From Candidatus Gracilibacteria bacterium (GTDB lineage Bacteria; Patescibacteriota; Gracilibacteria; BD1-5; UBA2023), in contig JAQUAB010000004.1 in the NCBI GenBank assembly GCA_028687475.1, positions 1 through 64,000 of the forward strand: a stretch of 64,000 nucleotides of DNA, given 5' to 3'. The notes under the pieces are model-generated. The model did no database searches. It worked only from the letters and a program-made list of their open reading frames with translations, and was not told where the DNA came from. Every line of letters begins with the position of its first letter. Position 1 is the stretch's first letter. This document shows, one piece after another, positions 1 to 64,000 of this stretch. Both the position numbers and the translations under genes were made by a program.

Positions 1-2
1 AT

Positions 3-572
3 GGAATCTGTATTCCTGGTGGTTTTGGGAATCGTGGAACAGAAGGAATGATCGCCGAGGCACAGTATGCTCGTGAGAAAAAAATCCCATACCTCGGAAT
101 CTGTCTCGGATCGCAGATCATGGCGATCGAATACGCCCGTAATGTGCTCGGAATCTCGGATGCCAATAGTGAGGAATTCGCACCAGAAGGACAGAACAAT
201 ATCATCCATATCATGGAACACCAGAAAGGTCTCACCACAAAATGAGGAAATATGCGTCTCGGTGCGTATCCATGTGTCATCCGCGATGGAACACTCGCTG
301 AGCAGACGTATCACGATTATGGGGATCCTGTGAACAACACGATATCTGAGCGTCACCGTCATCGTTTCGAGTTCAATCCAGCATATCGGGAACAGATGGA
401 ACAAGCAGGATTTATTGTTTCTGCAACGAGTCCCGATGGAACACTCGCCGAGATCGTCGAACTCAAGGATCATCCCTATATGATCGCGACGCAAGCACAT
501 CCAGAACTCGCTTCTCGTCCGACTCATCCACACCCACTTTTTATGGGATTCGTGAAAGCAATGGTGAAATAA
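3..572 (+). CDS. pyrG: CTP synthase, C-terminal glutaminase part (5' end outside window)
   Basis: CTP synthase makes CTP from UTP, ATP and glutamine. This is the class I glutamine amidotransferase half: the oxyanion loop PGGFGNRG, the nucleophile elbow GICLGSQ with the catalytic Cys, and the C-terminal catalytic His-Glu in QAHPE are all visible. The frame runs in from the window edge, so the synthetase domain lies upstream and is not seen. One in-frame TGA (243-245) falls in the family motif KGGxMRLG exactly where Gly is expected, the first sign of the recoded code. A sigma-70-like promoter and tRNA-Leu follow. Confidence 0.95.
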
Positions 573-590
573 GAGAATCTGCCAAATAGT

Positions 591-618
591 TTGATTTTGT
601 TTCCCTTTTTTCTATACT
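591..618 (+). promoter_or_regulatory. Sigma-70-like promoter of tRNA-Leu(CAG)
   Basis: TTGATT at 591-596 and TATACT at 613-618 are separated by 16 bases and precede the tRNA by about 40 bases. Between the promoter and the tRNA (628-657) lies a short imperfect copy of the tRNA-Leu D-arm region (GGTGGTGGAATGGTA). Confidence 0.6.
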
Positions 619-657
619 GCTTCCACTCGCGAGAGGTGGTGGAATGGTATAGTTTGT

Positions 658-742
658 GCCCAGGTGGTGGAATGGTAGACACGTACGTCTCAGACGCGTA
701 TGCACTCAGTGCTTGTGAGTTCAAGTCTCATCCTGGGCACCA
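658..742 (+). tRNA. tRNA-Leu(CAG)
   Basis: Acceptor strands GCCCAGG and CCTGGGC pair. The anticodon stem TACGT/GCGTA encloses the loop CTCAGAC, giving anticodon CAG. A long variable arm (class II tRNA) and an encoded 3' CCA are present. A hairpin terminator follows. Confidence 0.93.
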
Positions 743-754
743 AAAGAAAAACAA

Positions 755-779
755 AACTTCAGATTTTCTGAAGTTTTTT
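755..779 (+). terminator. Rho-independent terminator after tRNA-Leu(CAG)
   Basis: Nine-base stem AACTTCAGA/TCTGAAGTT with a short T loop, running straight into a run of T. Confidence 0.8.
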
Positions 780-780
780 C

Positions 781-807
781 TTGCAAAAGAGGAAATATTT
801 CTATACT
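781..807 (+). promoter_or_regulatory. Promoter driving the tRNA-like leader and tRNA-Leu(UAA)
   Basis: TTGCAA at 781-786 and TATACT at 802-807 with a 15-base spacer. It lies 20 bases upstream of the leader element at 828, so the element is probably transcribed together with tRNA-Leu(UAA). Confidence 0.5.
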
Positions 808-827
808 TCCTATACATTGATAAATTT

Positions 828-950
828 GCCCGGGTGGTGGAATGGTAGATGTGCGGAAATGCGAGTCCATGCAATGGACGACACATTGGAGCCATACCCC
901 CGAATGCGAGCATCCAACGAAGTTGGTGCGACATATGAGAGGGGTACACG
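828..950 (+). ncRNA. tRNA-Leu-like structured leader element, copy A
   Basis: The first 22 bases copy the 5' acceptor strand and D-arm of tRNA-Leu (GCCCGGGTGGTGGAATGGTAGA). The similarity then stops and a chain of small hairpins follows: GTCCAT-GCA-ATGGAC, an imperfect GGAGCCATACCCCC hairpin, and CCAAC-GAA-GTTGG. It ends in GAGAGGGGTACACG. No tRNA 3' half is present. A second copy (63888-63996, minus) has the same flanks and the same hairpin blocks in a different order, and also sits just 5' of a tRNA-Leu gene in the same orientation. No known RNA family was recognised. It could be a tRNA-expression leader, a processing decoy or a mobile palindromic repeat. Confidence 0.5.
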
Positions 951-985
951 GAAAATATAAAAATCAATAACATTCTCAATTATTT

Positions 986-1071
986 GCCCGGGTGGTGGAA
1001 TGGTAGACACGGAGGACTTAAAATCCTCTTCCCGTTCGGGAGTACGGGTTCGAGCCCCGTCCTGGGCACCA
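986..1071 (+). tRNA. tRNA-Leu(UAA)
   Basis: Acceptor GCCCGGG pairs with CCTGGGC (one G-U pair). The anticodon stem GAGGA/TCCTC encloses CTTAAAA, anticodon TAA. Long variable arm, T-loop GTTCGAGCC and encoded CCA are present. Confidence 0.95.
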
Positions 1072-1083
1072 TGAAAAATCAAA

Positions 1084-1108
1084 AATCATTCGTCAGAATG
1101 GTTTTTTA
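1084..1108 (+). terminator. Terminator after tRNA-Leu(UAA), probably bidirectional
   Basis: Stem AATCATTC/GAATGGTT with loop GTCA followed by six T. A-rich bases upstream would also give a T run on the minus strand, where the gene ending at 1134 needs a terminator. Confidence 0.75.
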
Positions 1109-1133
1109 TTTTTCCAGAGTAGTACAGTTCTTT

Positions 1134-1799
1134 CTATTTCCACATATAATTCTGTTGGTATGATTCATTATATCTTTCCACATTTACAGCATGCCTCACA
1201 CTCATTCCAATATCTGTTACTGTTGCCTTTATTATACCAGGAGCGGTAGTTCATTCGATCATAATATTTTCCCTTCCAATAGTATGTCATTCTTGAATAA
1301 GATTTCACGTACCACGTTCTCTTTTCTGGAAAACAAGTCACATATTCTGAAGTCCTGTATGTACCATCTTTTCTACCAAATATATACCTGCTTCTTCACC
1401 CTTTTTTAGTAATTCTTGATTCCAATATGAGAGCAGATTAGATCATCGCACATAAGGAACCCTAGCGAGAACATATCATTCTTTATTCTCAGCAACATCT
1501 TTGGGATCAAGTCAGAGAACATGCATGGCAACTCCTCGAATCTCCGATCAGAGAAACGTAAACTGGAAATTTCTTTTTCTTCAAAGCTCCTGAAGGTCTA
1601 GATCTACAGGAACAACTATTTCTCACTTTTCTGCATACTGAGCATGTATACGGTGATATTCTTGAATCTCGGAGACGGAAAGTCCATAATACGCTTTTAT
1701 AAGACTTGTGCCCTCTCATCACGGAATATGAAATACCCGACTATCCCATCACGATGCAATAGGTTTTCCTAAAGATGAAATACGTATCTTTGATAACAT
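1134..1799 (-). CDS. Hypothetical protein with kinase-like N-terminal region (13 UGA-Gly codons)
   Basis: A 221-residue reading frame that exists only when TGA is Gly; it holds 13 TGA codons and no TAA/TAG before 1134. The N-terminus (residues about 8-45) reads like the start of a kinase N-lobe: [20 protein letters not shown], then [20 protein letters not shown]. The likely match is the nucleotide-binding loop, invariant Lys and helix C of phosphotransferase-like proteins, but I see no convincing DFG or HxD loop. It starts 15 bases after the CYTH gene stop, so the two are probably one transcript. The kinase assignment is inference; reality of the gene is well supported by continuous protein-like sequence. 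Confidence 0.7.
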
Positions 1800-1813
1800 A
1801 TTACTACAAGAAT

Positions 1814-2371
1814 TTACTTTTGTTCTCTATTTTTCAGCGTCTCATACCATTTTTTCTCTTCGCTCGACCAGTTTGCATATGGATGCTGAGAGAAAGAATT
1901 ATTGGTGATTTTTTTATTTTTCGTCACTTCTTGTCCGAGCAATTCAGGAAGCTCGATTTTCTCATCGAGACTTTTGAGCTCGATATCTGCGAGAACGATT
2001 CATTCATTGGCTCATTGGTATTCGTCGAATTCCCAGATTTTCCCATCAGTATGACGATATTCATAGCGAATCTTCACGACATCCGCGTGTCCTATCATGA
2101 TAAAAAGGGCAACACGATACGGAACCTCCCATTCATATTCATCGCGCATATTCGGTTGATCTTTCTTCGTTTTCACATTCACCTTGAAAGTGAATGCTGC
2201 TGACTTGGAACCTGCTTTCAAATCTTCGATGAGTCGAACACGGAGCTTATTTCCCTCACCTCGATGAATCGTCGCTTGGACGATTTTCTTCGATGGAAGT
2301 GATGCTCGGAGTTTTTCCCAATCAGGATGACTCGTATTCACGATGTATTGTCGTTCGATTTCGCGTGGCAT
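1814..2371 (-). CDS. CYTH domain protein (triphosphate tunnel enzyme family)
   Basis: A 185-residue protein opening with EIERQYIV, the ExExK-type signature strand of CYTH phosphohydrolases that handle tripolyphosphate or related phosphoanhydrides. Alternating charged strands typical of the tunnel fold follow (RGEGNKLRVRL, IRYEYRHTDGKIWEFDEY). The C-terminus has the family-like segment ELLGQEVTKNKKITNNSF. Two in-frame TGA codons (in DEYQ-G-ANEG-I) split the gene under the standard code. It lies just upstream of the kinase-like gene. Substrate cannot be told from sequence. Confidence 0.8.
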
Positions 2372-2425
2372 AGAAGGTATTTGATTACTTGTCTATGGTA
2401 GCAGATTTTGGGAGAAAGGGCAAAT

Positions 2426-2884
2426 CTAATCGTCTGGAGCAAAACACAGTCGATTAGCTTCCCCAATTTTCCAATCGGCAAAAATATCATCTGCCATAGT
2501 GTACACATCTTGGCACCATTCCTTTCATTTATATGCAGCCAGAATATGTGCAGACCATTTTGTAGATCGAATAAGTGCTACCATCTTCAAGAGCTTTCTT
2601 ATATCCACTAAAAAGCTATCACGATAATCCATAAAGTTTTTAGCATTTTCTTCATCATCAAAATCCGTAAATCATGCGAGAACAAGCATAACTCTTGGAT
2701 AAAGCTTCGCATAAATATGATAGAATCTCAATAGATGTTTATCGATTTTTGAATTCGGACCTATGGAACGCATATCATTCATGAGAGCATCAAGAGCACG
2801 AATATAGTTCGCACCCTCTTCTTGAGCTTGAAGAAATACCTCATCCGAGATATAGAAATTTTCTGTTGATTGCATAGAATGCAT
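2426..2884 (-). CDS. Hypothetical protein, helical
   Basis: 152 residues once two in-frame TGA codons are read as Gly. The sequence is rich in long amphipathic helices (FLQAQEEGANYIRALDALM, FMDYRDSFLVDIRKLLKMV) with no signal peptide or membrane span. No family was recognised. ATG at 2884 is used, with a second ATG three codons in. It faces away from typA, which starts about 150 bases upstream on the other strand. Confidence 0.65.
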
Positions 2885-2957
2885 TATTCCAAATTTCTTA
2901 TTAAGTCAAATATTTTTCATTATTTTTCTAACTCGTCAATTTATTTTCTTTTTCGCC

Positions 2958-2984
2958 TTGCTTTTCCTGATTTTTCGGTATACT
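2958..2984 (+). promoter_or_regulatory. Promoter of typA
   Basis: TTGCTT (2958-2963) and TATACT (2979-2984), spacer 15, about 40 bases ahead of the typA ATG. TATACT recurs as the -10 element in this window. Confidence 0.5.
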
Positions 2985-3031
2985 CACGCACGATTTCCCA
3001 GAAGATGGGAGTATTTTATAATTATTTCCTC

Positions 3032-4843
3032 ATGAAATACCGTAATATTGCGATTATCGCCCACGTTGACCATGGTAAGACGACCCTTGTAGATGCACTT
3101 CTGAAGCAATCTGGAACATTCCGCGAAAATGAAGAAGTCGGAACAACGATCATGGATTCCAACGACCAAGAACGTGAGCGTGGTATCACGATCTATGCCA
3201 AGAATACTGCTGTCATGTACAACGATGTGAAGATCAATATCGTGGACACTCCAGGGCATGCTGACTTCGGTTCTGAAGTAGAACGTGTCCTCCGTATGGT
3301 GGACTCTGTATGTCTCGTCGTGGATGCCTACGAAGGTCCGATGCCTCAGACGAAATTCGTGCTCAAGAAGGCGCTCGAACTCGGTCTCAAGCCAATCGTT
3401 GTCATCAACAAGATCGACAAGCCGACCGCTCAACCAGAAGCAGTTGTGGATATGCTTTTTGACCTCTTCATCCAGCTCGGTGCCACTGACGAACAGCTCG
3501 ATATCACTGACGGACGTATCGTCTATGCGATTGCCCGCGAAGGTATCGCGATTCGCAACATGACTGACGAACGCAAGAATATTCACCCTCTTTTTGATAC
3601 AATTCTCGAACAAGTCGCAGAAGCTGCGAACGATGTCGAAAAACCATTCAAGATGCAGATCGCGAATCTCGCCTACGACAACTACGTCGGACGTATGGGT
3701 GTCGGACGCGTCTATGAAGGAAAGGCAAAGGTCGGACAGACGGTAACGATCATCGGGAACGATGGGGCTCGCCGAACAGGAAAAATCAGCAAAATCTACA
3801 CATCTCTCGGTCTCAAGAAAATCGAAGTGAACGAAGGAGAAGCAGGAGACATCATCACTATCGCTGGTATCCCAGATATCTACGTAGGTGAGACAGTTTC
3901 GACTGATGCCAACACTGAAGCTATGCCAGCTATCACTGTCGATGAGCCAACTCTGACTATGGAATTCCTCGTGAATGATTCTCCATTCGCCGGAAAGGAA
4001 GGAAAATTCGTGACTTCTCGTCAGATTCGCGAGCGTCTCGAGAAAGAAATGGAAATGAACGTAGGACTGAAGATTGATTTCGATGGTTCTGATGGAAACT
4101 CATACAAGGTATCAGGTCGTGGAGAGCTCCACCTCTCTGTGCTCGTCGAGACTATGCGTCGTGAAGGATTCGAACTCCAGGTAGGATGTCCTCAGGTTAT
4201 CTTCCACGAAGTGAATGGCAAGAAACATGAACCAATCGAAAACGTCGTGATGTGGGTACCAGAAGATCGTTCTGGAACTATCTTCGAAATGCTCGGAAAG
4301 CGCAAGGGTATCTGTAAGAACATGAACACCGTAAACGGTATCACGAATATGGAATTCGAAGTTCCAACTCGTGGACTTCTCTGATTCCGCTCTCGCTTCG
4401 TCATCGAGACCAAGGGTGAAGGTATCATCTACTCTTCATTCGACCACTATGAGGAATACAAGGGTGCGATCGAGAAACGTGATGTCGGTTCTATGATCTC
4501 TGGAAATGCAGGTACTGCCATGGCATACTCACTCTGGAATCTCGAAGAACGCGGACCAATCCTCATCGAACCAACAACAGAACTCTATGAAGGTATGATC
4601 ATCGGTGAACACTTGAAGGGTGGTGATCTCGTAGTTAATGCGACGAAGAACAAGCAGCTCACGAATATGCGTGCATCTGGAACTGACGAAGCAATCCGTC
4701 TCACTCCAATCCGCCAGATGACTCTCGAAGACTGTCTCGATTATATCGGTGACGATGAACTCGTAGAAGTCACTCCAAAATCTCTCCGTCTTCGTAAGAA
4801 ATGGCTCACAGAAACTGAGCGAAAGAAGAACGGGTCTAGATAA
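3032..4843 (+). CDS. typA: Ribosome-binding GTPase TypA/BipA
   Basis: 603 residues, normal length for BipA. The P-loop [10 protein letters not shown], the switch I region ending RGITI, the switch [11 protein letters not shown] and the NKIDKP motif are all present, followed by the EF-G-like domains and the BipA C-terminal domain. The family motif RGLLGFR is encoded with TGA for its Gly (4382-4384). Standard-code translation would stop there and lose the C-terminal domain, so this gene is strong proof of recoding. The ATG chosen gives [18 protein letters not shown], the usual BipA start. Confidence 0.97.
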
Positions 4844-4853
4844 TATACCTCAA

Positions 4854-4889
4854 AATAATCCCCTTTGTAGAAATACGGAGGGGATTATT
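4854..4889 (+). terminator. Bidirectional terminator between typA and the pilin gene
   Basis: Ten-base stem AATAATCCCC/GGGGATTATT. The minus-strand copy runs into TTTT, the plus-strand copy has only a weak T tract, and two genes converge here. Confidence 0.65.
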
Positions 4890-4909
4890 CGATGAAGATT
4901 CGTAGTTTT

Positions 4910-5404
4910 TTATTCATCCGTCAGACAGTACCGATGCACCGATGGATCATCTCACTGAACACTATATTTTTTTAGATCGGAACGAACTCATTCTGTTCCA
5001 AAAATAAGTGCATATCATACAGATCCCAAACAATTTGGATAAGCACCATTTTTGTACATATAGCACAGTGGCCATTCTCCTATTCTATCCGTGGGAGATT
5101 TTCCAGTATATTGTATCATGATGGGTGTGATTGTCTGATCCCAAGTGAATCCCGTCGAATAATTACTACATCCATGAGTGAATCATGATTCATCCAGAAG
5201 TTCAGGTGGAAAAATTGGGTAACTTTCATGATCTGTGTAGTATGCTTTGATTACTGCATTGATTGTCTTTGCTCACACAAAACGATCAGTATCATGGGCA
5301 ACTCTGAAATATCCCTTCATCAAAGGATACAAGACTCATATAAGACTACCAATAATAATAAGGATGGTCATGAACTCCAAAAACATGGTTCAAAGCTTCC
5401 GCAT
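4910..5404 (-). CDS. Type IV pilin / pseudopilin-like protein (7 UGA-Gly codons)
   Basis: A 164-residue protein visible only with TGA = Gly (seven TGA codons). The N-terminus MRKLG/TMFLEFMTILIIIG has the prepilin layout: short basic leader, Gly before the cleavage point, Glu at position +5 of the mature protein, then a 20-residue hydrophobic helix. The following VAHDTDRFVGAKTINAVIKA matches the amphipathic alpha-1 extension, and AYYTDHESYP is the usual end of that helix in pseudopilins. The globular part holds four Cys. It would be cut by a prepilin peptidase (not in the window) and assembled into a pilus or pseudopilus; the competence genes elsewhere fit a DNA-uptake role (inference). Confidence 0.85.
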
Positions 5405-5549
5405 ATTTAGGAGAATAAGTTTAGAATAGATTCCATAATAATCAACAAATAACCTATCAATTGTGGGTTATTATATCATTCCTTATATTTTGTCCACTTT
5501 TCTTTTTCTGTGGCAATCTGAACATCCTAATTATTCTGATAACAAAAAT

Positions 5550-5577
5550 TTGACTTTATTCCCGTTTCCCATAGAAT
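5550..5577 (+). promoter_or_regulatory. Promoter of the bS21 gene
   Basis: TTGACT (5550-5555) and TAGAAT (5572-5577), spacer 16, about 38 bases before the start codon. A hairpin AATAACC/GGGTTATT lies further upstream near 5450-5474. Confidence 0.55.
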
Positions 5578-5614
5578 CCGCCCAGAAATTTTATTATTCT
5601 TTCCTCATAACCCT

Positions 5615-5812
5615 ATGATCTGCTACTCTATTCGAAAAGAAAGTGAATCAAGCGAAAAGCTCCTTATGCGCTATAAGAAGGCATTCTTCCAGACTCGCAC
5701 TGCGAACAAGCTCAAAGGTGAACAGAATCACTCTCGCTCACTCTCACACCGCAAGATCCGTGAGAAGGCTATTATCCGTGAGTATTACCGTACTCTTTCG
5801 AAGAAGGCATAA
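5615..5812 (+). CDS. rpsU: Ribosomal protein bS21 (divergent)
   Basis: 65 very basic residues with the S21 layout: YSIRKESESSEKLLMRYKKA resembles the conserved N-terminal strand and helix, followed by a second basic helix (SHRKIREKAIIREYYRTL). bS21 sits near the Shine-Dalgarno/anti-Shine-Dalgarno duplex on the 30S platform. No TGA codon is used. A strong terminator follows. The match is by pattern only; another small basic RNA-binding protein is possible. Confidence 0.65.
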   Translation: MICYSIRKESESSEKLLMRYKKAFFQTRTANKLKGEQNHSRSLSHRKIREKAIIREYYRTLSKKA

Positions 5813-5840
5813 TCCTTTTTGTACACAATTCGTATACGAA

Positions 5841-5867
5841 AAACCTCCAGAATTCTGGAGGTTTTTT
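5841..5867 (+). terminator. Terminator after bS21, shared with the converging CNNM gene
   Basis: Perfect stem AAACCTCCAG/CTGGAGGTTT with loop AATT, followed by T6. Confidence 0.85.
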
Positions 5868-5879
5868 AGACTATCATTC

Positions 5880-7178
5880 TTATTCGTCCCGATTTTTTCT
5901 TTCACATTCGACTTTTCCGATGACATTATCATCTACTGAGAGCACCTTCAGCACGAGTTCGCCGATATTACCTGAGAACCGAATCTCTGCATCTACATGA
6001 GGAAGTTCTTCCGTTTCTGCCATCATCACATAAGAAATCGGTTCGCCGATGTATTTATCAGGAATTCCATAATCTTCCGACGCAATATCATATTCTTCAA
6101 GAATATCATCGATAAGGACTGTTCCCACTGCTTCGATTTTTCCATTCTTCATCTTTCTGAGATAGATTTCTTCTTTATCTTTCTCATCCTTGATATCACC
6201 GAAAATTTCTTCGAGAACATCTTCCATCGTGACAACACCCGCTGTTCCTCCGTGTTCATCGAGCACGAGTGCAATATGACGACGAGATTTCTGGAATTTT
6301 TCGAAGAGATCATCGAGTGGTTGAGTGAGTGGAACTTTCATGATTTTCTCCAGATCAAGATGCTCAAGATAGCTCTTCCCATGTCATTCACGTTGGAGCT
6401 TGAATGCTTCTCGAAATGTAATCACATAATCCACATCATCCGTCGTCTCACCACAAACAGGCAAACGAGAATGGGAAGAATTCATGAATATTTCACACGC
6501 CTGATCCACCGTCATATCCAGATCGAGAAATTCCACCTGAACACGAGGAGTCATCACAGAATTCGCCGTAGTATCAGAAAGAGAAAGAAGATTTTTTATC
6601 TGACGACGTTCATCCGCTTCCACTTCACCTTCTTCATGAGACATATCGATAAACGCTTCCACTTCAGCATAACTAATGCGTTTTGTATAGGAATCTCCTC
6701 CGAATATCTTGGCGACTCACTTTACTATTATATTGATGAAGAATGAGATCGGGAGAAATATCTTCAAAAGAACCACATATATTGGAGCAACCGCAAGACT
6801 AATAGAAGTATTATATCGGGAACAGAGTGTTTTTGGTGTGATTTCTCCGAAAAGCAAAAGAAGAATAGTCACAACAGCTGTAGCGATAAAGACACCATAT
6901 TCATCTGGAAGATTCATTTCTTTCGCGATCGAAACACTCATCACTGTAGCGAGTGCTGCAGCACCTGTGTTCACAATATTATTTCCGATAAGAATCGTGA
7001 TTAACAATTTATCTGTATCTCATTTTATTTTTTCGAGTGATTGGGCACCGAATCTTTTTTCTCGAACAAGAGACTGGATAGCATGTTTCGACAGTGTCAT
7101 AAGTGCAATCTCTGTTCCAGAAAAGAAAGCGGATAGAAGAATCAGAAAACCAAAAATAATTATCGATAAAGGATCCAC
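5880..7178 (-). CDS. CNNM/CBS/CorC_HlyC-family membrane transporter-like protein
   Basis: 432 residues with three in-frame TGA. Order: DUF21/CNNM transmembrane domain (IIIFGFLILLSAFFSGTEIA, then GNNIVNTGAAALATVM and IATAVVTILLLLFGEITPKT), a CBS pair (VMTPRVQVEFLDLD ... LPVCGE; ALVLDEHGGTAGVVTMEDVL), and a C-terminal CorC_HlyC domain (DDILEEYDIASEDYGIP ... LVLKVLSVDDNVIGKV). Related proteins take part in magnesium/cobalt efflux. The start is a GTG at 7178, the first plausible start after an upstream TAA; TTG alternatives exist nearby. The next gene upstream on this strand is tRNA-Arg. Confidence 0.88.
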
Positions 7179-7226
7179 GGAAAATAAAGATTATAAATAA
7201 ATGAAGATTGATGTATATCATACTTC

Positions 7227-7300
7227 TGGTGCCCCCGACAAGAATCGAACTTGTGACTAAGCCTTAGGAGTGCCTTGTTATTCCACTTAACTACGGGGAC
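7227..7300 (-). tRNA. tRNA-Arg(CCU)
   Basis: On the minus strand the acceptor GTCCCCG pairs with CGGGGGC; the anticodon loop CTCCTAA gives CCT; the T-arm has GTTCGATTC; CCA is encoded. The anticodon stem has a weak last pair, as in other tRNA-Arg(CCU). Confidence 0.9.
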
Positions 7301-7407
7301 AAACCTGAGACAACAATATATGGATTTTCCCTTGATTTGCAAACGCTTTCATTTTGCCATTTTCTCATATTCCGATACAATCATCGCATTATTACTTTTG
7401 TTTTCTT

Positions 7408-7869
7408 ATGGAAAAATCTGTCACCGAAAAAACCCAGATAAAAAAAATGTCTGCGAAAAAAGAAAAATCTATCGAAGCTCTTTCTCCCTCCCAGATCGAG
7501 CAAGTGGAAGGACTCATTGATGCGATCGAATCGGCAGGAATTCAGGAATTCATAGAATATATTCGATCTCCATGGAAGATGCTCTGGCCCAACTTCATCG
7601 CTGGTGTGGCTCGCGGATTCGGCGCGCTCGTCGGTGCAACTATCGTGATTGCTCTTATCGGTTGGATTCTCGCGACGATTATCGATCTCCCACTCATCGG
7701 GAAACAACTGGAACCCTATGTCGAAAAAGTACAAACAGAATTCAATAAATATACCGAAGCGAACAATTATCGTGCGAATTTCGAACGTATGGAATCGACA
7801 TTGGAATCTATCGACGCCACTTTGGCGGAACAGAATGCGAGAGAATTGAGAAGCAATAACACCAAATAA
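7408..7869 (+). CDS. DUF5665-like membrane protein
   Basis: 153 residues. A charged N-terminal region (IEALSPSQIEQVEGLIDAIE) is followed by PWKMLWPNFIAGVARGFGAL and one hydrophobic segment (VGATIVIALIGWILATII), then an amphipathic tail. The GxxRGxGxxxG membrane entry is typical of DUF5665 proteins common in Patescibacteria; function unknown. ATG at 7408 is chosen over an upstream in-frame ATG because the extra residues look like non-coding AT-rich sequence. fmt starts 6 bases after the stop, suggesting one operon. Confidence 0.75.
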   Translation: MEKSVTEKTQIKKMSAKKEKSIEALSPSQIEQVEGLIDAIESAGIQEFIEYIRSPWKMLWPNFIAGVARGFGALVGATIVIALIGWILATIIDLPLIGKQLEPYVEKVQTEFNKYTEANNYRANFERMESTLESIDATLAEQNARELRSNNTK

Positions 7870-7875
7870 TTCCCT

Positions 7876-8880
7876 ATGCGTATCTGATTTTTCTGAACTC
7901 CGTATCTCGCGGCTCGTGTACTCGAAGACCTCATTTCCCACGAAAATATTGAGGTCGCTTTTGTGGTCAGCAATCCAGATAAGCCATTCGGACGAGAACA
8001 AATCATGAGACCAACACCCGTGAAGGAACTGGCACTGAAGGAAAATATTCCTGTTTTTACACCAGAAAAAGTCCGCAACAATACAGAATTTCTCGATGTG
8101 ATTCGCGGATACGATTGTGATTATTTCGTCGTGGTTGCCTATGGGAAAATCCTTCCCGTAGAGCTTCTCGCAATCCCGAAGAAAATGTGTATCAACGTGC
8201 ACGGCTCTATCCTCCCGAAATACCGTGGTGCTTCACCGATCCAGTCTGCTCTTCTCCATGGAGAAAAAGAAACGGGCGTGACCATCATGCAGATGAGCGA
8301 AGGGATGGATGAAGGCGATATGATTTTTGTCGAGAAAATACAGATAGCGGAAGATGAGACTTCTGAGACACTCTTTCAGAAATTCGCAGAAATCAGTGGA
8401 AAAACACTCATTGAAGCAATCTTGAATCTTGAATCTTGAATCTTGAATCTGGTTCCCCAAGATACCAGTCTCGCGACCTATTGTACCAAAATCGAGAAAG
8501 AAGATGGACTCATAGACTGGAATCAATCAGCGACAGAAATATACCACAAATGGCAAGCCTATACACCATGGCCAGGAATTTATACCATGTATGAAGGAAA
8601 GAGATTGTTATTGGAAAAAGTATCACTACTCCGTCATCCTGAGTGAAACGAAGGATCCAGGAATACACAGGAACAACTGGATTCTTCGGCAAAGCCTCAG
8701 AATGACGAAACTCATGGAAAAGTCATAAAACTCGAAACAGGGGAAATCGGAATTGTTTGTGGAGAATGACTCTTGACACTCGAACAAGTAAAATTAGAAT
8801 GAAAAAAATCTCAGAATATTCGAGATTTTGTGAATGGGAACAAAAACCTCTTATCTTATAACTTTTTATCTCATGAGTAA
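7876..8880 (+). CDS. fmt: Methionyl-tRNA formyltransferase with in-frame repeat insertions
   Basis: Formylates initiator Met-tRNA with 10-formyl-THF. 334 residues. N-terminus MRIGFFGTPYLAARVLEDL has both Gly of GFFGTP encoded by TGA. The hallmark NVHGSILPKYRGASPIQSAL (catalytic Asn/His region) is present, and the C-terminal OB domain keeps GEGLLTLEQVKLEGKKS. Two oddities interrupt conserved regions without breaking the frame: four copies of a heptamer (ATCTTGA type, about 8429-8453) and a 76-base palindromic element (8632-8707) between LLLEKVSLL and GKVIKLE. Both are readable only because TGA is sense. It overlaps the start of the next small gene by 8 bases. Confidence 0.93.
8632..8707 (+). 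repeat. Palindromic element inserted in frame in fmt
   Basis: The ends are inverted repeats (CGTCATCCTGAG and CTCAGAATGACG), and an inner pair GGATCCAG/CTGGATTC also matches. The sequence resembles the dispersed palindromes that read 'GGATCCTTCG...TCAGGATGACG' in other bacteria. It adds about 25 residues to Fmt and contains one TGA, so it is tolerated only under the recoded code. Confidence 0.6.
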
Positions 8881-9106
8881 TCTTAATATGAAGACTCAGG
8901 ATGAGTCATCGGCTACTAAATATGTTTTGGCTTGATGAGTAGGATTTGCTCTGTGAGCGGGAACCGTATATGCCCTAAATCTTTGACCATGATGAGCGGA
9001 ACTTGTTCCTGCTACTTGAGCTCTTGTTGGAGTAATATCTCTAAAGGTATGAGAACTAATTGGAAACTGATGGGACAAGATTAGAACTGTAGCAGGATGG
9101 GATTAG
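8873..9106 (+). CDS. Small glycine-rich membrane protein (9 UGA-Gly codons in 77)
   Basis: Starts inside the end of fmt (ATGAGTAA overlap) and ends at a TAG. With TGA = Gly it reads as two Gly-rich hydrophobic segments: KYVLAGGVGFALGAGTVYAL and ATGALVGVISLKVGELIG. Nine of 77 codons are TGA, so the frame is invisible under the standard code. No family recognised. The overlapping start, the clean Gly pattern and absence of other stops support it as real; function unknown. Confidence 0.55.
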
Positions 9107-9307
9107 AAGAGAGATTTTATGAATGGGAACCAGAAATTTATATGAATAACTTTGTAACAATTATGAAAGTAGACTTTATTCCAAGTCCTCTCTCGAGATG
9201 ATAGATGCACCATCTCATTTCAAAGAAACTATCATAAACTTCCTTTCCACAAATCCTATTGTTCAAGGAGTTATTCAAAGCGTATCAAGAATGTGTTAAT
9301 CAAAATT
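9107..9307. other. Short intergenic stretch with partial duplication of the fmt 3' end
   Basis: Bases 9110-9154 resemble the last part of fmt (about 8822-8866), both containing GAATGGGAAC and TAACTTT. A 33-codon frame from an ATG near 9199 (MIDAPSHFKETIINFLSTNP) looks protein-like but is very short; I treat it as a possible remnant. Confidence 0.35.
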
Positions 9308-9712
9308 ATGTCCACCCTCTTCTCCAAAATCATCGCCTGAGAAATTCCATCTTTTAAGATTTATGAAGATGAGTTTGTCTATGCGTTTCTCGATATTTTC
9401 CCACAAACACCTGGGCATACACTGATTGTTCCGAAGATAGAAATTGATCACTTTGCAGATGTGCCAGAACCATACTATTCCGCAATATTTCTCGCCGCCA
9501 AGAAACTCTCTCCAGCAATTCAGAAAGCAACAGGATGTGTGAGAATATGTACACTTTTTGTGGGTTATGAGATTCCTCATTGTCATTATCATCTTGTTCC
9601 GACGAACACGCTTTCCGATGTGAACTTCACAGGAAAGCCTCAAGCAGACATGGAAGAGCTCAAGACAATGCAAGAGAAAATTCTTTCTGAACTCAATATC
9701 AATCATCAATAA
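9308..9712 (+). CDS. HIT family nucleotide hydrolase
   Basis: 134 residues. Starts STLFSKIIAGEIPSFKIYED with the family Gly of the IIxGEIP motif encoded by TGA. GHTLIVPK is the central strand and PHCHYHLVP is the histidine triad (HxHxH) that gives the AMP-transferring active site. Such proteins hydrolyse dinucleoside polyphosphates or AMP derivatives. The permease gene begins 5 bases downstream. Confidence 0.92.
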
Positions 9713-9717
9713 TCCAT

Positions 9718-10482
9718 ATGTTCACTATCGCTCTCAATACCATTCGCGAACTCGTGAGAAATAAATTTTTCTCGCTCATTCTTTTTCTTGGTGTGATTTT
9801 TATCCTCATCTCATTCACGCTCGAGACGCTCGCTCTCGGAGAGATTCGTCGGATTCTCTATGATTTTGGGCTTTCTTTTATCGAGTTGACTGGACTTGCG
9901 GTTATTCTTTTTCTCGGAGGAGGCATGATTGCTCGTGAGATCGAATGACGCACTATCTATCTCATGCTCTCGAAGCCTATCGGAAGATCACAGATTATTC
10001 TCGGGAAATTCCTCGGCTTCTCTGTCGTCATGCTCCTCATGGTCGCATTCCAGACATTAGTCCTCATCGGTATGCTCATGATGCGTAATATTGCGATCGA
10101 TCCGCTCATGTTCGCGGCAATCCTTGGAATTATCCTGAAGTTGTTTTCTCTTCTCGCGCTCATTCTTTTTTTCTCGACTTTCGTATCACCAATGATTGCG
10201 ATGTTTCTCACGATTGCGACCTATATTATCGGACATAGTGGCTACACGATGCTCGACTATGCGATTCATCAGGGAAATACGATGATGGCCTATTTTGGGA
10301 AAGCGATTCTCACAATATTCCCCAATCTTGAAGCCCTCAATCTGAAAAACTATGTAGCCACCGATGCACCAATCATTCTTTCGAATTGGTTTCTCGGATA
10401 CGGTGTCAGTGTTCTGTATGTGATCACGATTCTCTGCTTGAGTGCTCTTATATTTTCTCGACGATCATTCGATAATGCCTAG
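9718..10482 (+). CDS. ABC-2 type transporter permease
   Basis: 254 residues, about six membrane spans. The sequence MIAREIEGRTIYLMLSKPIG is the hallmark cytoplasmic loop of ABC-2 permeases, and its Gly is TGA. The N-terminus (FTIALNTIRELVRNKFFSLI) has the usual amphipathic lead-in before TM1. No ATPase subunit lies next to it. The substrate cannot be inferred. Confidence 0.88.
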
Positions 10483-10512
10483 TAGGAATCTATCTTTTAG
10501 TAAACAATAATT

Positions 10513-10797
10513 ATGTCTCTTATCACGGTAAAAGTCTGCACGGGTCGCGCATGCAGCGAACGATATTCAGAATTCATACAGAAACGCCTCGAAGGAGACA
10601 AAGATTTCTACAAATACGAAGATGATGTCGAAATCGAAACCTGTATGTGCCAAGGTCGATGCAAAGAATGACCAACAGTAGTATTCGGGAATGATATTCA
10701 GGTCGGACAGAATCCGATCAAAGCTTCAGAAATTCTCAGAAAAAAAGTCGAAGAAGCTCGGAGAAAGTTGCGAGCAAACAATAAAGACAAGGTATAA
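10513..10797 (+). CDS. Thioredoxin-like [2Fe-2S] ferredoxin
   Basis: 94 residues, one in-frame TGA. Four Cys sit in the arrangement VCTGRACSER ... ETCMCQGRCKEGP: the first pair in a Cx4C loop and the second set in a CxCx3C loop, as in the NuoE-like thioredoxin-fold ferredoxins. The C-terminal GPTVVFGNDIQVGQNPIKAS matches the strand following the cluster loop. Likely a small electron carrier. It converges with sufD, ending 8 bases from the sufD stop. Confidence 0.82.
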
Positions 10798-10804
10798 TCC
10801 TTGT

Positions 10805-11437
10805 CTATTTTTGTACGATCAATGTCTGTAACTGCTCTGCGATTTCTTCTCATCGCTCACCCAGCACTCCGACATGCCGACGTATCTCAGCCGAGAGGAG
10901 AAGCCCTTCTGCGGTCGAGGCATCGATTCCATGCGACTGGAGATAAAAAAGCGCTTCTCCCGAAATACGATGGGTTCGGTTACTATGTCATCATTCGATA
11001 CTATCCGTCTCTATTTCGAGAACTGGACGCCCGCGAACTGATATATTTTTTCAGAGCAAAATATTCGTCTGATCGACTCTCAGATGGATATCCTCAGAAC
11101 CATTTTCCACTCGTCCGATTCCATCGACAGAAATACGAGCATTGTCTCGAAGAAGTGTGAGAAGCTTCAGGTCAGCAGATATATTTTTCCCATCGAGAAT
11201 AACGGACAATTTTTGAACCATATCTGAGTGATAATATACTCCCGCCCCCATAAACGTCGCATCAGACTGAATATGGAAAGTTCGAGTATTCTGAGTAGCT
11301 TCTGACGGAAGGAGAAGGTACTGCAACTTCACACCCGAGCGAACGGTAATTTCGAGGTTTTCGAGCTTTCCATTATCGCGGAGAATAGTATCCTCTGAGA
11401 TAATCATCGGAGATGTGGTTATAGATTCGCTATACAT
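10805..11437 (-). CDS. sufD: SufD-like Fe-S cluster assembly protein
   Basis: 210 residues, four TGA codons. It carries the SufBD beta-helix core (RTFHIQSDATFMGAG, LHLLTLL-like strands, ARISVDGIGRVENGSEDIHL) and the C-terminal signature RGRPVLEIETDSIEGGHSN followed by GEALFYLQSHGID. It is shorter than typical SufD because the N-terminal helical part is missing. SufD partners SufB and SufC in the scaffold complex; those genes lie 16 kb away (26349-28492). ATG at 11437 is the first one followed by typical sequence. Confidence 0.87.
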
Positions 11438-11543
11438 AGAGAAGAAGTATAGGGAAAGCTCTGGAAAGAACAAGACATTTTTCGAGAAAATGGCAAGTAC
11501 GATTTTCTTGTATTTTATGGTGTTTTCTGTTAATATTGACCTC

Positions 11544-13970
11544 ATGAATGCGAAAAGTCCATACATCACCTACGAAGTCACTGTTGACCGTGCGAATGAG
11601 AAGGGAGCTTTTGTTGCCAGAGAAATGCTCTCGACACTCCATCACAGTATCTCTCATCGTGCTCCATGGTGGCAATTCTGGAAAAGAGGAAATCATGCCT
11701 CTTTCCGATTCCAGATTCTTGCTCACAATGGACAAATACGGTTTTATTTTTCGACACAAAAAGAATATTCCGCCTTTCTCATATCCCAACTCTATGCACA
11801 CTATCCTGATATAGAAGTTACTGAATGTAGTATTCCTGTCGAATCGACACTTTCTGTTCAACGTCGATCGCTCGTGCTGCATCATCACGATCTCGATACT
11901 ATCAAGCTCTATGTGAACCTGAAAGACCGAACAGAGAAAGATTCTATCGATCCGCTTTCGAGTCTCACGAGCGCGCTTGTGAAAATTCCAAAGAACGAAA
12001 TCGGTGGTTTTATTATTGATTTTGCACCCGTCCATGATCATCTCTGGCGCACAGAATCCAAGAAAGCACTCCTCACTTCGAAATACATTCCTAACTTCAT
12101 GAAGCTTCCACTCCTCTCGATGTGGGGATATATTGGTTGGATTTTCTTGCCATTCAAGATGCTCTCACTCTTTTTCGGATTTCTTCTTCCACGCGCAGAA
12201 GAGCATAAGGAACACGAATGAACGGAAAAAAATCACCACGACAAAGAAGCTTCGTCAAAAACGGATGCTTTCGGTTTTCGTACCGCTGTGCATATCTTCA
12301 AAAACATTGCGGATCCTATTAATGATGATCTCATCCTCAAAGAACTCGGAAGCAGCATGAATATCTTCGCGGATCCGAAATGAAACCATTTCGTCACCAA
12401 AAAACAGGGCAACACCGAATATGGAAAAATCCGAATATCACTCGGACATACAACCCAGATTCTCAATACGACAGAACTTGCTGGCATTGTTCATCTTCCG
12501 ACACTCTATGTGAAAACTCCTGGAGTGAATTGGGTAACAACGAGAAAGTTCGAACCACCGCACAATCTTCCGAAGGAAGAATATCCGAATACTCCAATCG
12601 GAGTTGCGAATTTTCGTGGTGATAATCAGGAATTTGGGATTAAGCCTGTTGATCGTGCACGTCATGTCTATATCATCGGAAAGACCGGAATGGGAAAATC
12701 GACCCTTCTCGAAAACATGATCTATACTGATATCCTGAACGGTCGTGGTGTAGCAGTGATTGATCCACACGGAGATCTCGCTGAGACGATTCTCGCGAAT
12801 ATTCCAAAATCTCGAACCAACGATATTGTCCTTTTTGATCCAGCGGATCAGGAATATCCGATTGCGTTCAACATGCTCGAGAATAGTCGTCCTGAACTTC
12901 GACCGATTGTTGCAGGAGGACTCGTCTCGATTTTCAAGAAGATGTTCGCCGAAAGCTGGTGACCACGTCTCGAATATATTCTCCGCAATACGATACTCAC
13001 GCTTCTCCTCGTGCCTGATACGACGATGATATCTATTCCGATGATGCTCACACACGAAGCCTATCGGAAAAAAATAGTATCCAAAATCGATGATCCGATT
13101 CTTGTTCAGTTCTGGACCCAAGAATTCGAGAAAATGAGTCCTGCGATGCAAAGTGAAGCGATTAATCCAATTCTCAACAAGGTGGGACAATTTCTCTCAT
13201 CTCCGATTCTCCGCAATATTCTGGGTCAACCGAAAAATCCATTCTCGCTTCGATGGATTATGGACAACGGAAAGATTTTTATCGTGAACCTGTCGAAGTG
13301 ACGTATTGGTGAAGATGCGAGTGCCCTTCTCGGTGCTATGATGGTGACGAAGTTCCAGATTGAAGCCATGACTCGTGCGGATACTCCCGAAGCAGAACGT
13401 CGAGATTTCGGACTCTATGTCGATGAATTCCAGAACTTTGCGACGGATAGTTTCGCGACGATTCTCTCTGAAGCACGAAAGTATAAACTCTCCCTCACGA
13501 TGGCGAACCAATATGTCGACCAAATGGCAGAGACGGTTCAGGGTGCGGTTTTCGGAAATGTGGGAACGCTCATCTCATTCCAAGTCGGCTACCACGATGC
13601 GACAACCTTCGCAGAAGTATTCGGTGGAGAAGATGTGATTCTTCCCCAAGATCTGACCAACCTCGCCAAATACGATATCTATACCAAGCTTCTCATCGAT
13701 GGCATGCCATCTCCTGTTTTTTCTGCGACGACGCATGCACCTCTCAGAGAACGATTCGATGTCCCTCCACAACAGTCGCGAGATGTGCTCCTGAAGGTCA
13801 GCCGTGAGAAATACACCAAGAAAAAAGATTTCGTGGAGAAAAAGATCTTCGACTACGCTCGAAAGATTAGTGAGGAAGAAAAAGTGTACAAAAAAGAACA
13901 AGAAGCCTACAAAGAAAAAATGCGAGAAGAAAAAGCCAAAAAAAGAACAGATGAGAGCAAGAATGTGTAA
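11544..13970 (+). CDS. VirD4/TraG-like coupling ATPase, paralog 1
   Basis: 808 residues with four in-frame TGA. An N-terminal non-ATPase domain (1-215) and two hydrophobic stretches near 190-220 precede a HerA/TraG-type motor: Walker A IIGKTGMGKSTL at about residue 378, DPHGDL just after it, and Walker B YVDEFQNF near 626 followed by SEARKYKLSLTMANQY. This is the family that feeds DNA or protein into type IV secretion channels. The C-terminus is a long charged coiled coil. It heads a block with a VirB2-like protein and a second paralog. One TGA falls in NLSK-G-RIG, a position shared by all three paralogs here. Confidence 0.85.
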
Positions 13971-13973
13971 CTT

Positions 13974-14000
13974 TTGCTTTTCTGGAATAATCTATATAAT
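13974..14000 (+). promoter_or_regulatory. Promoter of the VirB2-like gene
   Basis: TTGCTT (13974-13979) and TATAAT (13995-14000), 15-base spacer, 24 bases before the start codon. Confidence 0.5.
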
Positions 14001-14023
14001 CCATTGTAATATAAAAAAAGCGT

Positions 14024-14986
14024 ATGAAATTTCTCATTCTTCTCGTTTCTCTTCTTTCATTTCTCATTCTTCCGACAGGTACTTGGGCCCTGACAGAAAG
14101 TGAACTCAATCTCAGAAATACTGCCGATATCAGTACAACTGGAAATACCAATATGGTACTGGAAGACTTTATTGGCTCCAATTCTATTAGTGACTTTTTC
14201 TTCTCACCAGGAGGAACGGGCGGAGAAGCAATTACGAATTCATTCATCCAAGTTGCTTTCAATATCAAGAATTTCTTTGTTTTGGTGGCTGTTATTTTCT
14301 TGATTATCGGAGTGATTAAACTCCTTTTTCTCTCATGAGATGAGGAACGTATCAAGAAATGGCGATCAAATATTATCTGGGTTTCCGTAGGGCTTCTCAT
14401 CATGCAAATAGCATTCTCTATATGGAATACGCTCCTGATTCGGGATTCTGGAGCAGTTATTGGCTCTATGCTAGGATGGCAAATGTGGGTGAATATCTTT
14501 TCTCCGATTGTGAGCTTTCTTCAGCTTCTTGCTGGTTTCGGATTTCTCATGATGATGGTGTATGCATTTTTCACTATTGTTGGTGGAGGTGGAGATGAAG
14601 AGAAACTGAAGAAAGGAAAAAATATTATTATTTATGCAATTATTGGATTTCTCTTGATCAAGCTTCCCCGTGCATTTATTTCTGCGATTTATGGAAGTCC
14701 CAGCTGTAAAGAATCGGAATTTCTCTGGACGAGCAATTGTGTTATCAAGGATCAGGACTTGAGTGAGAGTATTGGAATTATTGGAAGTATTTTTAATTAT
14801 TTGAACACATTTCTTGCGGTTGTCTGTGTTATTCTGATCATCTATGCAGGTTGGCTCGTCTTCATCTCTGGTGGCGACGAAGAGAAATTGAAGAAAGCAA
14901 AACGTATTATTCTCTATATTATCATCGGACTCCTCATCTTGGTTGCTAGTCATGCCATATTCCGCTTCTTTATTCTGCGAGGATAG
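14024..14986 (+). CDS. Membrane protein with three tandem VirB2/TrbC-like units
   Basis: 320 residues with a signal peptide (MKFLILLVSLLSFLILPTGT). Three repeats each consist of a hydrophobic helix, a short loop with GDEE(K/R)(L/I)KK, and a second hydrophobic helix ending in IIIG(F/L)L-type sequence: loops at SGDEERIKKW (about 105), GGGGDEEKLKKG (about 188) and SGGDEEKLKKA (about 285). That is the hairpin layout of VirB2/TrbC pilins, which are normally single units. Cys residues occur between units 2 and 3. It could be a fused pilin trimer or a membrane channel component; the fusion is seen directly, the role is inferred from its position between two VirD4-like genes. Confidence 0.75.
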
Positions 14987-15009
14987 TATTTCTCTATCAA
15001 TCTTCTCGA

Positions 15010-15037
15010 AAATCATGAGCAAAATCATGATTTTTTT
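15010..15037 (+). terminator. Terminator after the VirB2-like gene
   Basis: Stem AAATCATG/CATGATTT with an eight-base loop, followed by T. The T run is shared with the -35 element of the next promoter. Confidence 0.65.
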
Positions 15038-15064
15038 GCGTTTTATATACCTTTCAGATATACT
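15036..15064 (+). promoter_or_regulatory. Promoter of VirD4-like paralog 2, possibly leaderless
   Basis: TTGCGT (15036-15041) and TATACT (15059-15064) with an ideal 17-base spacer. The start codon at 15071 lies where transcription would begin, implying a leaderless or nearly leaderless mRNA. Confidence 0.5.
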
Positions 15065-15070
15065 CTCACT

Positions 15071-17503
15071 ATGACTTGGTCTGAAGGTATTTTCATCACA
15101 ATCATAACAGTTTTTGTCGTGATTATCCTATTTCTCTCCACGAGAAGAAAAATCGCATTCAAACGCTCTTTGGAGATGACTTTTTTGCGTGTTGTTATCG
15201 CACGAAAGGACAGTGACCAAGACGAAAAAAAGGAAACCGTGAAGGACTTTCGCGAACAGATTTCTATCATGGAACAATTGCTTGCGAGTCTCAAGTCCCT
15301 CTACTCAAGCACAATTACAGGATGGCTTTTCGGACAAGAATATATTTCTCTCGAATATATCGCGCACAAACAAGAAATCTATTTCTATATCGTCGTTCCA
15401 CGAAAAGCAAAACTCCTTGTCGAAAAGCAAATTCTCGGTTTTTATCCTGATGCTTTCATCGAAGAAACCGAAGAAATCAATATTTTCGAGGGACGAAAAG
15501 TGGTTCGCGGAGAAATCATGAAGCTCAAGAAGCCCCAACAATTCCCTATACGAACGTATCAGAAACTCGAGAGTGATTCTATGAATGCGATTCTCTCAGC
15601 GCTCGGGAAACTCGGAGAAAATGAATCATGAGCAGTTCAGATTCTGATGCGCCCAGTCGATGATGATTGGCAAGAAAAAATTAAGAAAATTATCCGAAAA
15701 TCGGAAAAGAAAGACAAAAAACATCATTTTTCTTGGAATCCGCTCGAATGGCTCGGAAACCTCATAGAACTCTTCACCCACGATCCGAACGAGAAACACG
15801 AAAACCCAGAGAATTCGAATACCGATGAGGAACCGATGGACGAGGAAGGACTCATGAAAGAAAAAGTGAAGAAAACAGGATATGCGGTCGCTATTCGCAT
15901 CGTAACAACTGGAAATGACGAAGGAAGTGTTTATGCGGAACTCCAGAATATTATTTCTGCATTTTCACAGTTCACTTCTCCAGCCTACAATAAGTTCAAA
16001 GCAGTAAAACGAAAATCACTCTCACTGCTCGTGAGGCATTATATTTTCCGACAGTTTGCTTGGTGGTCTCCAACTCCTGTGATGAATAGTGAAGAACTCG
16101 CGACACTTTTTCATTTTCCTTCGAGCAAATACAACAAGCAACCAGAGATTCGCTGGCAGCGATTCAAGCTCATCAAAGCACCAACCAATATCCCGAAAGA
16201 AGGACTCTATATCGGAGACAATGATTTCCGTGGCGAGAAAAAACCGATTTTTATCAAGAATGAAGACCGATTCCGACACTTCTACGTCATCGGTCAGACT
16301 GGTACTGGTAAATCATCGATTCTCTCGACGATGGCGCGACAGGATGTTCGTAGTGGCAAGTGACTCGCGATTCTCGATCCCCATGGAGACCTTGCCAAGG
16401 AACTTATCGGATATATTCCTCGTGAACGTGCTGATGATATTGTCTATTTTGATCCGGGAGACCTCGCACGTCCGATGGGACTCAATATGCTCGAAGCATC
16501 GAACGACGATGAGAAACAAATGGTCGTCGCCGATTCGACGAATATCATGATCAAGCTTTTCGGAAACGAGATTTTCGGACCACGTATTCAGGATTATTTC
16601 CGTAATGGATGTCTCACACTCATGGACTATCCCCAGGGTGGTGCTATCACGGATCTTATCCGTCTCTTCACGGATGAGAACTTCCAGCGCGAACGCCGTA
16701 CGACTCTGAAAAATGCGGTTGTGAAGGCATGGTGGGATTATACCTATGCGAAAATGGGGGATCGCGAGAAGTGAGAAATCATTCCATATTTCGCGGCGAA
16801 ATTCGGACAATTCATCACCAATACGATGATGCGCAATATTGTCGGACAAACAAAAAGTGCCTTCGATATCAGTGAAATCATGAACAATGAGAAACTCCTT
16901 CTCGTGTCATTGTCGAAGTGAGTCATCGGAGATCTCAATTCCAATCTGCTCGGTCTTATCCTCGTATCGAAGATTCAGATTGCTGCGATGCGTCGGCAGA
17001 ATATGGCAAAAGAAGCACGCAAAGATTTCTTTCTCTATATCGATGAATTCCAGAACTATGTGACCGACTCTATCGAGTCCATCCTCTCAGAAGCTCGTAA
17101 ATATCGCCTTGGCCTCGTGATCGCCCATCAATATCTCGGACAGCTCGAGAAATCTGATGCGCTGACAAAATCCAGTCTCAACCTCAAGTGAGCGATTTTC
17201 GGTAACGTCGGAACAGTGATGAGCTACAAGCTCGGTGCAGAAGATGCAGAGTTCATGGCAAAGCAATTTGCTCCAGCGTATTCGGATCAGGATTTCGTGA
17301 ATATGGACAAGTTCAAGGCGGCAATGAAACTCTCAGTCGATAGTCAGCCGACTCCTGGTTTTTCGATTGCACCGCCGAATCCATTCGCAGAAATGCCGGA
17401 TATGGTGACCGGAAACGCACTTCGTGAACTCTCTCGCCTCAAGTATGGGCGTGAACGTGAATTCGTCGAGAAAGAAATTATTTATCGTATTGGTGCTGTA
17501 TAA
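15071..17503 (+). CDS. VirD4/TraG-like coupling ATPase, paralog 2
   Basis: 810 residues with five in-frame TGA codons. An N-terminal membrane anchor (FITIITVFVVIILFL) is followed by a soluble domain and the motor: Walker A VIGQTGTGKSS near residue 409, ILDPHGDLAKEL, EIFGPRIQDYFRNGCLTLMD, and Walker B YIDEFQNY near 656 followed by SEARKYRLGLVIAHQY. Layout matches paralog 3 (53401-56388) closely, including FGPRIQxYFRNGCLTLMD. Probable role: ATP-driven coupling protein of a type IV secretion-like machine. It is followed after 2 bases by a secreted Cys protein gene. Confidence 0.87.
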
Positions 17504-17505
17504 CT

Positions 17506-18462
17506 ATGAAAAAATCTATTTTTCTCATCTGTGGAATCGCTGGAATACTTCCACTCTCAATATGAGCAGCAGGATGATGACCGAGTTGCGATAAACGAGA
17601 ATATTCTTGTTATCAGGAATGGGTCAATACGTGCAATAACTCGAGTAAACCTTGGAAAGCGAATAAATGAGTCTGAAGTGTGGAAGTGAAAAACTATGCC
17701 GAACTCTCAGCAAATGCTCAGAACAAAAAAATCACAGAAATTATCAACAAAGAGAAGTATCCAACGGAACGGGCAAAACTCGAAGCTCAGCTTTCGCTGG
17801 ATAGAATCGGGGCTTTCGCCGGATTCAAAGCGGTGGAAATCGCTCGGAATCAGTACCGAAGCAATATGAACAAGATTTTCTCTTGTGCCGTTATAGCTTC
17901 CAGAATAGAGAAAACCCAGAAGGTGCTCGAAGCGGTCAAAAAAGTATGAGAATCTGAGATTTCTCGAAAACTCGAAGCAGACATCAAGAAACTTGGAGCA
18001 ATGAAACCGACATGATGTGCTGCAAATATGGGAACTGAGACACTCAATGACTATGGTCTCGCGCTCGCATCCAGTGCGACAACAGAATACTGTAGCTATC
18101 GAAATTATCTCGATTATCTCCAAGAAAACATCAATAGTAATTATACGGATGTACTTAATTTGGAACAAAAAATCGGAAATAATGGAGAATCCCAGTCAAA
18201 CCCAAGCACGATCGAAAGCGCTGCTTCTGACATGAATCTGCGAGCTCGTCAAATCACCGACGATATTGCCCGTGCCAATTCAACGCTTCCGAAAGCACTC
18301 GTGGCATATAGAGAAATGGAGAGGACCTATCCGCTTCATATCATGTTCCTCATCATTTATGATGATTATCTTGATCTCCGACAGAATACCACCACCTACC
18401 TCAATGCAGTTTCTCAGCTTTTCGAGAAAGCCAATAATGCTCAGAGTGCAAATAACAACTAA
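17506..18462 (+). CDS. Secreted coiled-coil protein with cysteines
   Basis: 318 residues with a signal peptide (KKSIFLICGIAGILPLSIGA) and nine TGA codons before residue about 175. The mature part has Cys pairs (PSCDKREYSCYQEWVNTC), then long helical segments and a late hydrophobic stretch HIMFLIIYDDYLDL. The gene begins 2 bases after the VirD4-like stop, so it is co-transcribed and probably belongs to the same envelope apparatus. No family recognised. Confidence 0.7.
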
Positions 18463-18465
18463 AAA

Positions 18466-18485
18466 ATCCTCTCATGCGAGAGGAT
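18466..18485 (-). terminator. Terminator after tRNA-Cys
   Basis: Perfect stem ATCCTCTC/GAGAGGAT with loop ATGC. The minus strand runs into T6. It sits between the converging secreted-protein gene and tRNA-Cys. Confidence 0.8.
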
Positions 18486-18495
18486 AGAATATCAT

Positions 18496-18573
18496 TGGAG
18501 GCGCTAATCAGATTCGAACTGATGACTGTAGAGCTTTGCAGGCCCTTGCAATTGACCACTCTGCCATAGCGCC
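18496..18573 (-). tRNA. tRNA-Cys(GCA)
   Basis: Acceptor GGCGCTA pairs with TAGCGCC; anticodon loop CTGCAAA gives GCA; discriminator is U as expected for Cys; CCA is encoded. Confidence 0.92.
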
Positions 18574-18613
18574 AAGACCTGGGCATTATAGAGAAATAGA
18601 GAAAAAAGCAAGT

Positions 18614-19156
18614 TTACTTACAGACAAAAGTCTGGAGCAATGGGACATAGAGTGTTGGATCTTTGTCGAGAGAAAGAGAAAAGTGAAGCAGATATACAGT
18701 CGTCCCACACACTCGCGCTGTTTGGACGAACTTCATACGTGGAGAACTCTCATTGTACCGCGCTTCGAATATATAGACGCGTGAAGTTTCTTCGTCAGAA
18801 AAAGTAATATCCCGGTCTGTTGTTTTCGTGTATTCGAGATAATTTTTACTTGTTTGGATCTGATTGAGCTCGCTGTATTTCTTCGAAGTAACGATAGATT
18901 CCAATGTATTACTCATAATGACAAGATTGTTCGAGAAGCCATATTTCGTATCTGGAGAAACATAGGCAAGTTCGATGGTTCATTTTTTCGGAGTTGGAAG
19001 TGTTGTCTCCGCCGCACCAGACCAAGTCTTCGGTACAGAAATGCTAAATGTTTTCCCTTCATAGAGAGTCGTATTCTGAGTTGCCTCGGATTGTGTTCCT
19101 GGAAGTGTACAACTCGCCAAGAGAAATGATGTGAGAAGAAAAAGAAGAAAACGCAT
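18614..19156 (-). CDS. Lipoprotein of unknown function
   Basis: 180 residues. The N-terminus MRFLLFLLTSFLLASC is a signal peptide with lipobox LASC. The mature part includes FSISVPKTWSG, a pattern common in lipoproteins of the PsbP/Mog1 or DUF-type fold (YEGKTFSISVPKTW). One TGA follows TPKK. An lgt-like gene at 33889 could supply the lipid modification. The start is the ATG directly before the signal peptide. It is preceded by a membrane protein gene 5 bases upstream. Confidence 0.75.
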
Positions 19157-19161
19157 AAGAA

Positions 19162-19536
19162 CTATAAGATATGAATCCCAATATGGGCTACAACTCCGAA
19201 AATACCAAAAAGTAAAGCAATAATTAAACCTATCAATTTTATCCAAGATTTTGTCGGAAAATAAATATTCTGGAAGTACTCGATCAGCGAAAACATAAAC
19301 CAGGAAACGACAATCACAAGTACAGAATAGAGATGAAAAGAAACATTCGAAAGAAACTCAAGCGAAACAAAAAAACCAAATACGGAAAAGGAGAATCCGG
19401 CAATTGTAAAGAGAAGTGTCATATAATAAGCCAGTACAAAGAAAGCCAATGTACGCTTTGCAATAACAAGCTTGATCTCCAAATATTCTTGCGGATTTTT
19501 TGTGAGTCTTTCTCGGATATCCTTGATTTTAACCAT
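19162..19536 (-). CDS. Small membrane protein
   Basis: 124 residues with an amphipathic cytoplasmic start (VKIKDIRERLTKNPQEYLEI) and three or four membrane spans (LAFFVLAYYMTLLFTIAGF, LYSVLVIVVSWFMFSLI, LIGLIIALLFGIFGVVAHI). No TGA codons and no recognised family. Co-oriented with and 5 bases upstream of the lipoprotein gene. Confidence 0.65.
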   Translation of the reverse strand: MVKIKDIRERLTKNPQEYLEIKLVIAKRTLAFFVLAYYMTLLFTIAGFSFSVFGFFVSLEFLSNVSFHLYSVLVIVVSWFMFSLIEYFQNIYFPTKSWIKLIGLIIALLFGIFGVVAHIGIHIL

Positions 19537-19570
19537 TTTTCTTTATAATGCTGGCATATTATATTCAAAA

Positions 19571-19852
19571 ATGTCACTCACACAAGCTCAAATCAACAGA
19601 CTTCAGAAGCTCACCGCTATTGCACGAGAAGGAGAACTCGATATTTCTAGTGTTCTCGACTCTTTCGATACACTCAAGAATGGAAACCTCAACCTTCCGG
19701 AACATACCACTCGAAGTGGAAAATGAAGTCTTCTTCCTCGGGAAGATATAGTTCATGCATCGACTATCTCACGAGAATCACTTCTCAAGTGTAGTCCACA
19801 ACGCATTGCAGGCAACCAGATTGCCCTTTCGAGCATTATGATTGGTGAATAA
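19571..19852 (+). CDS. gatC: GatC-like subunit of Asp/Glu-tRNA amidotransferase
   Basis: 93 residues with the GatC layout: N-terminal helix (QINRLQKLTAIAREGELDIS), a middle segment, then LPREDIVHASTISRESLL and a final CSPQRIAGNQIALSSIM, matching the LRxDxV ... aP ... fxVPxii ending. GatCAB converts Glu-tRNA(Gln) or Asp-tRNA(Asn) to the amide form. One TGA (SGKG). gatA and gatB are not in this window. The match is moderate because the family is short and variable. Confidence 0.7.
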
Positions 19853-19906
19853 AAAACTTTTTGATTCTTTCTACTTTCTAGCAACGAGATCTTCTCGCTC
19901 TTTCTT

Positions 19907-21112
19907 ATGAATTCTCGCATTCTCCTTATATTTGCCTACGCTTTCACTCTTTCACTGGTTGTACAATATTTTTTCTTTCCGAAAGATGCAACAAAAAATA
20001 CTGTAGCAAACCAATGAGTGATACTCCAGGTAGATAAAGAATCTGTAACAATTCCAAATATTCCAAAAGTCGAACTCGTGAATCATTCCACTGGATCCAT
20101 CACGATGAACACGTGTTCTGATATTTCTATCACGATTGATTCTAATCCTCTCAGTGATATTGCAACGGCAGCACCTGATTTTTGTCAGGCAGTCAATGTT
20201 GCTCCTGAACAGAAAAAAACACTCCCGTTCAATGAACTCTATAAGGTATTCGCGAAAGTTTCTGGAAAATATATCATCACTGCGAAGACTCCGTTCGGCG
20301 ACCGAATGGTCTATGTGAATGTGAGTACTCCTGGGATGTTTCGTTCTGCCCTTTCGAGCACTTTCTACGAACCGATTTACAATCTTTTTGTAGCGCTTAT
20401 CACATTTCTTCCTGGTCATTCTCTCGGATGAGCAATCATCATCATCACGCTCATCATCCGCCTGATTCTCCTCGTTCCACAGCACCACATGCTCATGAGT
20501 CAGAAAAAGCTGCAAGTAATTCAACCAAAAATCAAAGAACTCCAAAAAAAATACAAAGATGACCAAGCAAAACTGGGTGTCGAAATGCTCGAGCTCTACA
20601 AGAAGGAAGGAGTCAATCCTATGGGCTCATGTCTCCCTCTCCTTATCCAGATGCCGATCCTCATCGGACTCTATTGGGTTATTTCTGGAGCGAATGATCC
20701 GTCGAATTTTTATCACCTCTACAGTTTCTTTAGTGATTTCGATCCTACAAGTATCAACTCTGCATTTCTCGGACTCAACCTCCAACATGTCGGTGGAACT
20801 ATTGGTCTCATATTTGCCATAACTCTCGGTCTTATCCAGTGGATCCAGGCAAAGCTTTCTTTCGCCTACAATCCTCCAGTGAAGAAAGAATCACAAGAAA
20901 TCGTCGAAAAGAAAGAAGGAGAAGTTCCAGAAATGGCACTTGATCCAGCACTTATGCAAAAAATGATGCTCTATATGTTCCCTATTATGATTGGAGTGAC
21001 TTCATACTTCTTCCCTCTTGGAGTTGGACTCTACTGGTTCATCTGAACAGTATTTGTTATCATCCAGCAATGGTATGTGAACGTGATTTCGAAAAAGAAG
21101 AAATCGCAATAA
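19907..21112 (+). CDS. yidC: Membrane protein insertase YidC/Oxa1
   Basis: 401 residues. N-terminal membrane anchor, a small periplasmic domain (about 45-150), then the conserved Oxa1 core: [75 protein letters not shown] and the final TM ([20 protein letters not shown]). It inserts membrane proteins alone or with Sec. Three in-frame TGA, two inside the core. Preceded by gatC. Confidence 0.93.
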
Positions 21113-21216
21113 TCTTCGAGAGAATGAGTTTTCCTTTTTGGGACAAGGATTCTTTTACTTTGTTTCGAGAAAGAATTACTGAAAAGAAAAATCTCAAACA
21201 GAAAATCTATTTTTGT

Positions 21217-21244
21217 TTGACAACAAGACTCATTTTTATATAAT
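21217..21244 (+). promoter_or_regulatory. Consensus sigma-70 promoter of the rpsT-infC-rpmI-rplT cluster
   Basis: Perfect TTGACA (21217-21222) and TATAAT (21239-21244), spacer 16. The leader (21250-21297) contains a small hairpin TGGC-GTAA-GCCA followed by GGTTTTT. Confidence 0.8.
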
Positions 21245-21297
21245 CCGCGCAACTCATGGCGTAAGCCAGGTTTTTATATTGCTTTTATCTATATACG

Positions 21298-21573
21298 ATG
21301 CCGAACACAAAAACCGCAAAGAAAGCACTCAAGGTGAGTGAAAAAAAGCGTTCTCGTAACCGTCGCTACAACGAACTCACAAAAGAGACCGTTAAAGCGC
21401 TCGAAGCACTTCTCGCAAGTGAGAAAAAAGATGTAAAGAAGATTACAGAAGCGCTTTCTGCTGTCTATTCACGCATTGATACTCTGGAGAAAAAGAATAT
21501 CATTCATGGAAACACTGCAGCTCGCCGTAAGTCTACATTTGCCAAGCTCGTAAAATCAGTAACGACTAAATAA
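21298..21573 (+). CDS. rpsT: Ribosomal protein bS20
   Basis: 91 residues, highly basic, with the S20 pattern PNTKTAKKALKVSEKKRSRN at the start and NIIHGNTAARRKSTFAKLVK near the end. It binds 16S rRNA in the 30S body. No TGA. Followed after 3 bases by infC. Confidence 0.92.
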   Translation: MPNTKTAKKALKVSEKKRSRNRRYNELTKETVKALEALLASEKKDVKKITEALSAVYSRIDTLEKKNIIHGNTAARRKSTFAKLVKSVTTK

Positions 21574-21576
21574 TCC

Positions 21577-22113
21577 ATGAATCGTCCTTTTCCGCAGAAA
21601 AAAAACGAAAAACGCATTAATGATGCGATAATGGCACGTGAAATTATCGTGATAACAGAAACGGGTGAAAATCTCGGGAAAATGTCACGCGATGAAGCTT
21701 TGCAAAAAGCGGAAGAACTCGAACTTGACCTCGTAGAAGTATGAGTCCAGGATGGAACTGTTATGGCGAAAGTGATTGATTATGGAAAGTTTCTCTTCAA
21801 ACAACAAAAACAACAATCACAGAACAAGAGCCAAGCAAAGAAGACGGAAGTAAAGACTATGAAACTCACCTACAAAATAGGTGATCATGATCTCGATATC
21901 CGAAGAAAGCAAGCAGAAAGTTGGGCAAAAGAAGGACATCCAATGAAAATCATTCTTCAACTCCGCGGACGCGAGAATCAATACGAAGACCTCGCTATGG
22001 CGAGAATCAACGAATTCATTGCTTCTCTCGAAGACGTCTACAAAAAAGATGTTGCAGCAAAAATCCTCAAACAAGGAAACAACTTCAACGTCATGCTCTA
22101 TCCAAAGAAATAA
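21577..22113 (+). CDS. infC: Translation initiation factor IF-3
   Basis: 178 residues. The N-domain has KNEKRINDAIMAREIIVITE and ELDLVEVGVQDG (Gly is TGA); the linker start VIDYGKFLFKQQK is conserved; the C-domain has KIGDHDLDIRRKQAESW and RGRENQYEDLAM. IF-3 prevents subunit joining and selects the start codon. The start is a plain ATG rather than the AUU used for autoregulation in enterobacteria. It is followed by rpmI and rplT, the classic IF-3 operon. Confidence 0.95.
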
Positions 22114-22137
22114 CTCTAAAATTTAATTTTCATAATC

Positions 22138-22335
22138 ATGAAACTCAAAACTCTCTCAAGTGCAAAAAAGCGCGTAAAGATCACTGGAACTGGAAAATAT
22201 ATCGTTGGAAAGACTGCAAAGCGTCATCTTCTCAAGGATAAATCTCCTAAAGCAAAAGGACGTGACGCTTATGGACATGTACTTCATGAGACGAATGAAC
22301 TCGCTGCTCGCATTTCTCTTCCATACGGGAAATAA
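22138..22335 (+). CDS. rpmI: Ribosomal protein bL35
   Basis: 65 residues with the L35 pattern KLKTLSSAKKRVKITGTGKY and KTAKRHLLKDKSPKAKGRD. Sits between infC and rplT as usual. No TGA. Confidence 0.94.
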   Translation: MKLKTLSSAKKRVKITGTGKYIVGKTAKRHLLKDKSPKAKGRDAYGHVLHETNELAARISLPYGK

Positions 22336-22379
22336 TCCAATAAGCTCTCACAATTTTATAATCTTATAACTCATATAGT

Positions 22380-22724
22380 ATGACTCGCGTAAAACGTGGT
22401 GTGATGACACACAAAAGACACAAGAACTGGATCAGACTCGCAAAAGGATACCGCCGTATGAACGGAAACGTGTACTCTCGCGTACGCAATGCTGTTATGA
22501 AGGCTGGACAGAATTCATATATCGGACGCAAAGCGAAGAAGCGAAATTTCCGCCGTCTCTGGAATGTTCGTCTCAACAATGCTGTTCGTCCACTCGGTAT
22601 GAACTACTCTACATTCATCCACGCGATGTATGTAAAGCGTGTTGGACTTAACCGAAAGGTTCTCTCCAATCTTGCTATCAGCAATCCTGAAGTATTCGCA
22701 AAAGTCGTTGAATTCGTGAAATAA
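22380..22724 (+). CDS. rplT: Ribosomal protein bL20
   Basis: 114 residues beginning TRVKRGVMTHKRHKNWIRLA, with the central basic helix and GLNRKVLSNLAISNPEVF near the end. L20 nucleates 23S rRNA assembly. No TGA despite eight glycines. A strong terminator follows. Confidence 0.96.
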   Translation: MTRVKRGVMTHKRHKNWIRLAKGYRRMNGNVYSRVRNAVMKAGQNSYIGRKAKKRNFRRLWNVRLNNAVRPLGMNYSTFIHAMYVKRVGLNRKVLSNLAISNPEVFAKVVEFVK

Positions 22725-22743
22725 TTGGATACATTTTTCTCAA

Positions 22744-22769
22744 CAGAGTAACTTTTACTCTGTTTTTTT
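22744..22769 (+). terminator. Terminator of the IF-3 operon
   Basis: Stem CAGAGTAA/TTACTCTG with a three-base loop and seven T. Confidence 0.85.
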
Positions 22770-22783
22770 GTGTGATGCAAACT

Positions 22784-22811
22784 AAAAAAAGACCTCAACG
22801 GTCTTTTTTTA
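22784..22811 (-). terminator. Terminator after rpmE
   Basis: AAAAAAAGACC/GGTCTTTTTTT stem with loop TCAAC; usable in both directions but placed to end rpmE. Confidence 0.75.
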
Positions 22812-22823
22812 GGAACAAATGAA

Positions 22824-23042
22824 CTATTTCTGGAGAGTCTCAGTCTTCTTCTGACGAGCATAGAACTTGTCCATTGAGCTTGTCTTGAGAAGTGTCTTCT
22901 TTCCTGTATAGAATGGATGACATTTAGAACATGTTTCTACACGGATTTCGTCACCCTTGATGGTGCTTCCGCTTTCGAATGTATGTCCGCATGAACAGAT
23001 AATTTTTACCTGTTTCCACTCTGGATGAATACCAGTTTTCAT
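22824..23042 (-). CDS. rpmE: Ribosomal protein bL31 (zinc-binding form)
   Basis: 72 residues: [20 protein letters not shown], with CSC and [13 protein letters not shown] giving the four-Cys zinc site of C+ L31 proteins. No TGA. Convergent with rplT. Confidence 0.94.
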
Positions 23043-23208
23043 AAGAGAAATGGGTTAAGAGTAATTGCGAATCGCTCAATCTGATAATTCAGAAAGGTAC
23101 GAATGCCTCTTTCTCGCTTTTTAGTGGCGAAGGAGAAAACCATGAGTTAATAACTCAAAACTATAAACTTCTGGAATTTATAATTTTTAATTATTAATTC
23201 TTTATTTT

Positions 23209-23293
23209 TGGTGCCCAGGAAGGGACTTGAACCCTTACACCTCGCGGCAACGGCTTCTAAGACCGTCATGTCTACCAATTCCATCACCTGGGC
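23209..23293 (-). tRNA. tRNA-Leu(UAG)
   Basis: Acceptor GCCCAGG/CCTGGGC, anticodon stem ACGGT/GCCGT around CTTAGAA (anticodon TAG), long variable arm, CCA encoded. Unlike the other tRNA-Leu genes here it has no tRNA-like leader upstream. Confidence 0.93.
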
Positions 23294-23309
23294 GAATCAT
23301 ATCTTTCGA

Positions 23310-23386
23310 TGGGCAAATACAAATCCAAGATCCAAAATAGAAAATCCAATATACCTTGAATCTTGAATTCTGAATCTTGGATTCTT
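23310..23386. repeat. Inverted repeat with TTGAATC-type heptamers between tRNA genes
   Basis: AATCCAAGAT and ATCTTGGATT form the arms; the middle contains CTTGAATCTTGAATTC. The heptamer resembles the one repeated inside fmt (about 8429-8453). Confidence 0.45.
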
Positions 23387-23396
23387 TATTTTTATA

Positions 23397-23481
23397 TGGT
23401 GGGCCGGGTAGGATTCGAACCTACGAAGTCGTAGACAAAGGATTTACAGTCCTCCCCATTTGACCGCTCTGGAACCGACCC
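23397..23481 (-). tRNA. tRNA-Tyr(GUA)
   Basis: Acceptor GGGTCGG with matching 3' strand, anticodon loop CTGTAAA (GTA), long variable arm as expected for bacterial tRNA-Tyr, CCA encoded. Confidence 0.92.
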
Positions 23482-23566
23482 ATATAAACGAAAAACTAAC
23501 AGTGAATAACTAAAAGTTTACCGCTCCTAATTATTATCTATTAGTTTTTGGTTATTCATTATCAAG

Positions 23567-23642
23567 TGGAGCCACCAATCAGACTTGAACTGATGACCGT
23601 CGGTTTACAAAACCGATGCTCTACCAACTGAGCTATGGTGGC
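23567..23642 (-). tRNA. tRNA-Thr(UGU)
   Basis: Acceptor GCCACCA/TGGTGGC, anticodon stem TCGGT/ACCGA around TTTGTAA (TGT), T-loop GTTCAAGTC, discriminator U, CCA encoded. Confidence 0.92.
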
Positions 23643-23759
23643 ACGTGAGCGAGATTGTATAAAAAATGATGTTCTTGTCAAAAAATTTTACAACTTTTTT
23701 TCTTGAATTCACAAACGACATCTATACACTCGTTTGAGATACTCTTTTATAATGATGCC

Positions 23760-24215
23760 ATGATAACGATTCTTGCGGTTACAGACGGATTCAAGCATTT
23801 TGGTGAACCTATATCAGAATATGGAAAACGCCTCGGGAAACATATCAATCTCAAGCCTCTCAAGCCCATTTCGCATACGAATCCAGAATATATCAAGATA
23901 AAAGAAACTGCTATCATCAAGGAATCCCTCCAGAAACTCTCTGGAACGGTCATATTGCTCGATGAGCGCGGAAAAGGGATGAATACTCGGGACTTCGCAG
24001 AAATGCTCGAAAATGGACGAAATCAGAGCGAAAACTTCATATTCATTATCGGTGGAAGCTACGGCGTGGATCTGGAGCTTTTTACAGAGATTCCTCACAA
24101 GACGCTTCGGATTTCCGACTTTGTCATGCCGCATTCTCTCGCCCTTCTCGTTCTCATAGAGCAAATCTACCGCGCACATGAGATTATGAAGGGAAGTGGG
24201 TATCATCACGTTTAA
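23760..24215 (+). CDS. rlmH: 23S rRNA pseudouridine-1915 N3-methyltransferase RlmH
   Basis: 151 residues, full length for this SPOUT enzyme. LDERGKGMNTRDFAEML and FIIGGSYGVD form the SAM-binding trefoil knot, and the C-terminal EQIYRAHEIMKGSGYHH is the RlmH ending. It methylates the helix 69 pseudouridine of 23S rRNA. The ATG at 23760 gives the usual MITILAVT start. No TGA used. A hairpin terminator follows. Confidence 0.93.
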   Translation: MITILAVTDGFKHFGEPISEYGKRLGKHINLKPLKPISHTNPEYIKIKETAIIKESLQKLSGTVILLDERGKGMNTRDFAEMLENGRNQSENFIFIIGGSYGVDLELFTEIPHKTLRISDFVMPHSLALLVLIEQIYRAHEIMKGSGYHHV

Positions 24216-24218
24216 TAT

Positions 24219-24250
24219 ATTCGCTTCTTATTGTAAAATAGAAGCGAATT
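24219..24250 (+). terminator. Terminator after rlmH
   Basis: Ten-base stem ATTCGCTTCT/AGAAGCGAAT followed by a T-rich tract. Confidence 0.75.
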
Positions 24251-24273
24251 CTTTCTTCTGAAAAAGAAATACT

Positions 24274-24529
24274 AAAAAACCCGCGACTGTGGGTACAGCG
24301 CGGATTCAAGATTGGATGCCTTTGGTCACTCGCTGTGAGTTCTTAAAAAAATGAACTCGGGAGGACACGAAAGGTCAGTTGGTGAGGTACTCAACCTCGT
24401 AGACAAAATGTCTAGCCCAACTGACCTTTCGACGGAATTTTGAGTGGGCTGTCGAGCCACTTTTTGCCCGGTGAGGGCCCATATCCTTCCAACTCATTGA
24501 ATGAGAAAGATATGAGCCATCACCAGTGT
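24274..24529 (-). ncRNA. Candidate structured non-coding RNA of unknown family
   Basis: About 256 bases with no gene on either strand but very regular pairing, read on the minus strand. From 5' to 3': a long hairpin CTGGTGA...TCACCGG continuing through CATATC/GATATG with the cap CTCATTCAATGAG; a hairpin AGTGG/CCACT; a 13-base stem AAAGGTCAGTTGG/CCAACTGACCTTT that opens into two hairpins (TAGACA/TGTCTA and GAGGT/ACCTC), a three-way junction; hairpin GAGTTC/GAACTC; then terminator CCGCG-CTGT-ACCC-ACAG-TCGCGG followed by T6. It has its own promoter. I could not match it to RNase P RNA, SRP RNA, tmRNA or 6S RNA by their conserved motifs. Confidence 0.6.
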
Positions 24530-24535
24530 TTTTTG

Positions 24536-24563
24536 ATTCTATTTTTGTATCGGTATACAAGAA
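24536..24563 (-). promoter_or_regulatory. Promoter of the candidate ncRNA
   Basis: On the minus strand TTCTTG (24563-24558) and TAGAAT (24541-24536), spacer 16, placing the start of transcription near 24529. Confidence 0.45.
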
Positions 24564-24585
24564 TTTGCTCTTTTTGTATTTTGAT

Positions 24586-24762
24586 ATGAAAATTTGATGA
24601 ATCTTTGTTTTGGTATTTATAGCAGGAAGATTCTTTGAGGAAGATTTCCTATTATCGGTCAGTCAGGTCTTGTTAAGTATCATTCTCTTTCGAGAAGACA
24701 TAGGCAGTATATCAGTATTTCGAAAAGTCGACGAGTTCATAGATATTGCCATTCTATGATAA
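24586..24762 (+). CDS. Small hypothetical protein
   Basis: 58 codons, readable only with TGA = Gly (MKIGGIFVLVFIAG start). One hydrophobic stretch is followed by a charged region (LFREDIGSISVFRKVDEF). Divergent from the ncRNA. No family and weak support beyond protein-like composition. Confidence 0.35.
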
Positions 24763-25049
24763 ATATTTATAGTTAATACAGAATACTTGAGTAATCCTTT
24801 CCCAGCATCAATACTCATTCATATAAAAATATGTACAGTTATTGAACCATTATTGTATAAAATATGTGTCTCTGTATAGTATGTGTATACACTTTTATCG
24901 CATTGGAAAGCGGATATTTCAGGAGATTACTATGAAAATTCTTCGAAAAAAATCTCCCCATGCACGAGGAGAGATTGTACCACTATATATTGTGGTATGG
25001 ATGATTTTTTCTTATTGGAACTGTATTATACACGTATACAATCCATTAT
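24763..25049. other. Intergenic region without a convincing gene
   Basis: AT-rich, with an RsmE-side terminator on the minus strand near 24950-24976 (stem TCTCC/GGAGA, T7). A plus-strand frame (24842-25105) overlaps the end of rsmE out of frame and is discounted. Confidence 0.5.
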
Positions 25050-25742
25050 TTACTGATTCAGAAGAGCAAAAGCGGCTACTACCCCTGCCGTCTCCGTTCT
25101 CATGACTCGTTCAGAAAAATGAGCAAATATGAAACCACTTCATATCATTTCTTGTCTTTCTTCCTCTGACCAGCCACCTTCGGGTCCTACCCAGAGTCCT
25201 ATATCTTGTATATCAGAGAATTCTCATAATCTCTTTTGTTCTCAGAGAGTATCGAGAACCATATGGATTCATGACTCTGGAAGAGCTCCTTTCTTTTCGA
25301 GAAAGTGAATCTCTGGCAATACTAATCCCCCGCACTGTTCCACTGCTTCCCGAGCAATCGCATGGAAACGTGCAATTTTCGAATCTGATAGTACCAGTTT
25401 CTGGGACCGATCCGAACGAAAAAATATAAACTTCTTAATTCCTATCTCAACTCATTTCTGGAGAATATACTCGATTTTCTCGATCTTATTCGGAAGCGCC
25501 TGATAGAGTACTACTGACTTGGTGGCTTCTGTCTTGGGAAATGTACGAGCAATTCCCTTGAGAGAAATTGATTTCTTCTCGATAGCGACAATCTCGTACT
25601 CTGTCTCAGAACCATCACCATCGAAGAGAATCACGTGATCACCTGTTTGGAATCGAAGAACACGAGAGAACTGATGGATAATATCAGCATCTGTGAGGAC
25701 AACATCGATCGAGAGTGGAAATGGAACAAAAAAACGCTGCAT
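25050..25742 (-). CDS. rsmE: 16S rRNA m3U1498 methyltransferase RsmE
   Basis: 230 residues with five in-frame TGA. The N-terminal PUA-like part has RVLRFQTGDHVILFDGDG. The SPOUT part has ALPNKIEKIEYILQKGVEIG, the signature VGPEGGWSEEE and the ending RVMRTETAGVVAAFALL. Under the standard code only the first 96 residues remain. It methylates U1498 in the 30S decoding region. The next gene upstream on this strand ends 5 bases before the start. Confidence 0.95.
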
Positions 25743-25747
25743 ACTAT

Positions 25748-26272
25748 TTACTGTTTTAGAAATTCATAGATATCACGGGGAAGGAGGAGAAAATCGAGCA
25801 CCATACGCCCCAAGAGAAAAAGGAGAAATACAGACCCCTGAGTGAATCCATAAGCAAAACCTGCTATATCGACAAAAATATTTTCACCGAGTTTCTGTTT
25901 CTCGAGATAACGAGCCAGGGCATTCTGAGAAAGCGGAAGTGAATCGGGAGGAATAAAATACTGATCAAGATCTTTTTCTTCGAGTATTTGTTCTTCTTGT
26001 ATAGCATCAAGCGCCTTATGATAGGTGTCAATGCTAATATCTCCTTGTTCGAGCGCCTGCCGCATATCTTCTTTTAGAAGAGAAAGGGAACGACCCGTCT
26101 CGATGCGACGCTTGAGTTCGAATACATCAAGTTTCTTCTTTGTATAGACCTTTTCTTTACTCATCTCGAATTCCTCTTTTTTCTTTTCTACAACCATCTT
26201 CTCTTGTTCTTGTTTCTCACGGATGCGATTGCGCGCTTCATTGTACGCTCCTGGATTTTCTTGCATGGACAA
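25748..26272 (-). CDS. Hypothetical protein: charged coiled coil with C-terminal hydrophobic segment
   Basis: 174 residues. Residues about 10-75 are dense in Lys/Glu and form a probable coiled coil (NRIREKQEQEKMVVEKKKEE). The end has a hydrophobic region FTQGSVFLLFLLGRMVLDFL. No TGA. Co-oriented 5 bases upstream of rsmE. Not recognised. Confidence 0.6.
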   Translation of the reverse strand: MSMQENPGAYNEARNRIREKQEQEKMVVEKKKEEFEMSKEKVYTKKKLDVFELKRRIETGRSLSLLKEDMRQALEQGDISIDTYHKALDAIQEEQILEEKDLDQYFIPPDSLPLSQNALARYLEKQKLGENIFVDIAGFAYGFTQGSVFLLFLLGRMVLDFLLLPRDIYEFLKQ

Positions 26273-26348
26273 AGTATAGTGAGAAACGCTAATAGTTCAA
26301 CTACTTGCTCCGAATTTTTAATTATTAATTTTTAATTCTTCATTTCTC

Positions 26349-27761
26349 TTACATCCCCTCCATCTCCATCGCAATCAATACATTCATCTCAGCAGCGTAT
26401 TCAAGCGGAAGTTCCTTCATGAGTGGTGAGACGAACCCTCGGACAATGAGTGTCTTGGCTTCATCTTCAGGAATCCCTCGAGACATGAGATAGAAAAGTT
26501 CTTCTTCTCCAATTTTTCCGACACTTGCCTCATGTGCTACGAGTGCATCATCCGTCGCTACACGAATATCAGGAATCGTATCTGAACGAGAGATACTATC
26601 GAGAATGAGTCCATCACAGTCAACCTTCGACACAGCGCCGACAGCTGATTTCTTGATATCTACAAGTCCACGATATATCGACACACCACCATTCTTCGAC
26701 AAAGACTTCGAGATGACTTCACTCGACGTATTGCGTCCGATATGGATCACCTTGGCTCCGGTATCTGTCTGTTGTCCAGCATTCGCGAATGCGATACCGA
26801 AGTGGAGTGCCTTGCTCTCTTCTCACTTCAAGATAGAACACGGATAGAGCATCGTCACACCTGATCCAAGATTACCACCGACCCATTCTATGGATCCATA
26901 TGAATCCACAATTGCACGTTTTGTATTGAGATTATAAGTATCGATAGACCAGTTTTCCACGCTACTATAGCGCATTTTTGCGTGTTTTCCGACGTATATC
27001 TCGACACATCCAGCATGGAGACTGGCAGTTCCATACTTCGGAGCACTACATCCTTCGATATAGTGAGCCTCTGCTTCGTCTTCGAGGATGATGAGTGTAT
27101 GCTCGAATTGTCCTCCCGCCTTCATATTCATACGGAAATATGCTTGCAGTGGATCAGATACTTTCACCCCTTTCGGAATGTAGAGAAATGTTCCTCCGCT
27201 CCACACCGCACCATGAAGTGCCACGAACATATGGTCAGTCGATGGAACCGCGCGCATAAAGTGTTTTCGGACAACTTCTTCATGTTCATGAATCGCGACT
27301 GACATATCCTCGAAAATCACTCACTGTGCCTTGAGTTCTTCACGGAGGTTATGATATACCACTTCACTATCGTATTGTGCTCCCACTCCAGCAAGCACTT
27401 TCCGTTCTGCCTCAGGGATACCGAGCCGATCGAATGTCTTCTTGATAGCATCTGGAACATCATCCCATGACTTCTGATCTCCAGCACCTTCTGGTTTCCC
27501 GAAATAATAAATACTCTCGAGATCCAGCGCTTCAAGCGATGGTCACCATGTCGGCTTCTTCATAGAACGAAATATCTCCAGCGACTTCAGTCGATGTTCG
27601 AGCATCCATTCTGGTTCTTTTCCTGATGCGGATATCTGACGAATGAGTTCATCGCTGAGTCCCATTTTCGCCATCTCGGAATACGCAACAACATCGCTCG
27701 TATCGAGTGTCGAACGTGATATATCGCCAAATGCCTTGATGTCGTCTTGTTGTGTAGTCAT
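26349..27761 (-). CDS. sufB: Fe-S cluster assembly scaffold SufB
   Basis: 470 residues, typical length, with three TGA. SufB features: start region SEMAKMGLSDELIRQIS and EPEWMLEHRLKSLEIF, then VGAQYDSEVVYHNLREELK, the beta-helix core (TDHMFVALHGAVWSGGTFLY, IPKGVKVSDPLQAYFRMN) and the end ISRGIPEDEAKTLIVRGF-like segment. SufB with SufC and SufD builds [4Fe-4S] clusters. The start follows the sufC stop by 2 bases. Confidence 0.96.
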
Positions 27762-27763
27762 AA

Positions 27764-28492
27764 TTAGAATCCTCTTTCTCGTACTTCCTGTATCAACTCC
27801 TGTCCGCCATGTCGATCTATTGTTCCTGACTTCATGATAATTACCTTGTCGACACTGACCGTATCGAGGAGATGGAAGTTATGAGAAATAACAATACAGA
27901 TCTTCCCTTCATTGCGCCATGTGTCGATTTTTTTCGAGAGAATATCGAGCGCTCCGATATCGAGCCCAGCGTCGATCTCATCGAGCACAATGCATGTTGG
28001 TTCGAGAAGTGCTATCTGAAGCATCTCGATACGGCGTTTTTCTCCACCAGAGAATCCTACATAGAGATCTCTATCGAGAAATACTGGTTCAATACCATAT
28101 TCTGGAAGAAGTTTCTCCACCATACGACGAAATACGAATCCTGATGGAGCTTTTGATCCTGGATTTTTCTCAGTGAAGTGCTTCGTGTAGATGGTTCGGA
28201 GGTATTCGATGAGCCGAATCCCTGGAATCTCTGGAACATTCTGGAATGAGAGATACATACCTGCCTTCGCGATCATATCTGGAGAGAGTCATTGTACAGC
28301 ACAATCACTATACATAGCATTCCCTCTTGTTACGTATTTCGGATGACCAAAAAGCCCAAAAGCAAGTGATGATTTCCCACTCCCATTCTCCCCGAGAATC
28401 GCATAAATATTCCCTGATTCGAAGGTATAATTCAGTTCGCGGATGATAGACTTTTCCCCTACAGATACGGAGAAATCGATGAGTGATAACAT
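27764..28492 (-). CDS. sufC: Suf complex ATPase SufC
   Basis: 242 residues. Walker A LGENGSGKSS, SufC-type signature VGFSGGEKRRIEMLQ, Walker B CIVLDEIDAGLD and H-loop VISHNFHLLD. One TGA near residue 68 (VQ-G-LSPDMI). Immediately upstream of sufB. SufC drives conformational changes in the SufBCD scaffold. Confidence 0.96.
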
Positions 28493-28544
28493 GCCGACAT
28501 AATAAGAATCATTCTCAAAAAATCAAAAGAAAATCCAACAACAC

Positions 28545-28569
28545 AAAACCCCTCCGATAAAGGAGGGGT
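28545..28569 (-). terminator. Terminator of the S-layer-like gene
   Basis: Stem ACCCCTCC/GGAGGGGT with a six-base loop followed on the minus strand by TTTT. Confidence 0.85.
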
Positions 28570-28608
28570 CAAGTGAGTTGTCAGAATCCAATCCCCGAAG
28601 GGAGAGAA

Positions 28609-31575
28609 TTACTTAACGTTCTGAGCAGTAGCAGAAGAAACACCTACGTAGCTCTCAGAAGCTCCAACGTAGTAGACCTTATCCACAGAAACCTGTGTAT
28701 AGTCACCAGCGATGAAGAGAGGAGCGTTTGTGAGGTATACTTCGAATGTAGTATTACCACCATTCTTCGAAAGTTGTTGTCCAGCAGAAGTGAGACCACT
28801 ACCAGTAAGAAGAGAGAATGTAGCAGTAAGACCAGCCTGAGTGATACCAGTTCCGGCAGTTGTACCGTTACCTTGAGTACCAGCTACACAGTCCTCAGAA
28901 GAACCTTGGTCACGGAGACAGAGAGTTCCGTTGAATGTCGTACTAGTAGAACCAGCAAAACGAGATTGGAACTTCACAGTGATTCCTGTAAGAGTAAGAC
29001 CTGTATTAGAATCAACATTTGTCACAGTTACGAGATACTTGTTGAGTTCAGAAGTCTTAGATACAGAAACTGTTGGAGGAACAGCACCAAGAGTATACTG
29101 CTTGAATGTAAGTCCTGGAAGGTTTACAACAAGACCATTACTGTTAGTATCACGAACCACTGTACCAGTTGAATAAACAAGTTGTACTGTGTCACCGATG
29201 TAATCATCGATAGAACCAATGGAAGCAACTACCTTATAGTTTCGAGTTGTATCTTTCGCGATAGTATCATTCATGCTGTTGAATGTAATTTTGTTACCAT
29301 CAACAGTCGCAGAAGATGAAACCTCGAGACCAGTAGCAACATCATAAAGCTTAACGCTAGATGAGCTTGAAACTACACCTGAAAGAGCAGCACTACCTGT
29401 ATTTGTAAATTCAATTGTCTGAAGACGAACTGCTTCATTTTGTGCGTATACCGCGAAGCGACCGATTTCTTGGTCAGCAGAAGCAAAGATACGACTAGTA
29501 GTAGGAGCTGCGATAGTTGCAGTCTTGATTTCTACAGTAGCAGTATTGACAGTAGTCTTATCACTAGTGAGTGACTTACCAGCACCGATTGTAGCAGTGT
29601 TGTTAGAAGAGTCACGAGCATCAGTAAGCTCAATAGTGAATGAAATAGCACCATTAACAAGCTGAGAGCTCTTAAGAGAACCTTCAATAGTAAGTGTAGC
29701 AGGATTTGTAGAATCAACTACAAATGAAGGAGAAAGATCAACGTAACCAGCAGCAGGGTTAATAGTAGTAAGTGTTCCAACTTCAGAACCATTTACCTTC
29801 ACGGAAAGTTGGTTGTTGACGAAGGCATAAATACCAGCTCCTGTAGCAGTACCAGCATCAGTTACACCTGTAAGAGTATTACCAACTGGAGTGATACGAA
29901 GACCACGGATAGTAAGAGGAACAGATGATGTGAGCTTACCATTGAAGAGCTTAACATTGTTTGTACCTGGAGCGAGAGTTACATTTGCAGAAGTAAGCTT
30001 AGAGAAAGTTACTTCAACATTAGTAAATCCGATTGTTACAGCAGTACCAGGAACAGGATATGTACTTACAGATGTAGAATATCCTGTGGCAACTTCTGTA
30101 GCAGATACATCACTTGTAGAGTCAAACTTGAATCCAAGAGTAGTACCAGAAGCAGAGCTTCCATCAACGAGAACATCAGCCTTAATTTCGTAAGTCTGAG
30201 TGTTTCCAGATGTGAGAGTATCATTGAGACCTGTTACAGAAAGCTTCTCTGCAGAGAGAGATACTGTACCAACCTCGACACCTCCACGGTAAACCTTAGC
30301 ATTAGCGAGACGCTTAGTGAAATCTACACCAACGCGAGTGAGTGTAAATCCTTGTGCAACTGTATCACGACCACCAGAAGTAAGCTCAACCTTAACGATA
30401 GACTGATTTGTCTTACCAGGAGTAAGAGTACCAGCTGAAGTAGAAAGATTAGCAGTAGTATTGGCAGTTACGTATGAAGTTGTATTTACAAGTCCAAGAG
30501 TAATAGGAGCACCAGATACAGTTGATGAACCAGCGTTAACTGAGTCAAGAGTGAATTGGTGTTGGCTATTCTCAGAACCAGAAAGGTTCACAACGATGTC
30601 AACATTTACTGAAGTACCAGCAGCAACAGTGAGCGCTGGAGAGAAGTAAACATTACCCTTCTGAGAAGTAGCGTTGTAGTAGTCAGCAGAACTAGAGATG
30701 ATAACTCCATTCTGAGATGCGCGGATTCCGTTTGATGATACAATTCCATCAGCAGCACCAAGACCAGAACGAGATACCACGAGTGAGCTAACAGTTACAG
30801 GAGTAGTACCAGCAGTGAGCTTAACAGTACCAACCTTAACATTAGATGCGTTCTTTGGAACGTATTGAGCTACAGCTGTACCTTCGAGAGCAACTGAAAG
30901 GTTTCCAGCTACAGTAACACCTGTATTAGTAACACCTGTATTAGTTCCAGGAGTTCCAGGAGTACCGTCAGTAGGCTCAGTACCTACATCAAGTTGAGCA
31001 GCGCAAGATGCGATCTTGAACGCTTCTCCACGAGAAGCAGTAGCATTAGGACGGAAGTATGATGCATCAGCAGCACATCCGATCTCATTGGCACGGTTGA
31101 TGTATCCAGCGAGGTCACCAAGACCAGCGAGATCCATATAACCAGCGTCAACATCGCTACCAGTTTCACCGAGAGCACCGAGGATCATCTTTACCATCTC
31201 TGCACGTGTGACGTTAGCAGTAGGACGGAAAGTAGCAGAAGATGTAGAGACAACACCTGCTTCAGCAAGAGCCTCAACATATCCACAAAGATCACCAAGT
31301 GAAGAACCAACGTCAGAATAGACGTCACCAGCACATGAAGTAGCTGTGTAACCACCAAGGTTTGCTACAACCTTAGCGAGTTCTGCACGAGTGACATTAT
31401 CACCGAGGCGGTAACCAGCCTCAGTAGATTGAGCGGTGATAACACCGTAGTCAGCAAGAGCTTGAGCGTAAGGAGCGAACTCTGAAGCAGCGGCAACAAG
31501 CGATGAACTTGTAGTTGCAGCGACGAGAGTCACAACACTTACTGCAGAAGCGAGCTTCGAAAAGAAGTTACTCAT
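28609..31575 (-). CDS. SLH-domain surface (S-layer-like) protein, 988 aa
   Basis: N-terminal signal peptide (residues 1-30, ending SLVAAASE). Three SLH-type repeats follow (about 32-190), each with F/Y..A...G.......F/Y.P...(T/S)R.E: for example YRLGDNVTRA, FRPTANVTRA and YFRPNATASRGE. After a Pro/Gly/Thr linker (TEPTDGTPGTPGTNTG) come about 780 residues of beta-rich, Thr/Ser/Val-rich Ig-like repeats with motifs such as VKLTAGTTPVTVSSL. This looks like the main envelope protein. Despite nearly a hundred glycines it contains no TGA codon, unlike most genes here, and codon choice is strongly biased, which suggests very high expression. Long structured leader upstream. Confidence 0.88.
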   Translation of the reverse strand: MSNFFSKLASAVSVVTLVAATTSSSLVAAASEFAPYAQALADYGVITAQSTEAGYRLGDNVTRAELAKVVANLGGYTATSCAGDVYSDVGSSLGDLCGYVEALAEAGVVSTSSATFRPTANVTRAEMVKMILGALGETGSDVDAGYMDLAGLGDLAGYINRANEIGCAADASYFRPNATASRGEAFKIASCAAQLDVGTEPTDGTPGTPGTNTGVTNTGVTVAGNLSVALEGTAVAQYVPKNASNVKVGTVKLTAGTTPVTVSSLVVSRSGLGAADGIVSSNGIRASQNGVIISSSADYYNATSQKGNVYFSPALTVAAGTSVNVDIVVNLSGSENSQHQFTLDSVNAGSSTVSGAPITLGLVNTTSYVTANTTANLSTSAGTLTPGKTNQSIVKVELTSGGRDTVAQGFTLTRVGVDFTKRLANAKVYRGGVEVGTVSLSAEKLSVTGLNDTLTSGNTQTYEIKADVLVDGSSASGTTLGFKFDSTSDVSATEVATGYSTSVSTYPVPGTAVTIGFTNVEVTFSKLTSANVTLAPGTNNVKLFNGKLTSSVPLTIRGLRITPVGNTLTGVTDAGTATGAGIYAFVNNQLSVKVNGSEVGTLTTINPAAGYVDLSPSFVVDSTNPATLTIEGSLKSSQLVNGAISFTIELTDARDSSNNTATIGAGKSLTSDKTTVNTATVEIKTATIAAPTTSRIFASADQEIGRFAVYAQNEAVRLQTIEFTNTGSAALSGVVSSSSSVKLYDVATGLEVSSSATVDGNKITFNSMNDTIAKDTTRNYKVVASIGSIDDYIGDTVQLVYSTGTVVRDTNSNGLVVNLPGLTFKQYTLGAVPPTVSVSKTSELNKYLVTVTNVDSNTGLTLTGITVKFQSRFAGSTSTTFNGTLCLRDQGSSEDCVAGTQGNGTTAGTGITQAGLTATFSLLTGSGLTSAGQQLSKNGGNTTFEVYLTNAPLFIAGDYTQVSVDKVYYVGASESYVGVSSATAQNVK

Positions 31576-31925
31576 AACAGTATATGGGTAAAAAAATAAA
31601 GTTGCGGATATCTCCGCATATTAAAAGGGGTGATAATCATGGTCAGTGATTATCGGGGTGATTCTCTGGTCAGGAGAATCGCCTTTCTGCCCGAGAGCAG
31701 AGAGGTTAAAGCTTTAACCTCAAGTTATTTGCATAACGAGAGGGAGAAATAGTTGCAAGTTGCTAGATCGTAGTTGCTAGATCAGGAGTCTTTCTAGCAA
31801 CTAGCTACTTAAAATCTAGTAACTACTTCTCCCTCCCCTCATACAGTGATACCTTGAGAAGACCAGCTGAGAAGGAACAAAAATGATGTTAAAGAACATC
31901 AAGCAGGGAATCCCGCGAGAATTAC
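31576..31925 (-). promoter_or_regulatory. Long hairpin-rich 5' leader of the S-layer-like mRNA
   Basis: From the promoter near 31932-31960 to the start codon is about 350 bases. Near the gene there are five consecutive hairpins: GCGGA/TCCGC (31605-31618), GATAATCA/TGATTATC (31632-31654), GATTCTC/GAGAATC (31660-31680), TCTGC/GCAGA (31686-31701) and the 20-base palindrome GAGGTTAAAGCTTTAACCTC (31702-31721). Hairpins two and three have different stems but the identical loop TGGTCAG (CTGACCA in the mRNA) and both are followed in the mRNA by ACCCC. Further upstream are two direct copies of a GTTGCTAGATC word and a TGATGTT/AACATCA hairpin. Confidence 0.65.
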
Positions 31926-31931
31926 GCCAGC

Positions 31932-31960
31932 ATAATATGAAAATAGGGCTATAAAGTCAA
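31932..31960 (-). promoter_or_regulatory. Promoter of the S-layer-like gene
   Basis: On the minus strand TTGACT (31960-31955) and TATTAT (31937-31932) with a perfect 17-base spacer. Confidence 0.7.
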
Positions 31961-32299
31961 ATAAAAGTGCTCTGTCTTCACGATATTTTCACATCGAAAA
32001 TTTATCATCACAGAATTATGAAAATATGCAATATTTATTGTTTCCCTTTGCAATAGAAGAAAGGATGGGAAAACGGAAAAATAAGTTCCTTTTTTGGAAT
32101 AAATACTTAAAATGCTCTTGTCACTCGGGAAAAGTGAAGAAAAAATCGATAAATACCGCAGAAAACGTGCATCGGCTCTCAAGCCCGAAATAGAAAACAA
32201 GAAAGACCAACATATCAAAAGACAATACAATAACATAAATTCCGGAAGTTTTCAGAGATTTGCCCGATTGACGCGCTTATACTCTGACCCACTATTCAT
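31961..32299. other. Intergenic region before rny
   Basis: Divergent control region between the S-layer-like gene and rny. A TATACT at 32278-32283 could serve rny, but no well-spaced -35 was found. A plus-strand frame from 32112 reads as basic helical residues for about 50 codons but then overlaps rny out of frame; not called. Confidence 0.4.
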
Positions 32300-33820
32300 A
32301 TGTCCCCTATCATATCTTTATTTCTTTCACTTATCGTTGGATCGATACTTGGAGGAGGTGTTACGTATTTTTTCGCAATACAAAAAAATAAAAAAATCGC
32401 AGCAAATATCATAAAAGAAGCGGAAGCAAATGGGAAAAAAATAATCGCTCGTGCTGAGGAAACTCGTGATATTGCTCGTCAAGAGATCGAAGAAGCACGC
32501 AATGATCTCCGCGATCGCAAACAAAATATCGTCGAAAGTGAGAATCGCCTCGTCGAAAAAGAGTCTCGTCTCGATAAAAAATTCGAAGAAATCGATATAA
32601 AACGTGGTGAAATCGCCAAAAAAGAACAAGAGCTCGATGATCATATCCAGAATGCCGACAAGAAATCTCGTGAGATCGAGTCTCGACTTCAGGAAGTTGC
32701 GAAACTTTCTCAGGAAGAAGCGAAAGAATTGCTCATGAAATATACAGAAGATCGTTATGAACGAGATATTATCGCGCTCATCGACAAGAAGAAAAAAGAT
32801 CTCAAATCTCGCGAAGAAGAAGCAGCACGTGAGATTATCATCAAGGCGATTCAGCAATACGCTGGCGAGGTCACTGGTGAGACGACTCAGACACTCGTGA
32901 CACTCGAGAGTGATGATCTGAAGGGGAAACTCATCGGAAAAGAAGGTCGTAATATCATCGCCTTCGAAAAAGCCACTGGAGTATCACTCATTATCGATGA
33001 TGCACCAGATACGGTATTTCTCTCGAGTTTCGACCTATTCCGTCGCTATATCGCGAAAAAATCCCTCGAAGACCTCATCGCTGACAAGCGTATCCAACCA
33101 GCTCGCATCGAAGAAATCGTCGAAAAAAATCAAGCTGAAGCTGATAAACTCATCTACGACCTCGGCCGAAAAACAGTCGATGAAATGGGAGTTATCGGTA
33201 TTCCTGATGAGATTCTTCCTCTTATTGGAAAATTTCGCTTCCGTACGAGTTATGGGCAGAATATTCTCATGCACTCGAAGGAGGTTGCTTATATCGCTGA
33301 GGCGATTGCGAAGCTCATCGGTGCAGATGCAGCACTCGCGCTCAAGGGAGGACTTCTTCATGATATCGGAAAGGCAATGGATCACGATATCGAAGGAACA
33401 CATCCAGAAATCGGTGGTCGCATCGCCCGCAAATACGGTCTCGATGAGAAAATCGTGAATATCATCGAGAGCCACCATGATGACGTTCCTCAGATCTGTA
33501 TCGAATCAAAGATTGTGCAAATTGCCGATGCTATCTCCGCGGTTCGTCCTGGAGCTCGCCGTATGAATGTCGAAGACTATATCAAACGTATCCAAGAGAT
33601 GGAGAATATTGCCATGAGCTTCTCTGGAGTATCGAAGGCGTATGCTCTCTCTGCTGGACGCGAAGTCCGCGTATTCGTCGATGCCGACACAGTATCTGAT
33701 CTCGATGCCGAGAAAAAAGCTCAGGAAATCGCAGCACAAATTGAAGCGAACTGTAATTATCCAGGTGAAATCAAAATCAACCTCTACCGCGAAAAACGTG
33801 TTGTTCAGTATGCGAAATAG
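32300..33820 (+). CDS. rny: Ribonuclease Y
   Basis: 506 residues, standard architecture: N-terminal membrane helix (SPIISLFLSLIVGSILGGGV), long coiled coil (about 25-190), KH domain (GKLIGKEGRNIIAFEKATGV ... LIIDDAPD) and HD domain with HSKEVAYIAEAIA, LLHDIGKAMDHD and HHDDVP. RNase Y starts mRNA decay at the membrane. No TGA among roughly 30 glycines. lgt-like and comEC genes follow in the same direction. Confidence 0.97.
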   Translation: MSPIISLFLSLIVGSILGGGVTYFFAIQKNKKIAANIIKEAEANGKKIIARAEETRDIARQEIEEARNDLRDRKQNIVESENRLVEKESRLDKKFEEIDIKRGEIAKKEQELDDHIQNADKKSREIESRLQEVAKLSQEEAKELLMKYTEDRYERDIIALIDKKKKDLKSREEEAAREIIIKAIQQYAGEVTGETTQTLVTLESDDLKGKLIGKEGRNIIAFEKATGVSLIIDDAPDTVFLSSFDLFRRYIAKKSLEDLIADKRIQPARIEEIVEKNQAEADKLIYDLGRKTVDEMGVIGIPDEILPLIGKFRFRTSYGQNILMHSKEVAYIAEAIAKLIGADAALALKGGLLHDIGKAMDHDIEGTHPEIGGRIARKYGLDEKIVNIIESHHDDVPQICIESKIVQIADAISAVRPGARRMNVEDYIKRIQEMENIAMSFSGVSKAYALSAGREVRVFVDADTVSDLDAEKKAQEIAAQIEANCNYPGEIKINLYREKRVVQYAK

Positions 33821-33829
33821 AAGCGATAA

Positions 33830-33880
33830 TTAAAAGTTAAAAATCCAGAAATTCTTAACTTTTAATTTTTAATCTTTAAT
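33830..33880 (+). terminator. Probable terminator after rny
   Basis: Stem AAAAGTTAA/TTAACTTTT with an AT-rich loop followed by T-rich sequence. Its low GC content makes strength uncertain. Confidence 0.45.
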
Positions 33881-33888
33881 TTTCTGAC

Positions 33889-34692
33889 ATGTATCCCACG
33901 ATCGAACTTCTCGGCTTCAAAATCTACGTCTTCGGTGTTCTCTTGTCTATAACATGGCTTTTGTTTGTGACTCTTCTTCATCATTTTTCCTGGAAAGAAG
34001 GATTCACCCGATCGATTTTCTCTGACAAAACAATCATTTATCTCACTCTCTCGATGTTTTTCTTTTCGAGAGTTTGGTATCTTTTCGCTGAATGGAGAGA
34101 CGAACAATTCATATTGATGGAGCTCGGAAGAGGAAATTTTCTCACCTTCGCGAAACTCTTCTTTGTACCAGAAAACTATCACTTTTCCCTTTTTTGAGGT
34201 ATATTTGGATTCTTTCTTGTTTTCTTCTGGAAAACAAAAGATGCCCCACGTGAACGTCTTCGTTATTTTGATGCCGTCACTTGGGCTTTCCTTTTCTCGG
34301 CGCTTCTTGGTTATCTTGCAGCACTTCTCGGAGGACAAATATATGGAATTCCTTTCAACTCCTTTTTCTCTATTCTCTATAATCACAAGGAAAGTATCGT
34401 AGATCTTCGTTCTCCCGTATTTCCACTTCCCATTTTTTATATTATTTTTACAGGAGGAATTCTTCTCAGTCTCACAAAAATACAGAGAAAAATCCACCAA
34501 ATTCCTGATGGATTTCTTGGTTTTCTCGGACTCGGACTCTTCTCTGGTATGATTTTTCTCGGGGAATTTCTGAATGGTTCTGAAGATATGTTCGAATCCT
34601 ATTTCTTTCTGAATCTGAATCAGATTGGGGCACTTATAGGTATTTTTATGAGTCTTCTATGAATATTTCGAAATATAGAGAAAAAAATCTAG
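33889..34692 (+). CDS. lgt: Prolipoprotein diacylglyceryl transferase-like membrane protein
   Basis: 267 residues, about seven membrane spans, two TGA codons. The start MYPTIELLGFKIYVFGVLLS follows the Lgt pattern (proline-isoleucine, Gly, aromatic, then a Gly-rich first span). YFDAVTWAFLFSALLGYLAA resembles the Lgt segment before the conserved region, but the canonical RxGNF motif was not found; FPLPIFYIIFTGG may be the HPTQLYE-equivalent. Lgt attaches lipid to lipobox Cys, and at least one lipoprotein is encoded here (18614-19156). It overlaps comEC by 34 bases. Confidence 0.55.
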
Positions 34693-36191
34693 TCCACTAC
34701 CGTGGGCTTTTTTTGAGCTTTTGTTCGAGTTATGTTCTCGGCGATATTGTTGGTGTATCGAGCGGAAAGGACTGGGATTTCTGGATTTTCCTCAGTATAT
34801 TTCTCCTCTTGATTAGTATGAAGAAGTGGAGGATTCTGGCTGTAACAGGGATAGTTGCCTACATGCTCTGATGGTGATATGGATATTCTACCTATGAACA
34901 AACGTTAGAAAAAATCATATTCCTCGAAAAAGAAATTCATCTTTTCGATGATAAAAAGTCCATAATAGGAACCGTCGATTCCAAGATGTTTTCCGCAGAA
35001 CGAAGCAATACATATCGTCTTATCATCGACAATATCGACAATAGATCGACACAAGAAAACCCAAAATGAATGCGGGATTTATCCATATTTATCGAAATTC
35101 CTTCTAATCTCGATATTCAAGAATGAGAACGGATTTCCTTCACGGGAAAAATCAAGGAAAATGTCGAGTTTCCACTTGTTGGATATGCACGTTATGCTTT
35201 CTATCAGTGATGATATGGTCACATATTTTTACCTGTTTTTAGTCACATTGATGAGAAGAAATCATGAACAATATTCACAAAAATGCGAGAATATTGGACA
35301 ACACAATTCCGAAAAAATTTTCCCCAAGATATATCAGGAATTCTGATTGGGATGACGATTGGTGCAGATGAATATCTCGAAAAATGAGTCAAGGATTCTT
35401 TTACGAAAAGTGGAATTTCCCATATTCTCATCGTCAGCGGATCGAATATTGCCTTTCTCATCATGTTCGTACTCTTCTTCCTGAAATACATACACATCCA
35501 AAAATGGTGAAGAATTATACTGATTGGAGGAATCGTATTATTCTATGGAAGTATTGTCGGATGGGATGTCTCCGTCGTCCGAGCGAGTATCATGGGTGTT
35601 CTCTCCTATTTTATTGCTGAATACGGTGGGAAAGCTTCAAGTATAGCTACTCTCGCATTCGCAGGACTCCTACTGACCATATACTCACCTCTTTCCCCTG
35701 TCTATGATGCTGGTTTCGGACTTTCTTTCGGTGCAACCATCGGGATTCTCATATTCCATAATCCTCTGAAATCTCTCTGGGAAAAGACACGATTTCCGCA
35801 ATCTATATTTCCATTTGTTTCCGTCTCTATATGAGCTTCTCTCGGAAGTCTCCCGATCCTCATCTATCACTTCTGAACGATTCCTGTTGGATCTATCGTT
35901 ATCAATATTTTGATCGCTGCAGTTCTCGGATGGATTCTTTTTACATCGATTCTTTTTGTACCGATTGTGTATATATCACCTCTACTTGCCTACTATTTCT
36001 GATATATTATCTATATTCCAGCAAAATACATTATTTTTCTCAGTGATATTTTCCAATATTCTCACACAATCACTATTGGGGAGAATTGGAGAGTGATTAT
36101 AACGCTTCTTCTTATTGGTGGTTATACTGTTTTCTTTCTGGAGAAAGATGTTCTCTTTCGAGAAGCATCTCGAAAACTAGATTCAGAATAA
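34659..36191 (+). CDS. comEC: ComEC/Rec2-family DNA uptake channel
   Basis: 510 residues with 12 in-frame TGA codons. A short N-terminal membrane pair, an OB-like extracytoplasmic domain (about 100-190: IIGTVDSKMFS ... ERISFTGKIKEN) and the competence membrane core, with the hallmark SGISHILIVSGSNIAFLIMF and SVVRASIMGVLSYF. The metallo-beta-lactamase domain found in longer ComEC proteins is absent. ComEC carries single-stranded DNA across the membrane. Under the standard code it is split into fragments, none looking complete. Its end overlaps the converging gene by 15 bases. Confidence 0.87.
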
Positions 36192-36905
36192 ATCATTCTG
36201 TGTGAATTTATCCACTTTTTTTAGATCTGCATCAGCTCATTCGAGGAATTTATCCACTGCTTTCGAAGAAATATTGGTAATAAATCGAGCATATTGAAGT
36301 GATTGTGATTCTGGAATAATCACATTTCTCGACACGAAGAAAAAACGGAAAAAGCGTTCCGAAGCAAAAATCGCTGTCTCAATTGTACTTCATGTAAGAA
36401 GTGTGGAAAGTTTTTGCGCTGTTATGACAGAATTATCAGTCAAAATCAAATATTTTTCCATGCTATTAATCCAGACACTTATCCATTCTCGAAGGGTCGA
36501 ATGAATCATTTTTTCATGGAATTCTGTCGGCACATCATAGCGATGAAGTGTCGTGATTCTCATCGCCTTGTCTCATTCTCATAACGACTGAAAAAAGAAA
36601 AGCGCTGCATCTGGATAGACTAGAGCCACAAGGGAAAGAATATAGCGAGAAGGGAATCATTCTTCGAGAAGGCGACTTACCACTGGAATAAGCTCTTCAT
36701 AATAAGGACTTTTGATAAATCGAACAAGGATCTGAAAAAGGGCATCATTATCTCCTTTTGCTTTTTGTTCATCTTTTTGTGTTTTTTGAAGTTGCGATTG
36801 TGCTTTTTTTGATGCTTCACGTTGTTTTTCGCTTTTCTCACTCGGTGCTTCGGAAGATCCAGAAAGTCCAGGAGAATCTATGTCTTCAGAGGAATCAATT
36901 CCCAT
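36177..36905 (-). CDS. Hypothetical protein with disordered charged N-terminus
   Basis: 242 residues, six TGA codons. Residues 1-55 are Ser/Glu/Lys/Gln rich (LSGSSEAPSEKSEKQREASK) and probably disordered; the rest is helical (ALFQILVRFIKSPYYEELIP, ITNISSKAVDKFLEWADADL). Not recognised. It starts 9 bases after the glyA stop, so it may share that transcript. Confidence 0.6.
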
Positions 36906-36914
36906 AGAGAAAAA

Positions 36915-38156
36915 TTAAGGAATAGGATATGCTTCGCAAAGCGTATGAACTTCTTTTTTGAGTGTCGCGAGATACGCATCATCCGTAGCATTCCTGAGCG
37001 CTCGGATAATAATATCCGCTACTTGACGAGCTCCATCTTCTCACATTCCACGAGTCGTTATGGCAGGAGTCCCGAGTCTGATTCCTGATGGATCCATTGG
37101 TTTGCGCGGATCGTATGGAATCATATTTTTATTACAAGATATTCCTACTTTTTCCAGAGCTATTTCTGCTTCCTTTCCTGAGAGTCCTATAGAACCAAAT
37201 ACATCGAGCAAAATAATATGATTCTCTGTCCCTCATGATACGACTCTTAAGCCATTTTCCATGAATTCGTCAGACATGGCGATAGAATTGTCAATAACCT
37301 GACGTGCGTATACTTTGAACTCTGGTTTTAGAGCTTCACCGAAGGCAATAGCCTTGGCGAGATTCGTATGATCATGTGGTCAGCCCTGAACTCCAGGAAA
37401 TACGGCGCGAGCAATATCTGGACCATATTTTTCCTTCGACATAATGATGGCGCCACGTGGCCCACGAAGTGTCTTGTGTGTTGTTGTTGTGACGATATCA
37501 CAATATGGAACAGGATTCTCGAGCACACCTCCAGCGATGAGTCCGGCGATATGTGCAATATCTGCCATGAGAATAGCTCCAACTTCATCTGCAATAGCAC
37601 GAAACCTTTTCCAATCAAGCGAACGAGAATATGCGGAAAATCCTGCGAGAATCAGTTTTGGCCTATTTTCTCGTGCGAGTCTTTCTACTTCATCCATATC
37701 AATTCTTTCTGTTTCCTTATCGAGAAAATATGGAATAATTTCATACATTTTCCCAGAGAAGTTGAGTGGATGTCCATGACTCAAGTGTCCACCTTGATCG
37801 AGAGAAAGTCCAAGAATTTTATCACCAGGATTCAAAACTGCGAGAAATACTGCAAGATTCGCAGGAGAACCAGAAAGTGGTTGGATATTCACATATTCCG
37901 CTCCAAAAAGTTTCTTGGCACGTTCAATCGCAAGATTCTCTACTTTATCGACGAATTCCTGACCTGCATAGTATCGTTTTCCTGGATATCCTTCAGAATA
38001 TTTATTGGTAAATATGGAGCCGTTTGCTTCGAGAACTGCTTTCGAGACATAATTCTCACTCGCAATCAGTTCGAGTTCGAATTTTTGTCGTTCTTCTTCG
38101 CCAAGAAGAAAACTCAATGCTTCTGGATCTTGCCCAGCAATATATGGATATAACAT
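36915..38156 (-). CDS. glyA: Serine hydroxymethyltransferase
   Basis: 413 residues, full length, three TGA codons. [40 protein letters not shown], the PLP-lysine motif [13 protein letters not shown] and [20 protein letters not shown] are all present. Makes glycine and methylene-THF from serine; notable here because glycine is also loaded onto the UGA-reading tRNA. Two of the TGA codons encode Gly in VQGG and RGMGE. Confidence 0.97.
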
Positions 38157-38170
38157 AGAAGAAAAATTAA

Positions 38171-38204
38171 GAATTAAGAATAGTAAAAATAATACTTTAC
38201 TATT
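38171..38204 (-). terminator. Terminator after the S41 protease gene
   Basis: Stem GAATAGTAAA/TTTACTATTC around an AT-rich loop, located between the S41 gene and glyA. Confidence 0.55.
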
Positions 38205-38248
38205 CTATTCAGCAATTTGGATTTCCTGTGAAGTACATAATGAGAAAA

Positions 38249-39535
38249 TTAGAATGTAGTATTTTTCATCGATTCGATTGTTTTTGGAACATCACCTTTT
38301 GATTTCAGGAGTTCTTGCATCACTTTTTTTGCTCCTTCAAGCTGACGATCATAAGCGTTTTTATAATCTTCATCTTTTAACACAATACTAATATCCGGAT
38401 GAATACCTTCTTGGTCGATTCATCGATCTTTCGGGGTATACCATCGACCGATTGTGAGCTTCAGGATACTTCCATCCGAGAGTACAAATGGTGATTGTAC
38501 AGATCATTTTCCATAGGTTTTCTCTCCGATAAGAATCGCTCGTTCATAATCTTGTAATGCTCATGCGACAATCTCCGATGCGGATGCTGAGTATTCATTT
38601 ATGAGCATTACTATAGGAACTTGAGTATTAGAAAATTTTCATCCGATTGTGTACAATGTCTGATTTTTTCTAGCATCATTTTCTCGAGTAATAACAGCTG
38701 CAGTATCGACTGGAAGAACTATGGAAAGAATCTCCACTGCGCTATCGAGAAATCCTCCAGGATTATTCCGAAAATCAAGAATAATTCATTCTGCACCAGA
38801 ATTGGTAAGATTTTTTAGTGATTTTTCGAATTCTTGTGTCGTATGCTCTCCGAAAAAACCCACTTCCAGATATCCTATTTTTGATCCGGTAAATATTTTT
38901 TCCTGTGTTGATGGAATTAAAACAATATCCCGTATAATTTCTACTTTTTGAACGTTTTCATCATCTCATCGAAGATATGAAATAGTTATTTTTGATCATT
39001 TTGGTCCACGAATTTTCTGTACCGCTTCATCCGCTGTAAATCAGACCAAGCTTGTTGTATCGACCATAGTAATAATATCCCCGTTTTTTAATCCTCATTT
39101 TTCTGCTGGTGAACCTTCGAGAACTTTCTGAATCTTTATTCATTTTGGATTCTCATCTATCACGGCACCAATTCATTCGAAATCTCCTCGAAGAGTATCC
39201 GAAAAATCTGTTGCTTCTTTTGGTGGAAAATACGAACTGTGTTTATCTCAAAGTGATGATACGAGAGAGGTTATCATTCCATTCTCAATTTCGTCTTTTG
39301 TTTTCTCAGAAAAATGATAATATTCAGTCTGAATAAGTTTTTTTGCTTCTTGAATTTTTTTGGAATCAAAAATAGAATTTCATGAACCTTGGGAAAGAGA
39401 TCATGATATTATTTGAGAAAATGAAGAAGTAATTATATTATTTGGTTCTGTTGGTATTTTTGCAATATAAAACCCAAAAAAAATACCAGAGAAAAATAAA
39501 AATACTAATGCGATGTGTTTTTGTGAAAAAATCAT
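38249..39535 (-). CDS. S41 family C-terminal processing protease
   Basis: 428 residues. N-terminal membrane anchor (KHIALVFLFFSGIFFGFYIA), PDZ domain (DFEGIGAVIDENPKGIKIQK ... EGSPAEKGGLKNGDIIT) and the S41 catalytic core with LDFRNNPGGFLDSAVEI, the nucleophile Ser in NEYSASASEIVAGAL and the general-base Lys in GEKTYGKGSVQ. Many in-frame TGA codons. CtpA/Prc-type proteases trim or degrade envelope proteins. ATG at 39535 is chosen because it precedes the membrane anchor closely. Confidence 0.93.
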
Positions 39536-39852
39536 GAAAAGAAATGTGCAAAAGAATTTATGTGGCTTAGTGTAGGAAAATCTCTGAAAAATACAAATCA
39601 ATATATTTTCCATTTTCACAATAATATTTTTGTGAAAAACTTTTCTATTATCGTTTATTTATCGTCAAAAAATATAAATTTTATTATACTGATGTGAAAA
39701 ACTTTTATTCTTATTTCTTCTTATTAAAATAAATAAGAATTTTATATAAAGAGATAATAGGTATTAATAAATAATAAATATATAGAAAATAGAATTCTAA
39801 AAGCATTTGTAAAAAGAAAAAAAGCATATACAATTCTCTCATTCAAAGAACT
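39536..39852. other. AT-rich intergenic region
   Basis: Divergent spacer between the S41 gene and the AT-rich operon. It contains an inverted repeat ATTCTTATTT/AAATAAGAAT near 39708-39742 but no recognisable gene. A minus-strand frame here is low-complexity. Confidence 0.5.
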
Positions 39853-40077
39853 ATGTGAACTCTTATTTTTCATTCTCGAAAAGAAAAAGAAATTTTTCTC
39901 AAAGAAATAATTCAAAAACTTTCTATAACACAACCAGAAAAAGATATTTATTTTATTTGTATTGAAATTCTTGAAGAAGATGCTTTTGAAGATTTTTTCG
40001 AAAAAATCTCAAATAAAATTCCAGAAGATGCTTTCGGAAAAAATAAACATGAACTTCTTAACCTTATTTCTTTGTAA
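39853..40077 (+). CDS. Small hypothetical protein, first gene of an AT-rich operon
   Basis: 74 residues starting ATG-TGA (Met-Gly). Sequence GTLIFHSRKEKEIFLKEIIQ then DIYFICIEILEEDAFEDFFE looks like a small alpha/beta domain, perhaps a truncated nucleotide-binding or regulatory module. No family recognised. The next gene begins 3 bases after the stop. Confidence 0.55.
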
Positions 40078-40080
40078 ATT

Positions 40081-41427
40081 ATGCAGTATAAAGCTACATG
40101 TACAAAATGAAATCAAAAATTAATACTTTCACTTCAAGCGAATAATATTGACGAAGCTCGATCTATACTTCATGGACAGGGTTATTCTATTATGGATATT
40201 CAAGAATTTACCCAAGTAGAATCTTGAAATCTCAATTTTTTTTATTTTGATGCGAATGTAAATGGTCTCATAAAAACAGGAAAAATTCAATCGAATGATA
40301 TATTTAAAGCATATAAAAAACTCGTCGAAGATCTTAATTATAATATAATTTATATTTATACATCTGAAGGAATGAATGAGGAACAAAAAAAACTCATTAC
40401 CTCCAAAGTAAAAGACGGATATCATCTCTATCAACAAAGTATTGGTATCGAAAAAGATAATACAAAAATAAAAACTGAAAAAGAAGAAGATCTCATAGGA
40501 ATATCACCACAAGTACTCAAAGAAATTGCTCAATATAACGAAATTATTGATTCTACTGTTGAAAAAATCCATAATCTTTCTATAAAATATCACAATACAA
40601 TTACCCCTGAGAAAAAGAAACAATTAGAAGAATTGGAAATGAATCTTGTTCAAGCAAAATGAATGTCGAATCTCGGACGTCTCAGAAATATTATCGAACA
40701 ATGATTGACTCTCATTGGTTGACTCGAAAAATGATTGATCCAATGATGAATGGAATGAGAAAAGAAAAGACTGCTCGAAGAAACAAATGATCTTCTTAAA
40801 CAAGTTGGTTCTTCGAATCGAATCGATGTAACAGGAGATGATGATATCGGAAAAAAAATTACACAATTTTTCGAAAAAATCCAAAAAAAACAAGAGGAAA
40901 AACCTCAAGAAGAACAAAAGAAAAAAATAGACACCAATTCATTTATTTTTTATCGAAATCTTCGAGAACTCAATATCTATAAAGAAAATATGAGAGCAAC
41001 ACAAATAAAAATTGTGAAGGCTTTATTTTCATTTCAATTTAGAGATTTAAAACGTCTCCTCCTCAAAAGAAAACTTCTCTCACAAAATATTACTATTATC
41101 GACAATCGCATCCATAATAGGAATATTTCCTATACAAAAGTAGTAAAATGAGCTCAATATTATTTTAATCTTACTTTTTTATTTTTCGAAAAAACAGCAG
41201 ATATTCTTCTTTATACCCTTTTTCTCTACACACTTACTTATATTACTCTCACATCTCTTAATTCATTCAATATTATACATATCACTATTGAATCGCGATT
41301 CTTTTTTTATATTACACTTATTTCAGTTGTTACTTTTTCTTTTTCATTTATACGATCGCTTTTTTCGATTGTTTTGATGCATGCATTTTTATTAGTGATG
41401 TTTATTTTTCTTTCAGTGAATTTCTAG
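40081..41427 (+). CDS. Unknown membrane protein with GspF/PilC-like N-terminal motif
   Basis: 448 residues, about 11 TGA codons. The first 40 residues (QYKATCTKGNQKLILSLQAN ... ARSILHGQGYSIMDIQ) follow the pattern at the start of GspF/PilC inner-membrane proteins (YkA.d..G......A....eA...L...G..i..I). A second small domain, a long charged coiled-coil region with a cluster of UGA-glycines (LIGGLEKGLIQGGMEGEKKR) and four C-terminal membrane spans follow. The usual GspF helical repeats are not evident. Function unknown; secretion or pilus assembly is a guess from the N-terminus. Confidence 0.55.
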
Positions 41428-41430
41428 ATA

Positions 41431-42624
41431 ATGTATAGTATTATTATCGGCATTCATGCTTTATTTGTTCTTATATCACATTTTCTTGGATATAGGATTT
41501 TCGAGTGAATTTTTCTTCTTTTAGGTATTTTCTTTCTTTTTTATTTTTCTCCACTTTTTTTTCTCGATGAGACCATTTCATGAAAAAATACTGAAAAAAA
41601 AGAATTTGGGTTGAAACAATTTTTCGAAAAAATCTCACCGAAAGACTCTCTTTTTCTTCCTTTATTGCTTTTATATATTGCTGTGTATGGCTTTGTAATT
41701 TCTGCTTTTTGAACCATTGATTCATTTCTCTCGATTCATAGTATTTTATCGATTGGGATTTTTCTTATTCTTTTTGGTTATATTCTGAGTTTTGATTGGA
41801 AAAATGATATTTTTTTTGAAGTATTTCAATTTCATACATATATTGCTTTTATTTCGAGTATTCTTTTCGGAATTCTCTTTTTTATAGAATATTCATATAC
41901 CTCTTTTTTATTTTTTCTTCTTACCTTTTTTAGTAGTATCGCTGGTATATTTTTTCTCTCTTTCTCACGAAAAATCCATTCTCTCTATACTTCACTTCTT
42001 CTCACGACTTTTATTTCGAGTATTTTTATTTTCATTCAGTATTTCTTTCATTTCAACCCACTTTTTCTTCTTATTTTTCTAGTAGTTTTGATGGGGATTA
42101 GTATGTTTGAATATCTTCCGAAAATAGAGATTTTCGCACATCAAAAAGAAATTATTCGATATTTTTCCTTGATTATTATTATCCTTTCTCTTCCTGTTCT
42201 TTTTTTTCTTGCATTTTCTACACTGACAATTCCTTTTTTTCTTCTGCTTTGTGTGATGGGTTTCTTTTTCTCGATTCATATCCGATATTCGAATTATATC
42301 GCATATGGAATTGGATTAGCAATTATTTATTTTTTGTATTCTCTATTTTTCTTTTCTCTTCTTTCATCCGGATCGATTATTTCCGTATTATTGTTTATAT
42401 TTTTTCTTCCATTTCTTCTGATTGGTATTACGTATTTTTGGGAAGAGCGTTTCGAATATGACTTTCCGATTCTACATTATTCTGCTATAGGTTTTAGTGG
42501 AATATACTTTCTGTATTCTATCTTTTTTATTGGTTGGTGAAATAATTTCTTATTTATGATTTCCTCGGGAATATTTTGTCTTGCGATCCTCTTTTTCATG
42601 AGCTTTTTCCGTTTCCGAAAATAA
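41431..42624 (+). CDS. Polytopic membrane protein of unknown family
   Basis: 397 residues, four TGA codons, roughly ten to twelve membrane spans, extremely rich in Phe, Ile and Leu because of TTT/ATT/CTT codons. Short charged loops include KNTEKKEFGLKQFFEKISPK after the second span. No transporter signature was seen. Starts 3 bases after the previous stop and ends 12 bases before pepN. Confidence 0.6.
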
Positions 42625-42636
42625 TACTTTTTTCTT

Positions 42637-45270
42637 ATGTCTGAACTTATTTCCCTCAAAAAATTCCGATCCGATTATCGAGTCTCTGACTTTCAGATTC
42701 CACAGACAAAACTCTGTTTTCAGATTTTCGAATGATATACGATAGTTCGAGCAGAACTTCAGGTTCTTCGAACCAATTCCGAAGCTCGAGAACTTATTCT
42801 TGATGGTGAAAATCTGGAATTTATTTCTTGTACCATTAATAATCAAGAAGTTGATACAACAACTCTCAAAATCACAGAACATTCTCTCTCAATTCCATGG
42901 ATATATGGCGATGAATGTATGATTCAGATTCAGAATAAAATCTATCCAGAAAAAAATACATTTCTGGAATGACTCTATTATGCGAGCGGATTTTATTGTA
43001 CTCAGAATGAACCCATGGGATTTCGGCATATCACCTATTTTCTCGATCGGCCTGATGTGATGAGTATTTTCCAGGTGCGTATCGAAGGTGAGAAAAAATA
43101 TCCACTTCTTCTCTCGAATGGGAATAAAATCGCTTCAGGGGAACTCGAAAATAATCGACATTTTGTCGAATGGTCAGATCCATTCCGTAAGCCGACCTAT
43201 CTTTTTGCTCTGGTGTGCGCGGATCTCGAAGAAATCCATGACACATATACCACTGGTTCTGGCAAAATGGTTGATCTCTATGTCTATGTCGATCATGGAA
43301 AGGGAAAAGATGCCCTCTGGGCAATGGAATCCCTGAAACGCGCGATGAAATGGGATGAAGTCCGATATGGACGAGAATATGATCTCAATGTATTCCATAT
43401 CGTTGCGACGGATAGCTTCAATATGGGAGCGATGGAAAATAAGAGTCTCAATATTTTCAATACCATCTATATTCGTGCGAACGATCGAACATCGACCGAT
43501 AAGGATTTTATTGATGTAGAAGCGGTGATCGGACATGAATATTTCCATAACTGGACAGGGAATCGCATCACGTGTCGTGATTGGTTCCAGTTGACGCTGA
43601 AGGAAGGACTGACTGTATTTCGTGATCAGAATTTCTCTGCTGATATGCACTCTGAACTCACCCAGAGAATCGTTGATATCGAGTTGCTTCGAGAATTCCA
43701 GTTCGCCGAAGATAAAGGAAAAACCGCTCATCCGATTCAGCCAGATTCGTATGTCGAAATGAATAACTTCTATACTGCAACCGTGTATGACAAAGGTGCA
43801 GAAGTAATTCGTATGATGGAATCGATGGTCGGCCGTGAAAAATTCCGAGAAGGAATGGATCTCTATTTTGCTCGCCATGATGGACAGGCGGTGACAACCG
43901 TTGATTTTGTACGGGCAATTTCTGATGGTTCGGGTATGGATTTCTCCGAATTCGAGAAATCTTGGTACCATCAACCAAGAACTCCAGAAATTAGTGTGAA
44001 GACGGAATATGATATAAATCAGCAGACTTTCACCCTTCATATTGCTCAAAAATCGCTCACTTCTCCAGAAGGTGAAACACTGAAACCTTGGTATATCCCC
44101 CTTTTTATTGCACTCTTTGATCCTGATTCAAAACAAGAATTCCCACTTCAACTCCAGAATCCGGAATGACAGAATCTGCTCGAAAAATGAGCAATTCTTC
44201 TCACGCAAGAGAGTCAATCATTCACTTTTTCCAATATCACTTCTGAACCAGTTGTTTCTCTGAATCGTGGGTTTCGGGCTCCTGTTATAATCGAGAGTTC
44301 TGATGTAGATTATCGGTTTCTGAGTCTCTATGAGACCAATGGGATTTCTCGATATGATGCCTGGAAGCAGTATTCTATAGAAGCACTCCGTACATTTATC
44401 CAGAAGAATTATATCGATGCAGAATATATTACGACGTTTCAGACAATTCTCGAAGAATTACCAGAAGATACACTCTATCATTCACTTCTCTTGAATTTTC
44501 GGAATATTACCTCTCTTTTGAATGTTTTTGCACCAATAAATCCTATATTGCTCTCAGAAAAACGTTCTGAATTTCTCAAAAATATTGGAACAAATACGCA
44601 GATCCAATCGCTTCTTTTCTCAAAGTTCGAGAAAGAATACAATGAATATATGCAAACAGAAGAAACCATTGATGATGAGAGTATAAAAAAACGAGCCTAT
44701 ATTTCGAGTATAGCGCTTCTGATGAGTGAATTCTGAATATCGACACGCGAGATAGAAGAAAAACTCATCAAATCAACAAAAATGACCCTTAATCTCGCTG
44801 GATGGAAGTCTCGAATTGCGAGAGATGCTGAAATATGAATTGCTGAACTCAAAAATTGGATGCGGGTGAATGGATTTTTCGATGATCTTCTGATGCGGAT
44901 GAAGTATTTTTCTCTCATTTCTCAGGTTTCATCGCCCGTGTTCGTGGATATTCTCAATTCAGAAATAGAGAGCGAATATTTTGACTACAAGGTTCCGAAT
45001 CTTGTACGATCACTTATCGGATGAGTGACGAAAAGTTTTCACTTTTTTCATAAGGATGATGCTGAAGGTTATAGATTCTTCGCAGAGCAGATTCGAAAAA
45101 TCGATATGGTGAATACCCAAATTGCTGCTCGTCTTGTGAAGTCATTCACTTCCTATGAGCTTGTCGATGAAGTGTCAAAATCTCGCATGAAACCCTCTAT
45201 TGAGTGACTACTTCATGATCCAAAAATCTCTGCAGGAGTGAAGGAAATTCTCGAAAAAGTAATATCTTAA
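42637..45270 (+). CDS. pepN: Aminopeptidase N (M1 family)
   Basis: 877 residues, the size of E. coli PepN. GAMEN exopeptidase motif ([16 protein letters not shown]), zinc motif HEYFHNW followed 18 residues later by the third ligand Glu in [10 protein letters not shown], and the PepN-specific start [12 protein letters not shown] with a [16 protein letters not shown]-like segment. Eight or more TGA codons, mostly in the C-terminal half. It removes N-terminal residues from peptides. Codon use returns to normal after the AT-rich genes upstream. Confidence 0.95.
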
Positions 45271-45287
45271 AATTTAAAGTATTTTCG

Positions 45288-45911
45288 ATGTTTCGATGAA
45301 TTTTTCACATTCTCAAGAGTATATTTGTCGATGAAAATGACAGAGTAGAGCCTGTTATACAAGTGAAAGTCATCACGGAACATTATAAAAAGGATTTGGG
45401 AAAATGTTTTCTCGACGAAATCTGGATTGCAAGTGAATACAAAAAAACGAAAAATGTTATTGAGCAATATAAATATCAGTCAGATCGAGATATTTCGGAT
45501 GTTTTAGTGCAGTATTATCTTCAGATTTTTGAGCAGAATAGACAGTATTTCTCAGAAGAGGAGCATTGGTGTATTGTTCCAGCGCCGATGCACTGGAGTC
45601 GATATTTGATCCGATGATTCGATCATATGAATTTTCTCGCTCAGAGATTATCGGAAGAGATGCATGTTCCGTATAAAAACATTCTACAAACATCATATCG
45701 TCCAAGACAATCAAAACTAAAACGCACATCTCGTCTTGCAAATAAAACAAATGCTTTTAGAATACGAAATGGTTTTTCCGAAATCCCAGAAAATATTATT
45801 TTTATAGATGATGTTATCTCATCAGGTTCCACAGCGAATCACTGTGCTGAAGTTCTCAAAAAAGAATGAGCCCATAGAATAATCGGATGGTTTATTGCTT
45901 CTAACAACTAA
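45288..45911 (+). CDS. comF: ComF-family phosphoribosyltransferase-like protein
   Basis: 207 residues, three TGA codons. The PRPP-binding loop [20 protein letters not shown], the segment [20 protein letters not shown] and the [20 protein letters not shown] region ([20 protein letters not shown]) are classic ComF. The N-terminal four-Cys zinc finger of longer homologs is missing. ComF helps bring imported single-stranded DNA into the cell. uvrA starts 2 bases later. Confidence 0.9.
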
Positions 45912-45913
45912 TT

Positions 45914-48760
45914 ATGTCTGAAAATATCGAAATTATTGGTGCACGTACACATAATCTGAAGAATGTCAGTGTGACGATTCCGAAGAATTCTCTTGTCGTC
46001 ATGACGGGAGTTTCTGGATCTGGAAAATCTTCACTTGCCTTCGATACTCTGTACGCGGAGTGACAAAAAAGATACCTAGAAAGCCTGTCGACTTATGCTC
46101 GTATGATTGTTTCAGAATGATCCAATGAGACGCGTGTAGATGAGATTCGTGGACTCTCGCCAACGATCGCCATCAATCAAAAAACCGTGTCGAACAATCC
46201 ACGTTCCACCGTCGGGACAATTACCGAAATATATGATTATTACCGTCTTCTCTATACGACGATAGGGAAATCATATTGTCCGAATCATCCACATATTCTT
46301 CTCAAAAAACATACCCTTCGAGACGTTGTCGATACTCTGTCGAAGTATGTCGAAGGTGAAAAGATTCATATCTGTATTCCTATTGATTCACATAGGGAAT
46401 TTTCTACCCTTTCAGAAGTGTCGAAGTATGTAGCTGATATAGGATTTGTGAGGTTTCAGATCGGAGATATTATCTATTCTGTGGCTGATACATTTGCAGA
46501 CGAGAAGTATATTGATAGTGGTTATATAGTGATTGATAGGCTTGTCGTAAAAACAGAAGAGGAAGAAAAGCCATTCTTCGACACTCGATTCAAGGATTCT
46601 GTGAGTCTTGCTTTCCAGAAGGGAGAAGGAAGAATGAGTCTTTATAGTCTGGATAAAAAAGAACGGATTGATTTTTTTGAACAGGCATCATGTCCTATTT
46701 GTAATTTTTCTGTCGAAAATTTGTCGATTTCGAATTTTTCTTTCAATTCACATCATGGAGCCTGTCCAGATTGTCATGGACTTGGAAGCTATACGACTTT
46801 TCGAGAAGAAGATATTGTGAATCCTCGGCTTTCACTCGCAGAAGGAGCACTTCTTCCGTGGTCAGCGCATCCATACTATATCGCTGTACTTGAAGCAGTC
46901 TGCGAAAAACATAATATTGATATTCATGCGATGTATGGAGATCTCTCCAAAAAAGATCGTGAAAAAATTCTCTATGGTGTTCCATGAACATTTGAGCTTT
47001 CCTATGTGTCGAAAATAGATGAAGAGCGGACTCATAAATCAAAATACGAGTGACTTATTCCGAATCTAGAACGTCGCTATCGAGAATCAGATCTTGCCAA
47101 TGATGCATTTTTCAAACGAATCTCTCAGTTTGCTACAGAGCAAATTTGTCGAACTTGTGGTGGTTTTCGACTCAAGAAAGAATATCTTTCGGTATTGGTA
47201 TGAGGAAAAAATATTGGCGAACTTACCTCACTTTCTGTCGAACAATCACGAACATTTTTTGATACTCTTTCTTTTACCAAAGAGGAAAAGCAGATTGTCG
47301 AAGGAATACTGAAAAATATCACAGAACGATTGGAATTTCTCTCTGGTGTTTGACTGGATTATGTGACACTCGCACGTCGTGCCAACACACTTTCTGGTGG
47401 AGAGTCTCAGCGTATTCGTCTCGCAACACAGATAGGAACTCGCTTGGAAGGCATTATTTATGTTCTCGATGAGCCTTCCATCGGACTACATCCGCGAGAC
47501 AATGAGATGCTTATCAAGAATCTCAAGCGATTGGCACGTATTGGAAATAGTGTTATTGTTGTCGAACATGATGAAGATATCATGCAAGAAAGCGATTATA
47601 TCATCGATATTGGTCCGCATGCTTGAGTCCATGGTGGGGAAGTCATTTTTTCTGGCACATATTCTGAGATTTTGTCTGATAAAAATTCTGAAACAGGGCA
47701 ATACCTCGCATGAAAAAAGCATATTCTTCGACAGCATTTTGTAAACAAAAAACCTTCTGAGTTTATTTCTATTCTTGGTGCAGAAGAAAATAACCTCAAG
47801 AATATCAATGTTCGTATTCCTCTTCAGTGTCTCACAGTGGTGACAGGAGTTTCTGGTTCTGGGAAATCATCGCTTATTGTCGATATATTGTCGAACAAAA
47901 TCATGGAACATTTTCATGGAAGTGCTGTTACGATCGGGAAACATCGATCTATAGAAGGACTCGAAAATATCGACAAGGCAATTATTATCGACCAATCCCC
48001 TATCGGAAAAACTCCGCATTCCAATATCGCCACTTATACGGGTGTATTTACCTATATCCGTGAAGTATTCGCTGCTTCTCATGATGCTCAGAAGCGTGGA
48101 TATGGTCCAGGACGGTTTTCGTTCAATACAAAATGAGGGCGTTGTGATGTGTGTGAAGGTTCCGGAGTGAAAAAAATTGAGATGCATTTTCTCCCTGATG
48201 TGTATGTAGAATGTGAGACTTGTAGTGGAACACGATACAATGCAGAGACTCTGGATGTGAAGTTCAAGGGGAAAAATATTGCTGAAGTCCTGGATATGAC
48301 TATTGACGAAGCAGTTTGATTTTTCGTAGCATTTCCTCGTATTGCTCGAGTACTTGATGTACTTCAAGATGTTGGACTCGGATATATCAAACTCTGACAG
48401 TCAGCACCAACACTTTCAGGATGAGAAGCGCAGCGTATCAAGCTCGCATTCGATCTTGCCAAAAGATCGACAGGAAAGACACTCTATATTCTCGATGAGC
48501 CAACGACCGGACTCCATTTTTCTGATGTTCAGAAATTGCTCGACATTCTCGACAAACTCGTAGGAAAAGGGAATAGTGTCATTGTTATCGAACATAATCT
48601 CGATATTATCGCTAATGCTGATGCGATTATCGACATCGGTCCAGAATGATGAGATCGATGAGGAAATCTCGTATTTGCTTGACCACGTGAAAAACTCCTC
48701 GATGTCGAGGAGTCGTATACAGCGAGAGCGCTCAAGAAGTATATGAAACAAAAGAAGTAG
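45914..48760 (+). CDS. uvrA: Excinuclease ABC subunit A
   Basis: 948 residues. Both ATPase halves are complete: P-loops [20 protein letters not shown] and [11 protein letters not shown], signatures [12 protein letters not shown] and [12 protein letters not shown] (second Gly is TGA), and Walker B regions [14 protein letters not shown] and [14 protein letters not shown]. Zinc-binding Cys clusters CPICNFSV ... CPDC and CDVCEG ... CETCSG are present. At least 16 TGA codons, many at invariant glycines. Scans DNA for damage in nucleotide excision repair. Confidence 0.97.
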
Positions 48761-48764
48761 TCGT

Positions 48765-49142
48765 CTAGACTGCCCAGACGAGCCAGATTCCGATAACAAG
48801 TCACAAGAGTAGGACAAACTGAATAGCAAAGATGCTACGCTTCATACTTCGCACCATCTTGTTCGTTCCAGATGGACAGCCAATGAGTGTCAGTCACTTG
48901 AATATCGCCATCCAACCAAAGAGTGTCACCGCTCCTTCTCAGTTCATCGTCCACACATTGTGGAGGATTACGGAGATGAGTCCGAACATGAGAGCCAAGA
49001 ATCCTGCTAACATAACAAACACTCTATTTTCCGCAAGAGTGAACATTTCCATGAGAAATGCTTTTCCTCGGATGAGGAATAGGGCGGTCGTGACGATAAG
49101 GAACCATCCCCAAAATTGAGCCAAAACAACAGAAGTTTCCAT
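48765..49142 (-). CDS. Small membrane protein
   Basis: 125 residues with four membrane spans (FWGWFLIVTTALFLIRG, VFVMLAGFLALMFGLISVIL, AVTLFGWMAIFKGLTLI, FAIQFVLLLGLVIGIWLVWA), three TGA codons. Unknown family. Convergent with uvrA, the two stops only 4 bases apart. Confidence 0.7.
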
Positions 49143-49240
49143 AAGAGTAAAAATTATAGAGTAAACTTTTTGTTTTCGGATGTGTATGGGTTAAGAAATA
49201 GGTGGTGTAATTATAGGCGAATAGGGCGAGGGTGCAAGAA

Positions 49241-49262
49241 AAATCCTCAGAGTTGAGGATTT
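49241..49262 (-). terminator. Terminator of the small membrane-protein gene
   Basis: Stem AAATCCTCA/TGAGGATTT with a short loop, T run on the minus strand. Confidence 0.75.
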
Positions 49263-49293
49263 ATAGAGTTTAAAATGCTAGAATTATTGATTA

Positions 49294-49596
49294 CTATCGT
49301 CTGATGATTGATATGATTTCTCAAACCATCCTTGGAGAGAATAGAATGAGTATAATTCAAAGGAATAAAAAATTGCCTGAAATATTTATCATTCCGTAAA
49401 GAATAATAAGAACAATAATTCCCATCATCCCTAATTGAATTCTTCAGTTTGGCAACCAATTTTTCATAAGCGTTCATGATATTTCTGCTGCCATTTTTTC
49501 AAGTCTTTCCTTTTCTTCAAATGTAGTACTTTTATCATTGAGCATAAGGCTTATTTCTTTCAACGTCTTTTCAAGGTCAGTACGAGTTTTATTCAT
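49294..49596 (-). CDS. Small coiled-coil membrane protein
   Basis: 100 residues, four TGA codons. N-terminal coiled coil (NKTRTDLEKTLKEISLMLND, KEEKERLEKMAAE-like) then two hydrophobic segments (LGMMGIIVLIILYGMINI, NFLFLGIILILFSP). Seen only with TGA = Gly. Unknown function. Confidence 0.6.
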
Positions 49597-49638
49597 AAAT
49601 TTAAATAAAAACTAAAAGAAAGCGTTATCAATCAGATA

Positions 49639-50553
49639 CTAATGCCCCAACATGAGTATATCCTCATGCACGCTATTGGCTGCCAGACATCCTTCCGCAG
49701 CACTCATAATTGTTTGTCGAAATTTATTGGAGTTGGTTGTCACATCTCCTGCTGCATAGAGTCACTTCACTGTTGTCTCTTGGCGCTTGTCGACGATGAG
49801 AGTGCCATCCGTATCTTTTTCAGGAGAGAGATTGTCGACAATCCTCGTGAATGGTGTCGATCCAATGGCGACAAATACTCCATCGAGTGGGAGGATAGAG
49901 TCATCCTGTAACTTGAGTCCTGTGACACCCATCATACCTCCGATGACTTCCTTGGCTTGGGTATTCATATGTATGGTGATGTTGCTTTTTGCTTTTGCTT
50001 TCTCGACCCAAATATTTTCTGCACGAATTTTGTCGGATCGAACGAGAATATGAACTTCCTTCGCGATCTCAGCAAGATAGAGAGCTTCAGTGATAGCAGT
50101 ATTTCCAGCTCCGACGACAGCGACTGTGAGTCATTTATAGAAATTCCCATCGCACGTAGCACAATAGGATACCCCTTGTCCGTAGAATTCTTTTTCTCCA
50201 GGAACTCCGAGCATTTTGTACTCATTTCCTGTGGCGAGGATGATACGACGAGCCTCGAATGTTTTTCCTGTCATAGTCGTAACCGCGAACATATCTTCGC
50301 CAATCTTCGACACTTCTTCGACACGATCTTGGAGCAGTTCTGACCCTGCACTTTCGGCATGTTGACGGAAATTCTTCATGATTTCGCCACCTGGAGCAGA
50401 TAGCGTTCCAGGATAATTTTCGACACAATGAGACGTGGCGAGCGCGCCGCCTGGCATCTCACCAATTATGAGATTGGAGAGCTTGTATCGGCTGGCGTAC
50501 ATACCTGCAGGGAGCCCAGCAGAACCAGCACCGATGATGATAACGTCGTACAT
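49639..50553 (-). CDS. trxB: Thioredoxin reductase
   Basis: 304 residues. FAD motif IIIGAGSAGLPAGMYASR, redox-active CATCDG, NADPH motif VAVVGAGNTAITEALYL and the FAD-binding end GLYAAGDVTTNSNKFRQTIM (first Gly TGA). Uses NADPH to reduce thioredoxin. Two TGA codons. A hairpin TAATGAGA/TCTCATTA lies upstream in the spacer to the PH gene. Confidence 0.94.
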
Positions 50554-50645
50554 AAAAGAAATGAAAATAGGTTAGTAATGAGAATTTGTCTCATTATATA
50601 AATTTCTCGAAAAATGCAAATAAATAGCTTTAAAACAGAACTTAT

Positions 50646-51176
50646 CTAAACACGGGTTTCGTGCGATTTTCGATATTCTTGGATTACATTATTGATTCGT
50701 CGAGCGCTCTCAATTGGATCTGGAGCATATTTGATGACCATATTGGAAGTCTCGCTGGCTGTATGAATATGGACTTCTCCGAAACCAAATATTGTCTGAA
50801 ATATGCCAGCTGTATGTGCGTTGACTTCTTGGACTCGATCGAGAGAACATTCGCTCACAGAACGCGCAAGTGCGGAAATCTGATCAATGCCAATAACCCG
50901 AGAATCTGTGATAATAAAAATATCCAGTTCATCGTTTATCCAATCCAGTAGAATAAAAGTCAGAAAAACAATCCAATAGAGAGAAATTCCTCACCAATAC
51001 AATCCACTTCCGAAAAGATCAATGATAGGGGTTTGATAGTTCAATAAAATGGCTGATGATGCAAAAAGTGCCACAAAATATAAAAAGTGAAAAATCAGAA
51101 TAATCCAGTGTCGATGAAGCGTGAGGAGAATATGTTCGTTTTCTCTTAGGAGCGAGACGTGTTCTTTGTTGAGCAT
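50646..51176 (-). CDS. Bacterial PH-domain membrane protein
   Basis: 176 residues. LLRENEHILLTLHRHWIILI leads into two membrane spans, then a bacterial PH domain: LDIFIITDSRVIGIDQISAL, SECSLDRVQEVNAHTAGIFQ, TIFGFGEVHIHTASETSN. That RVQEVxxxxxGxxxxxFGxGxVxIxTA pattern is diagnostic of bPH2/YdbT-like proteins. One TGA. Start is the ATG at 51176, overlapping tsaB by 31 bases; a TTG at 51260 would add 28 plausible residues. Confidence 0.78.
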
Positions 51177-51709
51177 GTGATATGAGGTTCCTTGAGATAA
51201 AAAGGTATAAGCGTCTTTGTAGGAGAAAGGTGTGAAAAGATTTTCCCAAGCTTTTCCCAATCTTCCGCATATTCTATCAAAACTTTCTTGTCTGTAAAAT
51301 CATTTTGGCTTCCATAGCCTTCATATATTCCTGGTGGAAGATTCTTTCGTGGTACGTGCTGAGAATTTCACTGGTCGTTTCGAATTATATATTCTTCATT
51401 ATTTGCTTGAATAATAGGAATATTTTTCTCAATGAGTTGGAAAAAATGACATCATTTCACAATAATTCATCGACTGAGAATGAGTGATGAGAGCGTGAGG
51501 GTGATAATCCGCATTCGGGTAAATGCTCAAGGTCACAGTATTACCCAAAATTCATCAATATTATGAGCTTCCATAAAAGTCATAATTGTATCAGGAAAAG
51601 TCGAGAAGTCATCTCATTTCGGAATAGAAAAAGAATCTAGAAGTCTGTCTCATTCCAGAAAAAAACATTCAATATTAGATCGAAGGGGATTGATATAGAG
51701 GACACGCAT
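51146..51709 (-). CDS. tsaB: TsaB-like protein (t6A tRNA modification)
   Basis: 187 residues and eight TGA codons, entirely hidden under the standard code. The segment FWVILGPGAFTRMRIITLTL matches the TsaB core (GxGPGSFTGxRxGxxxAxG), with both Gly of LGPG encoded by TGA. The N-terminus MRVLYINPLRSNIECFF resembles the first ASKHA strand. TsaB supports TsaD in N6-threonylcarbamoyladenosine synthesis. The C-terminal half is divergent, so the call is moderate. Confidence 0.6.
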
Positions 51710-51720
51710 AAGAAATAGAA

Positions 51721-53232
51721 TTAATTGCCTCGATATGAGAGCGCTTCAAGAATATGTGGAACTTCGACATAAGATGATCACTCTATATCAGCTATAGTAC
51801 GGGCAACGCGAAGAATTCGATAGAAAACACGTGTCGAAAGATGCAATTTTTCTGTCGATGATATGGCGATCTTCTTCGCCTCTTCTTTTATAGATCAGTA
51901 CTTCTCTATGTCGACGTTCGACATTTCCGCATTTCTATGGAGCTTTGTTCCTGAGAATCGTTCTTTCTGAATACTGCGAGCGTGTTCGACTATTTTTCTG
52001 AGTTCTTCGGTGGTCTGATTCTCAGATTTTCTCTCGAGTTCGCCGACCTTTATGCGAGGAACCTGGATGAATATATCGACACGATCCAGAATCGGTCATG
52101 ATAGACGAGAACGATAGCGTTCTATAGTGTGAGACGAACAGATACATTCTTTCTCAGGATCACCCATATAACCACATGGACAAGGATTCATCGCTCCCAC
52201 AAGCGAAAAACGGGAAGGATAACGACAACTCATATTGACACGGTTGATCGTTATTTCGCCATCTTCGAGTGGTTGGCGAAGTGTCTCGAGAATATGTTTG
52301 TCGAACTCGAGGAATTCATCGAGAAAAAGAACTCACTTATGTGCAAGAGAAATTTCTCCTGGTCTTGAATCTCTTCCACCACCAATGATAGATGCTTCAC
52401 TCGCAGTATGGTGAATGATTCGGAATGGACGCTCAGTCACAAGTGGCATATCTTTCGAGAGAAGTCCAGCAACAGAATATATCTTTGACAACTCAATCTG
52501 CTCCTCCGTATCCATAGAAGGAAGGATTCCTGCAAGCGCTTTGGCGAGCATGGTTTTCCCTGATCCAGGAGGTCATTGCATCAGGATATTGTGTCCACCA
52601 GCAGCAGCAATGAGAAGCGCTCGTTTCGCTTGTTCTTGTCCATGGATCGACACAAAATCGACAACCATATGGGTTCGTGGAGCCTCATTGATATCGAGCT
52701 TCGGACGAGGTACAATCTCTTGCTCTCAGGAGAGCATCTTGACCGCTTCATCGAGTGTAGAAATCCCGATGACATCAATATCCGGAATAACAGAAGCCTC
52801 TTCGATATTTGCTATCGGGAGAAATATTCGCTTCATTCCCATCTCGCGTGCGAGTATTGTCGCTGGGAGAGCTCACTGAATACTTCTCACATTTCCATCG
52901 AGCGCGAGTTCCCCGAGAAAAAGGGAAGTTTTTATAATTGTATCATCAAACTCACATTCTTTCCCGAGAATTCCGAGAGCAATCGGAAGATCGTAGATGG
53001 GTCATTTTTTCTTGATATCTGCTGGTGCAAGATTGACGGTGATGCGACTTCCACCCGGGAAACTATATCCAGCATTTTTGATAGCGCTTCTCACGCGTTC
53101 CCGACTCTCCTGAATAGCGGTATCACCGAGTCATACGATGGTGAATTGTCCAATGCCCATCACTACATCGACCTCTACTTCGATCAGATTTCCATGAATT
53201 CCATAAATGGATGCAGAAAAGAGTTTTTGCAT
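51721..53232 (-). CDS. comM: ComM/YifB-family AAA+ helicase
   Basis: 503 residues, nine TGA codons. N-terminal Lon-like domain ([39 protein letters not shown]), the Mg-chelatase AAA+ core ([19 protein letters not shown] with first Gly [13 protein letters not shown]), [16 protein letters not shown] and the C-terminal lid [12 protein letters not shown]. ComM is a branch-migration helicase that aids integration of transforming DNA. The tsaB-like gene begins 11 bases later. Confidence 0.94.
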
Positions 53233-53400
53233 AACAAAAATATTGAAAATATATATTTATCCTAGTCATGAATTTTGAAAAAACAAAGGTTTTCCATATT
53301 TTCTCTTGTTGTAAAGTGAAAATATGTCCGAATATTTGGTGATGTTCTCCTTTTTTGGTACTATACAAAGGTGAAACTTCCCAATATAAAACAGAAACAT

Positions 53401-56388
53401 ATGCGTTTGTATTCCATAATTCTTGGTTGTATTCTTTTTCTCTTGAAAATAGAGTCTTCTTTTGCTATTGTAACTCGTCCAGCAACAGCATCAGAAAAAG
53501 AATCTTCAGGATTTTTTTCCGATTTTTCCACTTCTTTTGGAAGTTTTTTATCCATCGTTTGGAACTTTCTTCTTTTTGTTTTGATTGTATGGTTTCTGAT
53601 CAAGGTGATGCGCATGACATATGAAGTGCTCATGGCGAATCGACTTGTCTATCTCAAAGTTACTCTTCCTCGTGCTGATTCCAAACTCGACAAAGAAAAA
53701 GAAACAAAAAAAGATTTCAAAGAAAAAGTGGGAATCATGTCCGTCTTCTACAAGAGTGTACATAATCTCACGCAATCGAGCGCTTGGGATACGGTGATGA
53801 ATGTGATTTTTCGCCATGCCAAAATTTCCCTAGAGATTATGTATCACGATGGTATGGTACATTTCTATGTTATTGGCTACAGAGAACACGTTGCGCTTGT
53901 GATTCAGCAAATCACTTCGAATTATCCGGATGCGGAAGTCAAACTCATCAATAAGAAGGATTTTCCAGAAATTAAACCACTTGGTTTCACACTTCAGGCC
54001 GCGACAGTAGGCAAAAATACAGATGACGTTTTCCCGATTAAGACATATAAATATTTCGAAGATGATCCACTTTCGACATTTACGAACAATTTTGGTTCAC
54101 TCAAGAAAACGGATATCGCTAGTATACAGTTTGTCGTGAAACCTCTGGGACATCGTTGGAATCGAAAAGCAAAAAAAGCAGCCTGATTGCTTGCAAAATG
54201 AGAGTATAAAAAATGAATAAAATCAGGACTTTTTATGACGATTATCAAAGGAATTCTTGCTCCAATTTCTTGGCTTCTGTACCGGTTTATCAAAAATGAA
54301 GCAGATCCATCATCTATGGCGCCATGAGCATCGAGCGGTGATGCTTATAAGATATTCAATCAAGCAGAAACAGAATCACAGAAAATGGTGGGGGAAAGTG
54401 CGGGCCAGCCTGGTTTTGAATGTTCTATTCGGATTCTAGTCGCGTCTGATACGAGCGCATCAGCAAAGAATGCGCTTTCGAGTCTTGTGGCTGCAACCAA
54501 TGTCTTCACTGACGAGTATAATAATCAGCTCGACAATCCACAGATGATGGAAGATCCACTTCGTTTTTTCTTTACACCAATTCGTTATTTCGCGTATCAG
54601 TATAGATTGCTCGGTGTACTTCAGAGCGTGAGTCGATTTTCTTGTGATGAGATGTCGACTATGTTTCATTTTCCAGATATCAACTACAACAAGTCACCGA
54701 TTATTTCGTGGCTCGAATACAAGATGCTGGCTCCTCCAGCGAATCTGAAATTTCCGAAAGAACCATTGATTCTGAAGGATTATAAACGGGATAAAGATGG
54801 GAATATCTATACGGATGATGGTTCGCTTCTCCGTGTGGATAAAAATAAAAATCTCTATCGTGATGAAAATAAAGATCTGGAGCTTGTCGGAGGCATGAAA
54901 GTAAGTGTCTACAAAGATGGTGAAAATATCGGAAAGCCGATTGATGCGGGGAAAACGCCAATTCAGATTGATGAACATCGAAAGATGCAAGGATTTCCAC
55001 TCTACAAGGATGGAGTTCTGATGGGATGGAATGAATATCGCAACAATAAGACACCGATCTATTTCATGAAAAAAGATCGAGGACGACACCAATATATTAT
55101 CGGTAAATCCGGTTGAGGTAAGTCGGTATTTATCGGTTATCTCGCGCGTCAGGATCTCTGGAATGGTGATGGGCTCTGTGTGATTGATCCACATGGTGAT
55201 CTCGTTGAAGATGTTGTCGCTTTTACACCAAAAGAACGTGCAAAAGACATGATTGTTTTTGATCCAGCAGATTACGAACGTCCAATGGGACTCAATATGC
55301 TCGATATTATTGCAACCGATCCAGCTCTTCGTGGTATCGAAAAAGACCGTGCTGCGCTGGATGCAACTTCTATTTTCATCAAGATGTATGGTGATGAGAT
55401 TTTCGGGCCACGCATTCAGCATTATTTCCGTAATGGATGTCTCACACTCATGGATGATGAAGACGAATGAGGAACGCTGATTGATGTTCCACGACTTTTC
55501 ACGGATGAAGCATTCATGAAGTACAAGACTTCGAAAATCAAGAATGTGATGGTGAAATCCTTTTGGGAACATGAATATGCTCAGACCGGAGATCGAGAAA
55601 AACAAGAGATGATTCCATTTTTCTCAGCAAAATTCGGACCATTCATCACGAATACGACGATGCGTAATATCATCGGTCAGACAAAATCTGCCTTCAATCT
55701 TCGCCAAGTGATGGATGAACAAAAAGTACTCATGGTGAATCTCTCGAAGTGACGAATCGGAGATCTCAATGCACAACTTCTAGGTCTGATCATGGTATCG
55801 AAAATCAATATGGCAGCGATGAGTCGTGCCGATATGCCAGAAGATCAACGTAAGGATTTTTATCTCTATGTGGATGAATTCCAGAATTTCGCCACAGACA
55901 CATTCGGAGAAATCCTTTCTGAAGCTCGAAAATATCGACTCGCGCTCATCATGGCACACCAATTCATCGCACAGATTGGTGGCTCGGGAGATAAATATGG
56001 AAAAGGAGGAGGGAAGCCATCTATCAAAGATGCAGTATTCGGAAATGCAGGTACAATTATGTCATTCAAGGTGGGGGCAGAAGATGCTGAATATCTCGAA
56101 AAAGAGTATGCACCACTCCTCTCGCAACAGGATATTATCGGTATTGCGAACTTCACGACGTATTGCAAACTCAATATCGACAATGCATCGACTCGACCGT
56201 TCGATCTTAAGACTATTTGGGATAATACATACAAAAATCCTGAAGTCTCAAAAATCATCAAAGAATATTCTCGCAAGATGTATGGTCGAAAAAAAGAATA
56301 TGTCGATATGGAAATCGAAGCCCGAATGGGTATAATTCGGGATGAACCAGATAATTCGTCATCTTCTCCTGATAGTAGCAGCTCCTAA
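53401..56388 (+). CDS. VirD4/TraG-like coupling ATPase, paralog 3
   Basis: 995 residues from the ATG at 53401, which starts a signal/anchor sequence (MRLYSIILGCILFLLKIESS); an in-frame ATG 30 bases upstream is possible. A second membrane span follows (SIVWNFLLFVLIVWFLI), then soluble domains with an inserted repeat-like segment (KRDKDGNIYTDDGSLLRVDK ... KNLYRDENKDLELVG ... VSVYKDGENIGKPID). The motor has Walker A IIGKSG-G-GKSV with a UGA-encoded Gly, DPHGDLVEDV, and Walker B YVDEFQNF. Ser-rich C-terminus. First gene of an operon with a phosphatase and VirB4. Confidence 0.87.
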
Positions 56389-56396
56389 TTCTTCTT

Positions 56397-57635
56397 ATGC
56401 TTCACAAAATTCTTCCCATTATCGTTCTTCTTCTTGTTGGTCTTGATACCATCTTTTTGATGGGATTATCTGGAAGCAGCTTTTCGAAAGATATTATCCA
56501 ATACTTTCCTTCATGGTCCATTATATTTATCATACTTCAACTTCCCATTTTGTATGGAATTGTGTACTTCGGATATATCGGACCTGTGCAACGGTTGAAT
56601 CAGAGTATTGCACGATTCATGACAGGAACAGAAGAAGAACCAAGTGTTACAGCCAATGCATGGAGTAAGGGAATGAATCATGTGATTGAATTTTTCGTGA
56701 AGAGCCTCCAGATTCTGAAGATATTCAAACAAGAACTTCGTGATGGAAGAAAACTTCGTTCCGAAGTGGAAATTGCGAGTGAGATTCAGCGCCATGTGAT
56801 CGCCAATGAGGAAACAACAATTCCGTCGCTAGAAGTCGCACTTGCTACTACTCCAGCTTCGGAAGTGGGATGAGATAGTCTCGATATTATTACAGGAATA
56901 GATAATAATTATTATATCTATGTTGGTGATGTCACTGGACATGGTGTTCCGAGTGGTTTTGTCATGATGATGGTGAATGCTCTGATTTCCGCATTTGCTA
57001 CGGAAGAAACAAACGGTGCTCGTATTCTCGCCGAAACAAATCGTATCTTGAAGCCTCGTATCAAGCAGAATATGATGATGACCTGTATCATGCTTCGCTG
57101 GAATGAGACAGAAAAAAAACTCTACTATACTGGTGCTGGACATGAACATCTTCTCGTCTACAAAGCTACCGAACAAAAAGTATATAAAATCAAGTCTGGA
57201 TGAGTGGCACTCGGTATGGTGCGCGATTCTTCCAAGATTCTCAAAGAACAACAAATTCTCTTCGACAAGAATGATATTATTATTCTCTATACTGATGGTA
57301 TTACGGAGGCGCGTCTTCATTCTGAACAAAATGGAATGCTTTTCGGTATTGATCGTATTGTCAAATCAATTATGGATGTTCAGGTAAAAACAGCGGAAAA
57401 TATTTTTCGCCAGATTACGATTGATCTTTCCGCATTTATGGGGTATCGACATAAACAATATGATGATATCACGCTTTTTGTAGCACGATTTCTCGGAACC
57501 GATGCGAAATGAGTGACCCTCAGTGATATTCCTCGAGACATTGATCGGAGTCTCATCACTGAATGGAATTGGTGACAACCAATCAATCAAAAAACCAATG
57601 AGCAAAATGGAGTTTCCACCCCACAAAATAGTTAA
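56397..57635 (+). CDS. PP2C-type (SpoIIE/RsbU) protein phosphatase, membrane-anchored
   Basis: 412 residues. Two N-terminal membrane spans (KILPIIVLLLVGLDTIFLMG; WSIIFIILQLPILYGIVYFG), a linker helix, then the PPM phosphatase domain: EIASEIQRHVIANE, metal-binding YVGDVTGHGVPSGFVMMMVN, YYTGAGHEHLLVY, IILYTDGITEA and YDDITLFVARF. Four or more TGA codons. Such enzymes dephosphorylate anti-sigma antagonists or other phospho-Ser/Thr proteins. Tight position between VirD4-like and VirB4 genes suggests control of that apparatus (inference). Confidence 0.9.
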
Positions 57636-57647
57636 TACTTTCTTTTT

Positions 57648-59582
57648 ATGCCCGTTCCTACACTTACAGAACTTGTCGAGAAAAATTATACAGGAGATGT
57701 CGAATGACTCGAATCTCCTCAGGATTCTTTTGTATTGCCAAAAGAAGCGGTTGTCGAAGATGTCGAAGTAGCTTCGATAGTTGATAAAATTCCCAACAAA
57801 CCAATTATCAATTTTTCTGATCCAGATAAGAAACTCACAAAAGAAGAAGCACTTGAACTCAAGGAAACAGAACGAGAATACAAGGAAGCACTTGCATATG
57901 TGAAGGATATGATTGCTCCTGCTATGATGCGTATCGACGCAACCAAGCTCCAAATCGGAGATACGTATGTGCGTACGATTTTTACGTATGCTTATCCCGA
58001 TGTACTCGAAGGGAATTGGCTTTCGCCTCTCATCAACTGGGATGTGAAATTCGACGTGTCGATGTTTGTCTATCCTGTCGATAGTGATCGTGTGATGCGT
58101 TTCTTGCGCAAACGTCTCACACAGCTACGTTCTCAATATGCCATCAATCGTGAGAAGGGGCTTATCGGAGATCCACACCTCGATGCCCAGATTCAAGATG
58201 TAGAGGAGCTTCAGGTTTCACTCACTCGTGGTCAGGAGAAATATTTCCATCTTTCGCTCTATATCACAACGTATGCGGAAAGTGAAGATGAGATGAAAAA
58301 ACTGTCGAATACACTCGATGTGATGCTCTCAGGACGCAATATCCTCACGAAACAAGCGTATCTCCGTGCTGAACAAGGATTTATCGCGACAGGACCATTT
58401 GCTCGTGACGAAGTGAATGTATATAGAAATATTTCTACAAAAGGTCTTTCTACGACATTTCCATTCAGTTCGAATTCGCTTTCGCAAGATGATGGGATTT
58501 TCTATGGAATCAATACACACAATAATTCTCTCATTATTTTCGATCGATTCCAGACTGAGAATGCGAATATGTGTGTCTTCGCAAAATCCGGTTGAGGAAA
58601 ATCGTTCGCTGTAAAGCTGGAGATTCTTCGTGCACTCATGCTTGGAACAGATGTTATCGTTCTTGATCCTGAGAATGAGTACCGTGCTCTCGTAGATACG
58701 GTTGGTGGAACATATCTGAATATCAACCTGAATTCCGATGAACGTATCAATCCATTCGATCTTCCACGAGCATTGAAGGATACAGATGCTCATCCTGGAG
58801 ATCTTCTTCGTGGTGCAGTCGTGAATATGCTGGGGCTTTTGCATCTCATGCTCGGAGTGATTACTCCGATGGAAGAAGCATTGCTCGAAAAAGCGCTTAT
58901 CACAACGTATTCGCTGAAGGGAATTACGATGGAAGATGATAATATCGAAGGGAAAGAAATTCCTCTCATGAAGGATCTTCTCTCAGTGCTCGAGACGATG
59001 GATGGTGCACGCTGACTCGTCGAACGCTTGGATAAATATGTGAATGGTATTTTCTCTGGCGTATTTTCTCAGCTCACGAATGTGGATCTGAAGGAAGGAC
59101 TGGTAGTATTCTCAGTACGTGATCTGGATGAGATACTTCGCCCGATTGCCATGTATATTCTCCTGAACTATGTCTGGAATGTAGTGCGTTCGAGTGAGAA
59201 AAAACGCCTCCTCGTTGTGGATGAAGCATGGAATATCATGCAGTATGAGGATAGTGCAAAATTCCTCTTCGGTCTCGTGAAGCGCGCCCGAAAATATGGA
59301 CTTGGAGTGACGACGATTACTCAGGATGTTGAGGATTTCATGACGAATCAATACGGAAAAGCGATTGTGACGAACTCATCGATCCAACTTCTCCTGAAGC
59401 AATCACCTGCTTCTATCGATGTCCTTCAGGATATATTCAAACTGACAGAACAGGAGAAGTACATTCTTCTGAATGCTTCTGTTGGTACTGGACTCTTCTT
59501 TGCTGGAGGGGAACATGTGGGTATTCAGATTCTCTCATCCTACTTCGAAGAGAAAATTATTACTACGAAACCAAACGTCTAA
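57648..59582 (+). CDS. virB4: VirB4-like type IV secretion ATPase
   Basis: 644 residues. N-terminal VirB4/CagE-type domain, then the motor: Walker A FAKSG-G-GKSF with UGA-encoded Gly, IVLDPENEYRALVDTVGG, and Walker B LLVVDEAWNIMQ followed by RKYGLGVTTITQDVEDFM. The DPExEY and DEAW motifs are typical of VirB4/TraC/ConE. Powers pilus assembly or substrate transfer. Start is 12 bases after the phosphatase stop. Three TGA codons. Confidence 0.93.
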
Positions 59583-59669
59583 CCTTTTCGTTTGCCTTTT
59601 TCACCTTTTTCTTTAGAATACCGCCGTCAAATCGGTATTTTTCCGTATTTAATTTCTAAAATTTCTTTT

Positions 59670-60233
59670 ATGATTACAGCTCTTAAGGCTCGTACAGGTA
59701 CTGTACTTCGAATTGATGGTGGACTTTTTCTCGTAGTAAAGCACGAAATGCGTCGTGGTGGTCGTGGAGCAACCAACGTTGCAATGCGTCTCAAGAATCT
59801 CATCATCGGAAATACTCAGGATAAGGTAATGGACTCTGAAGAAAAGCTTGAGGATGTTGTTCTCGAACGTGCAAAGGCAGAATTTCTCTACCAATCAGGT
59901 GATGATTTTTCTTTCATGAATCAGGATACATACGAGACAGTCGATCTCCATGCGGATGATGTGGGTGATGCTGCAGTATATCTCAAAGAAGGTCTTGTAG
60001 TAGATCTCCAGACTTTCGAAGGGAAGTTCATCGGTATCGTTCTCCCACTTCGTGTCACACTTCAGGTAGTTGAAGCTGATCCATCTGTAGCAGGTAATAC
60101 TGCTGATGGAAAAGTGGACAAGCTCGTGAAGCTCGAAACTGGACTCGAACTTCGTGTTCCAGGATTCATTAACCAAGATGAGTCAATCGTTATCAATACT
60201 GAAACTGGTGAATATCTCGAACGCGCAAAATAG
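59670..60233 (+). CDS. efp: Elongation factor P with Arg at the modification site
   Basis: 187 residues with the three-domain EF-P fold: KARTGTVLRIDGGLFLVVKH, the domain I loop RRGGRGATNVAMRLKN, VELHADDVG-like domain II and the end GLELRVPGFINQDESIVINT. EF-P rescues ribosomes at polyproline. The tip residue is Arg32 in GGRGA rather than the usual Lys34 in PGKG. No TGA codons. A perfect terminator follows. Confidence 0.96.
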   Translation: MITALKARTGTVLRIDGGLFLVVKHEMRRGGRGATNVAMRLKNLIIGNTQDKVMDSEEKLEDVVLERAKAEFLYQSGDDFSFMNQDTYETVDLHADDVGDAAVYLKEGLVVDLQTFEGKFIGIVLPLRVTLQVVEADPSVAGNTADGKVDKLVKLETGLELRVPGFINQDESIVINTETGEYLERAK

Positions 60234-60237
60234 TCTC

Positions 60238-60265
60238 TAAAAAACCTCCAATTGGAGGTTTTTTT
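60238..60265 (+). terminator. Terminator after efp, shared with the converging methyltransferase gene
   Basis: AAAAAACCTCC/GGAGGTTTTTT with loop AATT. Confidence 0.85.
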
Positions 60266-60884
60266 ATTTGATGATGGAGAGCGTATTTCTCCTACTCTCG
60301 AATATTCTATTCTCAACCACTTCCAATCGTGCTTCCTCAAATAATTCTGCAAGTTCCTCTACAGTGAATCCATGATAGTATCGCATGAATTCTCCGATTT
60401 TGATATCGAAATCGCCGTTTCATCGATGATTTTTCGCGTAGCGTTCTTGGTTGAGGAGATTCCAGTTGGTCATATAGATTCTTCCATTGGGTGCGAGGAG
60501 TTCTTTTGCTTGTTTTAGAGTTTTGATGCGCATATCTCGGTCTTCGAGATGATGAAATGATGCAAGAAAAAGTATGCATTCGTAGTTCGTAGTTCGTAGT
60601 TCGTAGTTCGTGAGAGATTCCATCGGACAGACCTCGAATTGATGATTTGGATGGAGTTTCTGTGCCTCGGCAATCATTCATTTCGAACTATCGATTCCAA
60701 AATAATTTTGAATTTTGAATCCAGAATTTTGAATTTCTTCCAAGAATCTTCCATTTCCACAGCCAATGTCGAGCACAGAAGAAAATCCCTGTTTTCTCAT
60801 GTCTTCGATGATGTAGTCGAGTTCTGGCCAGGGATGATTTCTTCGGCTGTTCGAGAATGTGGTAGCGAAATTATCGTAAGACAT
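60264..60884 (-). CDS. Class I SAM-dependent methyltransferase
   Basis: 206 residues, two TGA codons. Motif I VLDIGCGNGRFLEE, motif II-like NYFGIDSSKGMIAEA, FLASFHHLED and ELLAPNGRIYMTNWNLLNQE. The methyl acceptor is unknown; SxTNYE... related Patescibacteria proteins resemble tRNA wobble or small-molecule methylases. A heptanucleotide repeat (CGAACTA, over four copies, 60575-60612) lies inside the coding region and encodes the TNYELRTTNYE insert. Confidence 0.85.
60575..60612. repeat. Heptanucleotide tandem repeat inside a methyltransferase gene
   Basis: GTAGTTC repeated about five times on the plus strand (CGAACTA on the coding strand). A change of one unit would shift the reading frame. 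Confidence 0.85.
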
Positions 60885-60887
60885 AGA

Positions 60888-61487
60888 TTATTCAAAAATG
60901 CTCTTCCAGCCCTTCAGATACCAGCGGCGGAAGAAGACCATAAGGAAGTAGATAAAATTTGCAATGACAAGATACAGCCAAAAAAGGGTTGTTTCAAAAG
61001 TAGGATTTCCAAGAGCCAAAAGAGCAAATATATTACTCACGGATGCAAATAGATAAAGGAGAATGGTTTCCGTCCAAGGCTGAAGCCATCACTTCTTAAA
61101 AGTTGGGAGGAAAGCTAGAAAATCAATGATAGCTGATAAAATCACCGCATTGGTAACATCTCGGAATCAGAAATAGTAGGCAAGAAATACAATCGAGAGA
61201 GTAAGACAGAAATAATCAAACCAATTAATACGTATCCTTCGAAATAGGCGTAAACCGAAGATAGTTCCGAGTATGAGAAAAAAGCAGGTGATAAATCATG
61301 GAATAAAGGCAAGATATTCACTTTCTATAAAGAGAACATACGAGTTGAATCCTACCAATATAAGCCAAATAAATGAGGAAAATGGGTGTGGAATGGTTCT
61401 TCCACGAAACACGTCCTTCCAGTACGGGAAAATTCAAGCAAGATAGAATATGGTGCTTATGGATGCAAATACAAGCTCTCTTTCCAT
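60888..61487 (-). CDS. Multi-span membrane protein of unknown family
   Basis: 199 residues with about seven hydrophobic segments (FASISTIFYLAGIFPYW, SSFIWLILVGFNSYVLF, CFFLILGTIFGLRLFRR, LTLSIVFLAYYFGFRD, ATVSNIFALLALG-like, LYLVIANFIYFLMVFFRR). Four TGA codons. It starts 2 bases after era and ends 3 bases before the methyltransferase, so the three are one operon. Confidence 0.72.
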
Positions 61488-61489
61488 AC

Positions 61490-62374
61490 CTATTTCTTAG
61501 GAAATAATCTTTCCAGAACTTTCGAATTCTTTCTCCAGTTTTTATCGACTTTCACGCGCAGTGCGAGGAATATCTTTTTTCCGAAAATATCTTCGAGGAT
61601 GAGTCGGGACTTGGTTCCAATATTTTGTATCTTTTTCCCTCATTTTCCGATGACGATGACTTTCTGAGAATCGGCTTCTACATTGATATAGGCTTGGACT
61701 TTCATGAGCGTCGGATCCTCATTTTCTATTTGCTCAATATCGACATAGCAAGCATAAGGGATCTCGTCGCCCAATTCCTGGAAGAGTTGTTCACGAATAA
61801 TCTCTGAAATACGAAGATCCATTGTCTGGACAGTGTAATAGTCGGCATCATAGAGAAATGGCCCTTCAGGAAGCATTTCCGCTATTTTCTGTGTCAGTTC
61901 CTCGAATCCTGTTCGTGCGACGGAATCAATGCGAAGGTCGACTCATTTTTGTGGATAACTCTTCGTATCCATATCTTGTTTGGTTTCGATGCGAAGAACG
62001 GGTTGGGGAATCTTTTCGAGAAGCGTGTCGATGCGGATATCCTCATCACCGTAGGGGCGAGTCGGGTCGAGAAGTCGCACGATGACGTCCGCATCACGGA
62101 GAGACGAAAAAGCTTCAGAATTGATGCGCTCGTTGATCTCATAAGCTTTCTGGCTGCCATATTGTTCACCTCCGTGGTGGTGGATTCCCGGAGTGTCGAG
62201 AAAAATAATTTGGATTCATTTCTCTTCGTCGGTGAAAATCCCAGGAATGGTTCGTTGAGTTGTTTGCGGGCGATGAGAAATAGCACTGACTTTTTCTCCG
62301 ATGAGCGCATTGATGAGGGTGGATTTTCCAGCATTGGGTCGGCCGATGATGGCGACATATCAGACTTTTGGCAT
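61490..62374 (-). CDS. era: GTPase Era
   Basis: 294 residues. G1 [12 protein letters not shown], effector region [16 protein letters not shown]3 [10 protein letters not shown], an unusual G4 TKQD in place of NKxD, then the KH domain ending [19 protein letters not shown]. Four TGA, including the Gly of KVGYVAIIG and of the KH loop GKGG. Assists 30S maturation. Starts a three-gene operon. Confidence 0.95.
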
Positions 62375-62496
62375 GAATTTTGGTTAATTTTTCGAACTAT
62401 AACTCTTATTTTTCGTAGTTTTTATGTGAACGAGAGTATAGTGAGAATCGAGGAAAGTGCAAAAAATAAGAAACTGGATAAAATGTCAAAATTACA

Positions 62497-62524
62497 TTGA
62501 CAAAGAATTTTTAGTATATAAAAT
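62497..62524 (+). promoter_or_regulatory. Promoter of the GGDEF gene
   Basis: TTGACA (62497-62502) and TAAAAT (62519-62524), spacer 16; the start codon is 33 bases downstream. Confidence 0.6.
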
Positions 62525-62556
62525 AAACTCTTCTTATCTAAAGAACAAACACGAAA

Positions 62557-63726
62557 ATGCTGGAAACTATTCAAATACAGTCTCGTTCTGTTGATGTAAT
62601 ACAAGGGTGTGACAAGGTTTGTCGTGTTCAATCTGTGGTGATAAATTTGTTAATTAAGATTATGGGTCAATTTAACGAAGATATTGCGATTATGGATGCA
62701 GCGAATGATTATTTATCATTCAGGGAACTGGCATATGAGATTTTTACTTCACTTTTTAGAGTATTACCAGAGGAGCTTTCGAAATGATGTGATAGAAAAA
62801 TAGTGTATCATATTGGTCTCACAGTTCCTTCCCGAAAGGCCAATCCTGTCGCCTACATTGTCTCGCGGTTGATTCGAGGATATTATGAAGCAAGTCGGTG
62901 AGATGAAAGTATTCGTGCAACTCTCAAGATGGAATCATGATTTGAAAATAATGAGACATTATTACCTATCACACTTTCAGAAGTGGTGAATAAAAGAAAA
63001 ATAGAGACAATCATATGATATATTGATGCCCCAATATCATGGCATCCTAGTTTGGGGCTTGCTATCGGAGTTATTGAACAGCAATTAATGCGCTTTCGTG
63101 GTATACTTGACAAAAATCATCTCTCAGATATTGCTCATATTGATCAATTGACAGGATTAGCAAACCGAAGAAGCTTAAATAAATCTTTCCGATGACTCTT
63201 ACGAGCAGGTGATAGTTTTTCTGTTGGTATTATCGATATTGATCATTTTAAGAGTGTAAATGATACATATGGACATAAGGTTGGAGATGAGGTATTGCGA
63301 TTTTTATGAAAATCTCTCAGAGGTTTCTTCGAGAAATTACCACAGGCAACGGTTGGTAGATTTGGCGGAGAAGAATTTCTCGTCATAATTCCATGAGAAG
63401 ATAAGTCACAACTAGAAATGCGACTGAGTGAATTTCAGGCATATGTTGCCAAAGAATATATCACATGGAGGAAAGATAAGAATTGCCCCACCACACTTAC
63501 TGTAAGTTGAGGAACGAGTGATACGAGTGATATTGTACAAGGAGAGATTACTGTGAATAAGAAACAAGGAGAATTGCTTCAGAAGGCTGATGCCGCTCTT
63601 TACGGAGCAAAAAATACTGGTCGTAATCAGATTCTTTCTTGGAATGTAGCTGCCCACGATGAATTATTGAAGGAAAAAGCAGGAGTGCATATTGAAGGAA
63701 ATAGAGCATTACGTGACAATAAGTAA
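62557..63726 (+). CDS. GGDEF-domain protein, probable diguanylate cyclase
   Basis: 389 residues, nine TGA codons. The N-terminal 190 residues are a helical domain of unknown type with no membrane span. The GGDEF domain follows: [45 protein letters not shown], active-site RFGGEEFLV and [21 protein letters not shown] is the active form, so it may make c-di-GMP. An RxxD inhibitory site is not obvious. A terminator follows the stop. Confidence 0.9.
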
Positions 63727-63740
63727 TTTTGGTCACAAAA

Positions 63741-63779
63741 AATCTCTCACTAAATGAATAATGAGAGATTGATTTTTTC
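63741..63779 (+). terminator. Terminator after the GGDEF gene
   Basis: Stem AATCTCTCA/TGAGAGATT, then GATTTTTT. Confidence 0.8.
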
Positions 63780-63863
63780 TGGTGCCCAAGATGGGACTTG
63801 AACCCACACACCCGAAGGCATACGCACCTCAAACGTACGTGTCTACCATTCCACCACCTGGGC
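63780..63863 (-). tRNA. tRNA-Leu(GAG)
   Basis: Acceptor GCCCAGG with 3' strand CTTGGGC (one G-U pair), anticodon stem TACGT/GCGTA around TTGAGGT (GAG), long variable arm and CCA encoded. Confidence 0.92.
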
Positions 63864-63887
63864 ATTTATCTTTTGACCTAGAGGCTT

Positions 63888-63996
63888 ATGGTACGTGTAC
63901 TCCTCTCGAATGTCGTCCATTACATGGACTCGTTCTCGGGAGTATGGCTCCCATCACTTCGTGAAGGTCGCACATCTACCATTCCACCACCTGGGC
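63888..63996 (-). ncRNA. tRNA-Leu-like structured leader element, copy B
   Basis: Begins GCCCAGGTGGTGGAATGGTAGA like tRNA-Leu, then GATGTGCG, then hairpins TCAC-GAA-GTGA, GGGAG-CCATA-CTCCC and GTCCAT-GTA-ATGGAC, ending GAGAGGAGTACACG. Same flanks and same three hairpin types as copy A (828-950) but in another order. It lies 24 bases 5' of tRNA-Leu(GAG) in the same orientation. The promoter would be outside the window. Confidence 0.5.
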
Positions 63997-64000
63997 TTGA

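Follow-up and report, generated by a model that had tools for sequence, protein, structure and literature searches.

A candidate structured RNA gene of about 430 bases on the minus strand in one family of Gracilibacteria

Does the stretch at 24274-24529 of our window, a 64,000-nt piece of a Candidatus Gracilibacteria contig (JAQUAB010000004.1), encode a structured RNA, and if so, on which strand and with which ends? A first-pass annotation had proposed a novel structured RNA of 256 nt on the plus strand, with its own promoter and terminator, to be checked by an Rfam scan and a covariance search. The stretch is indeed gene-free: no credible gene lies between RlmH (23760-24215, plus strand) and RsmE (16S rRNA methyltransferase; 25050-25742, minus strand). 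Its stable folding also held, with a z of -6.2 for the plus strand of 24274-24540 that none of 200 shuffles matched, and so did its long stem with a three-way junction (24368-24382 against 24416-24430, two hairpins in between). However, relative to dinucleotide shuffles the minus strand of this stretch folds better (z -9.1 versus -6.2), the fold z is lower on this strand in all nine homologues described below, and their alignment contains 44 G-U cells versus 29 A-C cells on it. The RNA is thus placed on the strand opposite to the one proposed. Moreover, the strongest conservation lies on the minus strand in the roughly 180 bases past the proposed end, up to a TATACT box. On this comparison, the 256 nt make up the 3′ half of an RNA gene of about 430 bases that had not been described before and is predicted to run on the minus strand from 24705 to about 24274. 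We regard the RNA as real because nine related Gracilibacteria keep its fold through many matching sequence changes. The case also shows that an RNA call made from folding needs a comparative check of its strand before it can be relied on.

Among 59 genomes searched by BLASTN with the stretch, G014 held the one clear homologue, flanked by the same neighbours; the remaining matches were mostly low-complexity A/T sequence. Inspection of the sequence behind RlmH across the family added four members, and a pattern scan based on the conserved 5′ region a seventh (G013). The covariance model R1, restricted to the 5′ domain and built without G006 and G005, was run on 353 genomes of the class with strict filters that may lose distant members. 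It hit nine genomes only, namely the seven known ones, G006 (E 1e-14) and G005 (E 6e-7); a second model built from all nine members (R2) returned these at E ≤ 1.1e-11 among the 27 genomes of the family, all E-values coming from a shortened calibration. The diverged G006 and G005 also keep helices H2, H9 and H10, which R1 does not cover. Additional weak R2 matches in the 27 genomes were rejected, one looking coding (G015) and the other A-rich (G018).

The nine members belong to five genera of one family, in 9 of whose 27 genomes the RNA was detected, and RsmE is always upstream. From the -10 box to the T-run, two members measure 418 and 488 nt, and the first seven stay at 433-439 nt although their sequences and hairpins differ. 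An exact pattern scan across GTDB matched only records named Candidatus Gracilibacteria, and phages, plasmids and IMG/VR viral contigs contained no match to the RNA. On a poorly resolved RlmH tree, with G006 on a very long branch, the distribution of the RNA corresponds to three changes, and a single origin with losses is not separated from transfer. RlmH of G019 (L040) and RlmH of the window share 87% identity though G019 is assigned to another genus, for whose other members the figure is 55-57%; transfer or a misplaced genus is possible.

Both ends of the RNA are marked by sequence signals in all nine members. An extended -10 promoter, TGATATACT (24714-24706, minus strand), is found at the same place throughout, with the box TATACT (TATAAT in G005) preceded in most members by TG one base ahead. 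The true 5′ end is probably at 24698-24700, about 7 nt past this box. At the other end, a terminator hairpin, CCGCGCUGU-ACCC-ACAGUCGCGGG followed by U6 (24274-24303, minus strand), precedes the conserved T-run; in the MAFFT alignment of the nine members every cell of its stem is paired, and 7 of the 8 pairs are compensatory. The terminator loop (24280-24303 and homologues) reads UACC(A/C)A in every member while the stem varies, and a search for a partner of this loop found none. The claim of a novel structured RNA stood, being borne out by nine members, strong covariation and the lack of an Rfam match, and sequence signals for an own promoter and terminator are present, but at other sites than those proposed. 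The best promoter candidate on the plus strand, TTAATA-16-TAAAAT (24212-24239), scores 9 of 12 and is located within the hairpin just behind RlmH, and the region has 4 such sites versus 3.0 expected by chance. The T-run taken for a plus-strand terminator is the complement of a conserved internal A-run, CAAAAAACAC, of the minus-strand RNA.

Covariation was measured on an unadjusted MAFFT alignment of the nine members, with an 80-pair structure drawn on G013, itself one of the aligned sequences. On this alignment 87.4% of 704 cells were paired, and none of 500 shuffles was as high; 46 of the 80 pairs had changes on both sides, versus 23 in shuffles and 10-16 with slid partners. Compensatory change of the kind expected from a stand-alone structured noncoding RNA is therefore present, although the shuffle-based excess is inflated because the nine sequences are related members of one family. 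The slid-register control is less affected by this relatedness, and in it 36-47% of cells paired (45-47% for a one-column slide).

The modelled helices all lie on the minus strand. A 5′ hairpin with a GNRA loop, H1 (UCUUCUC-GAAA-GAGAA(U)GA, 24680-24698), is present in 8 of 9 members, with the loop GUAA in G019, the closing C-G replaced by U-A in G006 and a longer hairpin in G005. The core is closed by the long-range helix H2, whose 5′ arm CCUGACUGACC (24657-24667) pairs with GGUCAGUUGGG (24416-24426), the 'mid' strand with a fixed place in all nine members. This 11-nt helix (nt 39-49 with 280-290) is kept at the same place in every member with 96.7% of cells paired, 5 pairs changed on both sides and an arm-swap p of 0.0005; its inner end reads CCC/GGG, GCC/GGC, ACC/GGU or AUC/GAU in different members. 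Within the core, H3 (AGGAA..UUCCU, 24624-24650), a hairpin with an inner stem, has 6 positions with compensatory changes. Compensatory changes also occur in H4 (24522-24614; ACC/GGU in the window, UCC/GGA in genus g3), which encloses H5 and H6. Among these three, compensation is strongest in H5 (GAUUC/GAAUC, 24599-24603 with 24535-24539) and support is weaker for H6 (24587-24547), with its conserved A-rich loop ACAAAAAGAGCAAAU. Two further hairpins follow, H7 (24477-24519), long and with 7 of 10 outer-stem pairs changed on both sides, and H8 (24443-24461), with 6 of 7.

Beyond H2 come the adjoining H9 (24400-24414) and then H10 (24384-24398). In a hand-set register all 45 cells of H9 were paired and all 5 of its positions compensatory, and H10 had 3 of 4 positions compensatory; manual choice of the arms inflates the paired fractions in that test, and on the unadjusted MAFFT columns, which are free of this bias, H9 is 63% paired. 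From H10 to the terminator the nine members share no consensus structure. The H3 loop CUCA (24636-24639) is invariant in all nine members, and the H10 loop UGAG (24390-24393), identical in all nine, is complementary to it, which suggests a kissing contact between the two loops; since these bases do not vary, covariation lends the contact no support.

The 3′ arm of H2 has a second possible partner, CCAACUGACCUUUCG (24368-24382, minus strand), and this alternative helix is mutually exclusive with H2. In the window the duplex has 15 bases and -26.1 kcal/mol, equalled in none of 500 shuffles, and is the same stem as that of the three-way junction described above. A second partner is also significant against shuffles in G002, G021 and G013, less so in G023 and G006, weakly supported in G019 and not significant in G014 and G005. 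In the window the alternative fold has a calculated advantage of 6.5 kcal/mol over that with H2 by energy alone, yet evolution keeps H2 everywhere. Since most members offer the H2 3′ arm a downstream partner, the RNA may switch between two folds, thereby freeing or hiding the 5′ CCUGACU strand. We put this forward tentatively and rate it as somewhat doubtful, because the location of the second partner moves from member to member.

Could this gene be a known RNA in diverged form? A universal RNA, that is SRP RNA, 6S RNA, RNase P RNA or tmRNA, might fill an empty slot, as two of the four are undetected in these genomes: SRP RNA (RF00169) gave no match in the window's own genome and none over the cut-off in the 27 family genomes, and 6S RNA (RF00013) gave no covariance-model match at the locus or in 21 genomes of relatives. 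However, the RNA-binding M domain of SRP54 (PF02978) is also undetected in 27 of 27 family genomes, with controls found in 13-14 of 14, and SRP seems to have been lost family-wide, which agrees with a report that many CPR bacteria lack SRP subunits (PMC8080830). RNase P RNA (RF00010) has no match at the locus or in the window, tmRNA (RF00023) has neither a covariance-model match nor a tRNA-like domain at the locus, and the genome carries both elsewhere (G000:C3:108552-108950 and G000:C3:35270-35691, respectively). Moreover, presence in a third of the family is unlike a universal RNA. Like 6S RNA, the RNA stands alone and possibly changes between two folds, but it is twice as long and branched rather than a rod with a central bubble. 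No Rfam family matched at gathering threshold, and all 4227 families of Rfam 15, searched at gathering and permissive thresholds against this locus and eight member loci, returned only tRNAs and chance scores. Descent from a universal RNA is therefore very improbable. Among the faint scores, the CrcZ model (RF01675) reached 19-22 bits in three members against a cut-off of 95; CrcZ resembles the RNA in its length of about 400 nt and its A-rich linkers, but its AANAAYAA motif is missing from the window RNA and two other members and no shared structure was shown, and a CrcZ-like sponge was rejected on the missing motif.

The other readings depend on the neighbouring genes and reading frames. Mutually exclusive helices sharing one strand ahead of a terminator resemble attenuators and terminator-containing riboswitches, and a cis-acting switch would let this terminator control read-through into the downstream gene. 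Two members have the arrangement for it: in G006, with the RNA directly behind RsmE, the 5′ arm of the terminator itself offers the H2 arm a partner and the next gene is a co-directional tRNA-Thr, and in G005, also with the RNA directly behind RsmE, a co-directional ORF resembling chorismate mutase/prephenate dehydratase follows. However, the downstream genes share no theme, and in the other seven members the next gene is convergent, whether it is RlmH or an ORF inserted ahead of RlmH, which leaves the terminator no gene to control. The window's second partner is also clear of the terminator. No conserved co-directional downstream gene, as expected for a cis-regulatory leader or attenuator, was thus found among the nine, and since this gene is usually convergent, we consider a cis role unlikely. 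(In G013 the ORF between RNA and RlmH has 165 aa, L066 597-1094, plus strand, and is missing in the other members.) RsmE, on the contrary, is the constant same-strand upstream neighbour, in 9 of 9 members, as would be the case if the hairpins belonged to the 3′ UTR or a processed tail of its messenger. But RsmE is followed by a separate terminator-like hairpin of its own (24976-24951), a conserved -10 box stands just ahead of the RNA, and RsmE is widespread in the order, yet at 40 loci behind it in other genomes R1 without filters found nothing better than an A-rich chance match of 21 bits; this origin appears slightly less probable still than a cis role. A small protein read with TGA as glycine is suggested by a 143-aa open frame in the window, which begins at a conserved ATG and shares the start MSSRKRM with several members. 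Four members run into a stop in this frame after 9, 17, 17 and 21 codons, frame lengths vary from 9 to 143 aa, and substitutions follow base pairing; a peptide is practically excluded because the frames are broken.

With universal RNAs excluded or unlikely, a cis role unlikely and a peptide excluded, what remains, and what we favour with reasonable confidence, is a stand-alone structured noncoding RNA gene of about 430 nt with its own extended -10 promoter and intrinsic terminator, probably acting in trans. In our model, transcription would run leftwards from the promoter behind RsmE and end at the intrinsic terminator. The H2-closed core would carry hairpins H3-H8, followed by H9 and H10, and could be locked by the CUCA/UGAG contact between H3 and H10, and exchange of the H2 3′ arm to its downstream partner in most members may constitute a two-state switch. 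As the downstream gene is inconsistent between members, the RNA most likely acts in trans, perhaps as a scaffold or regulator bound by a protein or another RNA.

Large stand-alone structured RNAs are known from bacteria, including OLE, ROOL, GOLLD and raiA. The RNA here is like them in its length of several hundred bases, its many helices with covariation, its long-range pairing, its own transcription unit and a patchy distribution within a clade, and unlike them in its architecture, its host range, its lack of an Rfam match and its much narrower distribution within one family. Judged from these sequence features, it is best read as a new family of this general kind; in the open-licence literature we found no structured RNA described for Gracilibacteria. 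A more speculative, and rather unlikely, extension is that it represents a new class of large, tertiary-folded trans-acting RNAs of a small-genome lineage with TGA as glycine, in which a bistable core, with H2 set against its alternative, switches the exposure of a 5′ strand or of a face that binds protein. In genomes as small as those of Gracilibacteria, an RNA of about 430 nt that persists under strong compensatory change presumably repays its cost, and it offers a clear object for probing, pull-down experiments and structural studies.

Two minor observations concern other sequences. At L002 2669-2830 the 5′ end of a tRNA-Leu (GATTTGCCCAGGTGGTGGAATGGTAGA) is present twice, as if partly duplicated. 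In the window, an ORF of 988 aa with an S-layer-homology-like start (28609-31575, minus strand) has no TGA codon, and its neighbouring genes use TGA as glycine.
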